From positions 1 through 40,178 of IMG/VR virus record IMGVR_UViG_3300028394_000008: a stretch of DNA of 40,178 nt, one strand, 5' to 3'. A program made the translations under genes and the position numbers. This document shows positions 1-40,178 of this stretch, in pieces. Origin of the DNA: a virus. The notes beneath the pieces were generated by a model. It had not been told where the DNA came from. It saw only the letters and a program-made list of their open reading frames with translations, and did no database searches. Numbering within the stretch: the first letter of the stretch is position 1; every line of letters begins with the position of its first letter.

Positions 1-127
1 CAACTACTTCTTGGGTTCAGCAAGGATAAAACATGGCTGATTACGCCCGTCTTCGGACTCCATTTTTAAATATGTCGTTTACACCCGATGTGCCGTCAAA
101 CGCACTTGGGGCAAATGAGTACAACGC
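1..127. repeat. Left copy of the 127-bp terminal direct repeat (circular junction)
   Basis: The first 127 bases are identical to 40052-40178. The repeat covers the end of the 40080-stop gene and the beginning of the gene at 33. A repeat of exactly 127 bases is the usual overlap left by a k=127 de Bruijn assembler on a circular contig. It is therefore best read as an assembly signature of a circular map rather than a physical terminal repeat. The unique genome is 40,051 bp. Confidence 0.95.
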
Positions 128-1649
128 TGGTTTAAATGTGGAAGCTGATGTACGGGGTATTAAAAAAATTTCTGGTGAAGAAGCTATTCTTAGCCAAGTA
201 CCCGGCAATCCTGTATTTGTAGACGGCGGTTTTCGGGGAGCCATCTGGACTTACATTGTTGCCACCAATGCCGGTAAGTGGTATGCAATAACTGCTTCTG
301 GAATCACCAACATTACCCCAGGCGTTGGAGCCAATCCCAACGTAGCTTTGAGCGGCTATTCCGACAATGTCAACATCACCACTTCATGGGTTGGCAATGT
401 GTTTTTTATCAATGACGCTCTTAGAGCGCCCATGTATTTCTTGCCTACAGCTACAGAAATTTATCTGTATGGTGCCGCTCCTGATAACTATGTATGGAAC
501 TACGAAAGCAATGTGAGTGCAGTTCGGGCTGAGTTTGTACGCAACTTCTGCTCTCCCAATGTTGGCAACATCCTGGTTGCAGGCAATCTAACCAAAGACT
601 TTATCTCTAGCGGCACTACTGTTAACTATCCCACTACAGTGCGGTGGTCGCAGTCCTTTGCAAACACAGGTGTTCCTGCTACTTGGACACCTACCCTAAC
701 CAACATTGCCAACGAACAAGAAATTCCGTTGCGTGGCCCTATTGTTGATGGATTTTTTTTGGGAGCCAACTTCTATGTTTGCTCGTATTGGGATACCGTA
801 ATCTTTGCTCCCTTGTCTTACCAAAACAGCACGGCTCCCATTTTTGGAGTGCGGCTATTTAACCAAGGCCGTGGATTGCTCAACAATAACTGCTGGTCTA
901 ACACTGATGCCAATGTGTACGGTGTGGATAGCCGAGACATTTGGATTTTTGATGGTTCCAATTTCAATCCATTGGGCAACCAAAAAGTTCGTGATTACTT
1001 TTTTGCCAATTTGAGTACAACGTATTCTGATCGTGTTTTTATGGTCAACAATACGCAAAAAAACCAAATTGAACTGTATTACCCTGATTTAACTTCTACA
1101 GGGTGGTGCAACAAAATGCTGTCGTGGCGGTATGATCTGCAAGTGTGGAATGCCCCCAAAGATGTAGCCAATGCTTGCAATGGATGTGAAGCGCCTAAGT
1201 ACATTAGCGGAGCCTTTAAATACGCCTCTAGGACGGTTTCCTACCTTACTGGCGGGGCTACTAACCAAAAGATCATTCAGACCGGCATAGGCAATTCGTT
1301 CATCAATAGTGGTGCAATCAATTGCTTGTTTCAACGGGACAACATTGTTTTACAAACTGACAAAGGGCCAGTTCCGTACAGTTCTAAGGTTTACACCCAT
1401 CGTTTGCTGCCTGAAGTGTCTGGTAGCGGAACCATGAACATTACTGTGGGCGGGGCTAACTCTACCGCTCAAACACCTACTTATGGGCAAACTGGTGTAG
1501 TGTCTATTGCTACAGATACGCCTTGGGTGACTACTCAACAAAACAATGTACGCACCATATCAGTCAAAGTAGCTTCTAATGATGCTACCGACACATGGAA
1601 TCTAACAGCGTTGAATTGGCAAGCTACAGTGGTTGAGGATGCGTTCTAA
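33..1649 (+). CDS. Tail nozzle / packaged-DNA stabilisation-like virion protein
   Basis: A 538-aa protein with an AAGGA ribosome site 8 bases before the ATG. It is rich in Asn, aromatic and beta-strand residues, without signal peptide or membrane segments. The pattern in the middle and C-terminal half ('VYGVDSRDIWIFDG', then 'NQIELYYPD' and 'LSWRYDLQVWN') resembles the propeller-like tail proteins that close the head or form the nozzle in short-tailed phages (P22 gp10, T7 gp12). On the circle it follows the fibre genes and precedes another appendage gene, overlapping it by one base (TAATGG). The start is intact and its first 95 bases recur at the window end. The nozzle assignment rests on size, position and sequence style; a generic structural protein is the alternative. 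Confidence 0.55.
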   Translation: MADYARLRTPFLNMSFTPDVPSNALGANEYNAGLNVEADVRGIKKISGEEAILSQVPGNPVFVDGGFRGAIWTYIVATNAGKWYAITASGITNITPGVGANPNVALSGYSDNVNITTSWVGNVFFINDALRAPMYFLPTATEIYLYGAAPDNYVWNYESNVSAVRAEFVRNFCSPNVGNILVAGNLTKDFISSGTTVNYPTTVRWSQSFANTGVPATWTPTLTNIANEQEIPLRGPIVDGFFLGANFYVCSYWDTVIFAPLSYQNSTAPIFGVRLFNQGRGLLNNNCWSNTDANVYGVDSRDIWIFDGSNFNPLGNQKVRDYFFANLSTTYSDRVFMVNNTQKNQIELYYPDLTSTGWCNKMLSWRYDLQVWNAPKDVANACNGCEAPKYISGAFKYASRTVSYLTGGATNQKIIQTGIGNSFINSGAINCLFQRDNIVLQTDKGPVPYSSKVYTHRLLPEVSGSGTMNITVGGANSTAQTPTYGQTGVVSIATDTPWVTTQQNNVRTISVKVASNDATDTWNLTALNWQATVVEDAF

Positions 1650-3808
1650 TGGCTTTTGCTATAGATGGCGATCCTAGCCCCTCCGAAATTTCGGGAGCGC
1701 TTAATTATCTGCTTGCCAATTTAAACAATGGTACGCCTCCCACTTCGTACACTGTTTCCAATAATCCTACAACGGGATTTATTTCTAACAGCATGGGGGA
1801 CATTATCCAATACCAATACCGGTATTTGGATATTAAATATGCCGACAACATTGCTGGATTAAATTTTTCTGACAATCCATATGGAAGGTTGTATTTTGGT
1901 ATTCGCAATGACGATACCGCAACTGAAAGCACCATTCCTGCTGATTACACATGGATTCAAGTAACTGGTGGTTTTGGCATTACCAAAGTGCTATGGATTA
2001 CCACATCGGGTGGTAGGCATGCGGCATTTGCTGCCTCACAAGAAGCACCTGACAATAATCAAAATTGGCGTGTTGTTCCTGTGCGGTCTATTGACCTAGA
2101 CAACCCGTTTGCTGTTTTTAATCAATACTTGGTGTTTAAGTACGCCGATGATTCTGTAGGCACAGGGTTTAGTTCCTCTCCTACAAGCAAATTGTTTTAC
2201 GGCATTTACACAAGCACTGATGGCAGCGTATCCACCAATCCTTTAGATTACGAATGGTCACCTTTTGCGTTTGGTAGCACTTATAAGCTGTATTACCGAT
2301 GCTATGGTGCGCGAAACATTGATGTTTTGCCTTCCACCTATCAACCTATTGGTTTTATCCAATACAAGGGCGATGTCTTAAACCTTGATGTTTTTACCTT
2401 GGGAACAACAGATGCTATTGGCATCATTTCCCAAACTCCTTTAATTGTTCAATCACCCTACCGTTACTTTTTAGTTCGGTATGCCAATGACCTAATTGGT
2501 ACAGGAATTACCTCTAGTCCTGCTGGCAAACAATTTTTTGGTTTGCAAGCATCGGATGTTTTGACATTGGACAACAATCCCGCAGACTACTTGTGGTTTG
2601 ATGCTGGCGCTACATTTTTGACCGTCATCAATTTGTGGGCAAGAACTGCTAGTGGCAACACGGTGCAATTTAGCTTTACGCAAGATGCTCCAGATAATTC
2701 TGGTTGGCAAAACGTCACCGTTCAAACGGATGTAATTGACCCATACATTGATGTCTACGCACGTTCTGGGCAAGTGGTCACCAACATCTCAAGTCCTACT
2801 GACGGACGCTTGGCCTATTCGTCCTCCAGTGTAAATGGCATCATTAGCATCAATCTGGATACCTATGGACAAGGTAAAAATACTGGTGGATTTACCATCA
2901 ATCCATTGGTGACATCATCCATCACGGTAGATTCTTTTGGCAGGGTGGTCCAAACTGGTGCTGCTGACCAAGTGCGGTTCAGTTCCATGTTGACTCATGC
3001 TACGGCGGGTCAAACTGCTTTTACTTTTTCAAATGCCCAGCCTGACCAAATTTTGGTGTTTCGCAATGGTAGCTTTTTAAAGCCCGGCACAGACTTCACC
3101 AGAACCTCCACCACCGTCACTTTTGCCTCTGCTTGTGCGCTCAATGACGTAGTAGCCATTTATTACATCAGGTTGATTGATGGCACAACTTCTGCCGACA
3201 AAGTGCCTTTTGTTGTATATAACCAAACATTGACAGATGGTCAAACAGTTATATCCACCAGTTATACCGATGGTTCTGAATTTTTGTTTTTGAATGGCGT
3301 ATTGTTGGTAGACACGGATTATTCTTATGTCGGAACCAATCAAGGCTATGTCCTTAATAATCCTTCTGTTGGCGGCAATTTAGACATTGTGGTATTTGCT
3401 TTTAACAATGCCAGCACTTTGATTTTTGCTGAAAACTACACTGAAACCAGTTCTGGTTCTACCAATGTGGTGTTTTCTACCCCGTTTTATCGAAATTCAC
3501 ATTTGATGTGGTTTAACGGAGCCTTGTTGCGTCCCGGAACGGATTACACAATGCCCGGTTCTGCTGCATTGACATACAATTACACCATCATTGGTGCTGC
3601 TAGTTTTAGCGGTCAACCAAGCCAATATTTATCATTTAACAGTGCAGGTGAAGCTTCTGCTTCTTCCTTGAGTTCTGCGGCGGTGCGTGGCATGGATTAC
3701 CCTGTAATCATAGAACATGAACCAACCATTAGCGACATGTTTCAACATATGCAAAAGCAAATTAACTTGCTCCAAAAGCAAATTAAGCAATTGAAAGGCT
3801 TCAAATGA
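1649..3808 (+). CDS. Tail appendage/fibre protein with three tandem repeat modules
   Basis: A 719-aa protein. Three related modules begin near residues 58, 159 and 272. Each opens with a 'Y-[LF]-x-[FVI]-[KR]-Y-A-[DN]-[DN]' motif, then 'G[RK]x[LF][YF]G[IL]', then 'P-[AL]-D-Y-x-W'. A second set of three short beta motifs of the form '[FL]-x-N-G-x-[FL]-L-x-x-x-T-D' lies near residues 470, 545 and 630. The last 30 residues are a heptad-like Gln/Leu/Lys segment, probably a trimeric coiled coil. Repeated beta modules followed by a coiled coil fit a trimeric tail fibre or hub appendage. The stop overlaps the next fibre gene by four bases (ATGA), so the two are translationally coupled. Confidence 0.65.
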
Positions 3809-4521
3809 CTCAAGCAATGAATCTTGCTAATTTTTCCAATTATTTGGATTCATCGGGGCAAGTAGCGCCTACTGTTTTAAATGCTCCTGTGCCTGTATCT
3901 AAAGGTGGCAGTGGATCATCAACTGCTACTGGTAGCGGTAATATTGTTTTGGCTACTAGCCCTACGTTAACTTCACCCACAATTAATAATGGAGTGTTAT
4001 CTAGCCCTACATTGACTACACCAGCTTTGGGAACTCCTGCATCGGGTGTAATGACCAATGTAACGGGCTTACCTTTGACTACTGCCGTTACAGGTACACT
4101 GCCGGTAGCCAATGGTGGTACTGGTCTTGCGACAATCACTGCTAATAATGTTTTGCTTGGTAATGGTACAAGCGCAGTACAGTTAATTGCTCCGGGAACG
4201 TCTACCAATGTGTTAACAAGCAACGGCACAACTTGGTCAAGCAGCACAAATTTAGCAATTGGTGTAGGCCAAACATGGCAAGATTTAACGGCTTCTAGGG
4301 CAAATGGCGTTACCTATTACAACACCACAGGCAAACCTATTATGGTAAGCATTTCTTTTACGCCACAAGGCGGTGGTTCAATTACAGTAAACGGTTTAGC
4401 GGTAAGTTCTGGAGCATCTGTAAGTAGCGCATCTAATGGTGGATGTAATGCTTTAGTACCTATTGGTGGTAGTTATTCTTCTTCTAATCCGGGTTTATTA
4501 GCTTGGTTTGAACTTCGTTAA
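3805..4521 (+). CDS. Short tail fibre protein with NGGTG motif
   Basis: A 238-aa Thr/Ser/Gly/Asn-rich protein. It carries '[12 protein letters not shown]', '[11 protein letters not shown]' and 'VLTSNGTTW', the fibre-repeat signature also found four times in the long fibre at 35652. The N-terminal 30 residues differ and could attach it to the tail. The C-terminus ends in 'LLAWFELR'. The last codons, stop and following ribosome site (TGAACTTCGTTAAGGAT, 4509-4525) are repeated exactly at 4957-4973 behind a tiny ORF. It overlaps the upstream appendage gene by four bases and is followed by a tail-accessory gene. Confidence 0.75.
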
Positions 4522-4530
4522 GGATTACAA

Positions 4531-4809
4531 ATGCCTCATTACAAAGACTTAAACAACAAATTGCATTGGATTGATTCTGCGGAACATTTTTCTTTGTTGC
4601 CAATTGGCTGCGTTCAAATTACTGAACAAGAAATGATTGTATTGCAAGATCAAACAGAAACTGTGGTTCAAGCGTCTTTGACGTATGCAGAAAAACGAGC
4701 AATGGCATACCCATCAATTCAACAGCAATTTGATCTTCTTTATCATGGTGGTATAGCTGAATGGAAAGCAGCTATTCAAACAATAAAAGACAAATATCCG
4801 AAAGCTTAA
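4531..4809 (+). CDS. Small fibre-associated protein, possible tail fibre chaperone
   Basis: A 92-aa soluble protein. The C-terminal half has the pattern 'AYPSIQQQFDLLYHGG' followed by 'W' and 'IKDKYPK', which I associate with small proteins encoded next to phage fibre genes and often annotated as tail fibre assembly or tail proteins. It directly follows the NGGTG fibre (9-base gap holding AAGGAT) and precedes the 52-aa ORF. A chaperone or fibre-attached role is inferred from position; no catalytic motif is visible. Confidence 0.55.
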   Translation: MPHYKDLNNKLHWIDSAEHFSLLPIGCVQITEQEMIVLQDQTETVVQASLTYAEKRAMAYPSIQQQFDLLYHGGIAEWKAAIQTIKDKYPKA

Positions 4810-4810
4810 A

Positions 4811-4969
4811 ATGGGCGTTCCTACTGCACAAATCCAGCCGTCACAATCTTCTCAGACATCTGGAAAGATGGGTGGATCAACGCTTACCCCGCCTATGGTG
4901 CCTAATGGTGTTTCTTATAGTGTTGGAGCATCTGGCGGTGGCGTGGCAATGTGGGCTGAACTTCGTTAA
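4811..4969 (+). CDS. 52-aa ORF ending like the upstream fibre
   Basis: ATG at 4811 and TAA at 4967, with one base after the preceding stop. The peptide is Gly/Ser/Pro-rich, runs through 'SYSVGASGGG' and ends 'AMWAELR', echoing the 'LLAWFELR' end of the 238-aa fibre. The 17 bases across its stop (TGAACTTCGTTAAGGAT) are identical to those after the fibre, giving the next gene the same ribosome site. It could be a swapped fibre tip, a tip remnant left by a tandem duplication, or a genuine small tail-tip protein. Confidence 0.55.
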   Translation: MGVPTAQIQPSQSSQTSGKMGGSTLTPPMVPNGVSYSVGASGGGVAMWAELR

Positions 4970-4978
4970 GGATAAATT

Positions 4979-5290
4979 ATGGGCATGGGCATAACACAAG
5001 TAGCAGAAGAACAGTTAAGGCGTGAGGCATCTCAGCCATCTAGCACTGTTAGTACGCCCCCGCCTGTACCTTTTGTCCAAACTCAACCTTTGGCAGATGC
5101 AAGCAAATCATGGAATACTGGCAAAGGCAAAGGTCAAGGCAATTACGGGAACATAACTTATCCAGGGCAAGGACGGCAACCGGCTTTTGGTAAACGTAAC
5201 ATTTATTCAGAAACCATTGGTTCATGGGATAATTCAGACAATGGTACATCAACTCAATCCGATTCCAACGGAAAAGGTAAAGGAGCGTAA
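4979..5290 (+). CDS. Hypothetical Gly/Gln/Pro/Ser-rich protein
   Basis: A 103-aa hydrophilic, probably disordered protein with a good AAGGA site 8 bases upstream. Two 'GKGKG'-type patches occur ('NTGKGKGQGNYG' near the middle and 'GKGKGA' at the end). Position between fibre accessories and the internal-protein genes suggests a virion-associated protein. No family recognised. Confidence 0.55.
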   Translation: MGMGITQVAEEQLRREASQPSSTVSTPPPVPFVQTQPLADASKSWNTGKGKGQGNYGNITYPGQGRQPAFGKRNIYSETIGSWDNSDNGTSTQSDSNGKGKGA

Positions 5291-5292
5291 TC

Positions 5293-6015
5293 ATGGGCGG
5301 CGGTAAATCATCAGGTAATCAGCAAACCACTGTTCAATTAACCCCTGAACAACGCGAAACAATTGCAATTCAAAATGCTGCGCTTAAAAGTACCTTTTTG
5401 CCAGCATATGAAAACACCGTAACAGGAGCCAAAGATGTTTATAACCAAGTTGCACCTGCGGCTACAACAGCAGCTAATCAAGCCAGTAATGTGGCTGGAA
5501 AAACAGGTTCTCTCCAAGGTGCAGCAGGCGCTAGTTCGTTGGTTACAGGTTTGCAAGGATTGCAGTCACTCTTTAATCCAAATTACGAAAAAAATCAAGT
5601 AAACGCTGCATTGCAAGCTGGGCGGGAATCTGCCCGTGAATCACAACAAGGGCAAAACGCCATGTATGGCGGTGCAGGTGGACTAGGATCTTCCCGCATG
5701 GCGTTGGCGGATACCAATTTAGCTAGCTTAAATGCTCAACGACAAGCTACTGCTGCTGCTGGCGCACAGGCTCAAGTACAAGCTAACAAAGCTGCTGCTG
5801 CCCAACAACTAGCTACTCTCGGTGGCGCTGGTCTTACCGCTGCAAACCAAGCTGCCGCTTCTCAAGTGGGCTATGCTGGTGTACCCCAAGATGTCTATCA
5901 GAAATACGCTTCTGTGGTGTTTGGTACACCACAAGCATCTACCAATCCTAATTACACTGGCACTCAAGGCACTACCCAAACTGGTCAAAGCAAGAGTTCT
6001 GGTTTTAAATTGTGA
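5293..6015 (+). CDS. Internal virion / ejection-type protein
   Basis: A 240-aa Ala/Gln/Gly-rich protein beginning 'MGGGKSSGNQQ'. A central helical stretch 'ESQQGQNAMYGGAGGLGSS' is followed by long Ala/Gln helices ('NAQRQATAAAGAQAQVQA'). Glycine-rich start, long amphipathic helices and position behind the fibres match small ejection proteins of podoviruses that travel with the DNA. The gene begins two bases after the previous stop and leads into three further genes likely to encode internal proteins. The exact counterpart (P22 gp7-like or other) cannot be decided by eye. Confidence 0.55.
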   Translation: MGGGKSSGNQQTTVQLTPEQRETIAIQNAALKSTFLPAYENTVTGAKDVYNQVAPAATTAANQASNVAGKTGSLQGAAGASSLVTGLQGLQSLFNPNYEKNQVNAALQAGRESARESQQGQNAMYGGAGGLGSSRMALADTNLASLNAQRQATAAAGAQAQVQANKAAAAQQLATLGGAGLTAANQAAASQVGYAGVPQDVYQKYASVVFGTPQASTNPNYTGTQGTTQTGQSKSSGFKL

Positions 6016-6023
6016 GGTGATAT

Positions 6024-6497
6024 ATGGCAACTAGTGCTTTTGGCAACCTCGGGATGCAAAATCTCGGAACAGAAAATTACACTTCTGGTGATGGTTTGGA
6101 CTTGGGCCGTTTTCTTTTAGCTACTGGAGTGTCTTCAAGTGGTTTAGAAAATTGGCTAAATACAAAATTAGGTGTTGGCATTACTAATGGAAAATTAAGC
6201 ACATATAAAGCGCCTGTTGGCGCTGCTGTTCCAACACAAGTCGCACCTGCCCCAGCAGCAACTAACGGCTTGAGCGCAGACGATGCTGTCAAAACATTAA
6301 TGAATACTCATGGTGAACCAACATCATCTATTCAACCTGCCAACGAACAACAAGCTTTAGCATTTAATTCTAGTGTTGCGCCTCCTGCGCCTATTATGGG
6401 AGGCGTTGTGCCACCAACTAACATGGATTTTATGAGTGGGCCTGGACTACGAGAAAGAATTGGCAAATCCATTGGCGGTCTTTTTGGCGCTGCATAA
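6024..6497 (+). CDS. Hypothetical virion-associated protein
   Basis: A 157-aa protein with GAGGTG 8 bases before its ATG. The N-terminal half contains 'GLDLGRFLLATGVSSSG'. The middle is Pro/Ala-rich ('APVGAAVPTQVAPAPAA') and probably disordered. The end, 'GLRERIGKSIGGLFGAA', could be a short amphipathic helix. It sits among the ejection-type genes, so an internal head protein is plausible; no domain recognised. Confidence 0.5.
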   Translation: MATSAFGNLGMQNLGTENYTSGDGLDLGRFLLATGVSSSGLENWLNTKLGVGITNGKLSTYKAPVGAAVPTQVAPAPAATNGLSADDAVKTLMNTHGEPTSSIQPANEQQALAFNSSVAPPAPIMGGVVPPTNMDFMSGPGLRERIGKSIGGLFGAA

Positions 6498-6506
6498 GGA
6501 AAAATC

Positions 6507-8054
6507 ATGGGACTATTTACAACCGCCATTCCTTTAGGAAATTCTGATGACAATAAACCAGAAGGCAATCCATTTGTAACAACAATTAAAAATATGGTTA
6601 GTGGAGGAATTTCATTAGAACCTGATCCTAATGCATACAATAAAGCTGTTGAAAACCATGATTCTGCTGCTTTAATTAATATTGCAAAACAAAACCCTAC
6701 ATCTGAAGTTGGGCAAACAGCTATTGATGCAGCCAAAACTGTAGAAAATGGCAAATATGAATTAAAAACTCTTACAGAGCCTATTGCCAAAGCTGTCCCT
6801 GGTAGCCCAGAAGCCAACATTGCTGCTGCTAAAACTTTTGAAACAATTAAAGACAATCCTAGATATGGCACTGCATTAGTTCGTTGGTTGATGGGAGATA
6901 AAGTAGGTGCTGGTCTTATGTTGACTGGTGGGAATGAAAAAGATAATGTTATATGGGATCCTGAAGGTAATTCATATACACAAACAACAAATGATTTAGG
7001 CCAACGTGTGCGCTTGATTGACGCTAAAGGCAACATCATTAGCCGAGAAGAAGCTGATGCACGAAAAATTGGTTATAGCGCATATGAAAACACTATTGCT
7101 GCTAAAAGTCGTACATTAAATGCAGAAAAAAATGTAACGCAATATGCTAAAGATACGCAAGCAGAAAACATTTTTACTGCTGGTGCATCAGCGGATGCCT
7201 TAAAAGGTAGATTTATTAGAGATTCTTTAAACAGTCTTCCTAAAGAATTTATTAAAAGCGATTGGTATGCAAATACTATGGGCGGTGTTGCTCAACAACT
7301 TTCGCGTAACCAAAGGCAAAGCACAGACCTGCAAAACCTTGATAGCTATGACAAGTCTGTTTCGAGCGGTCAATCCACAACCGTAGATAAAGGAATGACT
7401 AGTCGGGCTGGATGGCCTGGGGTCTTTACTCTTGGAGCAGATGGAAAATTAGTAAATGAAAATGGTGAAAAACATAACCTTTCTGAATTAAAACAAATCA
7501 TTAAAGGAAGTCATTCTTCACAAGAACAAGGCGATACATTTAATAAAACGCTTGAAAGCATAATGACTTCCAAGCAACTTATTGGACTGACGTCAGACCA
7601 ACAATCTGCTTTGCGTCAAGCTTTGGTTTACTCAAAAGAAATTGCTGATTCACAAGCAGAACGATTGGCGTCTGTAAAAGAATTGGGTGGTAGGCCAGCA
7701 TTTACGGTATTGCCAAGTGCTTCTAACATTCTTGATAGACGCGCTCAAGTCAATGCTCAAACATACCAGCTTGATTACAACGATGAAACCATGAAAGCGT
7801 TTAATAAGTTTAAACAAGATGTTATGCCGCAATATGAAAAAACTGGTTCATATCCTTCGCCTAGAGAATTGCAAGCCAAATTTGTTGACACCCCGCAATA
7901 CAAAGAAATTCAAAATAAATACGCAAAATTAATTAAAGTTGCACATGATTTTATTGGAGATATTGAAGTTAAGGATAATTCTGCAACCACAAAACAAAAA
8001 GCAGAACCTGCAAGACCACCAATTAAAGCTTTGTTAAAAGCTGCTGGAGGATAA
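6507..8054 (+). CDS. Large hypothetical internal virion protein
   Basis: A 515-aa mostly helical, Lys/Asn/Gln-rich soluble protein with AAGGAAAA before the ATG. A Gly-containing patch near residue 125 ('GDKVGAGLMLTGG') is the only short hydrophobic stretch. No catalytic motifs were seen. Its size and place, after the small ejection-type gene and before an Ala/Pro-rich protein with membrane segments, match the arrangement of ejection proteins in P22-like phages. Function is inferred only. Confidence 0.5.
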   Translation: MGLFTTAIPLGNSDDNKPEGNPFVTTIKNMVSGGISLEPDPNAYNKAVENHDSAALINIAKQNPTSEVGQTAIDAAKTVENGKYELKTLTEPIAKAVPGSPEANIAAAKTFETIKDNPRYGTALVRWLMGDKVGAGLMLTGGNEKDNVIWDPEGNSYTQTTNDLGQRVRLIDAKGNIISREEADARKIGYSAYENTIAAKSRTLNAEKNVTQYAKDTQAENIFTAGASADALKGRFIRDSLNSLPKEFIKSDWYANTMGGVAQQLSRNQRQSTDLQNLDSYDKSVSSGQSTTVDKGMTSRAGWPGVFTLGADGKLVNENGEKHNLSELKQIIKGSHSSQEQGDTFNKTLESIMTSKQLIGLTSDQQSALRQALVYSKEIADSQAERLASVKELGGRPAFTVLPSASNILDRRAQVNAQTYQLDYNDETMKAFNKFKQDVMPQYEKTGSYPSPRELQAKFVDTPQYKEIQNKYAKLIKVAHDFIGDIEVKDNSATTKQKAEPARPPIKALLKAAGG

Positions 8055-8056
8055 AC

Positions 8057-9532
8057 ATGGCTTTCAATAAAGAAAAATTTATTGCCGATGCTAAAGCTGC
8101 TGGATATGGTGATGATGAAATTAATGCTGAACTAGCTTCTTCATCGTCTGAAAGTAGCGGTTTTGACCAAAAAGATAGCAACAATTCTGGATGGGATAGT
8201 GGCAGACCTGCATTGGCTACGACTCCAGGAGCAACTACAGCAGCCATTCCGCAAGCTGGCAGTAGAGTAGATGCGGAATCTAAAAGGCTAGCAGAAAAAA
8301 AAGTTGAAAAAGAACAAGCAGCCCCTTTGATTCCTGAGTTTGCTCAAAACCCATTGATGTTGGCTGGTGCTGCTGCTGCCGGTGGTGCTGCTGTAATGGG
8401 CTACAAGACGCTCAAAGACAAGATGGCAAACAGTGCGTCTGCTGTTAGTTCAGAACGCCGTGAACCGCCAATGTTTGGCGCTCAACGATTAGATGAACCA
8501 GCTTGGTCTGCATCTACTGCTCAAACCGCGCCCTTAAGCCAAGAAGAAATGATGAGTAGACTGCAAGGTCTGGCAGATGAGACTTCTGCTGTTAACGAAC
8601 CTGCATTTGGGGCTACTACTGCGCCACCCGCTGCTCCTGCTGCTGCGCCTGTCAACACTAAGCTTCAAGAATTACAAGCAAAAGCCGCTGCTGGTATACC
8701 TGCAACAGGTGAGTTTGTTGGCCCAATGCAGCCTGTAGGCCCCCCTGAATTTACTGGCCCTCGTAGACCTGTAGTGCCTACACCGCCCGCAGCATTAGCA
8801 GCTACTACAGCCCCTGTTACGCCTACACCTACTGCTGTTTTGCCTGAGCGTGTGCAAACTGCCATAACGGGCGTTCCTAAAACCGTTCAAGATCAATATG
8901 CAAAAGAAGGCAAAGTTGTTCTAAAAGGTTACGGCGTAGGAGATAGAAGCCTTACTAATACTTATGGCATTCCTGCTTATGCAAAAATTATTGATTATTT
9001 TAATGAAGGCAAGCCTATTGGTGATGATGCAAATTACCAAATAATTCGCAAGAAAATTAATCAAGGAGTACCAGCTTCTTTGGCGGCTGAGTTTGCTGCC
9101 AAGCTACCCGGTTCAGAAGCAGAAGCCGGTAATTTTGGTAAAGCCTTTGGAGAAACTGGCGCATATACCAAAGATGGAAAAATAGTTACTTCTCCCGCTG
9201 CAATGAAAAAAGCTGTTGCTGGTGGTGGGGCGCTTTTCCTGGCTACGGCGTTTCCTAACATTGTGAATGCTGCTGAATCTGCAAGCAAAGGCGATTATGC
9301 TAAAGCGGGCGGTCAGGCTGCTGGGGTTGCATATGGCGCTATGGGACCATTAGCACAATTGCTTTCAGGTACTGGTAATGCTGGCCTGAGTGCTGAAGAA
9401 GAAGCCCGTCAATTGCGTATGAGAGATTACGCATTAAAAGCTGGAAGAGGTGTGGCTCAAAGTTATGATACACGGCGACTTATTGGTGCGGCTCCTCCCG
9501 GTCAACGGGAACTTATTCCGGGGATGAAATAA
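8057..9532 (+). CDS. Ala/Pro-rich protein with hydrophobic segments, possible ejection protein
   Basis: A 491-aa protein. The N-terminus 'MAFNKEKFIADAKAAGYGDDEI' looks like a small UBA-like or helical cap. A hydrophobic Ala/Gly segment (about residues 97-115, 'LMLAGAAAAGGAAVMGY') and another near residue 385 ('AVAGGGALFLATAFPN') could insert into membrane. The stretch between residues 185 and 270 is low-complexity Ala/Pro/Thr. Membrane-capable, low-complexity proteins at this place often form the DNA-ejection channel. It starts two bases after the previous stop. A lytic transglycosylase domain was looked for and not seen. Confidence 0.5.
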   Translation: MAFNKEKFIADAKAAGYGDDEINAELASSSSESSGFDQKDSNNSGWDSGRPALATTPGATTAAIPQAGSRVDAESKRLAEKKVEKEQAAPLIPEFAQNPLMLAGAAAAGGAAVMGYKTLKDKMANSASAVSSERREPPMFGAQRLDEPAWSASTAQTAPLSQEEMMSRLQGLADETSAVNEPAFGATTAPPAAPAAAPVNTKLQELQAKAAAGIPATGEFVGPMQPVGPPEFTGPRRPVVPTPPAALAATTAPVTPTPTAVLPERVQTAITGVPKTVQDQYAKEGKVVLKGYGVGDRSLTNTYGIPAYAKIIDYFNEGKPIGDDANYQIIRKKINQGVPASLAAEFAAKLPGSEAEAGNFGKAFGETGAYTKDGKIVTSPAAMKKAVAGGGALFLATAFPNIVNAAESASKGDYAKAGGQAAGVAYGAMGPLAQLLSGTGNAGLSAEEEARQLRMRDYALKAGRGVAQSYDTRRLIGAAPPGQRELIPGMK

Positions 9533-9534
9533 TC

Positions 9535-9768
9535 ATGGAATTTCAAGCAATGTTGAACTTTGTCGGTGGCGCACTTCTTGTCGCCATTGGCTGGTGGTGT
9601 AAAGAAATTTGGGATTCTGTCAAAGCTTTGAAAACAGACCTTAAAGCCATTGAAATTGACCTACCTAAAAACTATGTCAGTAAGAAAGACATTGAAAGCC
9701 GGTTTGACAAAATAGATGCCACATTGGAACGCTTGTTTGACCGGCTAGAAAACAAAGCTGACAAATGA
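9535..9768 (+). CDS. Small membrane-anchored coiled-coil protein of the lysis region
   Basis: A 77-aa protein with one N-terminal membrane segment (about residues 8-22, 'FVGGALLVAIGWWCKEIW'). A charged heptad-like tail follows ('KKDIESRFDKIDATLERLF'). This architecture is common in small phage proteins encoded beside holins and may be holin- or spanin-like. It starts two bases after the previous stop and opens the lysis cassette. Confidence 0.55.
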   Translation: MEFQAMLNFVGGALLVAIGWWCKEIWDSVKALKTDLKAIEIDLPKNYVSKKDIESRFDKIDATLERLFDRLENKADK

Positions 9769-9769
9769 G

Positions 9770-10045
9770 ATGCGCTGGCTACTTCTTTTTGTGTGCGCCA
9801 GTTTGGTGTATGGCGCTACACAAAAGCGAGAATGTAGTGTCAGCGACTTTGTAAACATTGCTTACAGCAACAACAACCCAAAGGAAAGACATGATCGAAT
9901 TGTTGAATGGTTGGATGACTCGGGCCAAGTCTGCACTAAAGAGCAGCTGGGACTCATTTACACAAATCTGGCGCAAGTCTTAGGCGTATCAGACACCATG
10001 CGTATCAGAACAAAAATAGAAAAGCTGTATGAACGGGCAAAATGA
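9770..10045 (+). CDS. Small secreted protein with signal peptide
   Basis: A 91-aa protein. The first 16 residues ('MRWLLLFVCASLVYGA') form a convincing signal peptide with a possible cleavage after 'VYG' or 'YGA'. The mature part is charged, with two cysteines (near residues 22 and 55) that could form a disulphide in the periplasm. It lies between a membrane coiled-coil protein and holin-like genes. A periplasmic lysis accessory, perhaps spanin-like, is possible, but no lipobox is seen. It overlaps the next gene by 17 bases. Confidence 0.5.
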   Translation: MRWLLLFVCASLVYGATQKRECSVSDFVNIAYSNNNPKERHDRIVEWLDDSGQVCTKEQLGLIYTNLAQVLGVSDTMRIRTKIEKLYERAK

Positions 10046-10268
10046 ATCCTGGTTAGCAAGAAACATTCAACCGGTGACGGTGGCTTTCTTGTTGTTTTCT
10101 TATTTCTTTTTTGCCCTGCTATCAGTTTTTAACTTAGAGACTCGGGGAGCATATGTGGACTTGTTAGGGCAAGCCATGATTATTGTTATTACTGCCATCT
10201 TTGCGGGTAAGACCGCTGAAAAGATTGTAGACATTCGTACTAATAAAGGACCTTCAAATGGCACTTGA
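10029..10268 (+). CDS. Putative holin (two membrane segments)
   Basis: A 79-aa protein with two hydrophobic helices (about residues 15-34 'PVTVAFLLFSYFFFALLSVF' and 43-61 'DLLGQAMIIVITAIFAG') and a charged end 'KTAEKIVDI'. It resembles small phage holins and shares the 'N/W-x-P-V/I ... TAEKI' frame with the next gene, suggesting a holin/antiholin pair. It overlaps both neighbours (17 bases upstream, 11 downstream). Confidence 0.6.
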   Translation: MNGQNESWLARNIQPVTVAFLLFSYFFFALLSVFNLETRGAYVDLLGQAMIIVITAIFAGKTAEKIVDIRTNKGPSNGT

Positions 10269-10665
10269 TCCCGTATCCGCACTTCTCGACATTGGTGGCA
10301 AAGTCATGGACAGGCTGTGGCCTGATCCCGCACAAGCTGCTGCTGCCAAGATGGAATTGTTCAAGCTACAGCAATCTGGCGAACTGTCAATCATTGCTGG
10401 ACAGTTGGACATCAATAAAGTGGAAGCTGCCAACCCGTCTCTATTTGTCTCGGGTTGGAGACCAGGCATTGGATGGGTCTGCGGTGCAGGTTTTGCCGTC
10501 CAATTCGTTGTTGGCCCTCTTGCTGAATGGGGATCGGCGCTCTACGGTCATCCCGTCAAGTTTCCTCAAATGGACATGGGAACCATGATGCCTTTGATGC
10601 TGGGAATGCTTGGCTTGTCCGGTATGCGTACTGCTGAGAAAATCAACGGGGTTGCAGCAAAATGA
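10258..10665 (+). CDS. Holin of the GTA 3TM type
   Basis: A 135-aa protein. The N-terminal part is a charged helical domain ('GKVMDRLWPDPAQAAAAKME'). It is followed by 'SGWRPGIGWVCGAGFAVQF', a second hydrophobic region, and 'MPLMLGMLGLSGMRTAEKI'. This order is characteristic of the GTA_holin_3TM family (PF11351 from memory). These proteins make the inner-membrane lesion that lets the endolysin reach peptidoglycan. The gene is flanked by a second holin-like gene and, two genes on, the endolysin. Confidence 0.78.
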   Translation: MALDPVSALLDIGGKVMDRLWPDPAQAAAAKMELFKLQQSGELSIIAGQLDINKVEAANPSLFVSGWRPGIGWVCGAGFAVQFVVGPLAEWGSALYGHPVKFPQMDMGTMMPLMLGMLGLSGMRTAEKINGVAAK

Positions 10666-10892
10666 ACCTTTTCGTTCCCGTTCTGTACATCTGCCTTAAC
10701 AGTCATTGTGAATTCTTACAGCAACTTGCTGTATATCCCGATGAGGAAGAATGCAAACAGGTCGTGATGGTGAAAAAAGAATGGTATGAGAAAACCACTA
10801 CTGCCACAGTTGAAGTTACTTGCATTGCTGTCCCGGCTAAAGTAATGGAAGAAGACGTTAAGCCCAAGCCAAAACGTAGAGAAACCATATGA
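10662..10892 (+). CDS. Hypothetical small protein of the lysis cassette
   Basis: A 76-aa protein coupled to both neighbours by ATGA overlaps. The short N-terminal hydrophobic stretch 'MNLFVPVLYICL' is too short for a clear membrane anchor. Four cysteines follow at spacings suggesting disulphides, and the tail is basic ('KPKPKRRE'). No family recognised; its place between holin and endolysin suggests a lysis accessory. Confidence 0.5.
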   Translation: MNLFVPVLYICLNSHCEFLQQLAVYPDEEECKQVVMVKKEWYEKTTTATVEVTCIAVPAKVMEEDVKPKPKRRETI

Positions 10893-11305
10893 TTAACTCC
10901 CGCAGCCTAGATGATTTAGCCCCACCCGTTAAACAGCGGGCACAAGCGTTTGTGGAAGCTGCCAAAGCCAAGGGCATTGACTTGCTGGTGACTTCCACCT
11001 ACCGCGACAGCGAGAGCCAGAACGCACTCTACGCTCAAGGACGCACCACCCCTGGCAACATAGTGACCAGAGCCAAAGCAGGACAGTCTTGGCATAACCA
11101 CCGCTGTGCCTTAGATGTTGTCCCATTAGTCAACGGTAAGGCCGTATGGGACGATCAGGCTATTTGGAAACAAGTGGGTGAGATCGGCAAGGCTTGCGGT
11201 TTAGAGTGGGCTGGTGATTGGAAGACGTTCAAAGAGTATCCGCATTTTCAATACACAAGCGGCTTGACAATGGATCAACTTCAAGCTGGCGCAAAGATTG
11301 CATAA
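10889..11305 (+). CDS. M15-family peptidoglycan peptidase (endolysin)
   Basis: A 138-aa protein of the VanY/L-alanyl-D-glutamate peptidase type, as in phage T5 endolysin. Seen: 'STYRDSESQNALYAQGR' (residues 36-52); the zinc motif 'SWHNHRCALD' (S67, H69, D76), which has Arg-Cys where 'xGxA' is more usual; 'GLEWAGDW' with the likely catalytic Glu106; and the third zinc ligand His119 in 'EYPHFQ'. Length is typical. There is no signal peptide, so export depends on the upstream holins. It cleaves the stem peptide of Gram-negative peptidoglycan. Confidence 0.93.
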   Translation: MINSRSLDDLAPPVKQRAQAFVEAAKAKGIDLLVTSTYRDSESQNALYAQGRTTPGNIVTRAKAGQSWHNHRCALDVVPLVNGKAVWDDQAIWKQVGEIGKACGLEWAGDWKTFKEYPHFQYTSGLTMDQLQAGAKIA

Positions 11306-11354
11306 TGATGCAATAGATATGTGTTAGATTCCGCGCAACTTTGCGGGGTCACTT

Positions 11355-12323
11355 ATGCAAGCTAAAGTTTCTAATGGTGAATTTATACATGCATGGAATC
11401 AGTTAGGTTCTGCTGCCAAAGTAGCGGAATTTCTAGAGATGGATGAACGCGCTGTTCATCGGCGAAGACGAAGATTGGAAACGGAAACCAATCAACCGCT
11501 TGTTAATTTCCATGAAGCTGCTAGGCCGTATGCCTACATGCAACCCATCAAAACATCTCTTAATCGCGTTGAACTTGGCATACTTGATCAAACAATCATA
11601 GTCTTTTCTGACGCTCACTTTTGGCCCGGTGAATACACTACCGCTTACAAAGGGCTATTATGGGCTATCAAAGAGTTAAAGCCTCATGCCGTTATCAGTA
11701 ACGGGGATGCATTTGATGGTGCATCTATCAGCAGACATGATCCATTGGGCTGGTCCAAGACCCCTTCAGTTATAGAAGAACTAAAAGCGGTTCAGGCACA
11801 TCTTGGCGAGATAGAAGAAACAGCCAAAGCCGCTAGACACAACTGTAAACTGTTGTTCATCTGGGGCAATCACGACACCCGCTTTGCTAACAAATTAGCA
11901 GTACAAGCCCCGCAGTATCGGGAAGTGCATGGGTTTAAATTAGAAGACCATTTACCAGCCTGGGAGTTTGCATGGTCTGTTTGGCCTACGCCTGATTGCG
12001 TTATTAAACACCGTTACAAAAGCGGCGTTCATGCTGCCCATAACAATACCGTAAACGCTGGCATAAGCATTGTTACAGGCCATTTGCATAGTCTTAAAGT
12101 AGTTCCATTTGCTGACTACACGGGTAATCGTTATGGTGTAGATACTGGTACTCTTGCAGAACCTTATGGGCGACAATTTGAATACGGAGAAGACAACCCA
12201 TTAAACCACAGAAGTGGGTTTGCCGTGCTGACATTCAAGGGTGGTAAGCTTTTGTGGCCTGAGTTAGTTCACAAATGGAGCGATACTCAGGTTGAGTTTC
12301 GAGGACAAGTTATCAACCTTTAG
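11355..12323 (+). CDS. Metallophosphoesterase with N-terminal helix-turn-helix
   Basis: A 322-aa protein. Residues 7-45 read as a helix-turn-helix ('AWNQLGSAAKVAEFL ... RRRRR'). A calcineurin-type phosphoesterase core follows: 'FSDAHFWPG' (D86, H88), 'SNGDAFDG' (D118), 'IWGNHDTRFA' (GNHD 171-174), 'HAAHNN' and 'VTGHLHSLK'. All metal-binding motifs are present, so it should be active. Its substrate is unknown; phage members may act on nucleic acid ends. It follows a 49-base gap after the endolysin and precedes the acidic protein. The DNA-binding head fused to a phosphatase core suggests it works on DNA. Confidence 0.82.
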   Translation: MQAKVSNGEFIHAWNQLGSAAKVAEFLEMDERAVHRRRRRLETETNQPLVNFHEAARPYAYMQPIKTSLNRVELGILDQTIIVFSDAHFWPGEYTTAYKGLLWAIKELKPHAVISNGDAFDGASISRHDPLGWSKTPSVIEELKAVQAHLGEIEETAKAARHNCKLLFIWGNHDTRFANKLAVQAPQYREVHGFKLEDHLPAWEFAWSVWPTPDCVIKHRYKSGVHAAHNNTVNAGISIVTGHLHSLKVVPFADYTGNRYGVDTGTLAEPYGRQFEYGEDNPLNHRSGFAVLTFKGGKLLWPELVHKWSDTQVEFRGQVINL

Positions 12324-12332
12324 GAGTTTCTT

Positions 12333-12584
12333 ATGTTTCATTTCACATTTTTGGTTAACAGTGCGGCGCAAGTAGAAGACGAAGACGAATTTGATTTGTT
12401 GCCTGATTGCTTTTTTGAAGAAGGCGAAGAGTATGTCTACGACGAAGACTATGAGTGCTTTTGCTGGTACGACGAACTGTACGATGCGTGGTACTGGTTG
12501 AACGAAGACACTGGCGAGTGGCTCTTGGTCGAAGAAGACGACGAAGACGAAGAAATCTACTGGGAAGAAGACGAGGCTGCTTAA
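12333..12584 (+). CDS. Extremely acidic, aromatic-rich 83-aa protein
   Basis: Of 83 residues, 33 are Asp or Glu, none are Lys or Arg, and 19 are Phe, Tyr or Trp. TTAGGAG lies 8 bases before the ATG. There is no family I can name. Strong negative charge with many aromatics is compatible with a DNA-mimic (anti-restriction or nucleoid inhibitor) or with a binding partner for basic proteins. It is the last gene of the late block. Its TAA overlaps the TAA of the convergent - strand gene (TTAA at 12581-12584), with no terminator between them. Confidence 0.75.
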   Translation: MFHFTFLVNSAAQVEDEDEFDLLPDCFFEEGEEYVYDEDYECFCWYDELYDAWYWLNEDTGEWLLVEEDDEDEEIYWEEDEAA

Positions 12585-12781
12585 TCCGGGTAGATCATAG
12601 CCAATGCGTCTTGAACAGACGCTTGGATTTTGGACACGACTTGCTCAAAAGGTAAGTCGTGTTTTCTATGTTGGCGCAGTATTTCGTTTATCTCATGCAG
12701 AGTTTGCCAAGCATACCCTGAGTGGATAGCTTTGATGGCCTCTTCTTCGTCATTAAATGTGGCATTGATTTTCATATTCAT
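12581..12781 (-). CDS. Hypothetical small protein, last gene of the - operon
   Basis: A 66-aa protein starting 'MNMKINATFNDEEEAI', mostly helical and charged. Its ATG overlaps the upstream stop (ATGA), and AAAGGA lies just before. It ends tail to tail with the acidic protein gene. No family recognised. Confidence 0.65.
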   Translation of the reverse strand: MNMKINATFNDEEEAIKAIHSGYAWQTLHEINEILRQHRKHDLPFEQVVSKIQASVQDALAMIYPD

Positions 12782-13041
12782 TCCTTTTGTTTCCTCGGTC
12801 TAGGGCAGTTTTCAGGGACTTCTACAACGCACCAAATGGCTGTTGGTGGTGTTCTAAACTTCCCAGGCAACCAACGGTCTATGTAACAGTCTGCCATCTT
12901 CTTTAAGGTAGGACGGACAGACCTTTCATAAATGCCTGTCTTCAGACAGATTTCATTAGCACTTAACCCATCAGGAAATGCTTTTAATAGAGCCCTAATC
13001 ACAGGGGCTTTAGGCTGATAGTGTTGGTTTTCCAAAGTCAT
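12778..13041 (-). CDS. Winged-helix-like putative regulator
   Basis: An 87-aa protein. 'IRALLKAFPDGLSANEICLKT' reads as the first helices of a winged helix-turn-helix. It is followed by 'RSVRPTLKKM', a plausible recognition helix, and a wing ending 'TAIWCVVEVP'. The ATG abuts the upstream TAA without a gap. It could regulate phage transcription; no operator is identifiable. Confidence 0.6.
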   Translation of the reverse strand: MTLENQHYQPKAPVIRALLKAFPDGLSANEICLKTGIYERSVRPTLKKMADCYIDRWLPGKFRTPPTAIWCVVEVPENCPRPRKQKE

Positions 13042-13209
13042 TTATGTAAACTCTTCTTTAACTTCTACTTCTTCAGTTGCGGCAATGTGGTACACATTCC
13101 CCTCATCATCTGTACACACACTGTACATGCCGTCAACGTGGTGAAAATTTAGCTCCAACCCATCTTTAAGCACGATCGTGCTATTTCTAGGTGCGTTATA
13201 TAGCTTCAT
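13042..13209 (-). CDS. Hypothetical 55-aa protein
   Basis: The start at 13209 is chosen because GGTGG lies about six bases upstream. The in-frame ATG at 13227 has no ribosome site and would give 61 aa. The sequence 'TIVLKDGLELNFHHVDGMYS' followed by a 'DDEGNVYHIA' turn looks like a small beta-barrel or beta-sheet protein. It overlaps the upstream gene by 14 bases. Confidence 0.6.
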   Translation of the reverse strand: MKLYNAPRNSTIVLKDGLELNFHHVDGMYSVCTDDEGNVYHIAATEEVEVKEEFT

Positions 13210-13381
13210 TTTTAACCACCATTTCATTTAATGCAATGTCTACTTCAGCCTGTGCCGCCATTCCATCTTCATACCCACGCGAATAAGAGTTCTGCTCCAT
13301 TGCAATAAGCTGGTTAATTAGGCGTTGCTGTATCTCGCAGATGCGCGTCAGGCTATCCAGTGCTAAGTCACGTTTGCTCAT
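13196..13381 (-). CDS. Hypothetical 61-aa helical protein
   Basis: ATG at 13381 overlaps the upstream TGA (ATGA), which decides the start against a longer in-frame extension to 13486. The protein begins 'MSKRDLALDSLTRICEIQQ', is helical and probably a short coiled coil. No family recognised. Confidence 0.65.
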   Translation of the reverse strand: MSKRDLALDSLTRICEIQQRLINQLIAMEQNSYSRGYEDGMAAQAEVDIALNEMVVKNEAI

Positions 13382-13602
13382 GTGTTGCGCTCCTTCAGAA
13401 TAGATTCCGCGCTTGTTGCGGCTTGAAGTTTGGTAAAGCACGATTGATTGATAGCTGAAAAATCTTCTTCTGTTAGACCTACCCATTTATGCTCAGGTTC
13501 TTGCAACTTGTCCGCAGCCATAGCCCTCTTAGCCATAAAGCCACCACCCCACATTCCCTGTTTACGGGCTATTTCATCAAACGCTTCGTCTTCAGGTGTC
13601 AT
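13378..13602 (-). CDS. Hypothetical 74-aa protein
   Basis: The ATG at 13602 has GGAG six bases upstream and overlaps the preceding stop (ATGA), so it is preferred over a GTG at 13614. The protein starts 'MTPEDEAFDEIARKQGMWGG', a pattern seen at the N-terminus of many small hypothetical phage proteins. No catalytic motif. Confidence 0.65.
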   Translation of the reverse strand: MTPEDEAFDEIARKQGMWGGGFMAKRAMAADKLQEPEHKWVGLTEEDFSAINQSCFTKLQAATSAESILKERNT

Positions 13603-13712
13603 AAAAAACTCCACATAAATGCTGCAATTCCAATGCCTGTAAAAAACAAAATGAAGATAACGAACGCTATGAAAAACAACGTAACCATTAAGTCTTCATC
13701 TTCGTCGTTCAT
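13599..13712 (-). CDS. 37-aa single-pass membrane micro-protein
   Basis: ATG at 13712 and TGA at 13599, both in ATGA overlaps with the neighbouring genes, which strongly supports translation. Seven acidic or polar residues ('MNDEDED') precede a hydrophobic helix ('VTLFFIAFVIFILFF', then 'TGIGIAAFMW'). Predicted to sit in the inner membrane with the acidic N-terminus outside the bilayer. Function unknown. Confidence 0.7.
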   Translation of the reverse strand: MNDEDEDLMVTLFFIAFVIFILFFTGIGIAAFMWSFL

Positions 13713-13909
13713 TTTTCTCTCGCTTTCAGCATTGCGTCTGCATCTACATACGCCTGCTCAGTCAATTCTGAAAGTGTCCAATCGTCATATTTGGCAAGGC
13801 GTATTCCAAATGAAAGGGCAGCAAAATGGTCACGCAAAGTCATATCGCGGGCAAATCCGCCAGTTTTGCTCATCCATGTGGGGTCGATGGTTGTGGTGTC
13901 TGCTTTCAT
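13709..13909 (-). CDS. Hypothetical 66-aa phage protein
   Basis: Contains 'MTLRDHFAALSFGIRLAKY' and ends 'AYVDADAMLKAREK'. This 'MTLRDxFAxxA ... AYxxADAMLxARE' arrangement recurs in small hypothetical proteins of phages and prophages. It is coupled on both sides by ATGA overlaps. Function unknown. Confidence 0.72.
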   Translation of the reverse strand: MKADTTTIDPTWMSKTGGFARDMTLRDHFAALSFGIRLAKYDDWTLSELTEQAYVDADAMLKAREK

Positions 13910-14103
13910 TTTGCAGCTTTTTCTTTTTTCTTTTTCAGATAAAACCTACGGGCATATTCCCGTTGTTTAGCTTTACGCAATTCAATCAATGCCCGGTCAG
14001 CCAATGGTGATGGTGGAGCTGACAAATGGTTGATACGATCTGTTAATTGTTGGACTTGTGATTCCAAAAAAGAGATACGGGCAAATACATTCCAATTTTT
14101 CAT
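13906..14103 (-). CDS. Hypothetical 65-aa coiled-coil, basic-tailed protein
   Basis: The start at 14103 has an AAGGAAC site four bases upstream. A longer reading to 14244 would overlap the 47-aa gene. An N-terminal heptad region ('ARISFLESQVQQLTDRINHL') leads to a strongly basic C-terminus ('RRFYLKKKKEKAAK'). It could bind nucleic acid or polyanions. No family recognised. Confidence 0.65.
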   Translation of the reverse strand: MKNWNVFARISFLESQVQQLTDRINHLSAPPSPLADRALIELRKAKQREYARRFYLKKKKEKAAK

Positions 14104-14113
14104 GCTTGTTCCT

Positions 14114-14257
14114 TTAGTTTGATTTGCAATATTTTGTAAACACTGATGCAATAGTGTGGCATTTGGGTTCATATGATGCATATCCAAACCAAAACCCCGC
14201 CACAATGATGCTGGCGCATAAGCCAACAAGGGCAAAAAAATCAAGAACTATTTTCAT
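14114..14257 (-). CDS. 47-aa membrane or secreted micro-protein
   Basis: ATG at 14257 overlaps the TGA of the MazG-like gene (ATGA), with AAAGGAATT just ahead. The protein begins 'MKIVLDFFALVGLCASIIVA', a signal-anchor or membrane helix. The short tail has two further cysteines ('KCHTIASVFTKYCK'), which could pair outside the cytoplasm. Confidence 0.68.
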   Translation of the reverse strand: MKIVLDFFALVGLCASIIVAGFWFGYASYEPKCHTIASVFTKYCKSN

Positions 14258-14565
14258 GGCAATTCCTTTAAAAATACCCCATTGGGCAACAAAGTACCTT
14301 TACGGTTTTTGATTTCTTTGTATGCGTATTCCATGCAATCCACCAAGTTGATGTCTAGCAAAGCGCAATAAATAATGAGACATACCATCACATCACCCAC
14401 ACCGTCCACAATGCCTGGGCCATCTTGTTTGATAGTGGCATCTGCCAGTTCACCCATTTCAGAAACAGCTTTTAACAATTGAGTCTGGGAGTTGCTGTTT
14501 GGAATGATCTTCCGCGCTTCTGCCCATCTCACAATGTCCATTTCTACATCTGCATACGTTGTCAT
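14254..14565 (-). CDS. MazG-like nucleotide pyrophosphohydrolase
   Basis: A 103-aa all-helical protein. 'LLKAVSEMGELADAT' carries the ExxE-type first metal motif and 'GIVDGVGDVMVCLI' carries the ExxD-like second motif (here D-G-V-G-D) of the MazG/all-alpha NTP pyrophosphatase superfamily. Phage members hydrolyse (d)NTPs or (p)ppGpp. The size matches single-domain phage MazG. It is the first gene of a tightly coupled run below an 81-base gap. Confidence 0.78.
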   Translation of the reverse strand: MTTYADVEMDIVRWAEARKIIPNSNSQTQLLKAVSEMGELADATIKQDGPGIVDGVGDVMVCLIIYCALLDINLVDCMEYAYKEIKNRKGTLLPNGVFLKELP

Positions 14566-14646
14566 AAGTACTCCAAAAAATTAGGGGAGGGGGTACTTGC
14601 TATTAGGCGGCAACTGCGAATTGATACCCTGCTTTCCCCCCAAAAA
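14566..14646. other. Non-coding gap with G-run (GGGGAGGGGG)
   Basis: The gap between the SSB-like and MazG-like genes contains ATTAGGGGAGGGGGTACT (14580-14597). It resembles the G-run downstream of the direct repeat at 21731 (TTGGGGAGGGGGGTCT). On the - strand transcript this is a C-run. No hairpin terminator was found; it may be a cis-acting site. Confidence 0.4.
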
Positions 14647-14895
14647 TCAAAAGAAATCGTCTAGATCGTCTATCTTGGCTTTACGGGTAGGCTGGCTACT
14701 CTGCCTTACCTGCTCCTGTTTTGGACGCACAGAGAGGCTGTAGAAGGGCGTACCGGCCTTGCTAGTCTTCTTCCATGCACTGATCCAGTAGTCTGTACCG
14801 CCTACGTTGACAGAGCCGTTAAGGTCTGGGTGTTTTTCCTCTTCTTTCTTGTCATTCTTGAAGAGGTTTCCCCGGTTGGTGTTGTCGTATTCCAT
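14647..14895 (-). CDS. SSB-like protein with acidic C-terminal tip
   Basis: An 82-aa protein. 'RGNLFKNDKKEEEKHPDLNG' leads into 'YWISAWKKTSKAGTPFYSL', a beta-rich core resembling small phage single-strand-binding or DUF736-like proteins. The end 'KIDDLDDFF' imitates the acidic aromatic tip of SSB and T7 gp2.5, which recruits partner proteins. It lies immediately downstream of the annealing protein, as expected for a recombination pair. The exact family is unproven. Confidence 0.65.
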   Translation of the reverse strand: MEYDNTNRGNLFKNDKKEEEKHPDLNGSVNVGGTDYWISAWKKTSKAGTPFYSLSVRPKQEQVRQSSQPTRKAKIDDLDDFF

Positions 14896-15471
14896 TTAAT
14901 CGCTTTCTGTTGATTCAAGTTTTTCTTTATACGCTTTGATAGCAGAGCGCACCTTACTGTCCGGCTTCAGTGCTGCCCACACTGCTAACCGCACCTCGTT
15001 GTCGGCAATGGATTCCCATTCCCCATACATTCCTGCCATATCGCCTTTGCTATGCAAGTCCCGAATAGCATCGGTGATCTTGTCAATTAGGGATGTGTCT
15101 GCTTCTGGCAAGTCTTCCCCCGCGTAGATGTACAGCCCCAAGCCATGCAGACTGAGCGCCTTAGTCATGCAGCGCATGATGGACGTATTGACTGCAAATG
15201 CGTCAGGGTTGGTGATGGGCTTGTTCCGGTGGTCCATAACCGGCAATTGGCAGGTCATAGCTTTGCCAAACATTACTGCGGTCACCCACACCATTGCCGT
15301 ACCATTGATGTCGGTATAGCAGCTATCCCCAAACATCTTGACCTCAAAGGTAGCCGCAGGGTCTGCCTTCAATGCTTCGGCCCATGCCCATGCCCATGAC
15401 AGGTAAGTCAGGTTGCCTTTTTTCTCAGTGTGTTCATTCACATTGAGCTTGAGTAATGTATTAACGTCCAT
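14896..15471 (-). CDS. Sak/DUF1071-type single-strand annealing protein
   Basis: A 191-aa protein whose N-terminus 'GNLTYLSWAWAWAEALK' (residues 19-35) is the hallmark of the DUF1071/Sak family of phage annealing recombinases (PF06378 from memory). Further family-like stretches are 'VTAVMFGKAMTCQLPVMD', 'NTSIMRCMTKALSLHGLGLY' and 'IYAGEDLP'. These proteins anneal complementary single strands during replication and recombination. The next gene is SSB-like. The ATG at 15471 overlaps the upstream gene by 11 bases. Confidence 0.85.
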   Translation of the reverse strand: MDVNTLLKLNVNEHTEKKGNLTYLSWAWAWAEALKADPAATFEVKMFGDSCYTDINGTAMVWVTAVMFGKAMTCQLPVMDHRNKPITNPDAFAVNTSIMRCMTKALSLHGLGLYIYAGEDLPEADTSLIDKITDAIRDLHSKGDMAGMYGEWESIADNEVRLAVWAALKPDSKVRSAIKAYKEKLESTESD

Positions 15472-15679
15472 ATGCTTTTGCCTGTTGTTGTGACTGCCAT
15501 GCAGCTAATTCAATTTCGCCTTCAATGATTTCTTTCTGTTCGTGATAATCTAAATCCTCAAACGAAATGAAATGATTTTCTTGGCAGCAAGAATACTTTT
15601 CGCCTTTAGGTTCTAGGCAATAGCAGCAGTAGTCAATTCCTTGGAACTCCGCGTGATACTGTTCAAATACTGATTTCAT
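15461..15679 (-). CDS. Cys-rich putative zinc-binding small protein
   Basis: The start at 15679 is preferred (GGAG seven bases upstream); a longer reading to 15838 would run through the neighbouring gene. 72 aa. The pattern 'YCCYCLEPKGEKYSCCQENH' gives two Cys pairs and a His, a likely zinc knuckle. An acidic helix follows ('YHEQKEIIEGEIELAA'). Function unknown; adjacent to the annealing protein. Confidence 0.68.
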   Translation of the reverse strand: MKSVFEQYHAEFQGIDYCCYCLEPKGEKYSCCQENHFISFEDLDYHEQKEIIEGEIELAAWQSQQQAKAYGR

Positions 15680-15680
15680 T

Positions 15681-15872
15681 TCAATTCTCCATGCGATTGT
15701 TAATTTGCTCTTCGATAAATTGGATTGTGTCAAGTGGCAAGATGTCCCAAAACTCCACGCCAGCATGCTTGATGCTAACAATGGTGAGATAGGTGTTGTC
15801 TTTGGAATCCATCCAATCCACATCACATTCCACTTCAAAGGTAGCGCCTTCGTAGGTGTATTCGGTAATCAC
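15681..15872 (-). CDS. Hypothetical 63-aa beta-rich protein
   Basis: Starts with GTG that overlaps the upstream TGA (GTGA), so translation is probably coupled. Begins 'MITEYTYEGATFEVECDVDW' and ends in a short helix 'IQFIEEQINNRMEN'. No family recognised. Confidence 0.65.
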   Translation of the reverse strand: MITEYTYEGATFEVECDVDWMDSKDNTYLTIVSIKHAGVEFWDILPLDTIQFIEEQINNRMEN

Positions 15873-16048
15873 AAGATCACCTTCAATTCTTCTGTGGATT
15901 CTTTGTATTCGTCATTGTCGGCAAAGCAAACAACTGTTGCCTGTGTGCCATCTTTCATCGTGATGGTGAAAGTGCGAGTGGAGCAGCTGTTGAGATTGCG
16001 AAGTTCTCCGAATTCAATTTTTGTAACACGCATCAAAGTAAGTTCCAT
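15869..16048 (-). CDS. Hypothetical 59-aa protein, first gene of the - operon
   Basis: ATG at 16048, TGA at 15869, with GGACAC about four bases upstream. Begins 'MELTLMRVTKIEFGELRN', continues as a beta-rich sequence with two cysteines and ends 'YKESTEELKVIL'. The GTGA overlap with the next gene supports it as real. The operon promoter should lie in the divergent gap up to 16168. Confidence 0.62.
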   Translation of the reverse strand: MELTLMRVTKIEFGELRNLNSCSTRTFTITMKDGTQATVVCFADNDEYKESTEELKVIL

Positions 16049-16117
16049 TTTGTGTCCTTTAAAGTTGCTGCTTGATTGCAGTGGAACGGATGTTAAACCA
16101 GCTTGTACGCTTTTTTT

Positions 16118-16142
16118 CTAGGGGTTTTCCCTAGTTTTTTTT
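16118..16142 (+). terminator. Hairpin with T-run in the divergent operon gap
   Basis: CTAGGG (16118-16123), loop GTTTT, CCCTAG (16129-16134), followed by eight T's. Reading + it has terminator form; reading - the hairpin is followed by A's, so it is directional. It lies 27 bases before the first gene of the + replication operon. It may stop read-through from the late block or act as an attenuator or operator for the replication operon. Confidence 0.6.
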
Positions 16143-16168
16143 CTGGTTTTTTGATGTAAGGTCACCGG

Positions 16169-16357
16169 ATGAACCCTCAAAACATCGAAACAGAACTGGC
16201 GTACGAGCTGCTTTCTATAGCGGCAGACCGTATTGAATACCACATCGATTCAGAAGACCTGGAGGCAGCGATTGTGGCCTCTTTGGTGACTGCAATTGAG
16301 ATAGCTACAGCCCGAAAGCTGCGTCCCATCCACGAACTTTTTAAGGAGAAAACATGA
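16169..16357 (+). CDS. Hypothetical 62-aa protein opening the replication operon
   Basis: A helical, acidic protein ('ETELAYELLSIAADRIEYHI') with AAGG upstream. The stop overlaps the next start (ATGA). No family recognised. It is the first gene after the directional hairpin. Confidence 0.65.
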   Translation: MNPQNIETELAYELLSIAADRIEYHIDSEDLEAAIVASLVTAIEIATARKLRPIHELFKEKT

Positions 16358-16533
16358 ACCGCTATGACATTGAACAGATAGCCTACCGAAGTGGGCTGAT
16401 TGGCATGGATGAGAGTGAGTCGAAAAAGACCGCTTTCTGGTCAACTTTTGAGCTGAATCTTCAACGGGAAATAGAACAGGAACAGGAAGACGCATTCCGT
16501 AAAACGGGACGCTGGGACATTTGGGAAGACTGA
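16354..16533 (+). CDS. Hypothetical 59-aa protein
   Basis: ATG at 16354 overlaps the upstream TGA and has AAGGAGAAAAC ahead, a strong ribosome site. Contains 'TAFWSTFELNLQREIEQEQE' and ends 'GRWDIWED'. Its stop overlaps the next ATG (TGATG). The coupling on both sides makes it convincing; function unknown. Confidence 0.68.
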   Translation: MNRYDIEQIAYRSGLIGMDESESKKTAFWSTFELNLQREIEQEQEDAFRKTGRWDIWED

Positions 16534-17159
16534 TGCATTACTACCAATTCAACATCGGTGACTACATAAGTCACACTCGGCATTTGAGCCTTCTAGAAGA
16601 TATTGCTTACAGGCGTTTATTAGACGAGTACTACTTGCATGAACGCCCGTTGAACAGTGGTTTAACAAGCGTTGCACGACAAATCGGAATGCTTGAACAT
16701 CAAGAGGTTGTGGCGTTTGTTCTTCAACTATTTTTTATGCTGAAAGAAGATGGAAGTGGCTGGACAAATGCCCGTTGTGACCGTGAAATAGAGCAGTACA
16801 GAGCGCGTCTCTCCAATGCAAGCAAGGCAGGTAAGGCATCTGCTGAACGCCGGTTGAACGCTAGTCCAACGCCCGTTCAACTAAACAAGAAACATAAACC
16901 AATAAATAATAATAGAGTCGCAGCACCTGACGGTGTGTCTCCAAAGGTGTGGGAATCCTTTGTTGATGCAAGAAAAGCCAAGAAAGCACCTATCACCGAA
17001 CTGGTCATTGCCGACATCAAGAAACAGGCAGCACTTGCTGGCTGGACATTGGATGCAGCCCTTGCCGAGACCGTTATCAGGGGCTGGAGAAGCTTTAAGG
17101 CCGAGTGGGTGACCAAGGCAGCACCTGTTACCGGCAACAGACTAGCGGGGGCGATATGA
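16533..17159 (+). CDS. DUF1376-type replication protein
   Basis: A 208-aa protein starting at the ATG in TGATG (an in-frame TTG at 16521 is less likely). The N-terminus 'MHYYQFNIGDYISHTRHLSL' followed by 'EDIAYRRLLDEYYLHERPL' is the DUF1376 domain of phage replication proteins. The middle is basic and probably disordered. The C-terminal helical part ('FVDARKAKKAPITELVIADI' onward) is of the type that contacts helicases. It is likely an initiator or helicase loader, with the helicase gene two genes downstream. Confidence 0.8.
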   Translation: MHYYQFNIGDYISHTRHLSLLEDIAYRRLLDEYYLHERPLNSGLTSVARQIGMLEHQEVVAFVLQLFFMLKEDGSGWTNARCDREIEQYRARLSNASKAGKASAERRLNASPTPVQLNKKHKPINNNRVAAPDGVSPKVWESFVDARKAKKAPITELVIADIKKQAALAGWTLDAALAETVIRGWRSFKAEWVTKAAPVTGNRLAGAI

Positions 17160-17449
17160 AGGGACATGACGGCATCATCAAGATGCGTATGCAGGGTTAC
17201 AAGCCGTCTGCGATCTGGCTACTTGACTACCCCTGCACAACTACCTGGGAAGAGTTTCAGGACGATCCTGTTGTGTGTGTCGATGGCGACAACTTGAATA
17301 CACTTGATTTGCGGTACACTGTTGGCTTAGATGTCCACATCAGCAGCTACAGCGTGGAACGGGCCAAGACGCTCTTGGATTTATGCATAAAGCACTCAGC
17401 AAGCAAAGTAATTGCCTGTTGCGATAACTGGATTGATTGGCATGGCTGA
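17156..17449 (+). CDS. Hypothetical 97-aa protein between replication protein and helicase
   Basis: The start at 17156 overlaps the previous stop (ATGA). Contains 'KMRMQGYKPSAIWLLDYPC', 'VCVDGDNLNTLDLRY' and 'GLDVHISSYSVERAKTLLD'. An alternating hydrophobic pattern ending 'SKVIACC' suggests a small alpha/beta fold. It overlaps the helicase start by eight bases. No family recognised, but its placement is that of a replication accessory. Confidence 0.6.
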   Translation: MKGHDGIIKMRMQGYKPSAIWLLDYPCTTTWEEFQDDPVVCVDGDNLNTLDLRYTVGLDVHISSYSVERAKTLLDLCIKHSASKVIACCDNWIDWHG

Positions 17450-18422
17450 AATATTGAGTGACACGATTGACTTCCGACTGTACCTACGGGAGACAGACGC
17501 GAAGACCAAAGTAAAAAAGGCTTCCGACTACGTTGGCGTGATTAAGAGCCGGTTGCGGGAGAAGGTCAAGCAGCATGTAACCTACTTGCCGTGGACGAAG
17601 ACCAATGAGAACTTTGAGTTTCGCAAGGGTGAAGTTACTTTGTGGTCAGGACAGAACGGGCATGGCAAATCTTTGATGACATCCCAGGTGGCTCTCAGCC
17701 TCATTGGACAGGGAGAGAAGGTGTGTGTAGCCAGTTTTGAGATGAAACCCGCCACAACCCTACAGCGGATGGCGCGGATGTGGATTGGTTGTAATCCGTT
17801 TTCGGTGGAGTTCCAAGGGGAAGACGGGATAGATGCCCTTGACAGCTTGTACGACCAGTTTGGCGATTGGACTACCGGCAGCATGTGGCTGTATGACCAA
17901 ATGGGGACTGCGGATGCCGCCACCACCATTGGCATGGTGCGGTATTGTGCGAAAGAGTTGGGGATAACTCACGTTTTTGTGGATAACTTGGCGAAGTGCG
18001 TGAAGGGTGAAGATGACTACAACGGGCAAAAGCAGTTTGTTGATGAGTTGACCTCTGTGGCTCGGGACTACGACATGCACATCCACCTTGTCCACCACTT
18101 GAAGAAGCCAGCCAATGAGAATAGCGTACCCGACAAGCACGACAACAAGGGATCAGGGGCTATTACAGACTTAGTGGACAACGTCATGCTGGTCTGGCGC
18201 AACAAGGTTAAGGAAGATGCCATCAAGGATCAAGGCGAGTTTGCGAAGCAAAGTAATGATCCTGACCATTACCTGTTGTGCCGTAAGCAGCGGAACTATG
18301 AAGGCAGCGGGGAAGGTGAGCCTACCGTAAAGCTGTGGTTTCATCGTGATGCCCAGCAATATGTTGCAGAGCCGCATGACCGGCCTTTGTTCTTTCCGAA
18401 CTATCCACACGTTGCATCATGA
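17442..18422 (+). CDS. Replicative DNA helicase (DnaB/T7 gp4/Twinkle-type RecA core)
   Basis: A 326-aa protein. Walker A 'GQNGHGKS' (70-77); catalytic Glu in 'FEMKP' (99-103); Walker B 'HVFVDN' (177-182); 'HLVHHLKKP' (H3-like, 215-223); 'KGSGAITDLVDNVM' with Arg253 in 'VWRNK'. This is the RecA-like helicase domain without a primase half, so priming must come from the host or an unrecognised protein. It unwinds the fork, moving along one strand as a hexamer. It overlaps the MTase start by four bases (ATGA). Confidence 0.9.
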   Translation: MAEILSDTIDFRLYLRETDAKTKVKKASDYVGVIKSRLREKVKQHVTYLPWTKTNENFEFRKGEVTLWSGQNGHGKSLMTSQVALSLIGQGEKVCVASFEMKPATTLQRMARMWIGCNPFSVEFQGEDGIDALDSLYDQFGDWTTGSMWLYDQMGTADAATTIGMVRYCAKELGITHVFVDNLAKCVKGEDDYNGQKQFVDELTSVARDYDMHIHLVHHLKKPANENSVPDKHDNKGSGAITDLVDNVMLVWRNKVKEDAIKDQGEFAKQSNDPDHYLLCRKQRNYEGSGEGEPTVKLWFHRDAQQYVAEPHDRPLFFPNYPHVAS

Positions 18423-19924
18423 AATTTTTATCTGTTTGTAGCGGGATTGAGGCGGCAAGCGTTGCCTGGCATCCATTGGGATGGGAATCGGTAGCCTATT
18501 CGGAAATTGAACCTTTCCCATGCAAGGTGCTACAGCACCACTATCCAGACGTACCCAACTTGGGCGATATGACCAAATTTAAGGAGTGGCCTGATGCAGA
18601 TGTCGATGTTTTCGTTGGAGGAACACCATGTCAGTCTTTCTCAGTCGCAGGACTCAGAAAAGGATTGGATGACCCGCGTGGCAACCTCATGCTTGTCTAC
18701 CTTGCCATTGCTAAACGATATCGCCCCAACTGGCTGGTCTGGGAGAACGTCCCCGGCGTTTTGTCCTCCGCTGGAGGACGGGACTTTGGTTCCTTCCTCG
18801 GAGGGTTGGCAATCCTCGGGTATGGGTTCGCATACCGGGTGCTTGACGCTCAATATTTCGGAGTGGCACAGCGACGCCGCCGTGTGTTCGTTGTCGGATA
18901 CCTTGGAGATTGGCGACCTGCCGCAGCGGTTCTTTTTGAGCGCCACAGCCTGTCGGGGCATCCTGCGCCGAGCCGAGAAAAGGGGAAAAGTTTTGCCAGA
19001 GATGTTAGAGAAGGCGCTCAAATCGGTAGATGGCCCGCTGACGTAAGCAGCACATTGGATACGACATTTGGCACAAAAATGGGATTGGAAAATCAGCACG
19101 TCAATGCTGGTTGTCCTATGTTTGTTCCAGCGCAACCTATTGCACTTGCTGAGAACACCATAGGACGAAAACCAGAGAATGGTGGCAACGGTGATGGGTT
19201 TACTGATGGCGGCCCAATGTATACGCTCAACGCTACAGGTGTGCATGGTGTGGCGCAACCGATTGCATTCAGCGGGCAGATGTCAAACCCGCAGACTGAT
19301 GTGGACATGACTCAGACATTAGGAGCCAAGAATCCAATGGCGGTGGCAACGCATGATGTAGCTGGAACTATGCTTTCACGCAACACATCAGGCGGGTTTA
19401 GCAACAGCATTGATTATGCTGCGGCTGGATATATGGCGCTGCAAGCAATGGCAGTCATGCAACCCATTGCATACGCCTTTGACAGCCTATCCTCCAACTC
19501 CATGAAGTCAAGCAATCCCGATAGCGGTGTCAATCAAGTTGATGTTTCAAAAACTTTAGACACTTCTAGAGGGCTTGACCCGTCTTGCCATCAGGGTGGG
19601 TTAGGGTTGGTTCAAGCAATGGCGGTGGCGACTTCAGTTGTAGCCCCGACATTGACAGCCGCCAATGACCCAAGTCGTTCTCCGCAATCTTCTGAAGTCA
19701 CCCAACAGGTGTATTCGGTCTTGCAAGCATCAATGGCGGTACGCCGTTTGACCCCTGTGGAATGCGAACGTCTCCAAGGCTTTGGCGACAACTACACCGA
19801 CATTCAGCCCAAAGGCAAGGCGACCCCTGACGGGCCAAGGTACAAGGCGCTGGGCAACTCAATGGCTGTGCCTGTGATGGCATGGATTGGCAAAAGAATT
19901 CAAGAGGTTGACGCTTTGCTATGA
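18419..19924 (+). CDS. C5 cytosine DNA methyltransferase
   Basis: A 501-aa protein. Motif I 'SVCSGIEAA' (5-13), motif IV 'GGTPCQSFS' with catalytic Cys71, motif VI 'WENV' (108-111), motif VIII 'QRRRR' (151-155), and the C-terminal motifs 'RRLTPVECERLQGF' (from 442) and 'ALGNSMAVPV' (from 477). All key motifs are present, so it should be active. The region 160-440 is unusually long and Ser/Thr/Asn/Met-rich with repeated 'QPIA', 'TL' and 'QAMAV' units, probably an expanded recognition domain. No restriction partner is encoded, so self-protection against host restriction is the likely role. Confidence 0.93.
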   Translation: MKFLSVCSGIEAASVAWHPLGWESVAYSEIEPFPCKVLQHHYPDVPNLGDMTKFKEWPDADVDVFVGGTPCQSFSVAGLRKGLDDPRGNLMLVYLAIAKRYRPNWLVWENVPGVLSSAGGRDFGSFLGGLAILGYGFAYRVLDAQYFGVAQRRRRVFVVGYLGDWRPAAAVLFERHSLSGHPAPSREKGKSFARDVREGAQIGRWPADVSSTLDTTFGTKMGLENQHVNAGCPMFVPAQPIALAENTIGRKPENGGNGDGFTDGGPMYTLNATGVHGVAQPIAFSGQMSNPQTDVDMTQTLGAKNPMAVATHDVAGTMLSRNTSGGFSNSIDYAAAGYMALQAMAVMQPIAYAFDSLSSNSMKSSNPDSGVNQVDVSKTLDTSRGLDPSCHQGGLGLVQAMAVATSVVAPTLTAANDPSRSPQSSEVTQQVYSVLQASMAVRRLTPVECERLQGFGDNYTDIQPKGKATPDGPRYKALGNSMAVPVMAWIGKRIQEVDALL

Positions 19925-20103
19925 GTGATCAGGCGTACTTAGAACTAGCACGGGCAAGGGAAATATGGGTAACATTTTGTTTGACAAAAGATCGGGAAAA
20001 CATGGTTAAGCTGGTCAATCGGTCTGTGGATCACTATGGCAGGGATGCTATTCCTCGGATCAAGGCTTACTTACGGCAATTCAAGGATGGAGAAATTGAA
20101 TGA
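19921..20103 (+). CDS. Hypothetical 60-aa protein
   Basis: Coupled to the MTase (ATGA) and to the nuclease (ATGA). Contains 'YLELARAREIWVTFCLTK' and 'SVDHYGRDAIPRIKAYLRQF', two amphipathic helices. No family recognised. Confidence 0.65.
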   Translation: MSDQAYLELARAREIWVTFCLTKDRENMVKLVNRSVDHYGRDAIPRIKAYLRQFKDGEIE

Positions 20104-20372
20104 GACGCGCAGCTAGGGTAGACGCTAATCAGGCAGAAATTGTTGCGGCATTGAGAAATGCCGGTGCATATGTATGGATTATTGGTTTGCCTGTAGATTT
20201 GCTCGTTGGTTATAAAAACTGGACTTTTTTGATGGAAATTAAGACTGATAGTAAGGCGCGCTTTACGGGTTTACAAGCTGATTTTTTCCAAAATTGGAAA
20301 GGTGGCACGTTATGCAGGGTAGATTGCCCTGAAGCCGCAGTGATGATGTTGAGAGTGCTCGATGGAAATTGA
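20100..20372 (+). CDS. VRR-NUC/Hjc-like nuclease
   Basis: A 90-aa protein with the PD-(D/E)xK layout: 'GLPVDLLVG' (D33), 'FLMEIKTD' (E46, K48) and the trailing 'TGLQADFF' (Q59), typical of VRR-NUC and Holliday-junction-resolvase-like enzymes. Predicted to cleave branched or recombination DNA. It lies in the replication operon with a second nuclease (20969) downstream. Confidence 0.82.
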   Translation: MRRAARVDANQAEIVAALRNAGAYVWIIGLPVDLLVGYKNWTFLMEIKTDSKARFTGLQADFFQNWKGGTLCRVDCPEAAVMMLRVLDGN

Positions 20373-20631
20373 AGACCCATTTGTATATACAAAGCCTGAG
20401 TGGTTGAAAGAACTCCAGCGGGAGAAGCGCAGGGCTGCTCGGGCTAAGAGACTTGGTAGGGTTATTGGTAAGCATGGTGGTTACCGTAAGGGCGCAGGAA
20501 GAAAAAGAGAAAGACCATACGACTCCCAGGTCTACATCAACCACACCCGTATCCAGCATCAGATTCTGCTGGACATGGGCAATGGGGACTTGAGTGCCGG
20601 TGTACAGAAATTGATTGACGAAAACTTATAG
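20362..20631 (+). CDS. Small basic DNA-binding-like protein with GAGRK motif
   Basis: An 89-aa protein, very basic in the first half ('KELQREKRRAARAKRLG'), then 'GGYRKGAGRKRERP'. This is the GxRxGAGRK-type motif common in small phage DNA-binding proteins. It is followed by a helical end 'SAGVQKLIDENL'. It overlaps the nuclease by 11 bases and may bind DNA with it. Confidence 0.6.
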   Translation: MEIEDPFVYTKPEWLKELQREKRRAARAKRLGRVIGKHGGYRKGAGRKRERPYDSQVYINHTRIQHQILLDMGNGDLSAGVQKLIDENL

Positions 20632-20639
20632 GAATAGAC

Positions 20640-20963
20640 ATGGAAATTGATCCGAACAAAGCCGTTGAATACTTGCGGGATAACGCCCCCAAGTACGCCG
20701 AGGCCAAAGCCAACCGTGTGTTCATTGAGAACTACCTACGATCCGTGAAGTCCAAGCTAATGGGCAATGAAGAGGGAACTCTTGGGGCAAAGGAAGCCTA
20801 TGCGTACGCCCATGATGACTATGTGGAACAGCTAAAAGGGCTAAGAGCAGCTACTGAAGAGGAAGAACGGCTCAAATTCATGTTAAAGGCTGCGGAACTA
20901 AGGATTGAAATTTGGAAGACAAATGAATACAGCAAGCGGGCAGAGCTGCGGAACATGGGTTGA
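20640..20963 (+). CDS. Hypothetical 107-aa helical protein
   Basis: A charged, fully helical protein ('AVEYLRDNAPKYAEAKANR', 'KSKLMGNEEGTLGAKEAYAY', 'EEEERLKFMLKAAELRIEIW') with AGGAATAGAC upstream. The 'A/Y-x-Y-A-x-A-x-A-x-R' pattern recurs in small proteins found beside phage nucleases. Function unknown; next to the YbcO-like nuclease. Confidence 0.65.
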   Translation: MEIDPNKAVEYLRDNAPKYAEAKANRVFIENYLRSVKSKLMGNEEGTLGAKEAYAYAHDDYVEQLKGLRAATEEEERLKFMLKAAELRIEIWKTNEYSKRAELRNMG

Positions 20964-20968
20964 GACAG

Positions 20969-21337
20969 ATGAATGAAATTTATAGAGACAAATCCCTGCT
21001 GAAGCTGGCACAAGACCAATTTTGCCTTTTGAGGGTCAAAAACTTTTGCCGGGGGGGGTCTGATTCCACAGTTGCTTGTCATCACAATTCTGCGATGTCT
21101 GGGAAGGGAATGGGCATCAAGGCTAGTGATGCCTACAGCGTATGGGGGTGCTTTGGATGCCACCAATGGCTGGATCAGGGATCTGCCAGCAAAGAAGAAA
21201 AAGAAGAAGCATTCCAGGCCGCTCATTTGCTCCAAGTAGCAGAGTGGCATAAAATCGCCAATAACATTGCCACCAGACCTTGGAAGGTGGAAGCAGCCCG
21301 AAACGTCCTCAATCACTTGGGAATCAATCATGGATAA
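20969..21337 (+). CDS. YbcO/DUF1364-type nuclease
   Basis: A 122-aa protein; ATG at 20969 is preferred over a TTG at 20960. The order 'LLKLAQDQFCLLR', 'STVACHHN', 'SGKGMGIKASDAYSVWGC' and 'CFGCHQWLDQG' is the family signature of DUF1364/YbcO, an HNH-like beta-beta-alpha metal fold (Cys27, Cys37/His38, Cys61, Cys64/His65 as ligands). These are putative recombination nucleases. An eight-G run (21051-21058) is in frame, so the gene is intact. Confidence 0.85.
   Translation: MNEIYRDKSLLKLAQDQFCLLRVKNFCRGGSDSTVACHHNSAMSGKGMGIKASDAYSVWGCFGCHQWLDQGSASKEEKEEAFQAAHLLQVAEWHKIANNIATRPWKVEAARNVLNHLGINHG
21034..21063. repeat. Copy 1 of GGTCAAAAACTTTTG + G-run + TCT
   Basis: GGTCAAAAACTTTTG (21034-21048) followed by CC, eight G's and TCT. 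The same 15 bases followed by a G-rich run and TCT recur at 21731. This copy lies inside the DUF1364 coding sequence. Confidence 0.75.
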
Positions 21338-21689
21338 AGTAGCCGACTTCATTTTGACCCTGCTCCATGCAGCCACCAACACCCATATCCTGCATTGGCA
21401 AGCCACCCGATACGGCGAACATCAAGCCCTGGGCGAGTTTTATACCGGCCTTCCCGAACTGATAGACCAGTTGACCGAAGCCCTGATGGGCCGCTATGAG
21501 ATGCAACCACAATTCCCGCTTTCATATCATGGCCCCAACCCTGACAGCTTGCAGGAACTGGTAACGCTAAAACAGTACGTTGAGCAGGAAAGACAGGGGC
21601 TTCCGCAAGACAGCGAAATCCAAAACCTTATTGACGAAATTGCACAGAGCATTGATTCCACAATCTACAAGTTGAAATTTCTCGGATAG
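21330..21689 (+). CDS. Dps/ferritin-like DUF5856-type protein
   Basis: The start 'MDKVADFILTLLHAATNTHI' at 21330 is chosen; it overlaps the previous stop by eight bases. 119 aa. 'HWQATRYGEHQALGEFYTGL' carries the His and Glu residues placed as in Dps-like ferritin helices, and the four-helix layout fits. Phage members of this type are known from T4-like viruses. Could bind metal or DNA; the exact role is unknown. Last gene of the replication operon. Confidence 0.7.
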   Translation: MDKVADFILTLLHAATNTHILHWQATRYGEHQALGEFYTGLPELIDQLTEALMGRYEMQPQFPLSYHGPNPDSLQELVTLKQYVEQERQGLPQDSEIQNLIDEIAQSIDSTIYKLKFLG

Positions 21690-21730
21690 TTCCACAAAAC
21701 CAAACCCATTTCCTAAAAAGCAAAAACAGA

Positions 21731-21759
21731 GGTCAAAAACTTTTGGGGAGGGGGGTCTC
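21731..21759. repeat. Copy 2 of GGTCAAAAACTTTTG + G-run + TCT
   Basis: GGTCAAAAACTTTTG (21731-21745) followed by GGGAGGGGGGTCT, matching the copy at 21034 with an identical 15-base head. It is not coding here. The gap between copies is 697 bases. Confidence 0.75.
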
Positions 21760-21956
21760 TCATGTATGCGTACACACATGCACACACGCCCGCACCCGCA
21801 CCCACGCGCACCCACCCATGCGCCTACGCGCACCCATACGCGCACATCACGCGCACGCGCACCCACACGCTCGCACGCGCTCGCGCACCATGCATACGCA
21901 CGACACACGCATGCGAGACAAACCCACACGATCACCGATAGCCCATAAAGGCACTT

Positions 21957-22120
21957 AAAACGGCTTACAGCGCATTTTTTGTCTGTAGTGCATGGCAATG
22001 TAGCACCACACGCAGAAAACGGCTTAAAACGGCTCTATTCAAACCACGCCCACAATGGGCGCACCTATCCCGGTTCGCTATGGGTAAACAATGGGCGCAC
22101 CGATCCAATGGCGCACCGAT
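21957..22120. repeat. Iteron-like words AAAACGGCT and ACAATGGGCGCACC
   Basis: AAAACGGCT occurs at 21957, 22016 and 22026 (the first two followed by TA). ACAATGGGCGCACC occurs exactly at 22052-22065 and 22088-22101, with a one-base-shorter relative CAATGGCGCACCGAT at 22106-22120 (CGAT also follows the second copy). Clustered short direct repeats next to a low-complexity tract are typical of initiator-binding sites. Confidence 0.6.
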
Positions 22121-22138
22121 TCACGGGCGCACAAACGC

Positions 22139-22161
22139 AAAAACCCGCACAGTGGCGGGTT
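22139..22161 (-). terminator. Rho-independent terminator of the GP88 unit
   Basis: Perfect inverted repeat AACCCGC (22142-22148) / GCGGGTT (22155-22161) with a six-base loop. On the - strand it is followed by five T's (22139-22143, partly within the stem). It lies 18 bases past the stop of the gene at 22179. Confidence 0.82.
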
Positions 22162-22178
22162 ATTGGATGATCAATCTA

Positions 22179-23057
22179 TCAGTGCACGGCGATCGCGATC
22201 GTGATCCCTTTGAGTGTAGACATGCCGCATGCATGCCCTTTGCCGGTGCACGATCCGCATGCGCCGGGGCACGGGAAAATCTTTTCACCGGGAAAAGCTT
22301 CGCGCAGTGCCTTGTTGACCGATGCTGTACCGTGATCATTGGATCGCACAGTGCGACCGATGTTAACAGCGATAAATTCACCCCGCGTGATAGGCAAAGC
22401 TTTGACATAGCGAACGATCGCGTCGCTAGCATTGTGTCCGCTCGAGATGTTCAAATGGTAATTTGTAGGCCAATCGCTATTTGTACCGGTGTCATAGCCT
22501 AAAAGGATCGCAAAGCTTTTCGAATAGCCATAGGCGCGCACCAATGGGTGAGCTTTGATAATTTGCATCCAGAAATAGACATCGGCGGCACTAGAAAAAT
22601 CACCGTCAACGTACAAACGAAAATCGAATCCTTCGGGCCGCTCATTAGCTATTGTGGCGAATGCATCGGCAATAACATCGGGCGCAAAGCGTAAAAAATA
22701 AGCATTTTGCACCATACGGGCAAATGCATTAGGGTATCTCCATGCACGATATGAGTAACAGAATTTAATGCATTCACCCGCGCCCGGACATGTAACACCG
22801 GGCAAAGTAGAAAACGCTACAAAGGGTAATTTTTCGTTACCTTGTAAAGCAAAAATAGAAAAACGCGGTTTATTGTCTGCAAATGCATTGGCAAGCAAAT
22901 TAAAAGCTTTCTGCCAGCCTACGGTAGAGAATGCATCATCGGTTTGTAGTTGCAACAATGCACGGGAAATTTCTACAGTGCCGCCGGTTTGCACTGCTAT
23001 CGATAGATTTTGCAGTTTGTTAAATTTTGGTGCGGTATTAAATGTCTTAATTTGCAT
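22179..23057 (-). CDS. GP88-family Cys-motif protein
   Basis: A 292-aa protein resembling the phage 'gene 88' family (PF17338 from memory). Residues 70-110 contain 'CPGAGECIKFC' (C90, C96, C100) followed by 'YRAWRYPNAF'. The middle has 'DFRLYVDGDFSS'. The end has 'CPGACGSCTGKGHACG' (C263, C267, C270, C277). Seven clustered cysteines suggest iron-sulphur or zinc binding; some predictions place the family near radical-SAM folds, which I cannot confirm. The gene is rich in GATC, ATGCAT and GCA words unlike its neighbours, a hint of transfer. It is the last gene of a separate - strand unit with its own terminator. Confidence 0.75.
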   Translation of the reverse strand: MQIKTFNTAPKFNKLQNLSIAVQTGGTVEISRALLQLQTDDAFSTVGWQKAFNLLANAFADNKPRFSIFALQGNEKLPFVAFSTLPGVTCPGAGECIKFCYSYRAWRYPNAFARMVQNAYFLRFAPDVIADAFATIANERPEGFDFRLYVDGDFSSAADVYFWMQIIKAHPLVRAYGYSKSFAILLGYDTGTNSDWPTNYHLNISSGHNASDAIVRYVKALPITRGEFIAVNIGRTVRSNDHGTASVNKALREAFPGEKIFPCPGACGSCTGKGHACGMSTLKGITIAIAVH

Positions 23058-23102
23058 GATAAATCCTATTGAATTACATTAATTTGAATAAAAGAAAACC
23101 AA

Positions 23103-23189
23103 TTACATATTATAAAAATACATAATCAAGGGAAAAGATAATACAAACGCTATTGCAAAGCATTTAGAAAAAAAAATAATGGTTTTCAT
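23103..23189 (-). CDS. Possible 28-aa hydrophobic micro-peptide
   Basis: ATG at 23189 overlaps the TGA of the 66-aa gene (ATGA) and the frame is open for 28 codons to TAA. The product is almost all hydrophobic ('IIFFSKCFAIAFVLSFPLIM'), a single membrane helix. The coupling favours expression, but the surrounding A/T-rich DNA could give this by chance. Confidence 0.45.
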   Translation of the reverse strand: MKTIIFFSKCFAIAFVLSFPLIMYFYNM

Positions 23190-23386
23190 GCTTGCGCTCC
23201 ATTGGCAGATAGTGCGAATTGAATCGCTTCGATCAATGCATGGGCTTGTTCACGGGTAAGAGTAGCGCGAGCAGAGCCTCCACGCACCATTACAGACAGA
23301 GACAGGCCGTTATCCCATTCGTCAGTGTAGATAGCCGTGTTGTCGCTGCACTCTGTGCGGAGCTGATAGTCGATTAGATGTTCCAT
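23186..23386 (-). CDS. Hypothetical 66-aa protein
   Basis: The start 'MEHLIDYQLRTECS' at 23386 is supported by AGGAAA eight bases upstream; a longer in-frame reading to 23422 lacks this. It ends 'TREQAHALIEAIQFALSAN', a helix. It is the first gene of the GP88 unit. No family recognised. Confidence 0.65.
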   Translation of the reverse strand: MEHLIDYQLRTECSDNTAIYTDEWDNGLSLSVMVRGGSARATLTREQAHALIEAIQFALSANGAQA

Positions 23387-23926
23387 TGTGTGCTTTCCTA
23401 TTGGTTGAACAAGTAGGGGCAAAAATGCTGCCCTTACACATATATAGCATAATAGAATCGTGCCAGAGTCTGTAAGTCCTTGATTTATAAGACTGCTCCA
23501 AAACCCTAATGGTTATCCATACAGTACAGGCACTTGATATAAGTCAATCAAGTAGATTTAGTACTGCAGCCGATTAGAGCCATTATTTCTGCGCCATGTA
23601 GGGTGGGTACGAAAAGAAAAACAAAGAGAACCTAGGGCCATTGTGTGCTTCTGTTGTAGGGGAACACAGAGGAGAGACACACGGCTGCACTCATGTTTCC
23701 AGCGTCTGACTAGTGCGGGTTAACCCTACCCAAACCCCAAAAGTGATCGGGCCCCCATCCTCTCCCATTTCCATACCCCCCTCCCACTACGCAGAACCCC
23801 CCCCCAACGCTATGGCTAGGATAGAGGGGGTAGCCCTGCTAGGGTGAGCTAATAGGGGGGGCCGGTCACCCATCCCCAAAATTTTCACAGAACTTTTTCC
23901 CCAACTACTAGTGCAATAGCCGTTTC
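23387..23926. other. Non-coding regulatory/packaging candidate region
   Basis: About 540 bases without a credible gene. It holds a palindrome GGGTTAACCC (23717-23726), a nine-C run (23797-23805), a seven-G run (23855-23861) that could pair with it, CCCTGCTAGGG near 23834, and a repeated leader word CCATTGTGTGCTT (23383-23395 and 23638-23650). A possible - strand promoter is CTTACA (complement of 23471-23476), 16 bases, TATTAT (complement of 23449-23454). It sits directly ahead of the packaging and head genes. Confidence 0.5.
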
Positions 23927-23935
23927 TGGTATAAA
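23927..23935 (+). promoter_or_regulatory. Extended -10 promoter of the late block
   Basis: TGGTATAAA reads as TG-N-TATAAA, an extended -10 box, 33 bases before the ATG at 23968 and followed by an AGGAG ribosome site. No good -35 box is visible, as is common with extended -10 promoters. It is placed at the first gene of the long + strand late block. Confidence 0.55.
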
Positions 23936-23967
23936 ATTTTTCACATAGAACTTTTATAGGAGTTGCA

Positions 23968-24474
23968 ATGGAATGGAAGCTGGCTCACCCTATGTACGAT
24001 GTAGCAGACATTGTCTGGATGTCGGATACCTTCTTCGGAACTGAGGCTGATGGAATCCTGAAGCGTGACAAGGCGGTCTTTACCAAGAACGTCACCATTG
24101 CTGCTACTGTCCAACTGTTTGACAAGAACAGGGAATTTATAGCAGTCTGTCGAACGCCCGATGAACGCCTGTTGGGGTTCTGTTGGTATGACCGAGGTGG
24201 GTATACTACCTACGCTAGTGAGGAAATCTCCAACGCTAAGTTCCACCATGTTGATTTAACCCTACCGGCAAAGACCAGGGTGAAGCTGGTTCACCAGATG
24301 ATTGACCAGCATATACTGTGGGCAAATGTATGTGGGATACCGGTTATCTGTTCAACCAGTATTCGTAGTGAACACGATGGGTTTATGAAGATACATAAAA
24401 AGCGTGGGTTTACTGTTAACGGATCATATGCTTGGTTGCGTACTGAAGAGGGTATGAAATGTTTGATGAAATAA
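23968..24474 (+). CDS. GNAT-like N-acetyltransferase-fold protein
   Basis: A 168-aa protein with AGGAGTTGCA ahead of the ATG. 'FIAVCRTPDERLLGFCWYDR' (central strands), 'QMIDQHILWANVCGIPVICS' and 'GFMKIHKKRGFTVNGSYAWL' follow the order of a GNAT fold, the last resembling the usual C-terminal 'F.k..GF' motif. The substrate is unknown. First gene of the late block; it overlaps the next gene by 16 bases. Confidence 0.55.
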   Translation: MEWKLAHPMYDVADIVWMSDTFFGTEADGILKRDKAVFTKNVTIAATVQLFDKNREFIAVCRTPDERLLGFCWYDRGGYTTYASEEISNAKFHHVDLTLPAKTRVKLVHQMIDQHILWANVCGIPVICSTSIRSEHDGFMKIHKKRGFTVNGSYAWLRTEEGMKCLMK

Positions 24475-24911
24475 GACCTGAAGGTTCTGTAGTTTCTTCT
24501 GAAAAGAAATTGGCTGCTTCCAAGGCTAGGTATGCCCAAAAGAAAGCCATGAAGATAGCTACTGGCGAAGTAATACCAGAAATTAAAACTGCTATTGCTG
24601 GCCCTGGCAGAACTAAATCTATTGTTAACCGGGTTACTGAATATGGCGCTTTGTTTAATAAACTAAACGAAGAACGGATCGCCAAAGGACTATCGCCCCT
24701 GAAGACGGCTATGGAAGTCTTGATTGACGCTATGCAGTCCGATGAGATAGACATCAAGGATAAGGCTAGAATTGCTGATAAACTGGCCCCGTTTGAATCT
24801 AGCCGTGCGCCTATCATTTCGATAGAGCATGTACAGAACATCAGTAAGGATGAGGAAGTATCCGCTGATGAGGCATTGGATGATTTCCTAACAGCTATCC
24901 GTAAAGTATGA
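24459..24911 (+). CDS. Possible terminase small subunit
   Basis: A 150-aa helical protein. A basic N-terminal part ('EKKLAASKARYAQKKAMK') is followed by 'SPLKTAMEVLIDAMQSDEID', 'KDKARIADKLAPFESSRAPI' and an acidic end. This 'residues in a helix repeat, then K-[LY]-x-P-[FY]' layout matches phage small terminases. It is upstream of terL, though seven small genes lie between. Alternatively an unrelated regulatory protein. Confidence 0.45.
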   Translation: MFDEIRPEGSVVSSEKKLAASKARYAQKKAMKIATGEVIPEIKTAIAGPGRTKSIVNRVTEYGALFNKLNEERIAKGLSPLKTAMEVLIDAMQSDEIDIKDKARIADKLAPFESSRAPIISIEHVQNISKDEEVSADEALDDFLTAIRKV

Positions 24912-25171
24912 ATAAAGCTATCGCTCATAAAACCACCGGTAAGGGTAAGACGTACAACCCTACCGACAAAGGCGCTGGAATGACCGCCAAGGGCCGTGCG
25001 GCATACAATGCTAAGAACGGCAGTAACCTAAAGCCGCCTGCACCTAATCCAAAGACCAAGAAAGACGCTGGAAGAAAAGCATCTTTCTGTGCGCGAATGG
25101 AGGGAGTTGTGAAACACGCCAAAGGCCCAGCAGAACGCGCCAAGGCATCTTTGAAGAACTGGAAGTGCTAA
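24908..25171 (+). CDS. Basic protein of the DUF6321-like type
   Basis: An 87-aa Lys/Gly/Ala/Asn-rich protein. 'KGKTYNPTDKGAGMTAKGRA', 'PPAPNPKTKKDAGRKASFCA' and the ending 'AERAKASLKNWKC' match a small basic protein widespread in aquatic phages (DUF6321 from memory). Probably binds nucleic acid and may be a head component. Coupled to both neighbours by overlaps of four and one bases. Confidence 0.65.
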   Translation: MNKAIAHKTTGKGKTYNPTDKGAGMTAKGRAAYNAKNGSNLKPPAPNPKTKKDAGRKASFCARMEGVVKHAKGPAERAKASLKNWKC

Positions 25172-25329
25172 TGAAACCTGGACTTTATGCCAACATCCAT
25201 AAAAAGCAGGAGCGGATTAAACGCGAGAAAGCTGAAGGCAAGACCGTAGAGAAGATGCGAAAGCCTGGCTCTAAAGGCGCGCCTACTGCCAAGGCTTTTA
25301 AAGAATCTGCCAAGACAGCCAAAAAGTGA
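25171..25329 (+). CDS. 52-aa Lys-rich micro-protein
   Basis: ATG in TAATG at 25171, TGA at 25327. Highly basic: 'IHKKQERIKREKAEGKTVEK', 'RKPGSKGAPTAKAFKE'. One of a run of tiny basic proteins. Coupling supports translation; function unknown, likely DNA- or capsid-binding. Confidence 0.68.
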   Translation: MKPGLYANIHKKQERIKREKAEGKTVEKMRKPGSKGAPTAKAFKESAKTAKK

Positions 25330-25352
25330 TTAGAATTAAATAAGGAAACTAT

Positions 25353-25505
25353 ATGCCATTGAAAAAAGGTACGTCACCTAAAACGATGTCTAAAAACATC
25401 AAGACGGAAATGAAGGCTGGCAAGCCACAGGATCAAGCTGTAGCTATTGCCTATTCCATGAAACGTGAATCTGAAGAAAAACGCAACCCGAAAGGCAAGA
25501 AATGA
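25353..25505 (+). CDS. 50-aa conserved phage micro-protein
   Basis: ATG at 25353 with AAGGAAACTAT ahead, TGA at 25503 overlapping the next ATG. 'SPKTMSKNIKTEMKAGKPQ' followed by 'QAVAIAYS' is a short motif repeatedly found in small proteins of aquatic phages and some bacteria. Function unknown. Confidence 0.75.
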   Translation: MPLKKGTSPKTMSKNIKTEMKAGKPQDQAVAIAYSMKRESEEKRNPKGKK

Positions 25506-25792
25506 ATACCAACTTCCTGTACGCCCAAGCGCCTAACCGCACCGGCAATGTAGATAAGCACCCTGCTAGCCATGTAGGTGGCGTTACCCGTGTGACCGGG
25601 CCCAAGCACGGGACTGCTACCCCTAAAGGTAACCAAGGCGCTCCCGCTTGCTCCACTCCTGCAAACAATAAGAATGCTGGCGTTACTGCGGGCCGTAAAC
25701 AAAAGGTGATGGTCAGCACCCACGCTGACTACTGTGGAACCATCAAGAACGATGGTTACATGGATAAGTCTGTTAAAAACTACTTGGGGTAA
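25502..25792 (+). CDS. Hypothetical 96-aa Gly/Thr/Asn/Lys-rich protein
   Basis: Coupled to the previous gene (ATGA). 'YAQAPNRTGNVDKHPASHVG' leads into 'TPKGNQGAPACSTPANNK'; the protein is probably unfolded, with three cysteines in the C-terminal half. Part of the small-protein run; no family recognised. Confidence 0.6.
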   Translation: MNTNFLYAQAPNRTGNVDKHPASHVGGVTRVTGPKHGTATPKGNQGAPACSTPANNKNAGVTAGRKQKVMVSTHADYCGTIKNDGYMDKSVKNYLG

Positions 25793-25795
25793 TCT

Positions 25796-26029
25796 ATGTC
25801 TGGATACGGAACTATCATCTCTGGCGGTGCGCGTATGACCAAGGGTCTTACCAAAGGCATTAACGCCAAACTGGGCGGCTTTGCTGAAAGCCACAAGATG
25901 TCAGCTATCTTGGCTACATCGGTCCGCGACACCTTTAACCAAAACCCATTGTCTGACCAACATTTGAATGACATCAATGTGAAGGCAGCTAAGAAGTTCA
26001 CCACCCCGAAACTACCCGCAAAAATTTGA
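25796..26029 (+). CDS. Hypothetical 77-aa protein
   Basis: Starts 'MSGYGTIISGGARMTKGLTK' with GGGGTAATCT before the ATG. The C-terminal half is helical, ending 'KAAKKFTTPKLPAKI'. Basic like its neighbours. No family recognised. Confidence 0.6.
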   Translation: MSGYGTIISGGARMTKGLTKGINAKLGGFAESHKMSAILATSVRDTFNQNPLSDQHLNDINVKAAKKFTTPKLPAKI

Positions 26030-26039
26030 AAGGTATAGC

Positions 26040-26678
26040 ATGGCATATGACATTGAGGCATTAAAAGCAGACCTGCCTACTGCAAAAGACCTAGCGCAAT
26101 TTGTTTACGACAAAACTCAAATTTCGCTAGACCTAATTGGTAAGCCAAAAGATGACCAATACCAAGTAGCCAAAAACGCGCTGGAAGGGAAGAAGATTCC
26201 GTCTGATTACATGACGGATCTAAATCCCTACTTGGACAAAAAGGAATTGATTCCTGAAGATGCAATCAAGCAGCTACCTCCACGGTCTGCTGATCTACCG
26301 CCTGAAGACGCAAGGGTTCACTTCTTTGGTGCTACCAACATGCCCCACCCGACTGACCCACAGTCAGATCGCAAGGTGCAGATTAACTTCCGCAAGTACG
26401 ACAATGGCGTAATTACTTTCCAGGTAATGGGTCCATTGGAAAAGACTGCTGTTGGTAAACGCATCAATAAGTTTGGTCAAGAGCAACCTGAAAAATATAC
26501 TTGGCTTGATCCCCGTACCCCAGAAACAATGCTGCGCCGTGCTGATGGCACATACACAGAAAAAGGCCGTGGCCTGTATGCGTATTGCAGCGGTGAAAAG
26601 GGTGGCGGTATCTGGCCTTTGGTTGACCGTGACCTTACAAACTTCACACAGAAAAATGTGACTGATCCTTGGGCATGA
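26040..26678 (+). CDS. Hypothetical 212-aa head-region protein
   Basis: A soluble alpha/beta protein with AAAGGTATAGC upstream. Stretches such as 'HFFGATNMPHPTDPQSDRKV' and 'YDNGVITFQVMGPLEKTAVG' suggest a beta-rich virion-associated domain. Lies between the basic micro-proteins and terL. No family recognised. Confidence 0.55.
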   Translation: MAYDIEALKADLPTAKDLAQFVYDKTQISLDLIGKPKDDQYQVAKNALEGKKIPSDYMTDLNPYLDKKELIPEDAIKQLPPRSADLPPEDARVHFFGATNMPHPTDPQSDRKVQINFRKYDNGVITFQVMGPLEKTAVGKRINKFGQEQPEKYTWLDPRTPETMLRRADGTYTEKGRGLYAYCSGEKGGGIWPLVDRDLTNFTQKNVTDPWA

Positions 26679-26866
26679 TAGAAGAGCCTACAAACCTCTT
26701 CCGTCAAAAGCTACCGGCTCAATCCGAGGTTTGTGCGCGTAAGGCTCTTGAGTGGCTTCAGAAAGATTTGCAGCATGAGCATTCTTTAAGCCCTCAAGAT
26801 GTCTACTATCTAGCGTCCGCTGCCCAAATTCTTTTGGACATCCGCGACTTGTATGGCAAAAAGTGA
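26675..26866 (+). CDS. Hypothetical 63-aa protein before terL
   Basis: ATG at 26675 overlaps the previous stop (ATGA). Helical: 'EVCARKALEWLQKDLQHEHS', 'DVYYLASAAQILLDIRDL'. It overlaps terL by 14 bases. It could itself be a small terminase partner by position, but its size is short for one. Confidence 0.6.
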   Translation: MIEEPTNLFRQKLPAQSEVCARKALEWLQKDLQHEHSLSPQDVYYLASAAQILLDIRDLYGKK

Positions 26867-28445
26867 AGCCAGTGATTACATCCTTCCTATCTACAAGGAT
26901 CGGGCGCTCAAGCATCTAATTAAGCTGGTGGGAGGTAAGAGTGCTATTAAGCACCTAGCCCCTGAACAACTGCAAAAGATGCGAACCGCCAGGGATGTGG
27001 TTGCCAAAGACATGCAGTTCAATGCTTTGAAATGGTTCAGGCCGTTCAAGTATCAGGAAGAATTCTTTGCCACAGGCGCAACCCATGCCCGTAGGGGAAT
27101 GATTGCAGCCAACCGTGCCGGTAAGACCATTGCGTCTACCTATGAGACTGCCTACCACCTGACCGGCAGGTATCCAAAAAACTGGAAAGGCATGAAATGG
27201 GACAAGCCCATCATTGCTATGGCATCCGGTGAATCATGGGAGCAGGTATCCAAGACCCTGCAAAACAAACTGCTTGGGTGTGATGACATCAAGCAATCGT
27301 ACAAATTAGGAACAGGCTCTATTCCACGGGAATGCATTGATGAAAAATCCATGCGTACCGATGGAGCCAATGTTCTGGCAATTGAAGTGTGGCATGAATC
27401 TGGTGGTAAATCAAAACTCTATTTCTCCAACTACACGCAACAAGTGCGTCACCTGCAAGGTTTTGAACTTGACTTGGTTGTCTTGGACGAACAGCCTCCC
27501 GATGAAACATTCTCCGAACTGGTTGTCCGTACAGCCCAACGCAATGGACAAGTATTGTGTTCGTTTACGCCTCTCAAAGGTATGTCAGGTCTAGTACGAA
27601 AGTTCTGGGACAAAATTGACGGGTACACCCATGTGCGTGTTACTTGGGATGACGTACCATTTAAGAATGAATGGGATGAAGAGTTTTTCTCCCAAAAAGA
27701 ACGGGATCAGTTAAGCCGAGACTTTATGCCGTGGGAACGGGAATGCCGTATGAAGGGTATTCCTTTGGTAGGCAAAGGCGTGGTATTCCCATTGCTGAAC
27801 TGGCCTACATACAAATCTACCGACATTGATCTGAAAAACGATCCTGCTTTGGAGCGGTTGATTTCTTTTGACTTGGGCATTAAGAATGACCCAACGGTCA
27901 TCAGCTTTTTCTTCAGAAACCCCGTAGAAGAAACGATTTATCTAAATAAACAGATAAAAATTGCTAAAGGGGAGACCCCAGATGAATATGTTCACTTTCT
28001 GATGGACAGGGAATCAAAAAACGTGCCTATTGCTTTGCCCCATGATGCGGCTCAGGCTGGGCGGTATACTTTGACCGAACAATCTGTCCGCGAAGTGTTT
28101 GAGGACAGCTATGGGCTAAACTGCATCCCAGGCGCTATATTGAACCCCGTAAATGACCAAGGCAAGGTTACAAACCACAAGTCTTACGGAATCAATATAA
28201 TGCGGATGGGAATGGAGCGCGGGACGTTTATGATAAACGAATCCTGCACCGACTTTTTGGATGAGGCACGAAACTATGCTATTGACGATGCTGGACGCTT
28301 TTCTGATCCTGATGATCACATTGACTCTGCGCGGATTGGTATTTTGGCGTTAATCCAAGGTCATGGTGAATCAATGGTAAGCCGAGCCAATACATTCCAA
28401 TTCCGCAGACCATCCACGGTTGAAGGCAAGGTTCAAAGGATTTAA
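26853..28445 (+). CDS. terL: Terminase large subunit
   Basis: A 530-aa protein. ATPase part: Walker A 'AANRAGKT' (85-92), Walker B 'LDLVVLDE' (206-213), 'CSFTPLKG' coupling region (about 236-243). Nuclease part: 'ISFDLGIKNDPTVI' (Asp340), 'LPHDAAQ' (His397-Asp398), 'DPDDHIDSARIG' (Asp487-491). All motifs of a packaging motor with RNase-H-like nuclease are present. It threads DNA into the prohead and cuts it. The portal follows after one base. Confidence 0.95.
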   Translation: MAKSEASDYILPIYKDRALKHLIKLVGGKSAIKHLAPEQLQKMRTARDVVAKDMQFNALKWFRPFKYQEEFFATGATHARRGMIAANRAGKTIASTYETAYHLTGRYPKNWKGMKWDKPIIAMASGESWEQVSKTLQNKLLGCDDIKQSYKLGTGSIPRECIDEKSMRTDGANVLAIEVWHESGGKSKLYFSNYTQQVRHLQGFELDLVVLDEQPPDETFSELVVRTAQRNGQVLCSFTPLKGMSGLVRKFWDKIDGYTHVRVTWDDVPFKNEWDEEFFSQKERDQLSRDFMPWERECRMKGIPLVGKGVVFPLLNWPTYKSTDIDLKNDPALERLISFDLGIKNDPTVISFFFRNPVEETIYLNKQIKIAKGETPDEYVHFLMDRESKNVPIALPHDAAQAGRYTLTEQSVREVFEDSYGLNCIPGAILNPVNDQGKVTNHKSYGINIMRMGMERGTFMINESCTDFLDEARNYAIDDAGRFSDPDDHIDSARIGILALIQGHGESMVSRANTFQFRRPSTVEGKVQRI

Positions 28446-28446
28446 C

Positions 28447-30606
28447 ATGCTTGATAAACAAAACATCATCGTAGAGTACATCGAGGCTCCCTCTGGTAAT
28501 AAAGGCATTGTTTTTCAGGTAGCCCATGAGGTCTATCTAAAAATGGTGGACTATCTACGGTTAACTCAAGCAAAAAATACTTTTAACCGCCTTTCTGATT
28601 ACCACTATTTAAATATTGCGGTTAGTAATTCCACAGAGCCAATCCGTGGTATTGATTACATCCATCCTGTAGTCAACCCAGGCGTAGATTACGCAACGGC
28701 AATCATCACTAAGTGCTTGATGCCAAACGGAAAAGTTAATTTTGAGTTTGAGCGTTTTAGTGAATTGGATAGCGAGCAAGCCGTCCAAGCTACTGAAATG
28801 GTCAAGTACATGATTAACAGTAAGAACGATTCTTACCAAATCATTCGGGATTGGGCGCAAGACTCCCTGCTACATAAAAACGGTATTGTGATGGTGTCAC
28901 CTGTACGGGAACCTATTACTCAATACAAAGACGTTGAAGGAACAAGAGACCAATTGCGCGTGTTTGAGACTATGGCGGCAGACAAAGGTCTTACTGTTAA
29001 ACGTCAGAACATGCGAAAGATTGATGTGGATCTTGCTGCTGCCGCCCAAGAAACAATGGGTGGAGACCAGCAAGATAATCCAATGGAAAGCATTAGCGAC
29101 TCGCTAAATTCCCACACCATTTACCGCGCTCAATACAAGATGACGGGCTTTTCTACATCCGTCCGTATTAAACACGTTGCACAACATTACTTTGTCTGCA
29201 ACCCTACTATCTCCAACATTCAAGACCAAGACTTTTTGGGCTTTTATGATCCAATGACTATCCATGAGTGCAAAGCTCAATTCCCGTATGTGGACATTGA
29301 GAAACTTGCAGATCATGCGGCCTACGGCCCTGCTGGAGCGTACCAAGCTGGTGCATTGGAGAATGACCTAGCCCTACATGCCCGTGACTCTACTCCCGTC
29401 CCTGGACAAGGCGTAATTGCCTCCGCAGGTGCAGATCGGTACAGCCGAGTCATTATGCTGACTACCGCATGGCTGCGTAAAGATGTGGATGGTGACGGCG
29501 AAGAAGAAATCGTAGAGGTTTGCTTTTCGGGTTCTTATGTGCTGTATGTCAAGGAAGTGGACTTTATTCCTTTGGCAAGCATGTGTCCTAAACCGATTAC
29601 CGGCAACTTCTTTGGTTACTCCCTTGCAGAGCGTCTGGTTCCTATGCAGGAATACGCTACCGCAATTGCCCGTGCAGAGATGGCGTTTGCCATGCAAGCA
29701 TCTACCCCAAGGATTGGTGTCAACCCTGAATTTATTGATGCAGAAGAAATCCAACGTGGCGTGTCTGCCATGTTTATTCTAGATCGCAAATTTGACTCCA
29801 ACAAGCACGTTTTTGAATTCCAGCCCATGCAGGGTAACCTTGCCTACGTTCAATCGTCTATGCAACGATTTGAAGCCGACAAAATGGCAATGATTGGTAT
29901 GACTAGTCCAAGTGATGTCATGAATCCTGAAGTAATGAAGGATGGCAACAGCGGGTTCAAGTTGCAACTGGCTATGGGTCCAAACCAACTTATCCAAGAT
30001 GAGATGGTTAAAAACTGTGCAATTGGTCTGCGGGATGTGATTTACATTGTCTGGAAAACCTTGATTCAGTATTCGGACGATTACAACATCCAGCAACTGG
30101 CCAATGTATGCGCCCAGGGCAAGCCATTCATGGATGCCAAGTCTATGGACAACTATGAGTTTATTGACCGCAAACTAATCAACATTGATTTGGCTTTGGG
30201 TTTCATGTCTGATGAAAACCGCCTTACCCGTCAACAATTGATTGGTCAGGCTCAACAGGCATTTGCTCAATCGGTAATGCAACTTGACCCAAGTGTTCCT
30301 GAGTTGTTTGCCAAAGTCCGTAGACCATATGAAGATACTTTGCGCGTACTAGGTGTAAAAGATGTAGACGCTTATCTGCCAACCTTGGAAGAAGCAGCTA
30401 AGATGTTCCAAGCTAAGTCGCAACAGCCGCCTAGCCCTGAGCATGAAGAAATTTCTTCTCGCACCGCTTTGAATAAAGCCAAAACAGATGAAACTGTAGC
30501 TAAAACTTTGTTTACGCAGAAAAAAGCGGAAGACGTTGATACTGATAACATGTTTGAAGCCTTGGCTGCAAAAAGAGGTAAACTTAGTGCGGTAGAAATT
30601 GATTAA
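28447..30606 (+). CDS. Portal protein (P22-like)
   Basis: A 719-aa protein. The start at 28447 has AAAGGA ahead; an in-frame TTG at 28420 overlaps terL. The size and the stretch 'VIMLTTAWLRKDVDGDGEEE' (Asp-Gly-Asp-Gly pattern), 'FIPLASMCPKPITGNFFGYS' and 'SLAERLVPMQEYATAIARAE' match P22-like podovirus portals. The C-terminal 100 residues are helical ('AFAQSVMQLDPS' onward), the likely barrel. It forms the ring through which DNA enters and leaves. Adjacent to terL and the scaffold gene. Confidence 0.92.
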   Translation: MLDKQNIIVEYIEAPSGNKGIVFQVAHEVYLKMVDYLRLTQAKNTFNRLSDYHYLNIAVSNSTEPIRGIDYIHPVVNPGVDYATAIITKCLMPNGKVNFEFERFSELDSEQAVQATEMVKYMINSKNDSYQIIRDWAQDSLLHKNGIVMVSPVREPITQYKDVEGTRDQLRVFETMAADKGLTVKRQNMRKIDVDLAAAAQETMGGDQQDNPMESISDSLNSHTIYRAQYKMTGFSTSVRIKHVAQHYFVCNPTISNIQDQDFLGFYDPMTIHECKAQFPYVDIEKLADHAAYGPAGAYQAGALENDLALHARDSTPVPGQGVIASAGADRYSRVIMLTTAWLRKDVDGDGEEEIVEVCFSGSYVLYVKEVDFIPLASMCPKPITGNFFGYSLAERLVPMQEYATAIARAEMAFAMQASTPRIGVNPEFIDAEEIQRGVSAMFILDRKFDSNKHVFEFQPMQGNLAYVQSSMQRFEADKMAMIGMTSPSDVMNPEVMKDGNSGFKLQLAMGPNQLIQDEMVKNCAIGLRDVIYIVWKTLIQYSDDYNIQQLANVCAQGKPFMDAKSMDNYEFIDRKLINIDLALGFMSDENRLTRQQLIGQAQQAFAQSVMQLDPSVPELFAKVRRPYEDTLRVLGVKDVDAYLPTLEEAAKMFQAKSQQPPSPEHEEISSRTALNKAKTDETVAKTLFTQKKAEDVDTDNMFEALAAKRGKLSAVEID

Positions 30607-30614
30607 GGATTGCA

Positions 30615-30932
30615 ATGAAAAGCTTGGTATTGAATATTCGGAATTTTTTTAACCGTAGAACACGGGTTGAGGATAGTAAGAAGGAGGCCAATGTAAATCG
30701 GAGAACTCTAGTTATTGAAAATGGGGAATCAGCTTCCCGCCTCATGCGTAATGAGGACTTTGCACTGCTGTTTAACCTATATAGGTTTTACTTACTGGAG
30801 CGGCTAGAAGACTGCCGAACTGATCCAGAGCGTATTGATAATGCACATGCCGTTGCTGGAGTCCGAGATTTCATTGGCTTCGTTGAGAAGACTGAATATC
30901 TTGGGAAAGTGGCAATTAAAACTAACACTTAA
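30615..30932 (+). CDS. Hypothetical 105-aa protein between portal and scaffold
   Basis: A soluble, charged helical protein beginning 'MKSLVLNIRNFFNRRTRVED', with AAGGATTGCA ahead. Contains 'LLFNLYRFYLLERLEDC'. No family recognised; the position suggests a minor head component. Confidence 0.6.
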   Translation: MKSLVLNIRNFFNRRTRVEDSKKEANVNRRTLVIENGESASRLMRNEDFALLFNLYRFYLLERLEDCRTDPERIDNAHAVAGVRDFIGFVEKTEYLGKVAIKTNT

Positions 30933-30949
30933 CCAAAAGAGAGTAAACT

Positions 30950-32062
30950 ATGTCAGACGTAATCACTAATGTGACCGCCCCTGAGCAAACTGGTAGCGCG
31001 AATCCCGCCGATGCTATCGCTGCAATGATTGCCGCTAACAAGCGTAACAGTCCGCAGCCTGATAACAGTTCGCCACCACCAGCGGGACAAGAAACGAAAG
31101 TTTCCCCCGAGGCGGCTCCTGATGAGGTAGCCGAACCTGAAGATAGTAATGCGAGTGAGTCAGATGCCGTAGATTCGGAAAATGACGCAGAGTCCCCCGA
31201 TGGGGTAAACGAAGCAGTCAATTTCCTTGAGTTTGCGAAAGAGAATCCGAGTTTGATGCTGCGTATTCCCAATAAAGACGCCGAAGGTGGATTTGTTGAA
31301 CTAACAGCAGAAAGAGCGGCTTCAATTCTGGGTCAAGGCAGTGCTATCCATGAGAATGCTCGCAAGCTTAAAGCTGACCGAGCCGAGTTTGAAGAGTTTG
31401 AATCGAAACGTAGAAATGAAATTGATGGACTGCAAATAGGGCTTGAGTTAACTATTGTTCCTCAACTGCAAACAGCAGCAGACGAACTGGTAACCCTCCA
31501 GCAATATAACCAGCAATGGGAGCAAATCCATCAAAGTGCTACTGATCCTGCTGAACGTAGTCGCGCTGAAGCTGCAATACGCCAAAACGCACAACTGATT
31601 CAGGAAAAGTCGCAATTCATCCAAACGAATCGGCCTAATGTTGAACGCTTTTATGAGCATCGGAAAGCCCGTGTCCAAGAAACCTTGGAGCAAGCACGAC
31701 AATCCTTTACTGATAAAGAGTTAAGCAATAAGGCGTTGTTTACTGAACTTAGAGATAAGATTAGTAAAGAATGGAAGGCGGCAAGTCAGTCGTTTGTCCC
31801 TGGTGTACCAAACATTGATTTGGTATCTAGTGATGAATACCTGTTGGGACTGTTGCGGGATGGTATGAAGTTCCGTGAAGGCCCAAAGATTAAAAACGCT
31901 GGTGGTTCATTGGCAGCAGCCAATAGGCCAGTAGCAAAATCTAAAACCGCGCCCGAGAATGAGATGGAAAAGCTTCAGACTAAGGCAAAGACAGGCGATA
32001 AGGGTGCAGCTCGTGACCTTTTGGCAACCATGCTAGCCGCAAACAAACAGCGGCGGCGTTAA
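30950..32062 (+). CDS. Scaffolding protein
   Basis: A 370-aa protein with an acidic, Pro/Ser-rich disordered N-terminal third (residues 1-90), then charged, Gln-rich coiled-coil helices ('QIGLELTIVPQLQTAADELV'; 'QWEQIHQSATDPAERSRA'), and a short basic C-terminus ('LLATMLAANKQRRR'). This is the classical form of capsid scaffolds. It lies directly upstream of the major capsid gene with a 13-base gap. Confidence 0.82.
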   Translation: MSDVITNVTAPEQTGSANPADAIAAMIAANKRNSPQPDNSSPPPAGQETKVSPEAAPDEVAEPEDSNASESDAVDSENDAESPDGVNEAVNFLEFAKENPSLMLRIPNKDAEGGFVELTAERAASILGQGSAIHENARKLKADRAEFEEFESKRRNEIDGLQIGLELTIVPQLQTAADELVTLQQYNQQWEQIHQSATDPAERSRAEAAIRQNAQLIQEKSQFIQTNRPNVERFYEHRKARVQETLEQARQSFTDKELSNKALFTELRDKISKEWKAASQSFVPGVPNIDLVSSDEYLLGLLRDGMKFREGPKIKNAGGSLAAANRPVAKSKTAPENEMEKLQTKAKTGDKGAARDLLATMLAANKQRRR

Positions 32063-32075
32063 TTAGGAGTTTTTT

Positions 32076-33233
32076 ATGTCTACTATCACTAGTGCCAACC
32101 TTGGCAACGGTAACGGTTCGTATACCACCGACATCGTGGTCAAAGACCTCGATATGACTGTCTCTAACTATGTTAAAGACCGTACCCCTCTAACCAACAT
32201 GGCAATGAGCAAGAAGCGCAAAGTCAATTCGACTCTGCACATCTGGCCTGTTGACTACTACCGTGTTCCCGCTTTGAATGCAAAGCTGGAAGGCGCTGCT
32301 GTAGCCGCATCTGATGCTGCTAACAACACCCGTGCTAACTGCGGCAACTACACCCAGATTTTTACTACCGTGATTGGTGCTACTGGCACTGCTCGCGCTG
32401 TGGAACAAGCTGGTGGAGATCCCCAAGCGTATCAAGAAGTCAAGCAATTGACCGAGATCATGTTTGATGTGGAACTGCAATTGGTTCGTGCTGATGGTGC
32501 TTCTATCAAATACAGCGGTCAAGCTGCAACCCAGGGTTCTAGCCCTAACAATGGTCGCCGTTTGGGTTCGTTGTATTCTTTTGCTGGAACTCGTTCTGGT
32601 AATGATACTGATGGCACTTCTGTGTTGAACATTGCTACCTCTGACGGTAATGATGTTACTTCCGCAACCAACACCAACCAACCGTTCAATGGCTTGCTGT
32701 CTAACGCTGGTCTGGGCTACTTCACTTTTTCAAGTGGCGTTACCCTTCAGCAATTCAGCCCGTACTTGTACAAGCAATTGGTAACCACCGCTGAACAGCG
32801 CTTCAATGCCAAGATTACTAACATGGTTGTTCCCACTTCCATGCGTACTCACATCTCGGACATGATGCCTACCAGCCGCTCTATCAACCGTTTTAACCCT
32901 GCTGACAAGGGTGATACGATTGGTACTTACGAAGGTGACTTCAACTACACCTACCAAATCGATGATTCTTGGGTGATGGATCAAACCGGGGCTGATAACA
33001 CCTCCGCGCTGTTCCTGAATCCTGATGTCATCCAATGGGGTTCCTTGCGTGAACTTGGCCCGAATAACGAAGTGTTCAGTTCTGCTGACGCATCGTTGGA
33101 TCAGTACATCATGGAAGGCACGCTGATTGTGCGTAACCCTGCTGGTGTGGCTGTTCTGGCGGCAATTAGCCCAACTGGTGCTGCTGTTACGGCTCCCCGT
33201 ACCTCCACCCAGTGCCAGCGCTATTTGACATAA
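32076..33233 (+). CDS. Major capsid protein (SU10/DUF5309-type)
   Basis: A 385-aa protein with an AGGAG site before the ATG. The opening 'DIVVKDLDMTVSNYVKDRTP' followed by 'HIWPVDYYRVPALNAKLEGA' is characteristic of the SU10/DUF5309 HK97-fold capsid proteins. 'YTQIFTTVIGATGTARAVEQ' and 'YEGDFNYTYQIDDSWV' are further family-like stretches. It is expected to be expressed at very high level, and a strong terminator follows five bases later. Confidence 0.93.
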   Translation: MSTITSANLGNGNGSYTTDIVVKDLDMTVSNYVKDRTPLTNMAMSKKRKVNSTLHIWPVDYYRVPALNAKLEGAAVAASDAANNTRANCGNYTQIFTTVIGATGTARAVEQAGGDPQAYQEVKQLTEIMFDVELQLVRADGASIKYSGQAATQGSSPNNGRRLGSLYSFAGTRSGNDTDGTSVLNIATSDGNDVTSATNTNQPFNGLLSNAGLGYFTFSSGVTLQQFSPYLYKQLVTTAEQRFNAKITNMVVPTSMRTHISDMMPTSRSINRFNPADKGDTIGTYEGDFNYTYQIDDSWVMDQTGADNTSALFLNPDVIQWGSLRELGPNNEVFSSADASLDQYIMEGTLIVRNPAGVAVLAAISPTGAAVTAPRTSTQCQRYLT

Positions 33234-33237
33234 TCCC

Positions 33238-33265
33238 AAGGGGGGCTAATAACCCCCCTTTTTTT
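33238..33265 (+). terminator. Strong rho-independent terminator after the capsid gene
   Basis: AAGGGGGG (33238-33245), loop CTAATAA, CCCCCCTT (33253-33260) followed by further T's: an eight-pair GC-rich stem with a U-run. It begins five bases after the capsid stop and should limit transcription into the decoration gene, keeping capsid mRNA abundant. Confidence 0.92.
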
Positions 33266-33288
33266 AATTGTTTTTAAAGGAAAAAATT

Positions 33289-34095
33289 ATGGCTTTTATC
33301 TCTTGGAAAGAATACATCTCTGCTTTTGTGTCTGATGTTGTTACTGGTGACATTACTGGCGTTTTGGGAACGCAAGGTCAAGTTCAATATTTCCCACGCA
33401 CTTTGAGCGAATCGGGTATTCCAGTTATTGTTGCTAATACTGGCACTATTGCCACTAACGGCACTGTGACTTTGGGTACTGCTTTGCCCACAACCTACGC
33501 TAATGCTTTTGTCTACTTCCCAGCTTCTGCTGTGTCTGGTGACTCAACTGGCGGCATCTACTATGTGGTGTTTTCTAGCACTACTGTGGGTGTGGTTTAT
33601 GCTGGTAAATATGGCGTTGCTAACGGTGTAGGCGCTGTTGCGTTCACTCCTGTTGTTCCAACTGGCACTTTGACTGCTGTTACGGGTTCTAATAGTTCTT
33701 TCACTGGTTCTACCACTGAAACTACTTTGATTAACGTATCGCTTCCTGCTGGCGCTATGGGAAATAACGGTCAAGTCGTTGTTACCGCTAACTGGTCTTG
33801 CAACAACTCGGCTGGTGCCAAAACAGGTACTGTGTACTTTGGCGGCAGTGCAATTGGTACTGCATCGTCCTACACTACTTCTACTGGTGGCAGTTCTATG
33901 AACTCCATCCGTAATCGTGGTGCATTGGGTGTGCAGTCTACCCAGTTGATTGGTGGAGCAGCAGCTAGTGCTCATGTCTACACGGCAATTGATAGTTCTG
34001 CTGCTGTTGCAATCACCATTACTGGTGATACTGCTACCGCAACTGACCACATCGTGCTGGAAGGTTTCACTATCACTTTGAATCCTAAAGACTAA
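33289..34095 (+). CDS. Head decoration/fibre-like protein
   Basis: A 268-aa protein; the start at 33289 is preferred (AAAGGA upstream). It begins 'MAFISWKEYISAFVSDVVTG' and is otherwise Thr/Ser/Gly/Val-rich beta sequence ('GNNGQVVVTANWSCNNSAGA', 'ITGDTATATDHIVLEGFTIT'). This is the style of capsid decoration or head-fibre proteins. It lies between two terminators, directly after the capsid gene, and so is likely made in large amounts. Confidence 0.6.
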   Translation: MAFISWKEYISAFVSDVVTGDITGVLGTQGQVQYFPRTLSESGIPVIVANTGTIATNGTVTLGTALPTTYANAFVYFPASAVSGDSTGGIYYVVFSSTTVGVVYAGKYGVANGVGAVAFTPVVPTGTLTAVTGSNSSFTGSTTETTLINVSLPAGAMGNNGQVVVTANWSCNNSAGAKTGTVYFGGSAIGTASSYTTSTGGSSMNSIRNRGALGVQSTQLIGGAAASAHVYTAIDSSAAVAITITGDTATATDHIVLEGFTITLNPKD

Positions 34096-34113
34096 CTTAT
34101 TGACTAAGTTACT

Positions 34114-34139
34114 GAAAGGGCTTTGCAAAAGGCCCTTTT
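34114..34139 (+). terminator. Hairpin terminator after the decoration gene
   Basis: AAAGGGC (34115-34121) pairs with GCCCTTT (34132-34138); the loop is ten bases and only four T's follow. Weaker than the one after the capsid gene, but placed after a stop and before a new ribosome site. Confidence 0.65.
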
Positions 34140-34153
34140 GGTAAGGAGTCCAT

Positions 34154-34663
34154 ATGGCATTAAATATTAATGATAATGATGATGTAAAGGTCAACGAGGA
34201 ATACTACACAAAGGGTATTCTTGAGGCTGGTATTGATGGCGTTTTTCGCCACAATGACAAGCTGTTTAATGAAGTCAAGTCAGGCACTTGGTCGCAGACT
34301 TTCAATACACCAAACATTGATTACAAAGTTGGTGCGGTGAATGGTCAGCGTTATGTTCAATATGATCAAAAAAATGTAGAAGCTGTTCGGGAACGCTGTA
34401 CAGAATTACGGGCTTTCTACAAAGAGCATGGGACTGACAACCCGTTTTTTGCTGGTACTGCCCATATGATGGAATTGCCCAAATGCTTTGCCCATGAAAT
34501 CAGTTCCAAGTGGTTTAATAACCGTCCTTGGGAATTGATCAAAAAAGAAAAGCAGGACAAAATTTTGTTCTATGCGATAGTCAATGAATACTATTCGGAT
34601 TTTGTAGTTCACCCAACCGGCAAAATACCCTTGCCGTATAATCCAATTATTCCGACTAAGTAA
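34154..34663 (+). CDS. Hypothetical head-tail region protein
   Basis: A 169-aa soluble protein with AAGGAGTCCAT before the ATG. 'NNRPWELIKKEKQDKILFYA' and 'YYSDFVVHPTGKIPLPYNPI' are its most distinctive stretches. No family recognised. Its place between decoration and adaptor genes suggests a connector or minor head protein. Confidence 0.55.
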   Translation: MALNINDNDDVKVNEEYYTKGILEAGIDGVFRHNDKLFNEVKSGTWSQTFNTPNIDYKVGAVNGQRYVQYDQKNVEAVRERCTELRAFYKEHGTDNPFFAGTAHMMELPKCFAHEISSKWFNNRPWELIKKEKQDKILFYAIVNEYYSDFVVHPTGKIPLPYNPIIPTK

Positions 34664-34671
34664 GGAACAAC

Positions 34672-35643
34672 ATGGCTCTCTTTATTCAATCTGCCAACGC
34701 ATTAGTAAGTAGGGTGGCACAATGGGTTGGAGCCATACCTTCTGCACTGTCAATCAATGCCACCGCTTTTAACAGCGTAACTGGGGCAATTACCACTTCT
34801 TCTACGGCTGTTGGTACAGTGCTTGTTGGCGACTTTATTGGCCCTGCTGTTACCGGCCCGTTTACCGCAGTAACCGCAGTCAATAGCACCACCATCACCG
34901 TCAATGACCCTGATGGCATGTGGTCTGGGGCTACATTGCCTACAGCAATTCTAAAAGTACCTACGCAATCTTCTGTAGAAATTATGTCCTGCATTCAAAT
35001 GGCAGAACTAAAAATGCGGACTATTGAATTGCCGTCATTGCGTACAGACCCGTATTCGGCTACTCCCTCTATCTTGACTACAAATGCCCAGGGCATGGCT
35101 CCTATCCCATCGGATATGAACATGCCTATTTTGTTTTTTCAAGAATCACAGCCTACTGGTGGCTCTACAAATGTAGGCCCGTGGATTGTGTATGACCGTG
35201 TTGGTGACCGAGAAATCATTCGCCGCAGGATGATTGACCAGTTGTACATTCGTCCATTTGGCGTTCCACGGGTAATTCGGGCATCTTTCTCTGAAGTTGG
35301 GCCTAACTATGTGTTTACTCCTAATCCTGGTGAAAACGTCATCATCAAAGCCTACTATCAGCAGACATTCCCGTTTTTGTTTAGCCCAACTACTGATGCT
35401 TTAAACCCCATTGTGCAAAACAATGCGGTTTTGTCTTCTTTTCCTGAAGGCTATCTGTTTGGTACGTTATGGGCGTATTACGACAAAAACAAAAATGTTG
35501 ATGAATCCCAAAAATGGATTTCCCGTTTTGATACTGCTTACGGCTTGATTGAAGACCAAAACTTTCGTGGAAAATGGAAGGGTGGGGATCAGCACCTTAC
35601 TTCAGAATTCCAACCCCGCAGTTATCGCTATTCGTTTAAATAG
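34672..35643 (+). CDS. Head-tail adaptor protein (P22 gp4/SU10-like)
   Basis: A 323-aa protein with AAGGAACAAC before the ATG. After a Thr/Val-rich N-terminal region of about 100 residues comes 'SVEIMSCIQMAELKMRTIEL', then 'GMAPIPSDMNMPILFF', then 'RVIRASFSEVGPNYVFTPNP', 'YYQQTFPFLFSP' and 'FPEGYLFGTLWAYYDKNKNV'. This order of helices and strands matches podovirus head-tail adaptors. The N-terminal beta insertion is unusual for the family. It bridges portal and tail. Confidence 0.6.
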   Translation: MALFIQSANALVSRVAQWVGAIPSALSINATAFNSVTGAITTSSTAVGTVLVGDFIGPAVTGPFTAVTAVNSTTITVNDPDGMWSGATLPTAILKVPTQSSVEIMSCIQMAELKMRTIELPSLRTDPYSATPSILTTNAQGMAPIPSDMNMPILFFQESQPTGGSTNVGPWIVYDRVGDREIIRRRMIDQLYIRPFGVPRVIRASFSEVGPNYVFTPNPGENVIIKAYYQQTFPFLFSPTTDALNPIVQNNAVLSSFPEGYLFGTLWAYYDKNKNVDESQKWISRFDTAYGLIEDQNFRGKWKGGDQHLTSEFQPRSYRYSFK

Positions 35644-35651
35644 GGGCGCAC

Positions 35652-38336
35652 ATGGCTACAAGTGGTCTTTATGGCAGCACCTCTACCGGAACAGTTGCTC
35701 CTCAGTCAGGTTCAGAATCGGTAGGTCTGTACGGCAATAACACCGTATTTGGCGGCAGCTATTTTGAATACCTGATTTTTCTTGATTCGGTTACTACTCC
35801 TGCTACGCCTACGGGCGGCTCTTGGAGTTTTGTAACCAATACTGGAACACCCCCAACTGGCTGGACTAACAATCCACCCCAAGTCCCCACAGGCAAGGTA
35901 TGGATTTCCATTGCTTTGGTCAATTCCAAATCAACGGCAACTCTTACTTGGTCAACCCCAGGCATTTTTGCTAACCCTGCCGGTACTGGAACCGTTACCA
36001 GCGTAGCTGCATTGACGCTTACAACTGCGGGAACTGATGTTTCCTCTACTGTATCCAACCCAACAATTGCCCCGGTCATTACGCTGAATTTGCCTACAGC
36101 ATCCGCTACTAATCGTGGCGCGTTGAGTGCAGCAGACTGGACTACCTTTAACAGCAAGGGGTCAGGTACTGTCACTTCTGTTTCAGGCACTACGGGCCGT
36201 GTAACTAGCACGGGCGGCGCTACACCTGTTATTGATTTGGCAAGCGGCGTGGCGACACCTGGAACCACAGGCTCTGCAACGCTTGTTCCGGTAGTCACCA
36301 TTGATACCTACGGGCGCGTAACCAGCATTACAACTGCTGCTAATCCACAAGGCACTGTGACATCGGTTACAGGCACTGCCCCTGTTGTATCGTCTGGTGG
36401 AGCAACCCCTGCTATCAGCATGGCGGCAGCTACTGCATCTGTAAACGGGTATTTGACCTCTACTGATTGGACAACATTTAACAGCAAAGGTTCTGGTTCT
36501 GTCACAAGCGTGGCGGCAACTGTACCTAGCTTTTTATCGGTAGCAGGAAGTCCTATTACCACTTCAGGAACATTGGCATTAACCTATTCAGGCACTGCTT
36601 TGCCAGTGGCTAATGGCGGCACGGGAGTTACAGCATCTTCTGGAGCAAACAGCGTTGTTTTGCGTGATGCTAGTGTAAACATTAGCGTTAATTCCATTAT
36701 CGAAGGGTATTCCAATGTTGCTGCTGCTGGCACAACTACAACGCTGACTGTTGCTTCTGTACCCAATTATGTTGTTACTGGTTCAGGTGGGCAAACATAT
36801 CAATTGCCTGATGCAACAACTTTGGCAAATGGCGTTAACTACACCTTTAATAACAATCAAAGCAGTGGCACAATTGTTGTTAAAAATAATTCAGGCACTA
36901 CCATTACCACCATTCAATCAGGCGGTTTGGTTGATGTAAGCTTGTTAAGCAATTCAATTGCTGCTGGATCATGGGACGTGCATAACTTTGCACCTTCTAA
37001 TGTGTCTTGGTCTACCAATACGTTGGATTACCCCGGTTCTATAACTTCAGCCACATGGAATGGTGTTGCCGTTGCCATTAATAGAGGCGGCACTGGTCAA
37101 ACTACTGCTACCGCTGGATTTAATGCTTTGTCGCCTATTACTAGTACGGGCGATTTAATTATTGGCAATGGTACAAACAGCGCAACTCGTTTGGCTATTG
37201 GTACTAATGGTTATGTTTTAACATCTAATGGCACAACAGCGTCTTGGACTGCGGCTTCTGCTGGGACTGTTACCTCTGTAACTGGTACATCTCCTGTTGT
37301 GTCTAGCGGCGGTGCAACCCCTGCTATCAGCCTTGCTGCTAGTTATGGTGACACTCAAAATCCATATGCATCCAAGACAGCCAACTACGTTTTAGCTGCG
37401 CCGAATGGCACTGCTGATGTACCGACATTTAGGGCTATTGTTGCTGCTGACATTCCTACGCTCAATCAGAACACCACAGGCTCTGCTGGTTCTGTTGCCA
37501 ATGCGTTGACATCGGGCACAGGCATATCGTTTAGTTCCGGCACTACCTACAACGGGTCTGCGGCAATTACTGTCAACAACTCGTTGCCAATGGTTTATCC
37601 CGGTGCAGGAATCCCCAATTCAACGGGAACTGCTTGGGGCACTTCATACAGCACCACAGGCACAGGCACTGTTGTAGCGTTGGCAACTTCACCAAGTTTT
37701 GTAACGCCAATCTTGGGTACGCCACAATCTGGTAACTTCAGCACCGGCACATTTACTTGGCCTACCTTTAACCAAAACACTACAGGCACTGCTGCCAATG
37801 TTACTGGTACAGTAGCTGTTATTAATGGTGGTACGGGGCAAACCACAGCGTCTGCTGCCTTTAATGCGTTGTCGCCAATTACAACTACCGGCGACTTAAT
37901 TATTGGAAATGGCACAAACAGCGCCACCCGATTAGGCATTGGTGCTAATGGCTATGTGCTTACTTCTAATGGCACAACAGCATCTTGGGTTGCTGGTGGT
38001 GGAGGTGGAAGCGGTACTGTTACATCGGTTGCAGCATCAGTGCCATCATTTTTGTCAATTGCCGGTAGTCCAATTACAACTAGCGGAACTTTGGCAATTT
38101 CGTATTCAGGAACTGCCCTTCCTATTGCCAATGGCGGTACAGGATTAACTGCAACTCCAGCTAACGGAGAAATTGACATTGGCAATGGAACGGGGTTTAC
38201 TCGCACCACGTTGACGGCAGGCTCAAACATCACAATTACCAATACAAGTGGAGCAATTACAATTGCGTCTACGGGTGGTGGAAGTGGAATTACAACTGGT
38301 AAAGCTATCGCAATGGCGATGATTTTTGGCTATTAA
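35652..38336 (+). CDS. Long tail fibre with NGGTG repeats
   Basis: An 894-aa Thr/Ser/Gly-rich protein. The N-terminal 100 residues are distinct ('GLYGSTSTGTVAPQSGSE'). Four NGGTG or RGGTG motifs are present, flanked by '[16 protein letters not shown]', 'INRGGTGQTTATA', 'INGGTGQTTASAA' and 'ALPIANGGTGLTA'. Two blocks of about 55 residues (DNA around 37085-37250 and 37826-37990) are near copies, as are the stretches at about 36508-36630 and 38020-38145. Such repeats form trimeric shafts that recognise the host. The short fibre at 3805 has the same repeat style. Confidence 0.85.
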   Translation: MATSGLYGSTSTGTVAPQSGSESVGLYGNNTVFGGSYFEYLIFLDSVTTPATPTGGSWSFVTNTGTPPTGWTNNPPQVPTGKVWISIALVNSKSTATLTWSTPGIFANPAGTGTVTSVAALTLTTAGTDVSSTVSNPTIAPVITLNLPTASATNRGALSAADWTTFNSKGSGTVTSVSGTTGRVTSTGGATPVIDLASGVATPGTTGSATLVPVVTIDTYGRVTSITTAANPQGTVTSVTGTAPVVSSGGATPAISMAAATASVNGYLTSTDWTTFNSKGSGSVTSVAATVPSFLSVAGSPITTSGTLALTYSGTALPVANGGTGVTASSGANSVVLRDASVNISVNSIIEGYSNVAAAGTTTTLTVASVPNYVVTGSGGQTYQLPDATTLANGVNYTFNNNQSSGTIVVKNNSGTTITTIQSGGLVDVSLLSNSIAAGSWDVHNFAPSNVSWSTNTLDYPGSITSATWNGVAVAINRGGTGQTTATAGFNALSPITSTGDLIIGNGTNSATRLAIGTNGYVLTSNGTTASWTAASAGTVTSVTGTSPVVSSGGATPAISLAASYGDTQNPYASKTANYVLAAPNGTADVPTFRAIVAADIPTLNQNTTGSAGSVANALTSGTGISFSSGTTYNGSAAITVNNSLPMVYPGAGIPNSTGTAWGTSYSTTGTGTVVALATSPSFVTPILGTPQSGNFSTGTFTWPTFNQNTTGTAANVTGTVAVINGGTGQTTASAAFNALSPITTTGDLIIGNGTNSATRLGIGANGYVLTSNGTTASWVAGGGGGSGTVTSVAASVPSFLSIAGSPITTSGTLAISYSGTALPIANGGTGLTATPANGEIDIGNGTGFTRTTLTAGSNITITNTSGAITIASTGGGSGITTGKAIAMAMIFGY

Positions 38337-38345
38337 GGAAGCAAT

Positions 38346-38717
38346 ATGGCAAACCCCAATATCGTCAATGTAACTTCTATATATGGAAGTACATCTTATC
38401 TTATTCCTACCACAACTACTGCTACCGCATGGACTGCATTAACTCCTGCTGCAAGTACGGTAAATAAAATAGATTCAATTGTTGCAACCAATGTAACGGG
38501 GTCTGCTGCTTCAATTACTGTGTCCATCAATAGTGCAACGGCTGGTGGTGGAACTGCATACCGTCTTACTTATCAAACGCCTGTTCCAGCAAATGCTTCT
38601 TTAATTGTTGTTGATAAAAGTGTTGGGTTATATGTAGGTGAAAGTCAATCAATAGTTGTTACTTCTGGGACAACCAATGCAATTGAAATGGTCGCTACGT
38701 TTGAGGCTATAACGTAA
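38346..38717 (+). CDS. Small beta-sandwich virion protein
   Basis: A 123-aa Thr/Ser/Ala/Val-rich protein beginning 'MANPNIVNVTSIYGSTSYLI', with AAGGAAGCAAT ahead. A beta-sandwich pattern follows ('IVATNVTGSAASITVSI'; 'YVGESQSIVVTSG'). Similar short proteins lie beside fibre genes in many aquatic phages. It is probably attached to fibre or tail. Confidence 0.65.
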   Translation: MANPNIVNVTSIYGSTSYLIPTTTTATAWTALTPAASTVNKIDSIVATNVTGSAASITVSINSATAGGGTAYRLTYQTPVPANASLIVVDKSVGLYVGESQSIVVTSGTTNAIEMVATFEAIT

Positions 38718-39718
38718 TGACTAGTTTTAAAGGTTCTATTCGTTCTGCAACAGCGGCAACAAGCAGTACTACTGCTGCTCTTGGTAAGTGGACGTTAACT
38801 GAACATATGCAAGCGCGGCAAGCAGCAGCATGGCCCGGATATGCTACAGGTACTATTGATTATTTGGTAGTAGCCGGTGGCGGCGGTGGCGGTGGTGGTG
38901 GTGGTGGCGGTGGTGGAGCCGCAGGCTTTAGAACCGCAACAGGTTTTTCTGTCACAGCAGGGACTGCATACACCGTTACTGTAGGTGGTGGGGGTTCTGC
39001 TGGCGCAGGAACTGGAAGAACAAGTGGTACAAAAGGTTCTGATTCAGTATTCAGCACCATCACCTCTACAGGCGGTGGGTATGGTGGCGGGTATCCATTG
39101 CAAGGCGGTTCTGGTGGTAGTGGTGGTGGTTCTGGTAAAGATTCAAACGTAGCTGGTGGCGCGGGTAATACACCGAGCACAAGCCCATCCCAAGGGAATA
39201 GCGGCGGCTCTGTTTCTGGGGCCAGCAATATTGGCGCAAGCGGCGGTGGTGGCGCTACAGCAGTTGGTTCTAATGGTGGTGGTGGCCCAGCCGCTGAAGT
39301 TGGTGGAAATGGTGGCGCAGGAACTGCTAGTTCAATAAATGGCAGTAGCGTCACCTATAGCGGAGGAGGAGGAGGGGCAGTTAACAGCATTGGCGCTCCA
39401 ACGCCCGGACTAGGTGGCGCAGGCGGTGGCGGTAATGCCTCTGTCAATGGCTCTGCTGCTGGCTCACCCGGCACTACTAATCTTGGAGGAGGCGGTGGTG
39501 GCGGCGACTACAATTCACCCGGCGCTGCTCAAAATGGTGGTGCTGGTGGTTCTGGAGTTGTAATACTTGTGTACCCCAGTTCATTTTCAGATTTGGCTTC
39601 TGTCGGAGCGGGTTTAACTTGTAATGGTAGTGCAGGAAATACTGTTTCGGATACAGCATCTCGTTCTGGTTACAAAGTTTATAAATTTACTGCTGGCACA
39701 GGAACAATTACATTCTAA
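38717..39718 (+). CDS. Gly-rich adhesin-like tail protein
   Basis: A 333-aa protein. 'DYLVVAGG' leads into 14 consecutive glycines (codons at 38876-38917), then 'GFSVTAGTAYTVTVGGGG'. Many more Gly patches continue to residue about 280 and a compact C-terminal domain ends 'YKVYKFTAGTGTITF'. This matches the glycine-rich phage adhesin fold, in which Gly-loops present receptor-binding surfaces. It overlaps the previous gene by one base and lies two bases before the next. Confidence 0.8.
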   Translation: MTSFKGSIRSATAATSSTTAALGKWTLTEHMQARQAAAWPGYATGTIDYLVVAGGGGGGGGGGGGGGAAGFRTATGFSVTAGTAYTVTVGGGGSAGAGTGRTSGTKGSDSVFSTITSTGGGYGGGYPLQGGSGGSGGGSGKDSNVAGGAGNTPSTSPSQGNSGGSVSGASNIGASGGGGATAVGSNGGGGPAAEVGGNGGAGTASSINGSSVTYSGGGGGAVNSIGAPTPGLGGAGGGGNASVNGSAAGSPGTTNLGGGGGGGDYNSPGAAQNGGAGGSGVVILVYPSSFSDLASVGAGLTCNGSAGNTVSDTASRSGYKVYKFTAGTGTITF

Positions 39719-39720
39719 TC

Positions 39721-40080
39721 ATGGCACATTTTGCAGAACTTGATGAAAACAATATTGTCCTACAAGTTATTGTGGGAGTTGATGAGCCATTAGATGGCGA
39801 AACCATTTATCAAGAATTTTCTGGCAAAGTATGGAAACGCACTAGCTACAACACTTATGGTGGAATTCATTTGCTTGGAGGCACACCATTTCGTAAAAAT
39901 TATGCAGGAATTGGGTATATCTATGATGCACAACGTGACGCATTTATACCTCCAAAACCATACCCAAGTTGGACTTTGGTAGAAGACACTTGCCAATGGA
40001 CTCCACCCGTTGCTATGCCTACTGACGGCAATATGTATGATTGGGATGAATCAACTACTTCTTGGGTTCAGCAAGGATAA
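39721..40080 (+). CDS. Conserved aquatic-phage tail-region protein
   Basis: A 119-aa protein beginning 'MAHFAELDENNIVLQVIVGV'. 'TSYNTYGGIHLLGG', 'RKNYAGIGYIYDAQRDAFIP' and 'PKPYPSWTLVEDTCQWTPPV' form a well-known small protein of cyanophages and related aquatic viruses, usually next to fibre genes. Function unknown. Only three bases separate its stop from the ATG of the nozzle-like gene on the circle. Confidence 0.78.
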   Translation: MAHFAELDENNIVLQVIVGVDEPLDGETIYQEFSGKVWKRTSYNTYGGIHLLGGTPFRKNYAGIGYIYDAQRDAFIPPKPYPSWTLVEDTCQWTPPVAMPTDGNMYDWDESTTSWVQQG

Positions 40081-40178
40081 AACATGGCTGATTACGCCCG
40101 TCTTCGGACTCCATTTTTAAATATGTCGTTTACACCCGATGTGCCGTCAAACGCACTTGGGGCAAATGAGTACAACGC
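40052..40178. repeat. Right copy of the 127-bp terminal direct repeat; contains a partial copy of the gene at 33
   Basis: Identical to bases 1-127. From ATG at 40084 it re-reads the first 31 codons of the nozzle-like gene, cut off by the window end. This is not a second gene but the circular junction. Confidence 0.95.

What the first reader, a model, noticed from the sequence alone, without database searches (positions are those of the whole stretch)
22179..23386. Isolated GP88 unit with seven clustered cysteines and foreign-looking DNA
A self-contained - strand unit (66-aa protein, possible 28-aa membrane peptide, 292-aa GP88-type protein, terminator) is inserted between the replication and late blocks. 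The GP88 protein has C90/C96/C100 near one end and C263/C267/C270/C277 near the other, suggesting a metal cluster built from both ends. Word usage (GATC, ATGCAT) differs from neighbours. The biochemical role of this family is, to my knowledge, unresolved.
Basis: partly seen in the sequence, partly recalled or inferred. Interest (0 to 1): 0.62.

Follow-up and report, generated by a model that had tools for sequence, protein, structure and literature searches.

The report
Viral GP88: radical-SAM-like iron-sulfur enzyme
A phage gene of unknown function encodes a protein whose seven cysteines never change in its 59 aligned relatives and whose predicted shape most resembles enzymes that do free-radical chemistry with an iron-sulfur cluster, which suggests that a widespread viral family is an unrecognised branch of such enzymes.

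Summary
The gene is real: 22179-23057 (-), 292 aa, Pfam GP88 (E 4e-19). All seven cysteines are invariant in 60 sequences down to 33% identity. It is not foreign and not an insertion: GC and codon usage are ordinary, and in 56 of 60 loci GP88 starts at the same divergent junction with the late genes; it looks isolated because the replication block runs the other way in the window's clade. The AlphaFold2 model (pLDDT 94) has a partial beta/alpha barrel whose sixteen best solved matches are all radical-SAM enzymes, spore photoproduct lyase first (Z 9.2); a model of a distant GP88 also ranks that enzyme first (Z 7.1). C90-x5-C96-x3-C100-Tyr and a GDF motif sit where radical-SAM enzymes have CX3CX2C and GGE. 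The three N-terminal cysteines are universal, the four C-terminal ones subfamily-specific, so I favour two sites (a three-Cys [4Fe-4S]/SAM site plus a four-Cys auxiliary site) over one cluster built from both ends. Substrate unknown; a nucleic acid or nucleotide is a guess. Metal, SAM binding, activity and Cys distances are not shown. GP88 is also related to DUF5131.

The parts
22179..23057 (-). GP88 protein, 292 aa; radical-SAM-like barrel with N-terminal three-Cys motif and C-terminal four-Cys element
   Evidence: PF17338 E 4.4e-19; 44 viral relatives at 54-100% identity; AlphaFold2 pLDDT 93.7
22758..22790 (-). codons for C90-x5-C96-x3-C100 and neighbouring residues, invariant; proposed [4Fe-4S]/SAM site, followed by invariant Y101
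   Evidence: 67/67 in the combined alignment; 92/92 core-type members
22596..22619 (-). codons for R147-L-Y-V-D-G-D-F154, end of the second core strand; proposed counterpart of the radical-SAM GGE motif
   Evidence: R147, G152, D153, F154 invariant 67/67; strand 145-148 in the model
22227..22271 (-). codons for C263-x3-C267-x2-C270-x6-C277, C-terminal four-Cys element; proposed auxiliary metal site
   Evidence: invariant 60/60 in the window's subfamily; absent from most core-type members
23186..23386 (-). 66-aa ORF upstream of GP88, unproven gene
   Evidence: ORF; no convincing homologue except an identical contig
23103..23189 (-). 28-aa hydrophobic ORF, start overlaps the 66-aa stop (ATGA), unproven gene
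   Evidence: ORF; no homologue found
22142..22161 (-). terminator-like hairpin after GP88
   Evidence: 7-pair stem followed by T run; number of such sites in the region is near chance

Best explanation
GP88 is a non-canonical, radical-SAM-like iron-sulfur enzyme of viruses. C90, C96 and C100 would hold a [4Fe-4S] cluster whose open iron binds S-adenosylmethionine (SAM) inside a partial beta/alpha barrel; the GDF motif, K180 and S205 would line the SAM site; Y101, next to the third cysteine, may take part in radical transfer as the equivalently placed tyrosine of spore photoproduct lyase does. In this subfamily a C-terminal four-cysteine element would bind a second metal centre (auxiliary Fe-S cluster or zinc). 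It is a non-structural gene read divergently from the late genes; the leading guess for its substrate is a nucleic acid or nucleotide. Shown: invariance of the residues, the predicted fold and its closest matches, conserved gene position, relation to DUF5131. Inferred: cluster, SAM binding, roles of single residues, second metal centre, substrate.
For: Seven cysteines invariant in 60 sequences down to 33% identity. Confident model (pLDDT 93.7) whose sixteen best VIA-align matches are all radical-SAM enzymes (spore photoproduct lyase Z 9.2, QueE 7.6, lipoyl synthase 6.5, TYW1 6.4, TsrM 6.1, anSME 5.7, MqnE 5.6; first other barrel 5.4). Independent model of a distant, core-type GP88 (pLDDT 95.8) again ranks spore photoproduct lyase first (7.1-6.8, next unrelated row 5.0). 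Order of elements fits: strand, three-Cys loop, helix, strand ending in GDF, helix, strand. Tyrosine directly after the third cysteine is invariant, as in spore photoproduct lyase (PMC3742179). Triad universal, C-terminal four subfamily-specific. Neighbours of core-type GP88 include DNA-metabolism genes: phrog_284 exonuclease, ParB_N, TET-associated glycosyltransferase.
Against: The cysteine motif is CX5-6CX3C, not CX3CX2C; there is no Pfam or NCBIfam radical-SAM match; Foldseek against PDB is not significant and a Z of 7-9 is moderate; no coordinates, hence no check of cysteine geometry; the substrate class rests on analogy and on neighbours of other GP88 subfamilies, not of this one.
Confidence: 0.6

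Rival explanations
1. One reading: one metal cluster built from both ends of the chain, with the N-terminal three and C-terminal four cysteines sharing one site.
For: All seven cysteines are invariant together in the window's subfamily; both ends lie in the same folded domain (residues 75-292 align as one barrel).
Against: 92/92 core-type members keep the triad and 83 of them have no cysteine in the C-terminal part; seven cysteines match a three-ligand plus a four-ligand site better than one cluster.
Confidence: 0.1
2. Non-catalytic metal protein: the cysteines bind zinc or a structural Fe-S cluster and the barrel is a degenerate relative of radical-SAM enzymes that serves as a binding or regulatory protein.
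For: The GGE motif is replaced by GDF and the cysteine spacing is non-canonical; phages often carry small host-takeover proteins.
Against: Polar residues of the presumed pocket (R147, D153, N199, S205 invariant; K180 in 65 of 67) are conserved across very divergent members, which suggests catalysis.
Confidence: 0.17
3. Another barrel enzyme class, for example a zinc-dependent nucleobase-exchanging enzyme (tRNA-guanine transglycosylase or DpdA type), which only resembles radical-SAM folds.
For: Beta/alpha barrels resemble one another and other barrels follow at Z 5.4 and below.
Against: The first sixteen rows are all radical-SAM enzymes and the distant model repeats it; the universal triad lies in the loop after the first core strand. 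No such transferase was listed, which excludes nothing.
Confidence: 0.08

Closest known systems
Pfam PF17338 GP88 (PHROG 1392; namesake a mycobacteriophage gene 88)
   Same: Profile match over the cut-off; C-x5/6-C-x3-C-Tyr, GDF, Tyr-x-Lys, Asn and Ser positions shared
   Different: About 70-residue N-terminal helical cap and a C-terminal C-x3-C-x2-C-x6-C element, absent from core-type members
DUF5131 (PF07505, phage Gp37/Gp68)
   Same: Detectable homology: one ORF scores above both families' cut-offs; three-Cys motif ending in Cys-Tyr-Ala, SDLF for GDFF
   Different: Spacing C-x6-C-x2-C; no C-terminal four-Cys element seen in the ORFs read; the window protein itself does not match PF07505
Spore photoproduct lyase (radical SAM, DNA repair)
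   Same: Best solved match for two GP88 models (Z 9.2 and 7.1); tyrosine directly after the third cluster cysteine
   Different: Canonical CX3CX2C; sequence identity 7-15% in the structural alignments; thymine-dimer repair not implied
Radical-SAM enzymes with extra C-terminal cysteine clusters (SPASM/Twitch type)
   Same: Barrel plus further C-terminal cysteines; anSME and SpeY appear among the matches (Z 5.7 and 5.0)
   Different: Here the C-terminal element is only about 30 residues long; no SPASM or Twitch family profile matched

Membership tests
GP88 (PF17338) | Profile match above the curated cut-off | tested here: met
   69.7 bits against 24.4
GP88 (PF17338) | Conserved C-x5/6-C-x3-C-Tyr and GDF motifs | tested here: met
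   invariant in 67/67 including window and distant members
Radical SAM superfamily | Partial beta/alpha barrel of radical-SAM type | tested here: inconclusive
   predicted model; top 16 VIA-align rows all radical SAM, best Z 9.2; second model Z 7.1; Foldseek not significant
Radical SAM superfamily | Canonical CX3CX2C motif | tested here: not met
   C90-x5-C96-x3-C100; other three-cysteine motifs are known to support the chemistry (PMC3742179), so this lowers membership in the canonical family, not the mechanism
Radical SAM superfamily | Match to radical-SAM sequence profiles | tested here: not met
   no match in Pfam or NCBIfam at E up to 1
Radical SAM superfamily | [4Fe-4S] cluster, SAM binding and reductive SAM cleavage | not testable with these tools
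   needs purified protein
DUF5131 (PF07505) | Profile match above the cut-off | tested here: not met
   window protein has no PF07505 match; family-level homology is supported
Spore photoproduct lyase | Catalytic cysteine (C140/C141) in the active site and thymine-dimer repair | not testable with these tools
   no residue-level superposition was returned; the activity needs biochemistry

The most novel reading that the evidence does not exclude
GP88 and DUF5131 form an unrecognised, virus-rich branch of radical-SAM enzymes with a CX5-6CX3CY (or CX6CX2CY) cluster motif, spread over phages and archaeal viruses, that chemically modifies or repairs viral or host nucleic acids; the window's subfamily adds a C-terminal auxiliary cluster.
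Probability: 0.35. Interest if true: 0.75.

Novelty: new variant of a known kind. Interest (0 to 1): 0.52.

Why it matters
A radical-SAM-like assignment turns an unnamed family into one with a concrete test (cluster, SAM cleavage, cysteine mutants). If true, many viruses make a radical enzyme with a non-standard motif that routine annotation misses.

Tried and rejected
Horizontal insertion or foreign unit: rejected (ordinary GC and codon usage; conserved position; tree). GATC as a family mark: rejected. ATGCAT as a free-standing DNA element: the sites sit mostly on conserved residues, although the excess over synonymous shuffles (92 against 46) is not seen in other genes of the same loci (28 against 46). 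Link of the window's own metallophosphoesterase (11355-12323) to the phrog_284 exonucleases beside core-type GP88: no sequence similarity. Defence-system membership: no PADLOC hit. Solved structures by sequence: no convincing match. Profile comparison with lipoyl synthase, with dihydrodipicolinate synthase as control: nothing in either, so a sequence-level link to a classical radical-SAM family was not found. Foldseek alone against PDB: no significant match for either model. No tRNA-guanine transglycosylase or DpdA appeared among the structural matches, which excludes nothing. Literature: no paper on PF17338 or the 'GP88 family'; the only Gp37/Gp68 mention calls it an ssDNA-annealing protein in a table, without a test. 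Screens of mycobacteriophage genes name a 'gp88', but that is gene numbering; I did not read them.

Full report
What is there. The window is a 40,178-base virus record. The ORF at 22179-23057 on the minus strand encodes 292 residues and matches Pfam PF17338, GP88, with 69.7 bits against a cut-off of 24.4, and PHROG 1392 of unknown function. Upstream lie a 66-aa ORF (23186-23386) and a 28-aa hydrophobic ORF that starts inside the 66-aa stop codon (ATGA); neither has a convincing homologue near GP88 in relatives apart from an identical contig. A GC-rich hairpin with a T tail follows the GP88 stop (22161-22142). Late genes (terminase 26853-28445, portal 28420-30606, major head protein 32076-33233) lie to the right and replication genes (primosomal protein 16521-17159, DnaB-like helicase 17412-18422) and a cytosine methylase (18419-19924) to the left, all on the plus strand.

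Not an insertion and not foreign. Across 60 related loci with enough called upstream sequence, 56 have their upstream genes mostly on the opposite strand; the terminase and portal clusters lie there only in that orientation. In 49 of 63 loci the genes downstream run with GP88 and often include a primase-helicase. In the window and 13 other loci they run against it. On a GP88 tree the strand of the downstream block changes four times at minimum, and most of the reversed loci, the window among them, fall in one supported 18-row clade. The simplest reading is that the replication side was turned around while GP88 stayed at the junction with the late genes. GC is 0.466 (window 0.460) and codon usage ranks in the middle of the window's genes. 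The excess of GATC and ATGCAT is real for this copy, but GATC is not enriched in relatives (134 seen, 134 expected), and ATGCAT recurs there mostly where the conserved residues His-Ala-Cys, Asn-Ala-aromatic and the C-terminal Met-His are encoded.

The cysteines. In an alignment of 60 sequences (the window and viral or metagenome-assembled contigs, 33-70% identical to it), C90, C96, C100, C263, C267, C270 and C277 are all invariant. More distant GP88s from Streptomyces phages and plasmids and a methanogen virus keep the first three but not the C-terminal set. The mycobacteriophage type and Streptomyces phage Wakanda carry four C-terminal cysteines too, with other spacing. A further 92 core-type members from viral contigs all have C-x5/6-C-x3-C-Tyr, and 83 have no cysteine in the C-terminal part. 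The triad is thus the family's site and the C-terminal four are an addition.

Fold. AlphaFold2 on the 60-row alignment gives pLDDT 93.7 and pTM 0.91: an N-terminal helical cap (10-61), a short strand (80-82), the Cys loop, helices, a strand (145-148) that runs into the DGDF motif, and then alternating helices and strands. Foldseek against PDB is not significant (best E 0.056). Realignment of its candidates by VIA-align puts sixteen entries first that are all radical-SAM enzymes: spore photoproduct lyase (Z 9.2, rmsd 4.3, 196 aligned), QueE 7.6, lipoyl synthase 6.5, TYW1 6.4, TsrM 6.1, anSME 5.7 and MqnE 5.6; the first other barrel has 5.4. A second model, of a distant core-type GP88 (pLDDT 95.8), ranks four spore photoproduct lyase entries first (7.1-6.8) with the next unrelated row at 5.0. 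These Z-values are moderate, so the argument rests on the agreement of the top rows in two models, the order of strands and loops, and the three-Cys loop lying where radical-SAM enzymes keep theirs. In spore photoproduct lyase the residue after the third cluster cysteine is a tyrosine of the radical relay (PMC3742179); in GP88 that position is an invariant tyrosine. Among viral models the matches are other GP88 proteins, including ones from a haloarchaeal and a Nitrosopumilus virus, a Gp37/Gp68-like protein and a DUF7227 protein.

Relation to DUF5131. One bacterial ORF scores 343.5 bits for DUF5131 and 32.8 bits for GP88, above GP88's own cut-off. Profile alignment of distant GP88s with DUF5131 (E 0.0046, low probability score) places CYA on CYA, GDFF on SDLF and YTK on LTK. 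Lipoyl synthase and a dihydrodipicolinate synthase control give nothing. From memory only: DUF5131 is the 'three-Cys-motif' protein named in the annotation of its partner TcmP, and its motif has been called reminiscent of radical SAM. I found no paper that tests it.

How it most likely works (inferred). The triad holds a [4Fe-4S] cluster, SAM binds the free iron, and the GDF motif, K180 and S205 contact SAM in place of the usual GGE and ribose motifs. Reductive cleavage makes a 5'-deoxyadenosyl radical that attacks the substrate. In this subfamily the C-terminal four cysteines hold a second centre that passes electrons, binds substrate or stabilises the fold. Substrate: unknown. The best structural match works on DNA, and others (TYW1, QueE) work on tRNA or on a nucleobase precursor. 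In the wider family a phrog_284 exonuclease gene often lies just upstream, and ParB_N and TET-associated glycosyltransferase genes are found nearby. A nucleic acid or nucleotide is therefore the leading guess, at about one in three. None of these neighbours sits beside the window's own GP88.

Limits. No coordinates were returned, so distances between cysteines and the superposition on a SAM site could not be checked; metal, SAM binding and activity are untested; Pfam and NCBIfam give no radical-SAM match for the window protein. For these reasons I do not file it as a canonical radical-SAM member, but say that it most likely works like one. Gene neighbourhoods were read from mechanical ORF calls, so small genes are uncertain.

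Noticed in passing
window 21760-21930: A long alternating GT/GC-rich stretch (GTGCGCGTGCGCGTGATGTGCGCG...) between the replication block and GP88, of a type that could form Z-DNA, with a five-copy imperfect 34-nt repeat family.
   Followed up: no
window 22052-22125: Direct repeats of ACAATGGGCGCACC(T/G)ATCC and GGCGCACCGAT(C/T)CA just past the GP88 terminator-like hairpin; purpose unknown.
   Followed up: no
window 23383-23395 and 23638-23650: Identical 13-nt copies of AAGCACACAATGG (- strand), one over the start codon of the 66-aa ORF and one 255 bases upstream at another ATG; the only two copies of the 10-nt core in the window.
   Followed up: partly
GP88 genes of the relatives in alignment A2: ATGCAT is about twice as common as in synonymous shuffles in GP88 genes (92 against 46) but depleted in other genes of the same loci (28 against 46); it sits mostly on conserved residue pairs, and why those codons are preferred is unexplained.
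   Followed up: partly
window 21267-21689: DUF5856 / phrog_858 protein ('starvation-inducible transcriptional regulator' in PHROGs) convergent with GP88; a related gene lies in the same place and orientation in eight loci, relation to GP88 untested.
   Followed up: partly
L122:5593-6567: A GP88 from a Marinimicrobia assembly has about a dozen extra residues between the second and third cluster cysteines (C-x5-C-x16-C), so the third cysteine tolerates a long insertion before it.
   Followed up: no
L202:3649-5717, and L210, L211, L214, L217, L222, L223, L230, L268-L270, L274, L275: A phrog_284 exonuclease-family gene directly precedes core-type GP88, often within 1-40 bases, both in Streptomyces phages (annotated metallophosphoesterase in Gilgamesh) and in metagenome contigs.
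   Followed up: partly
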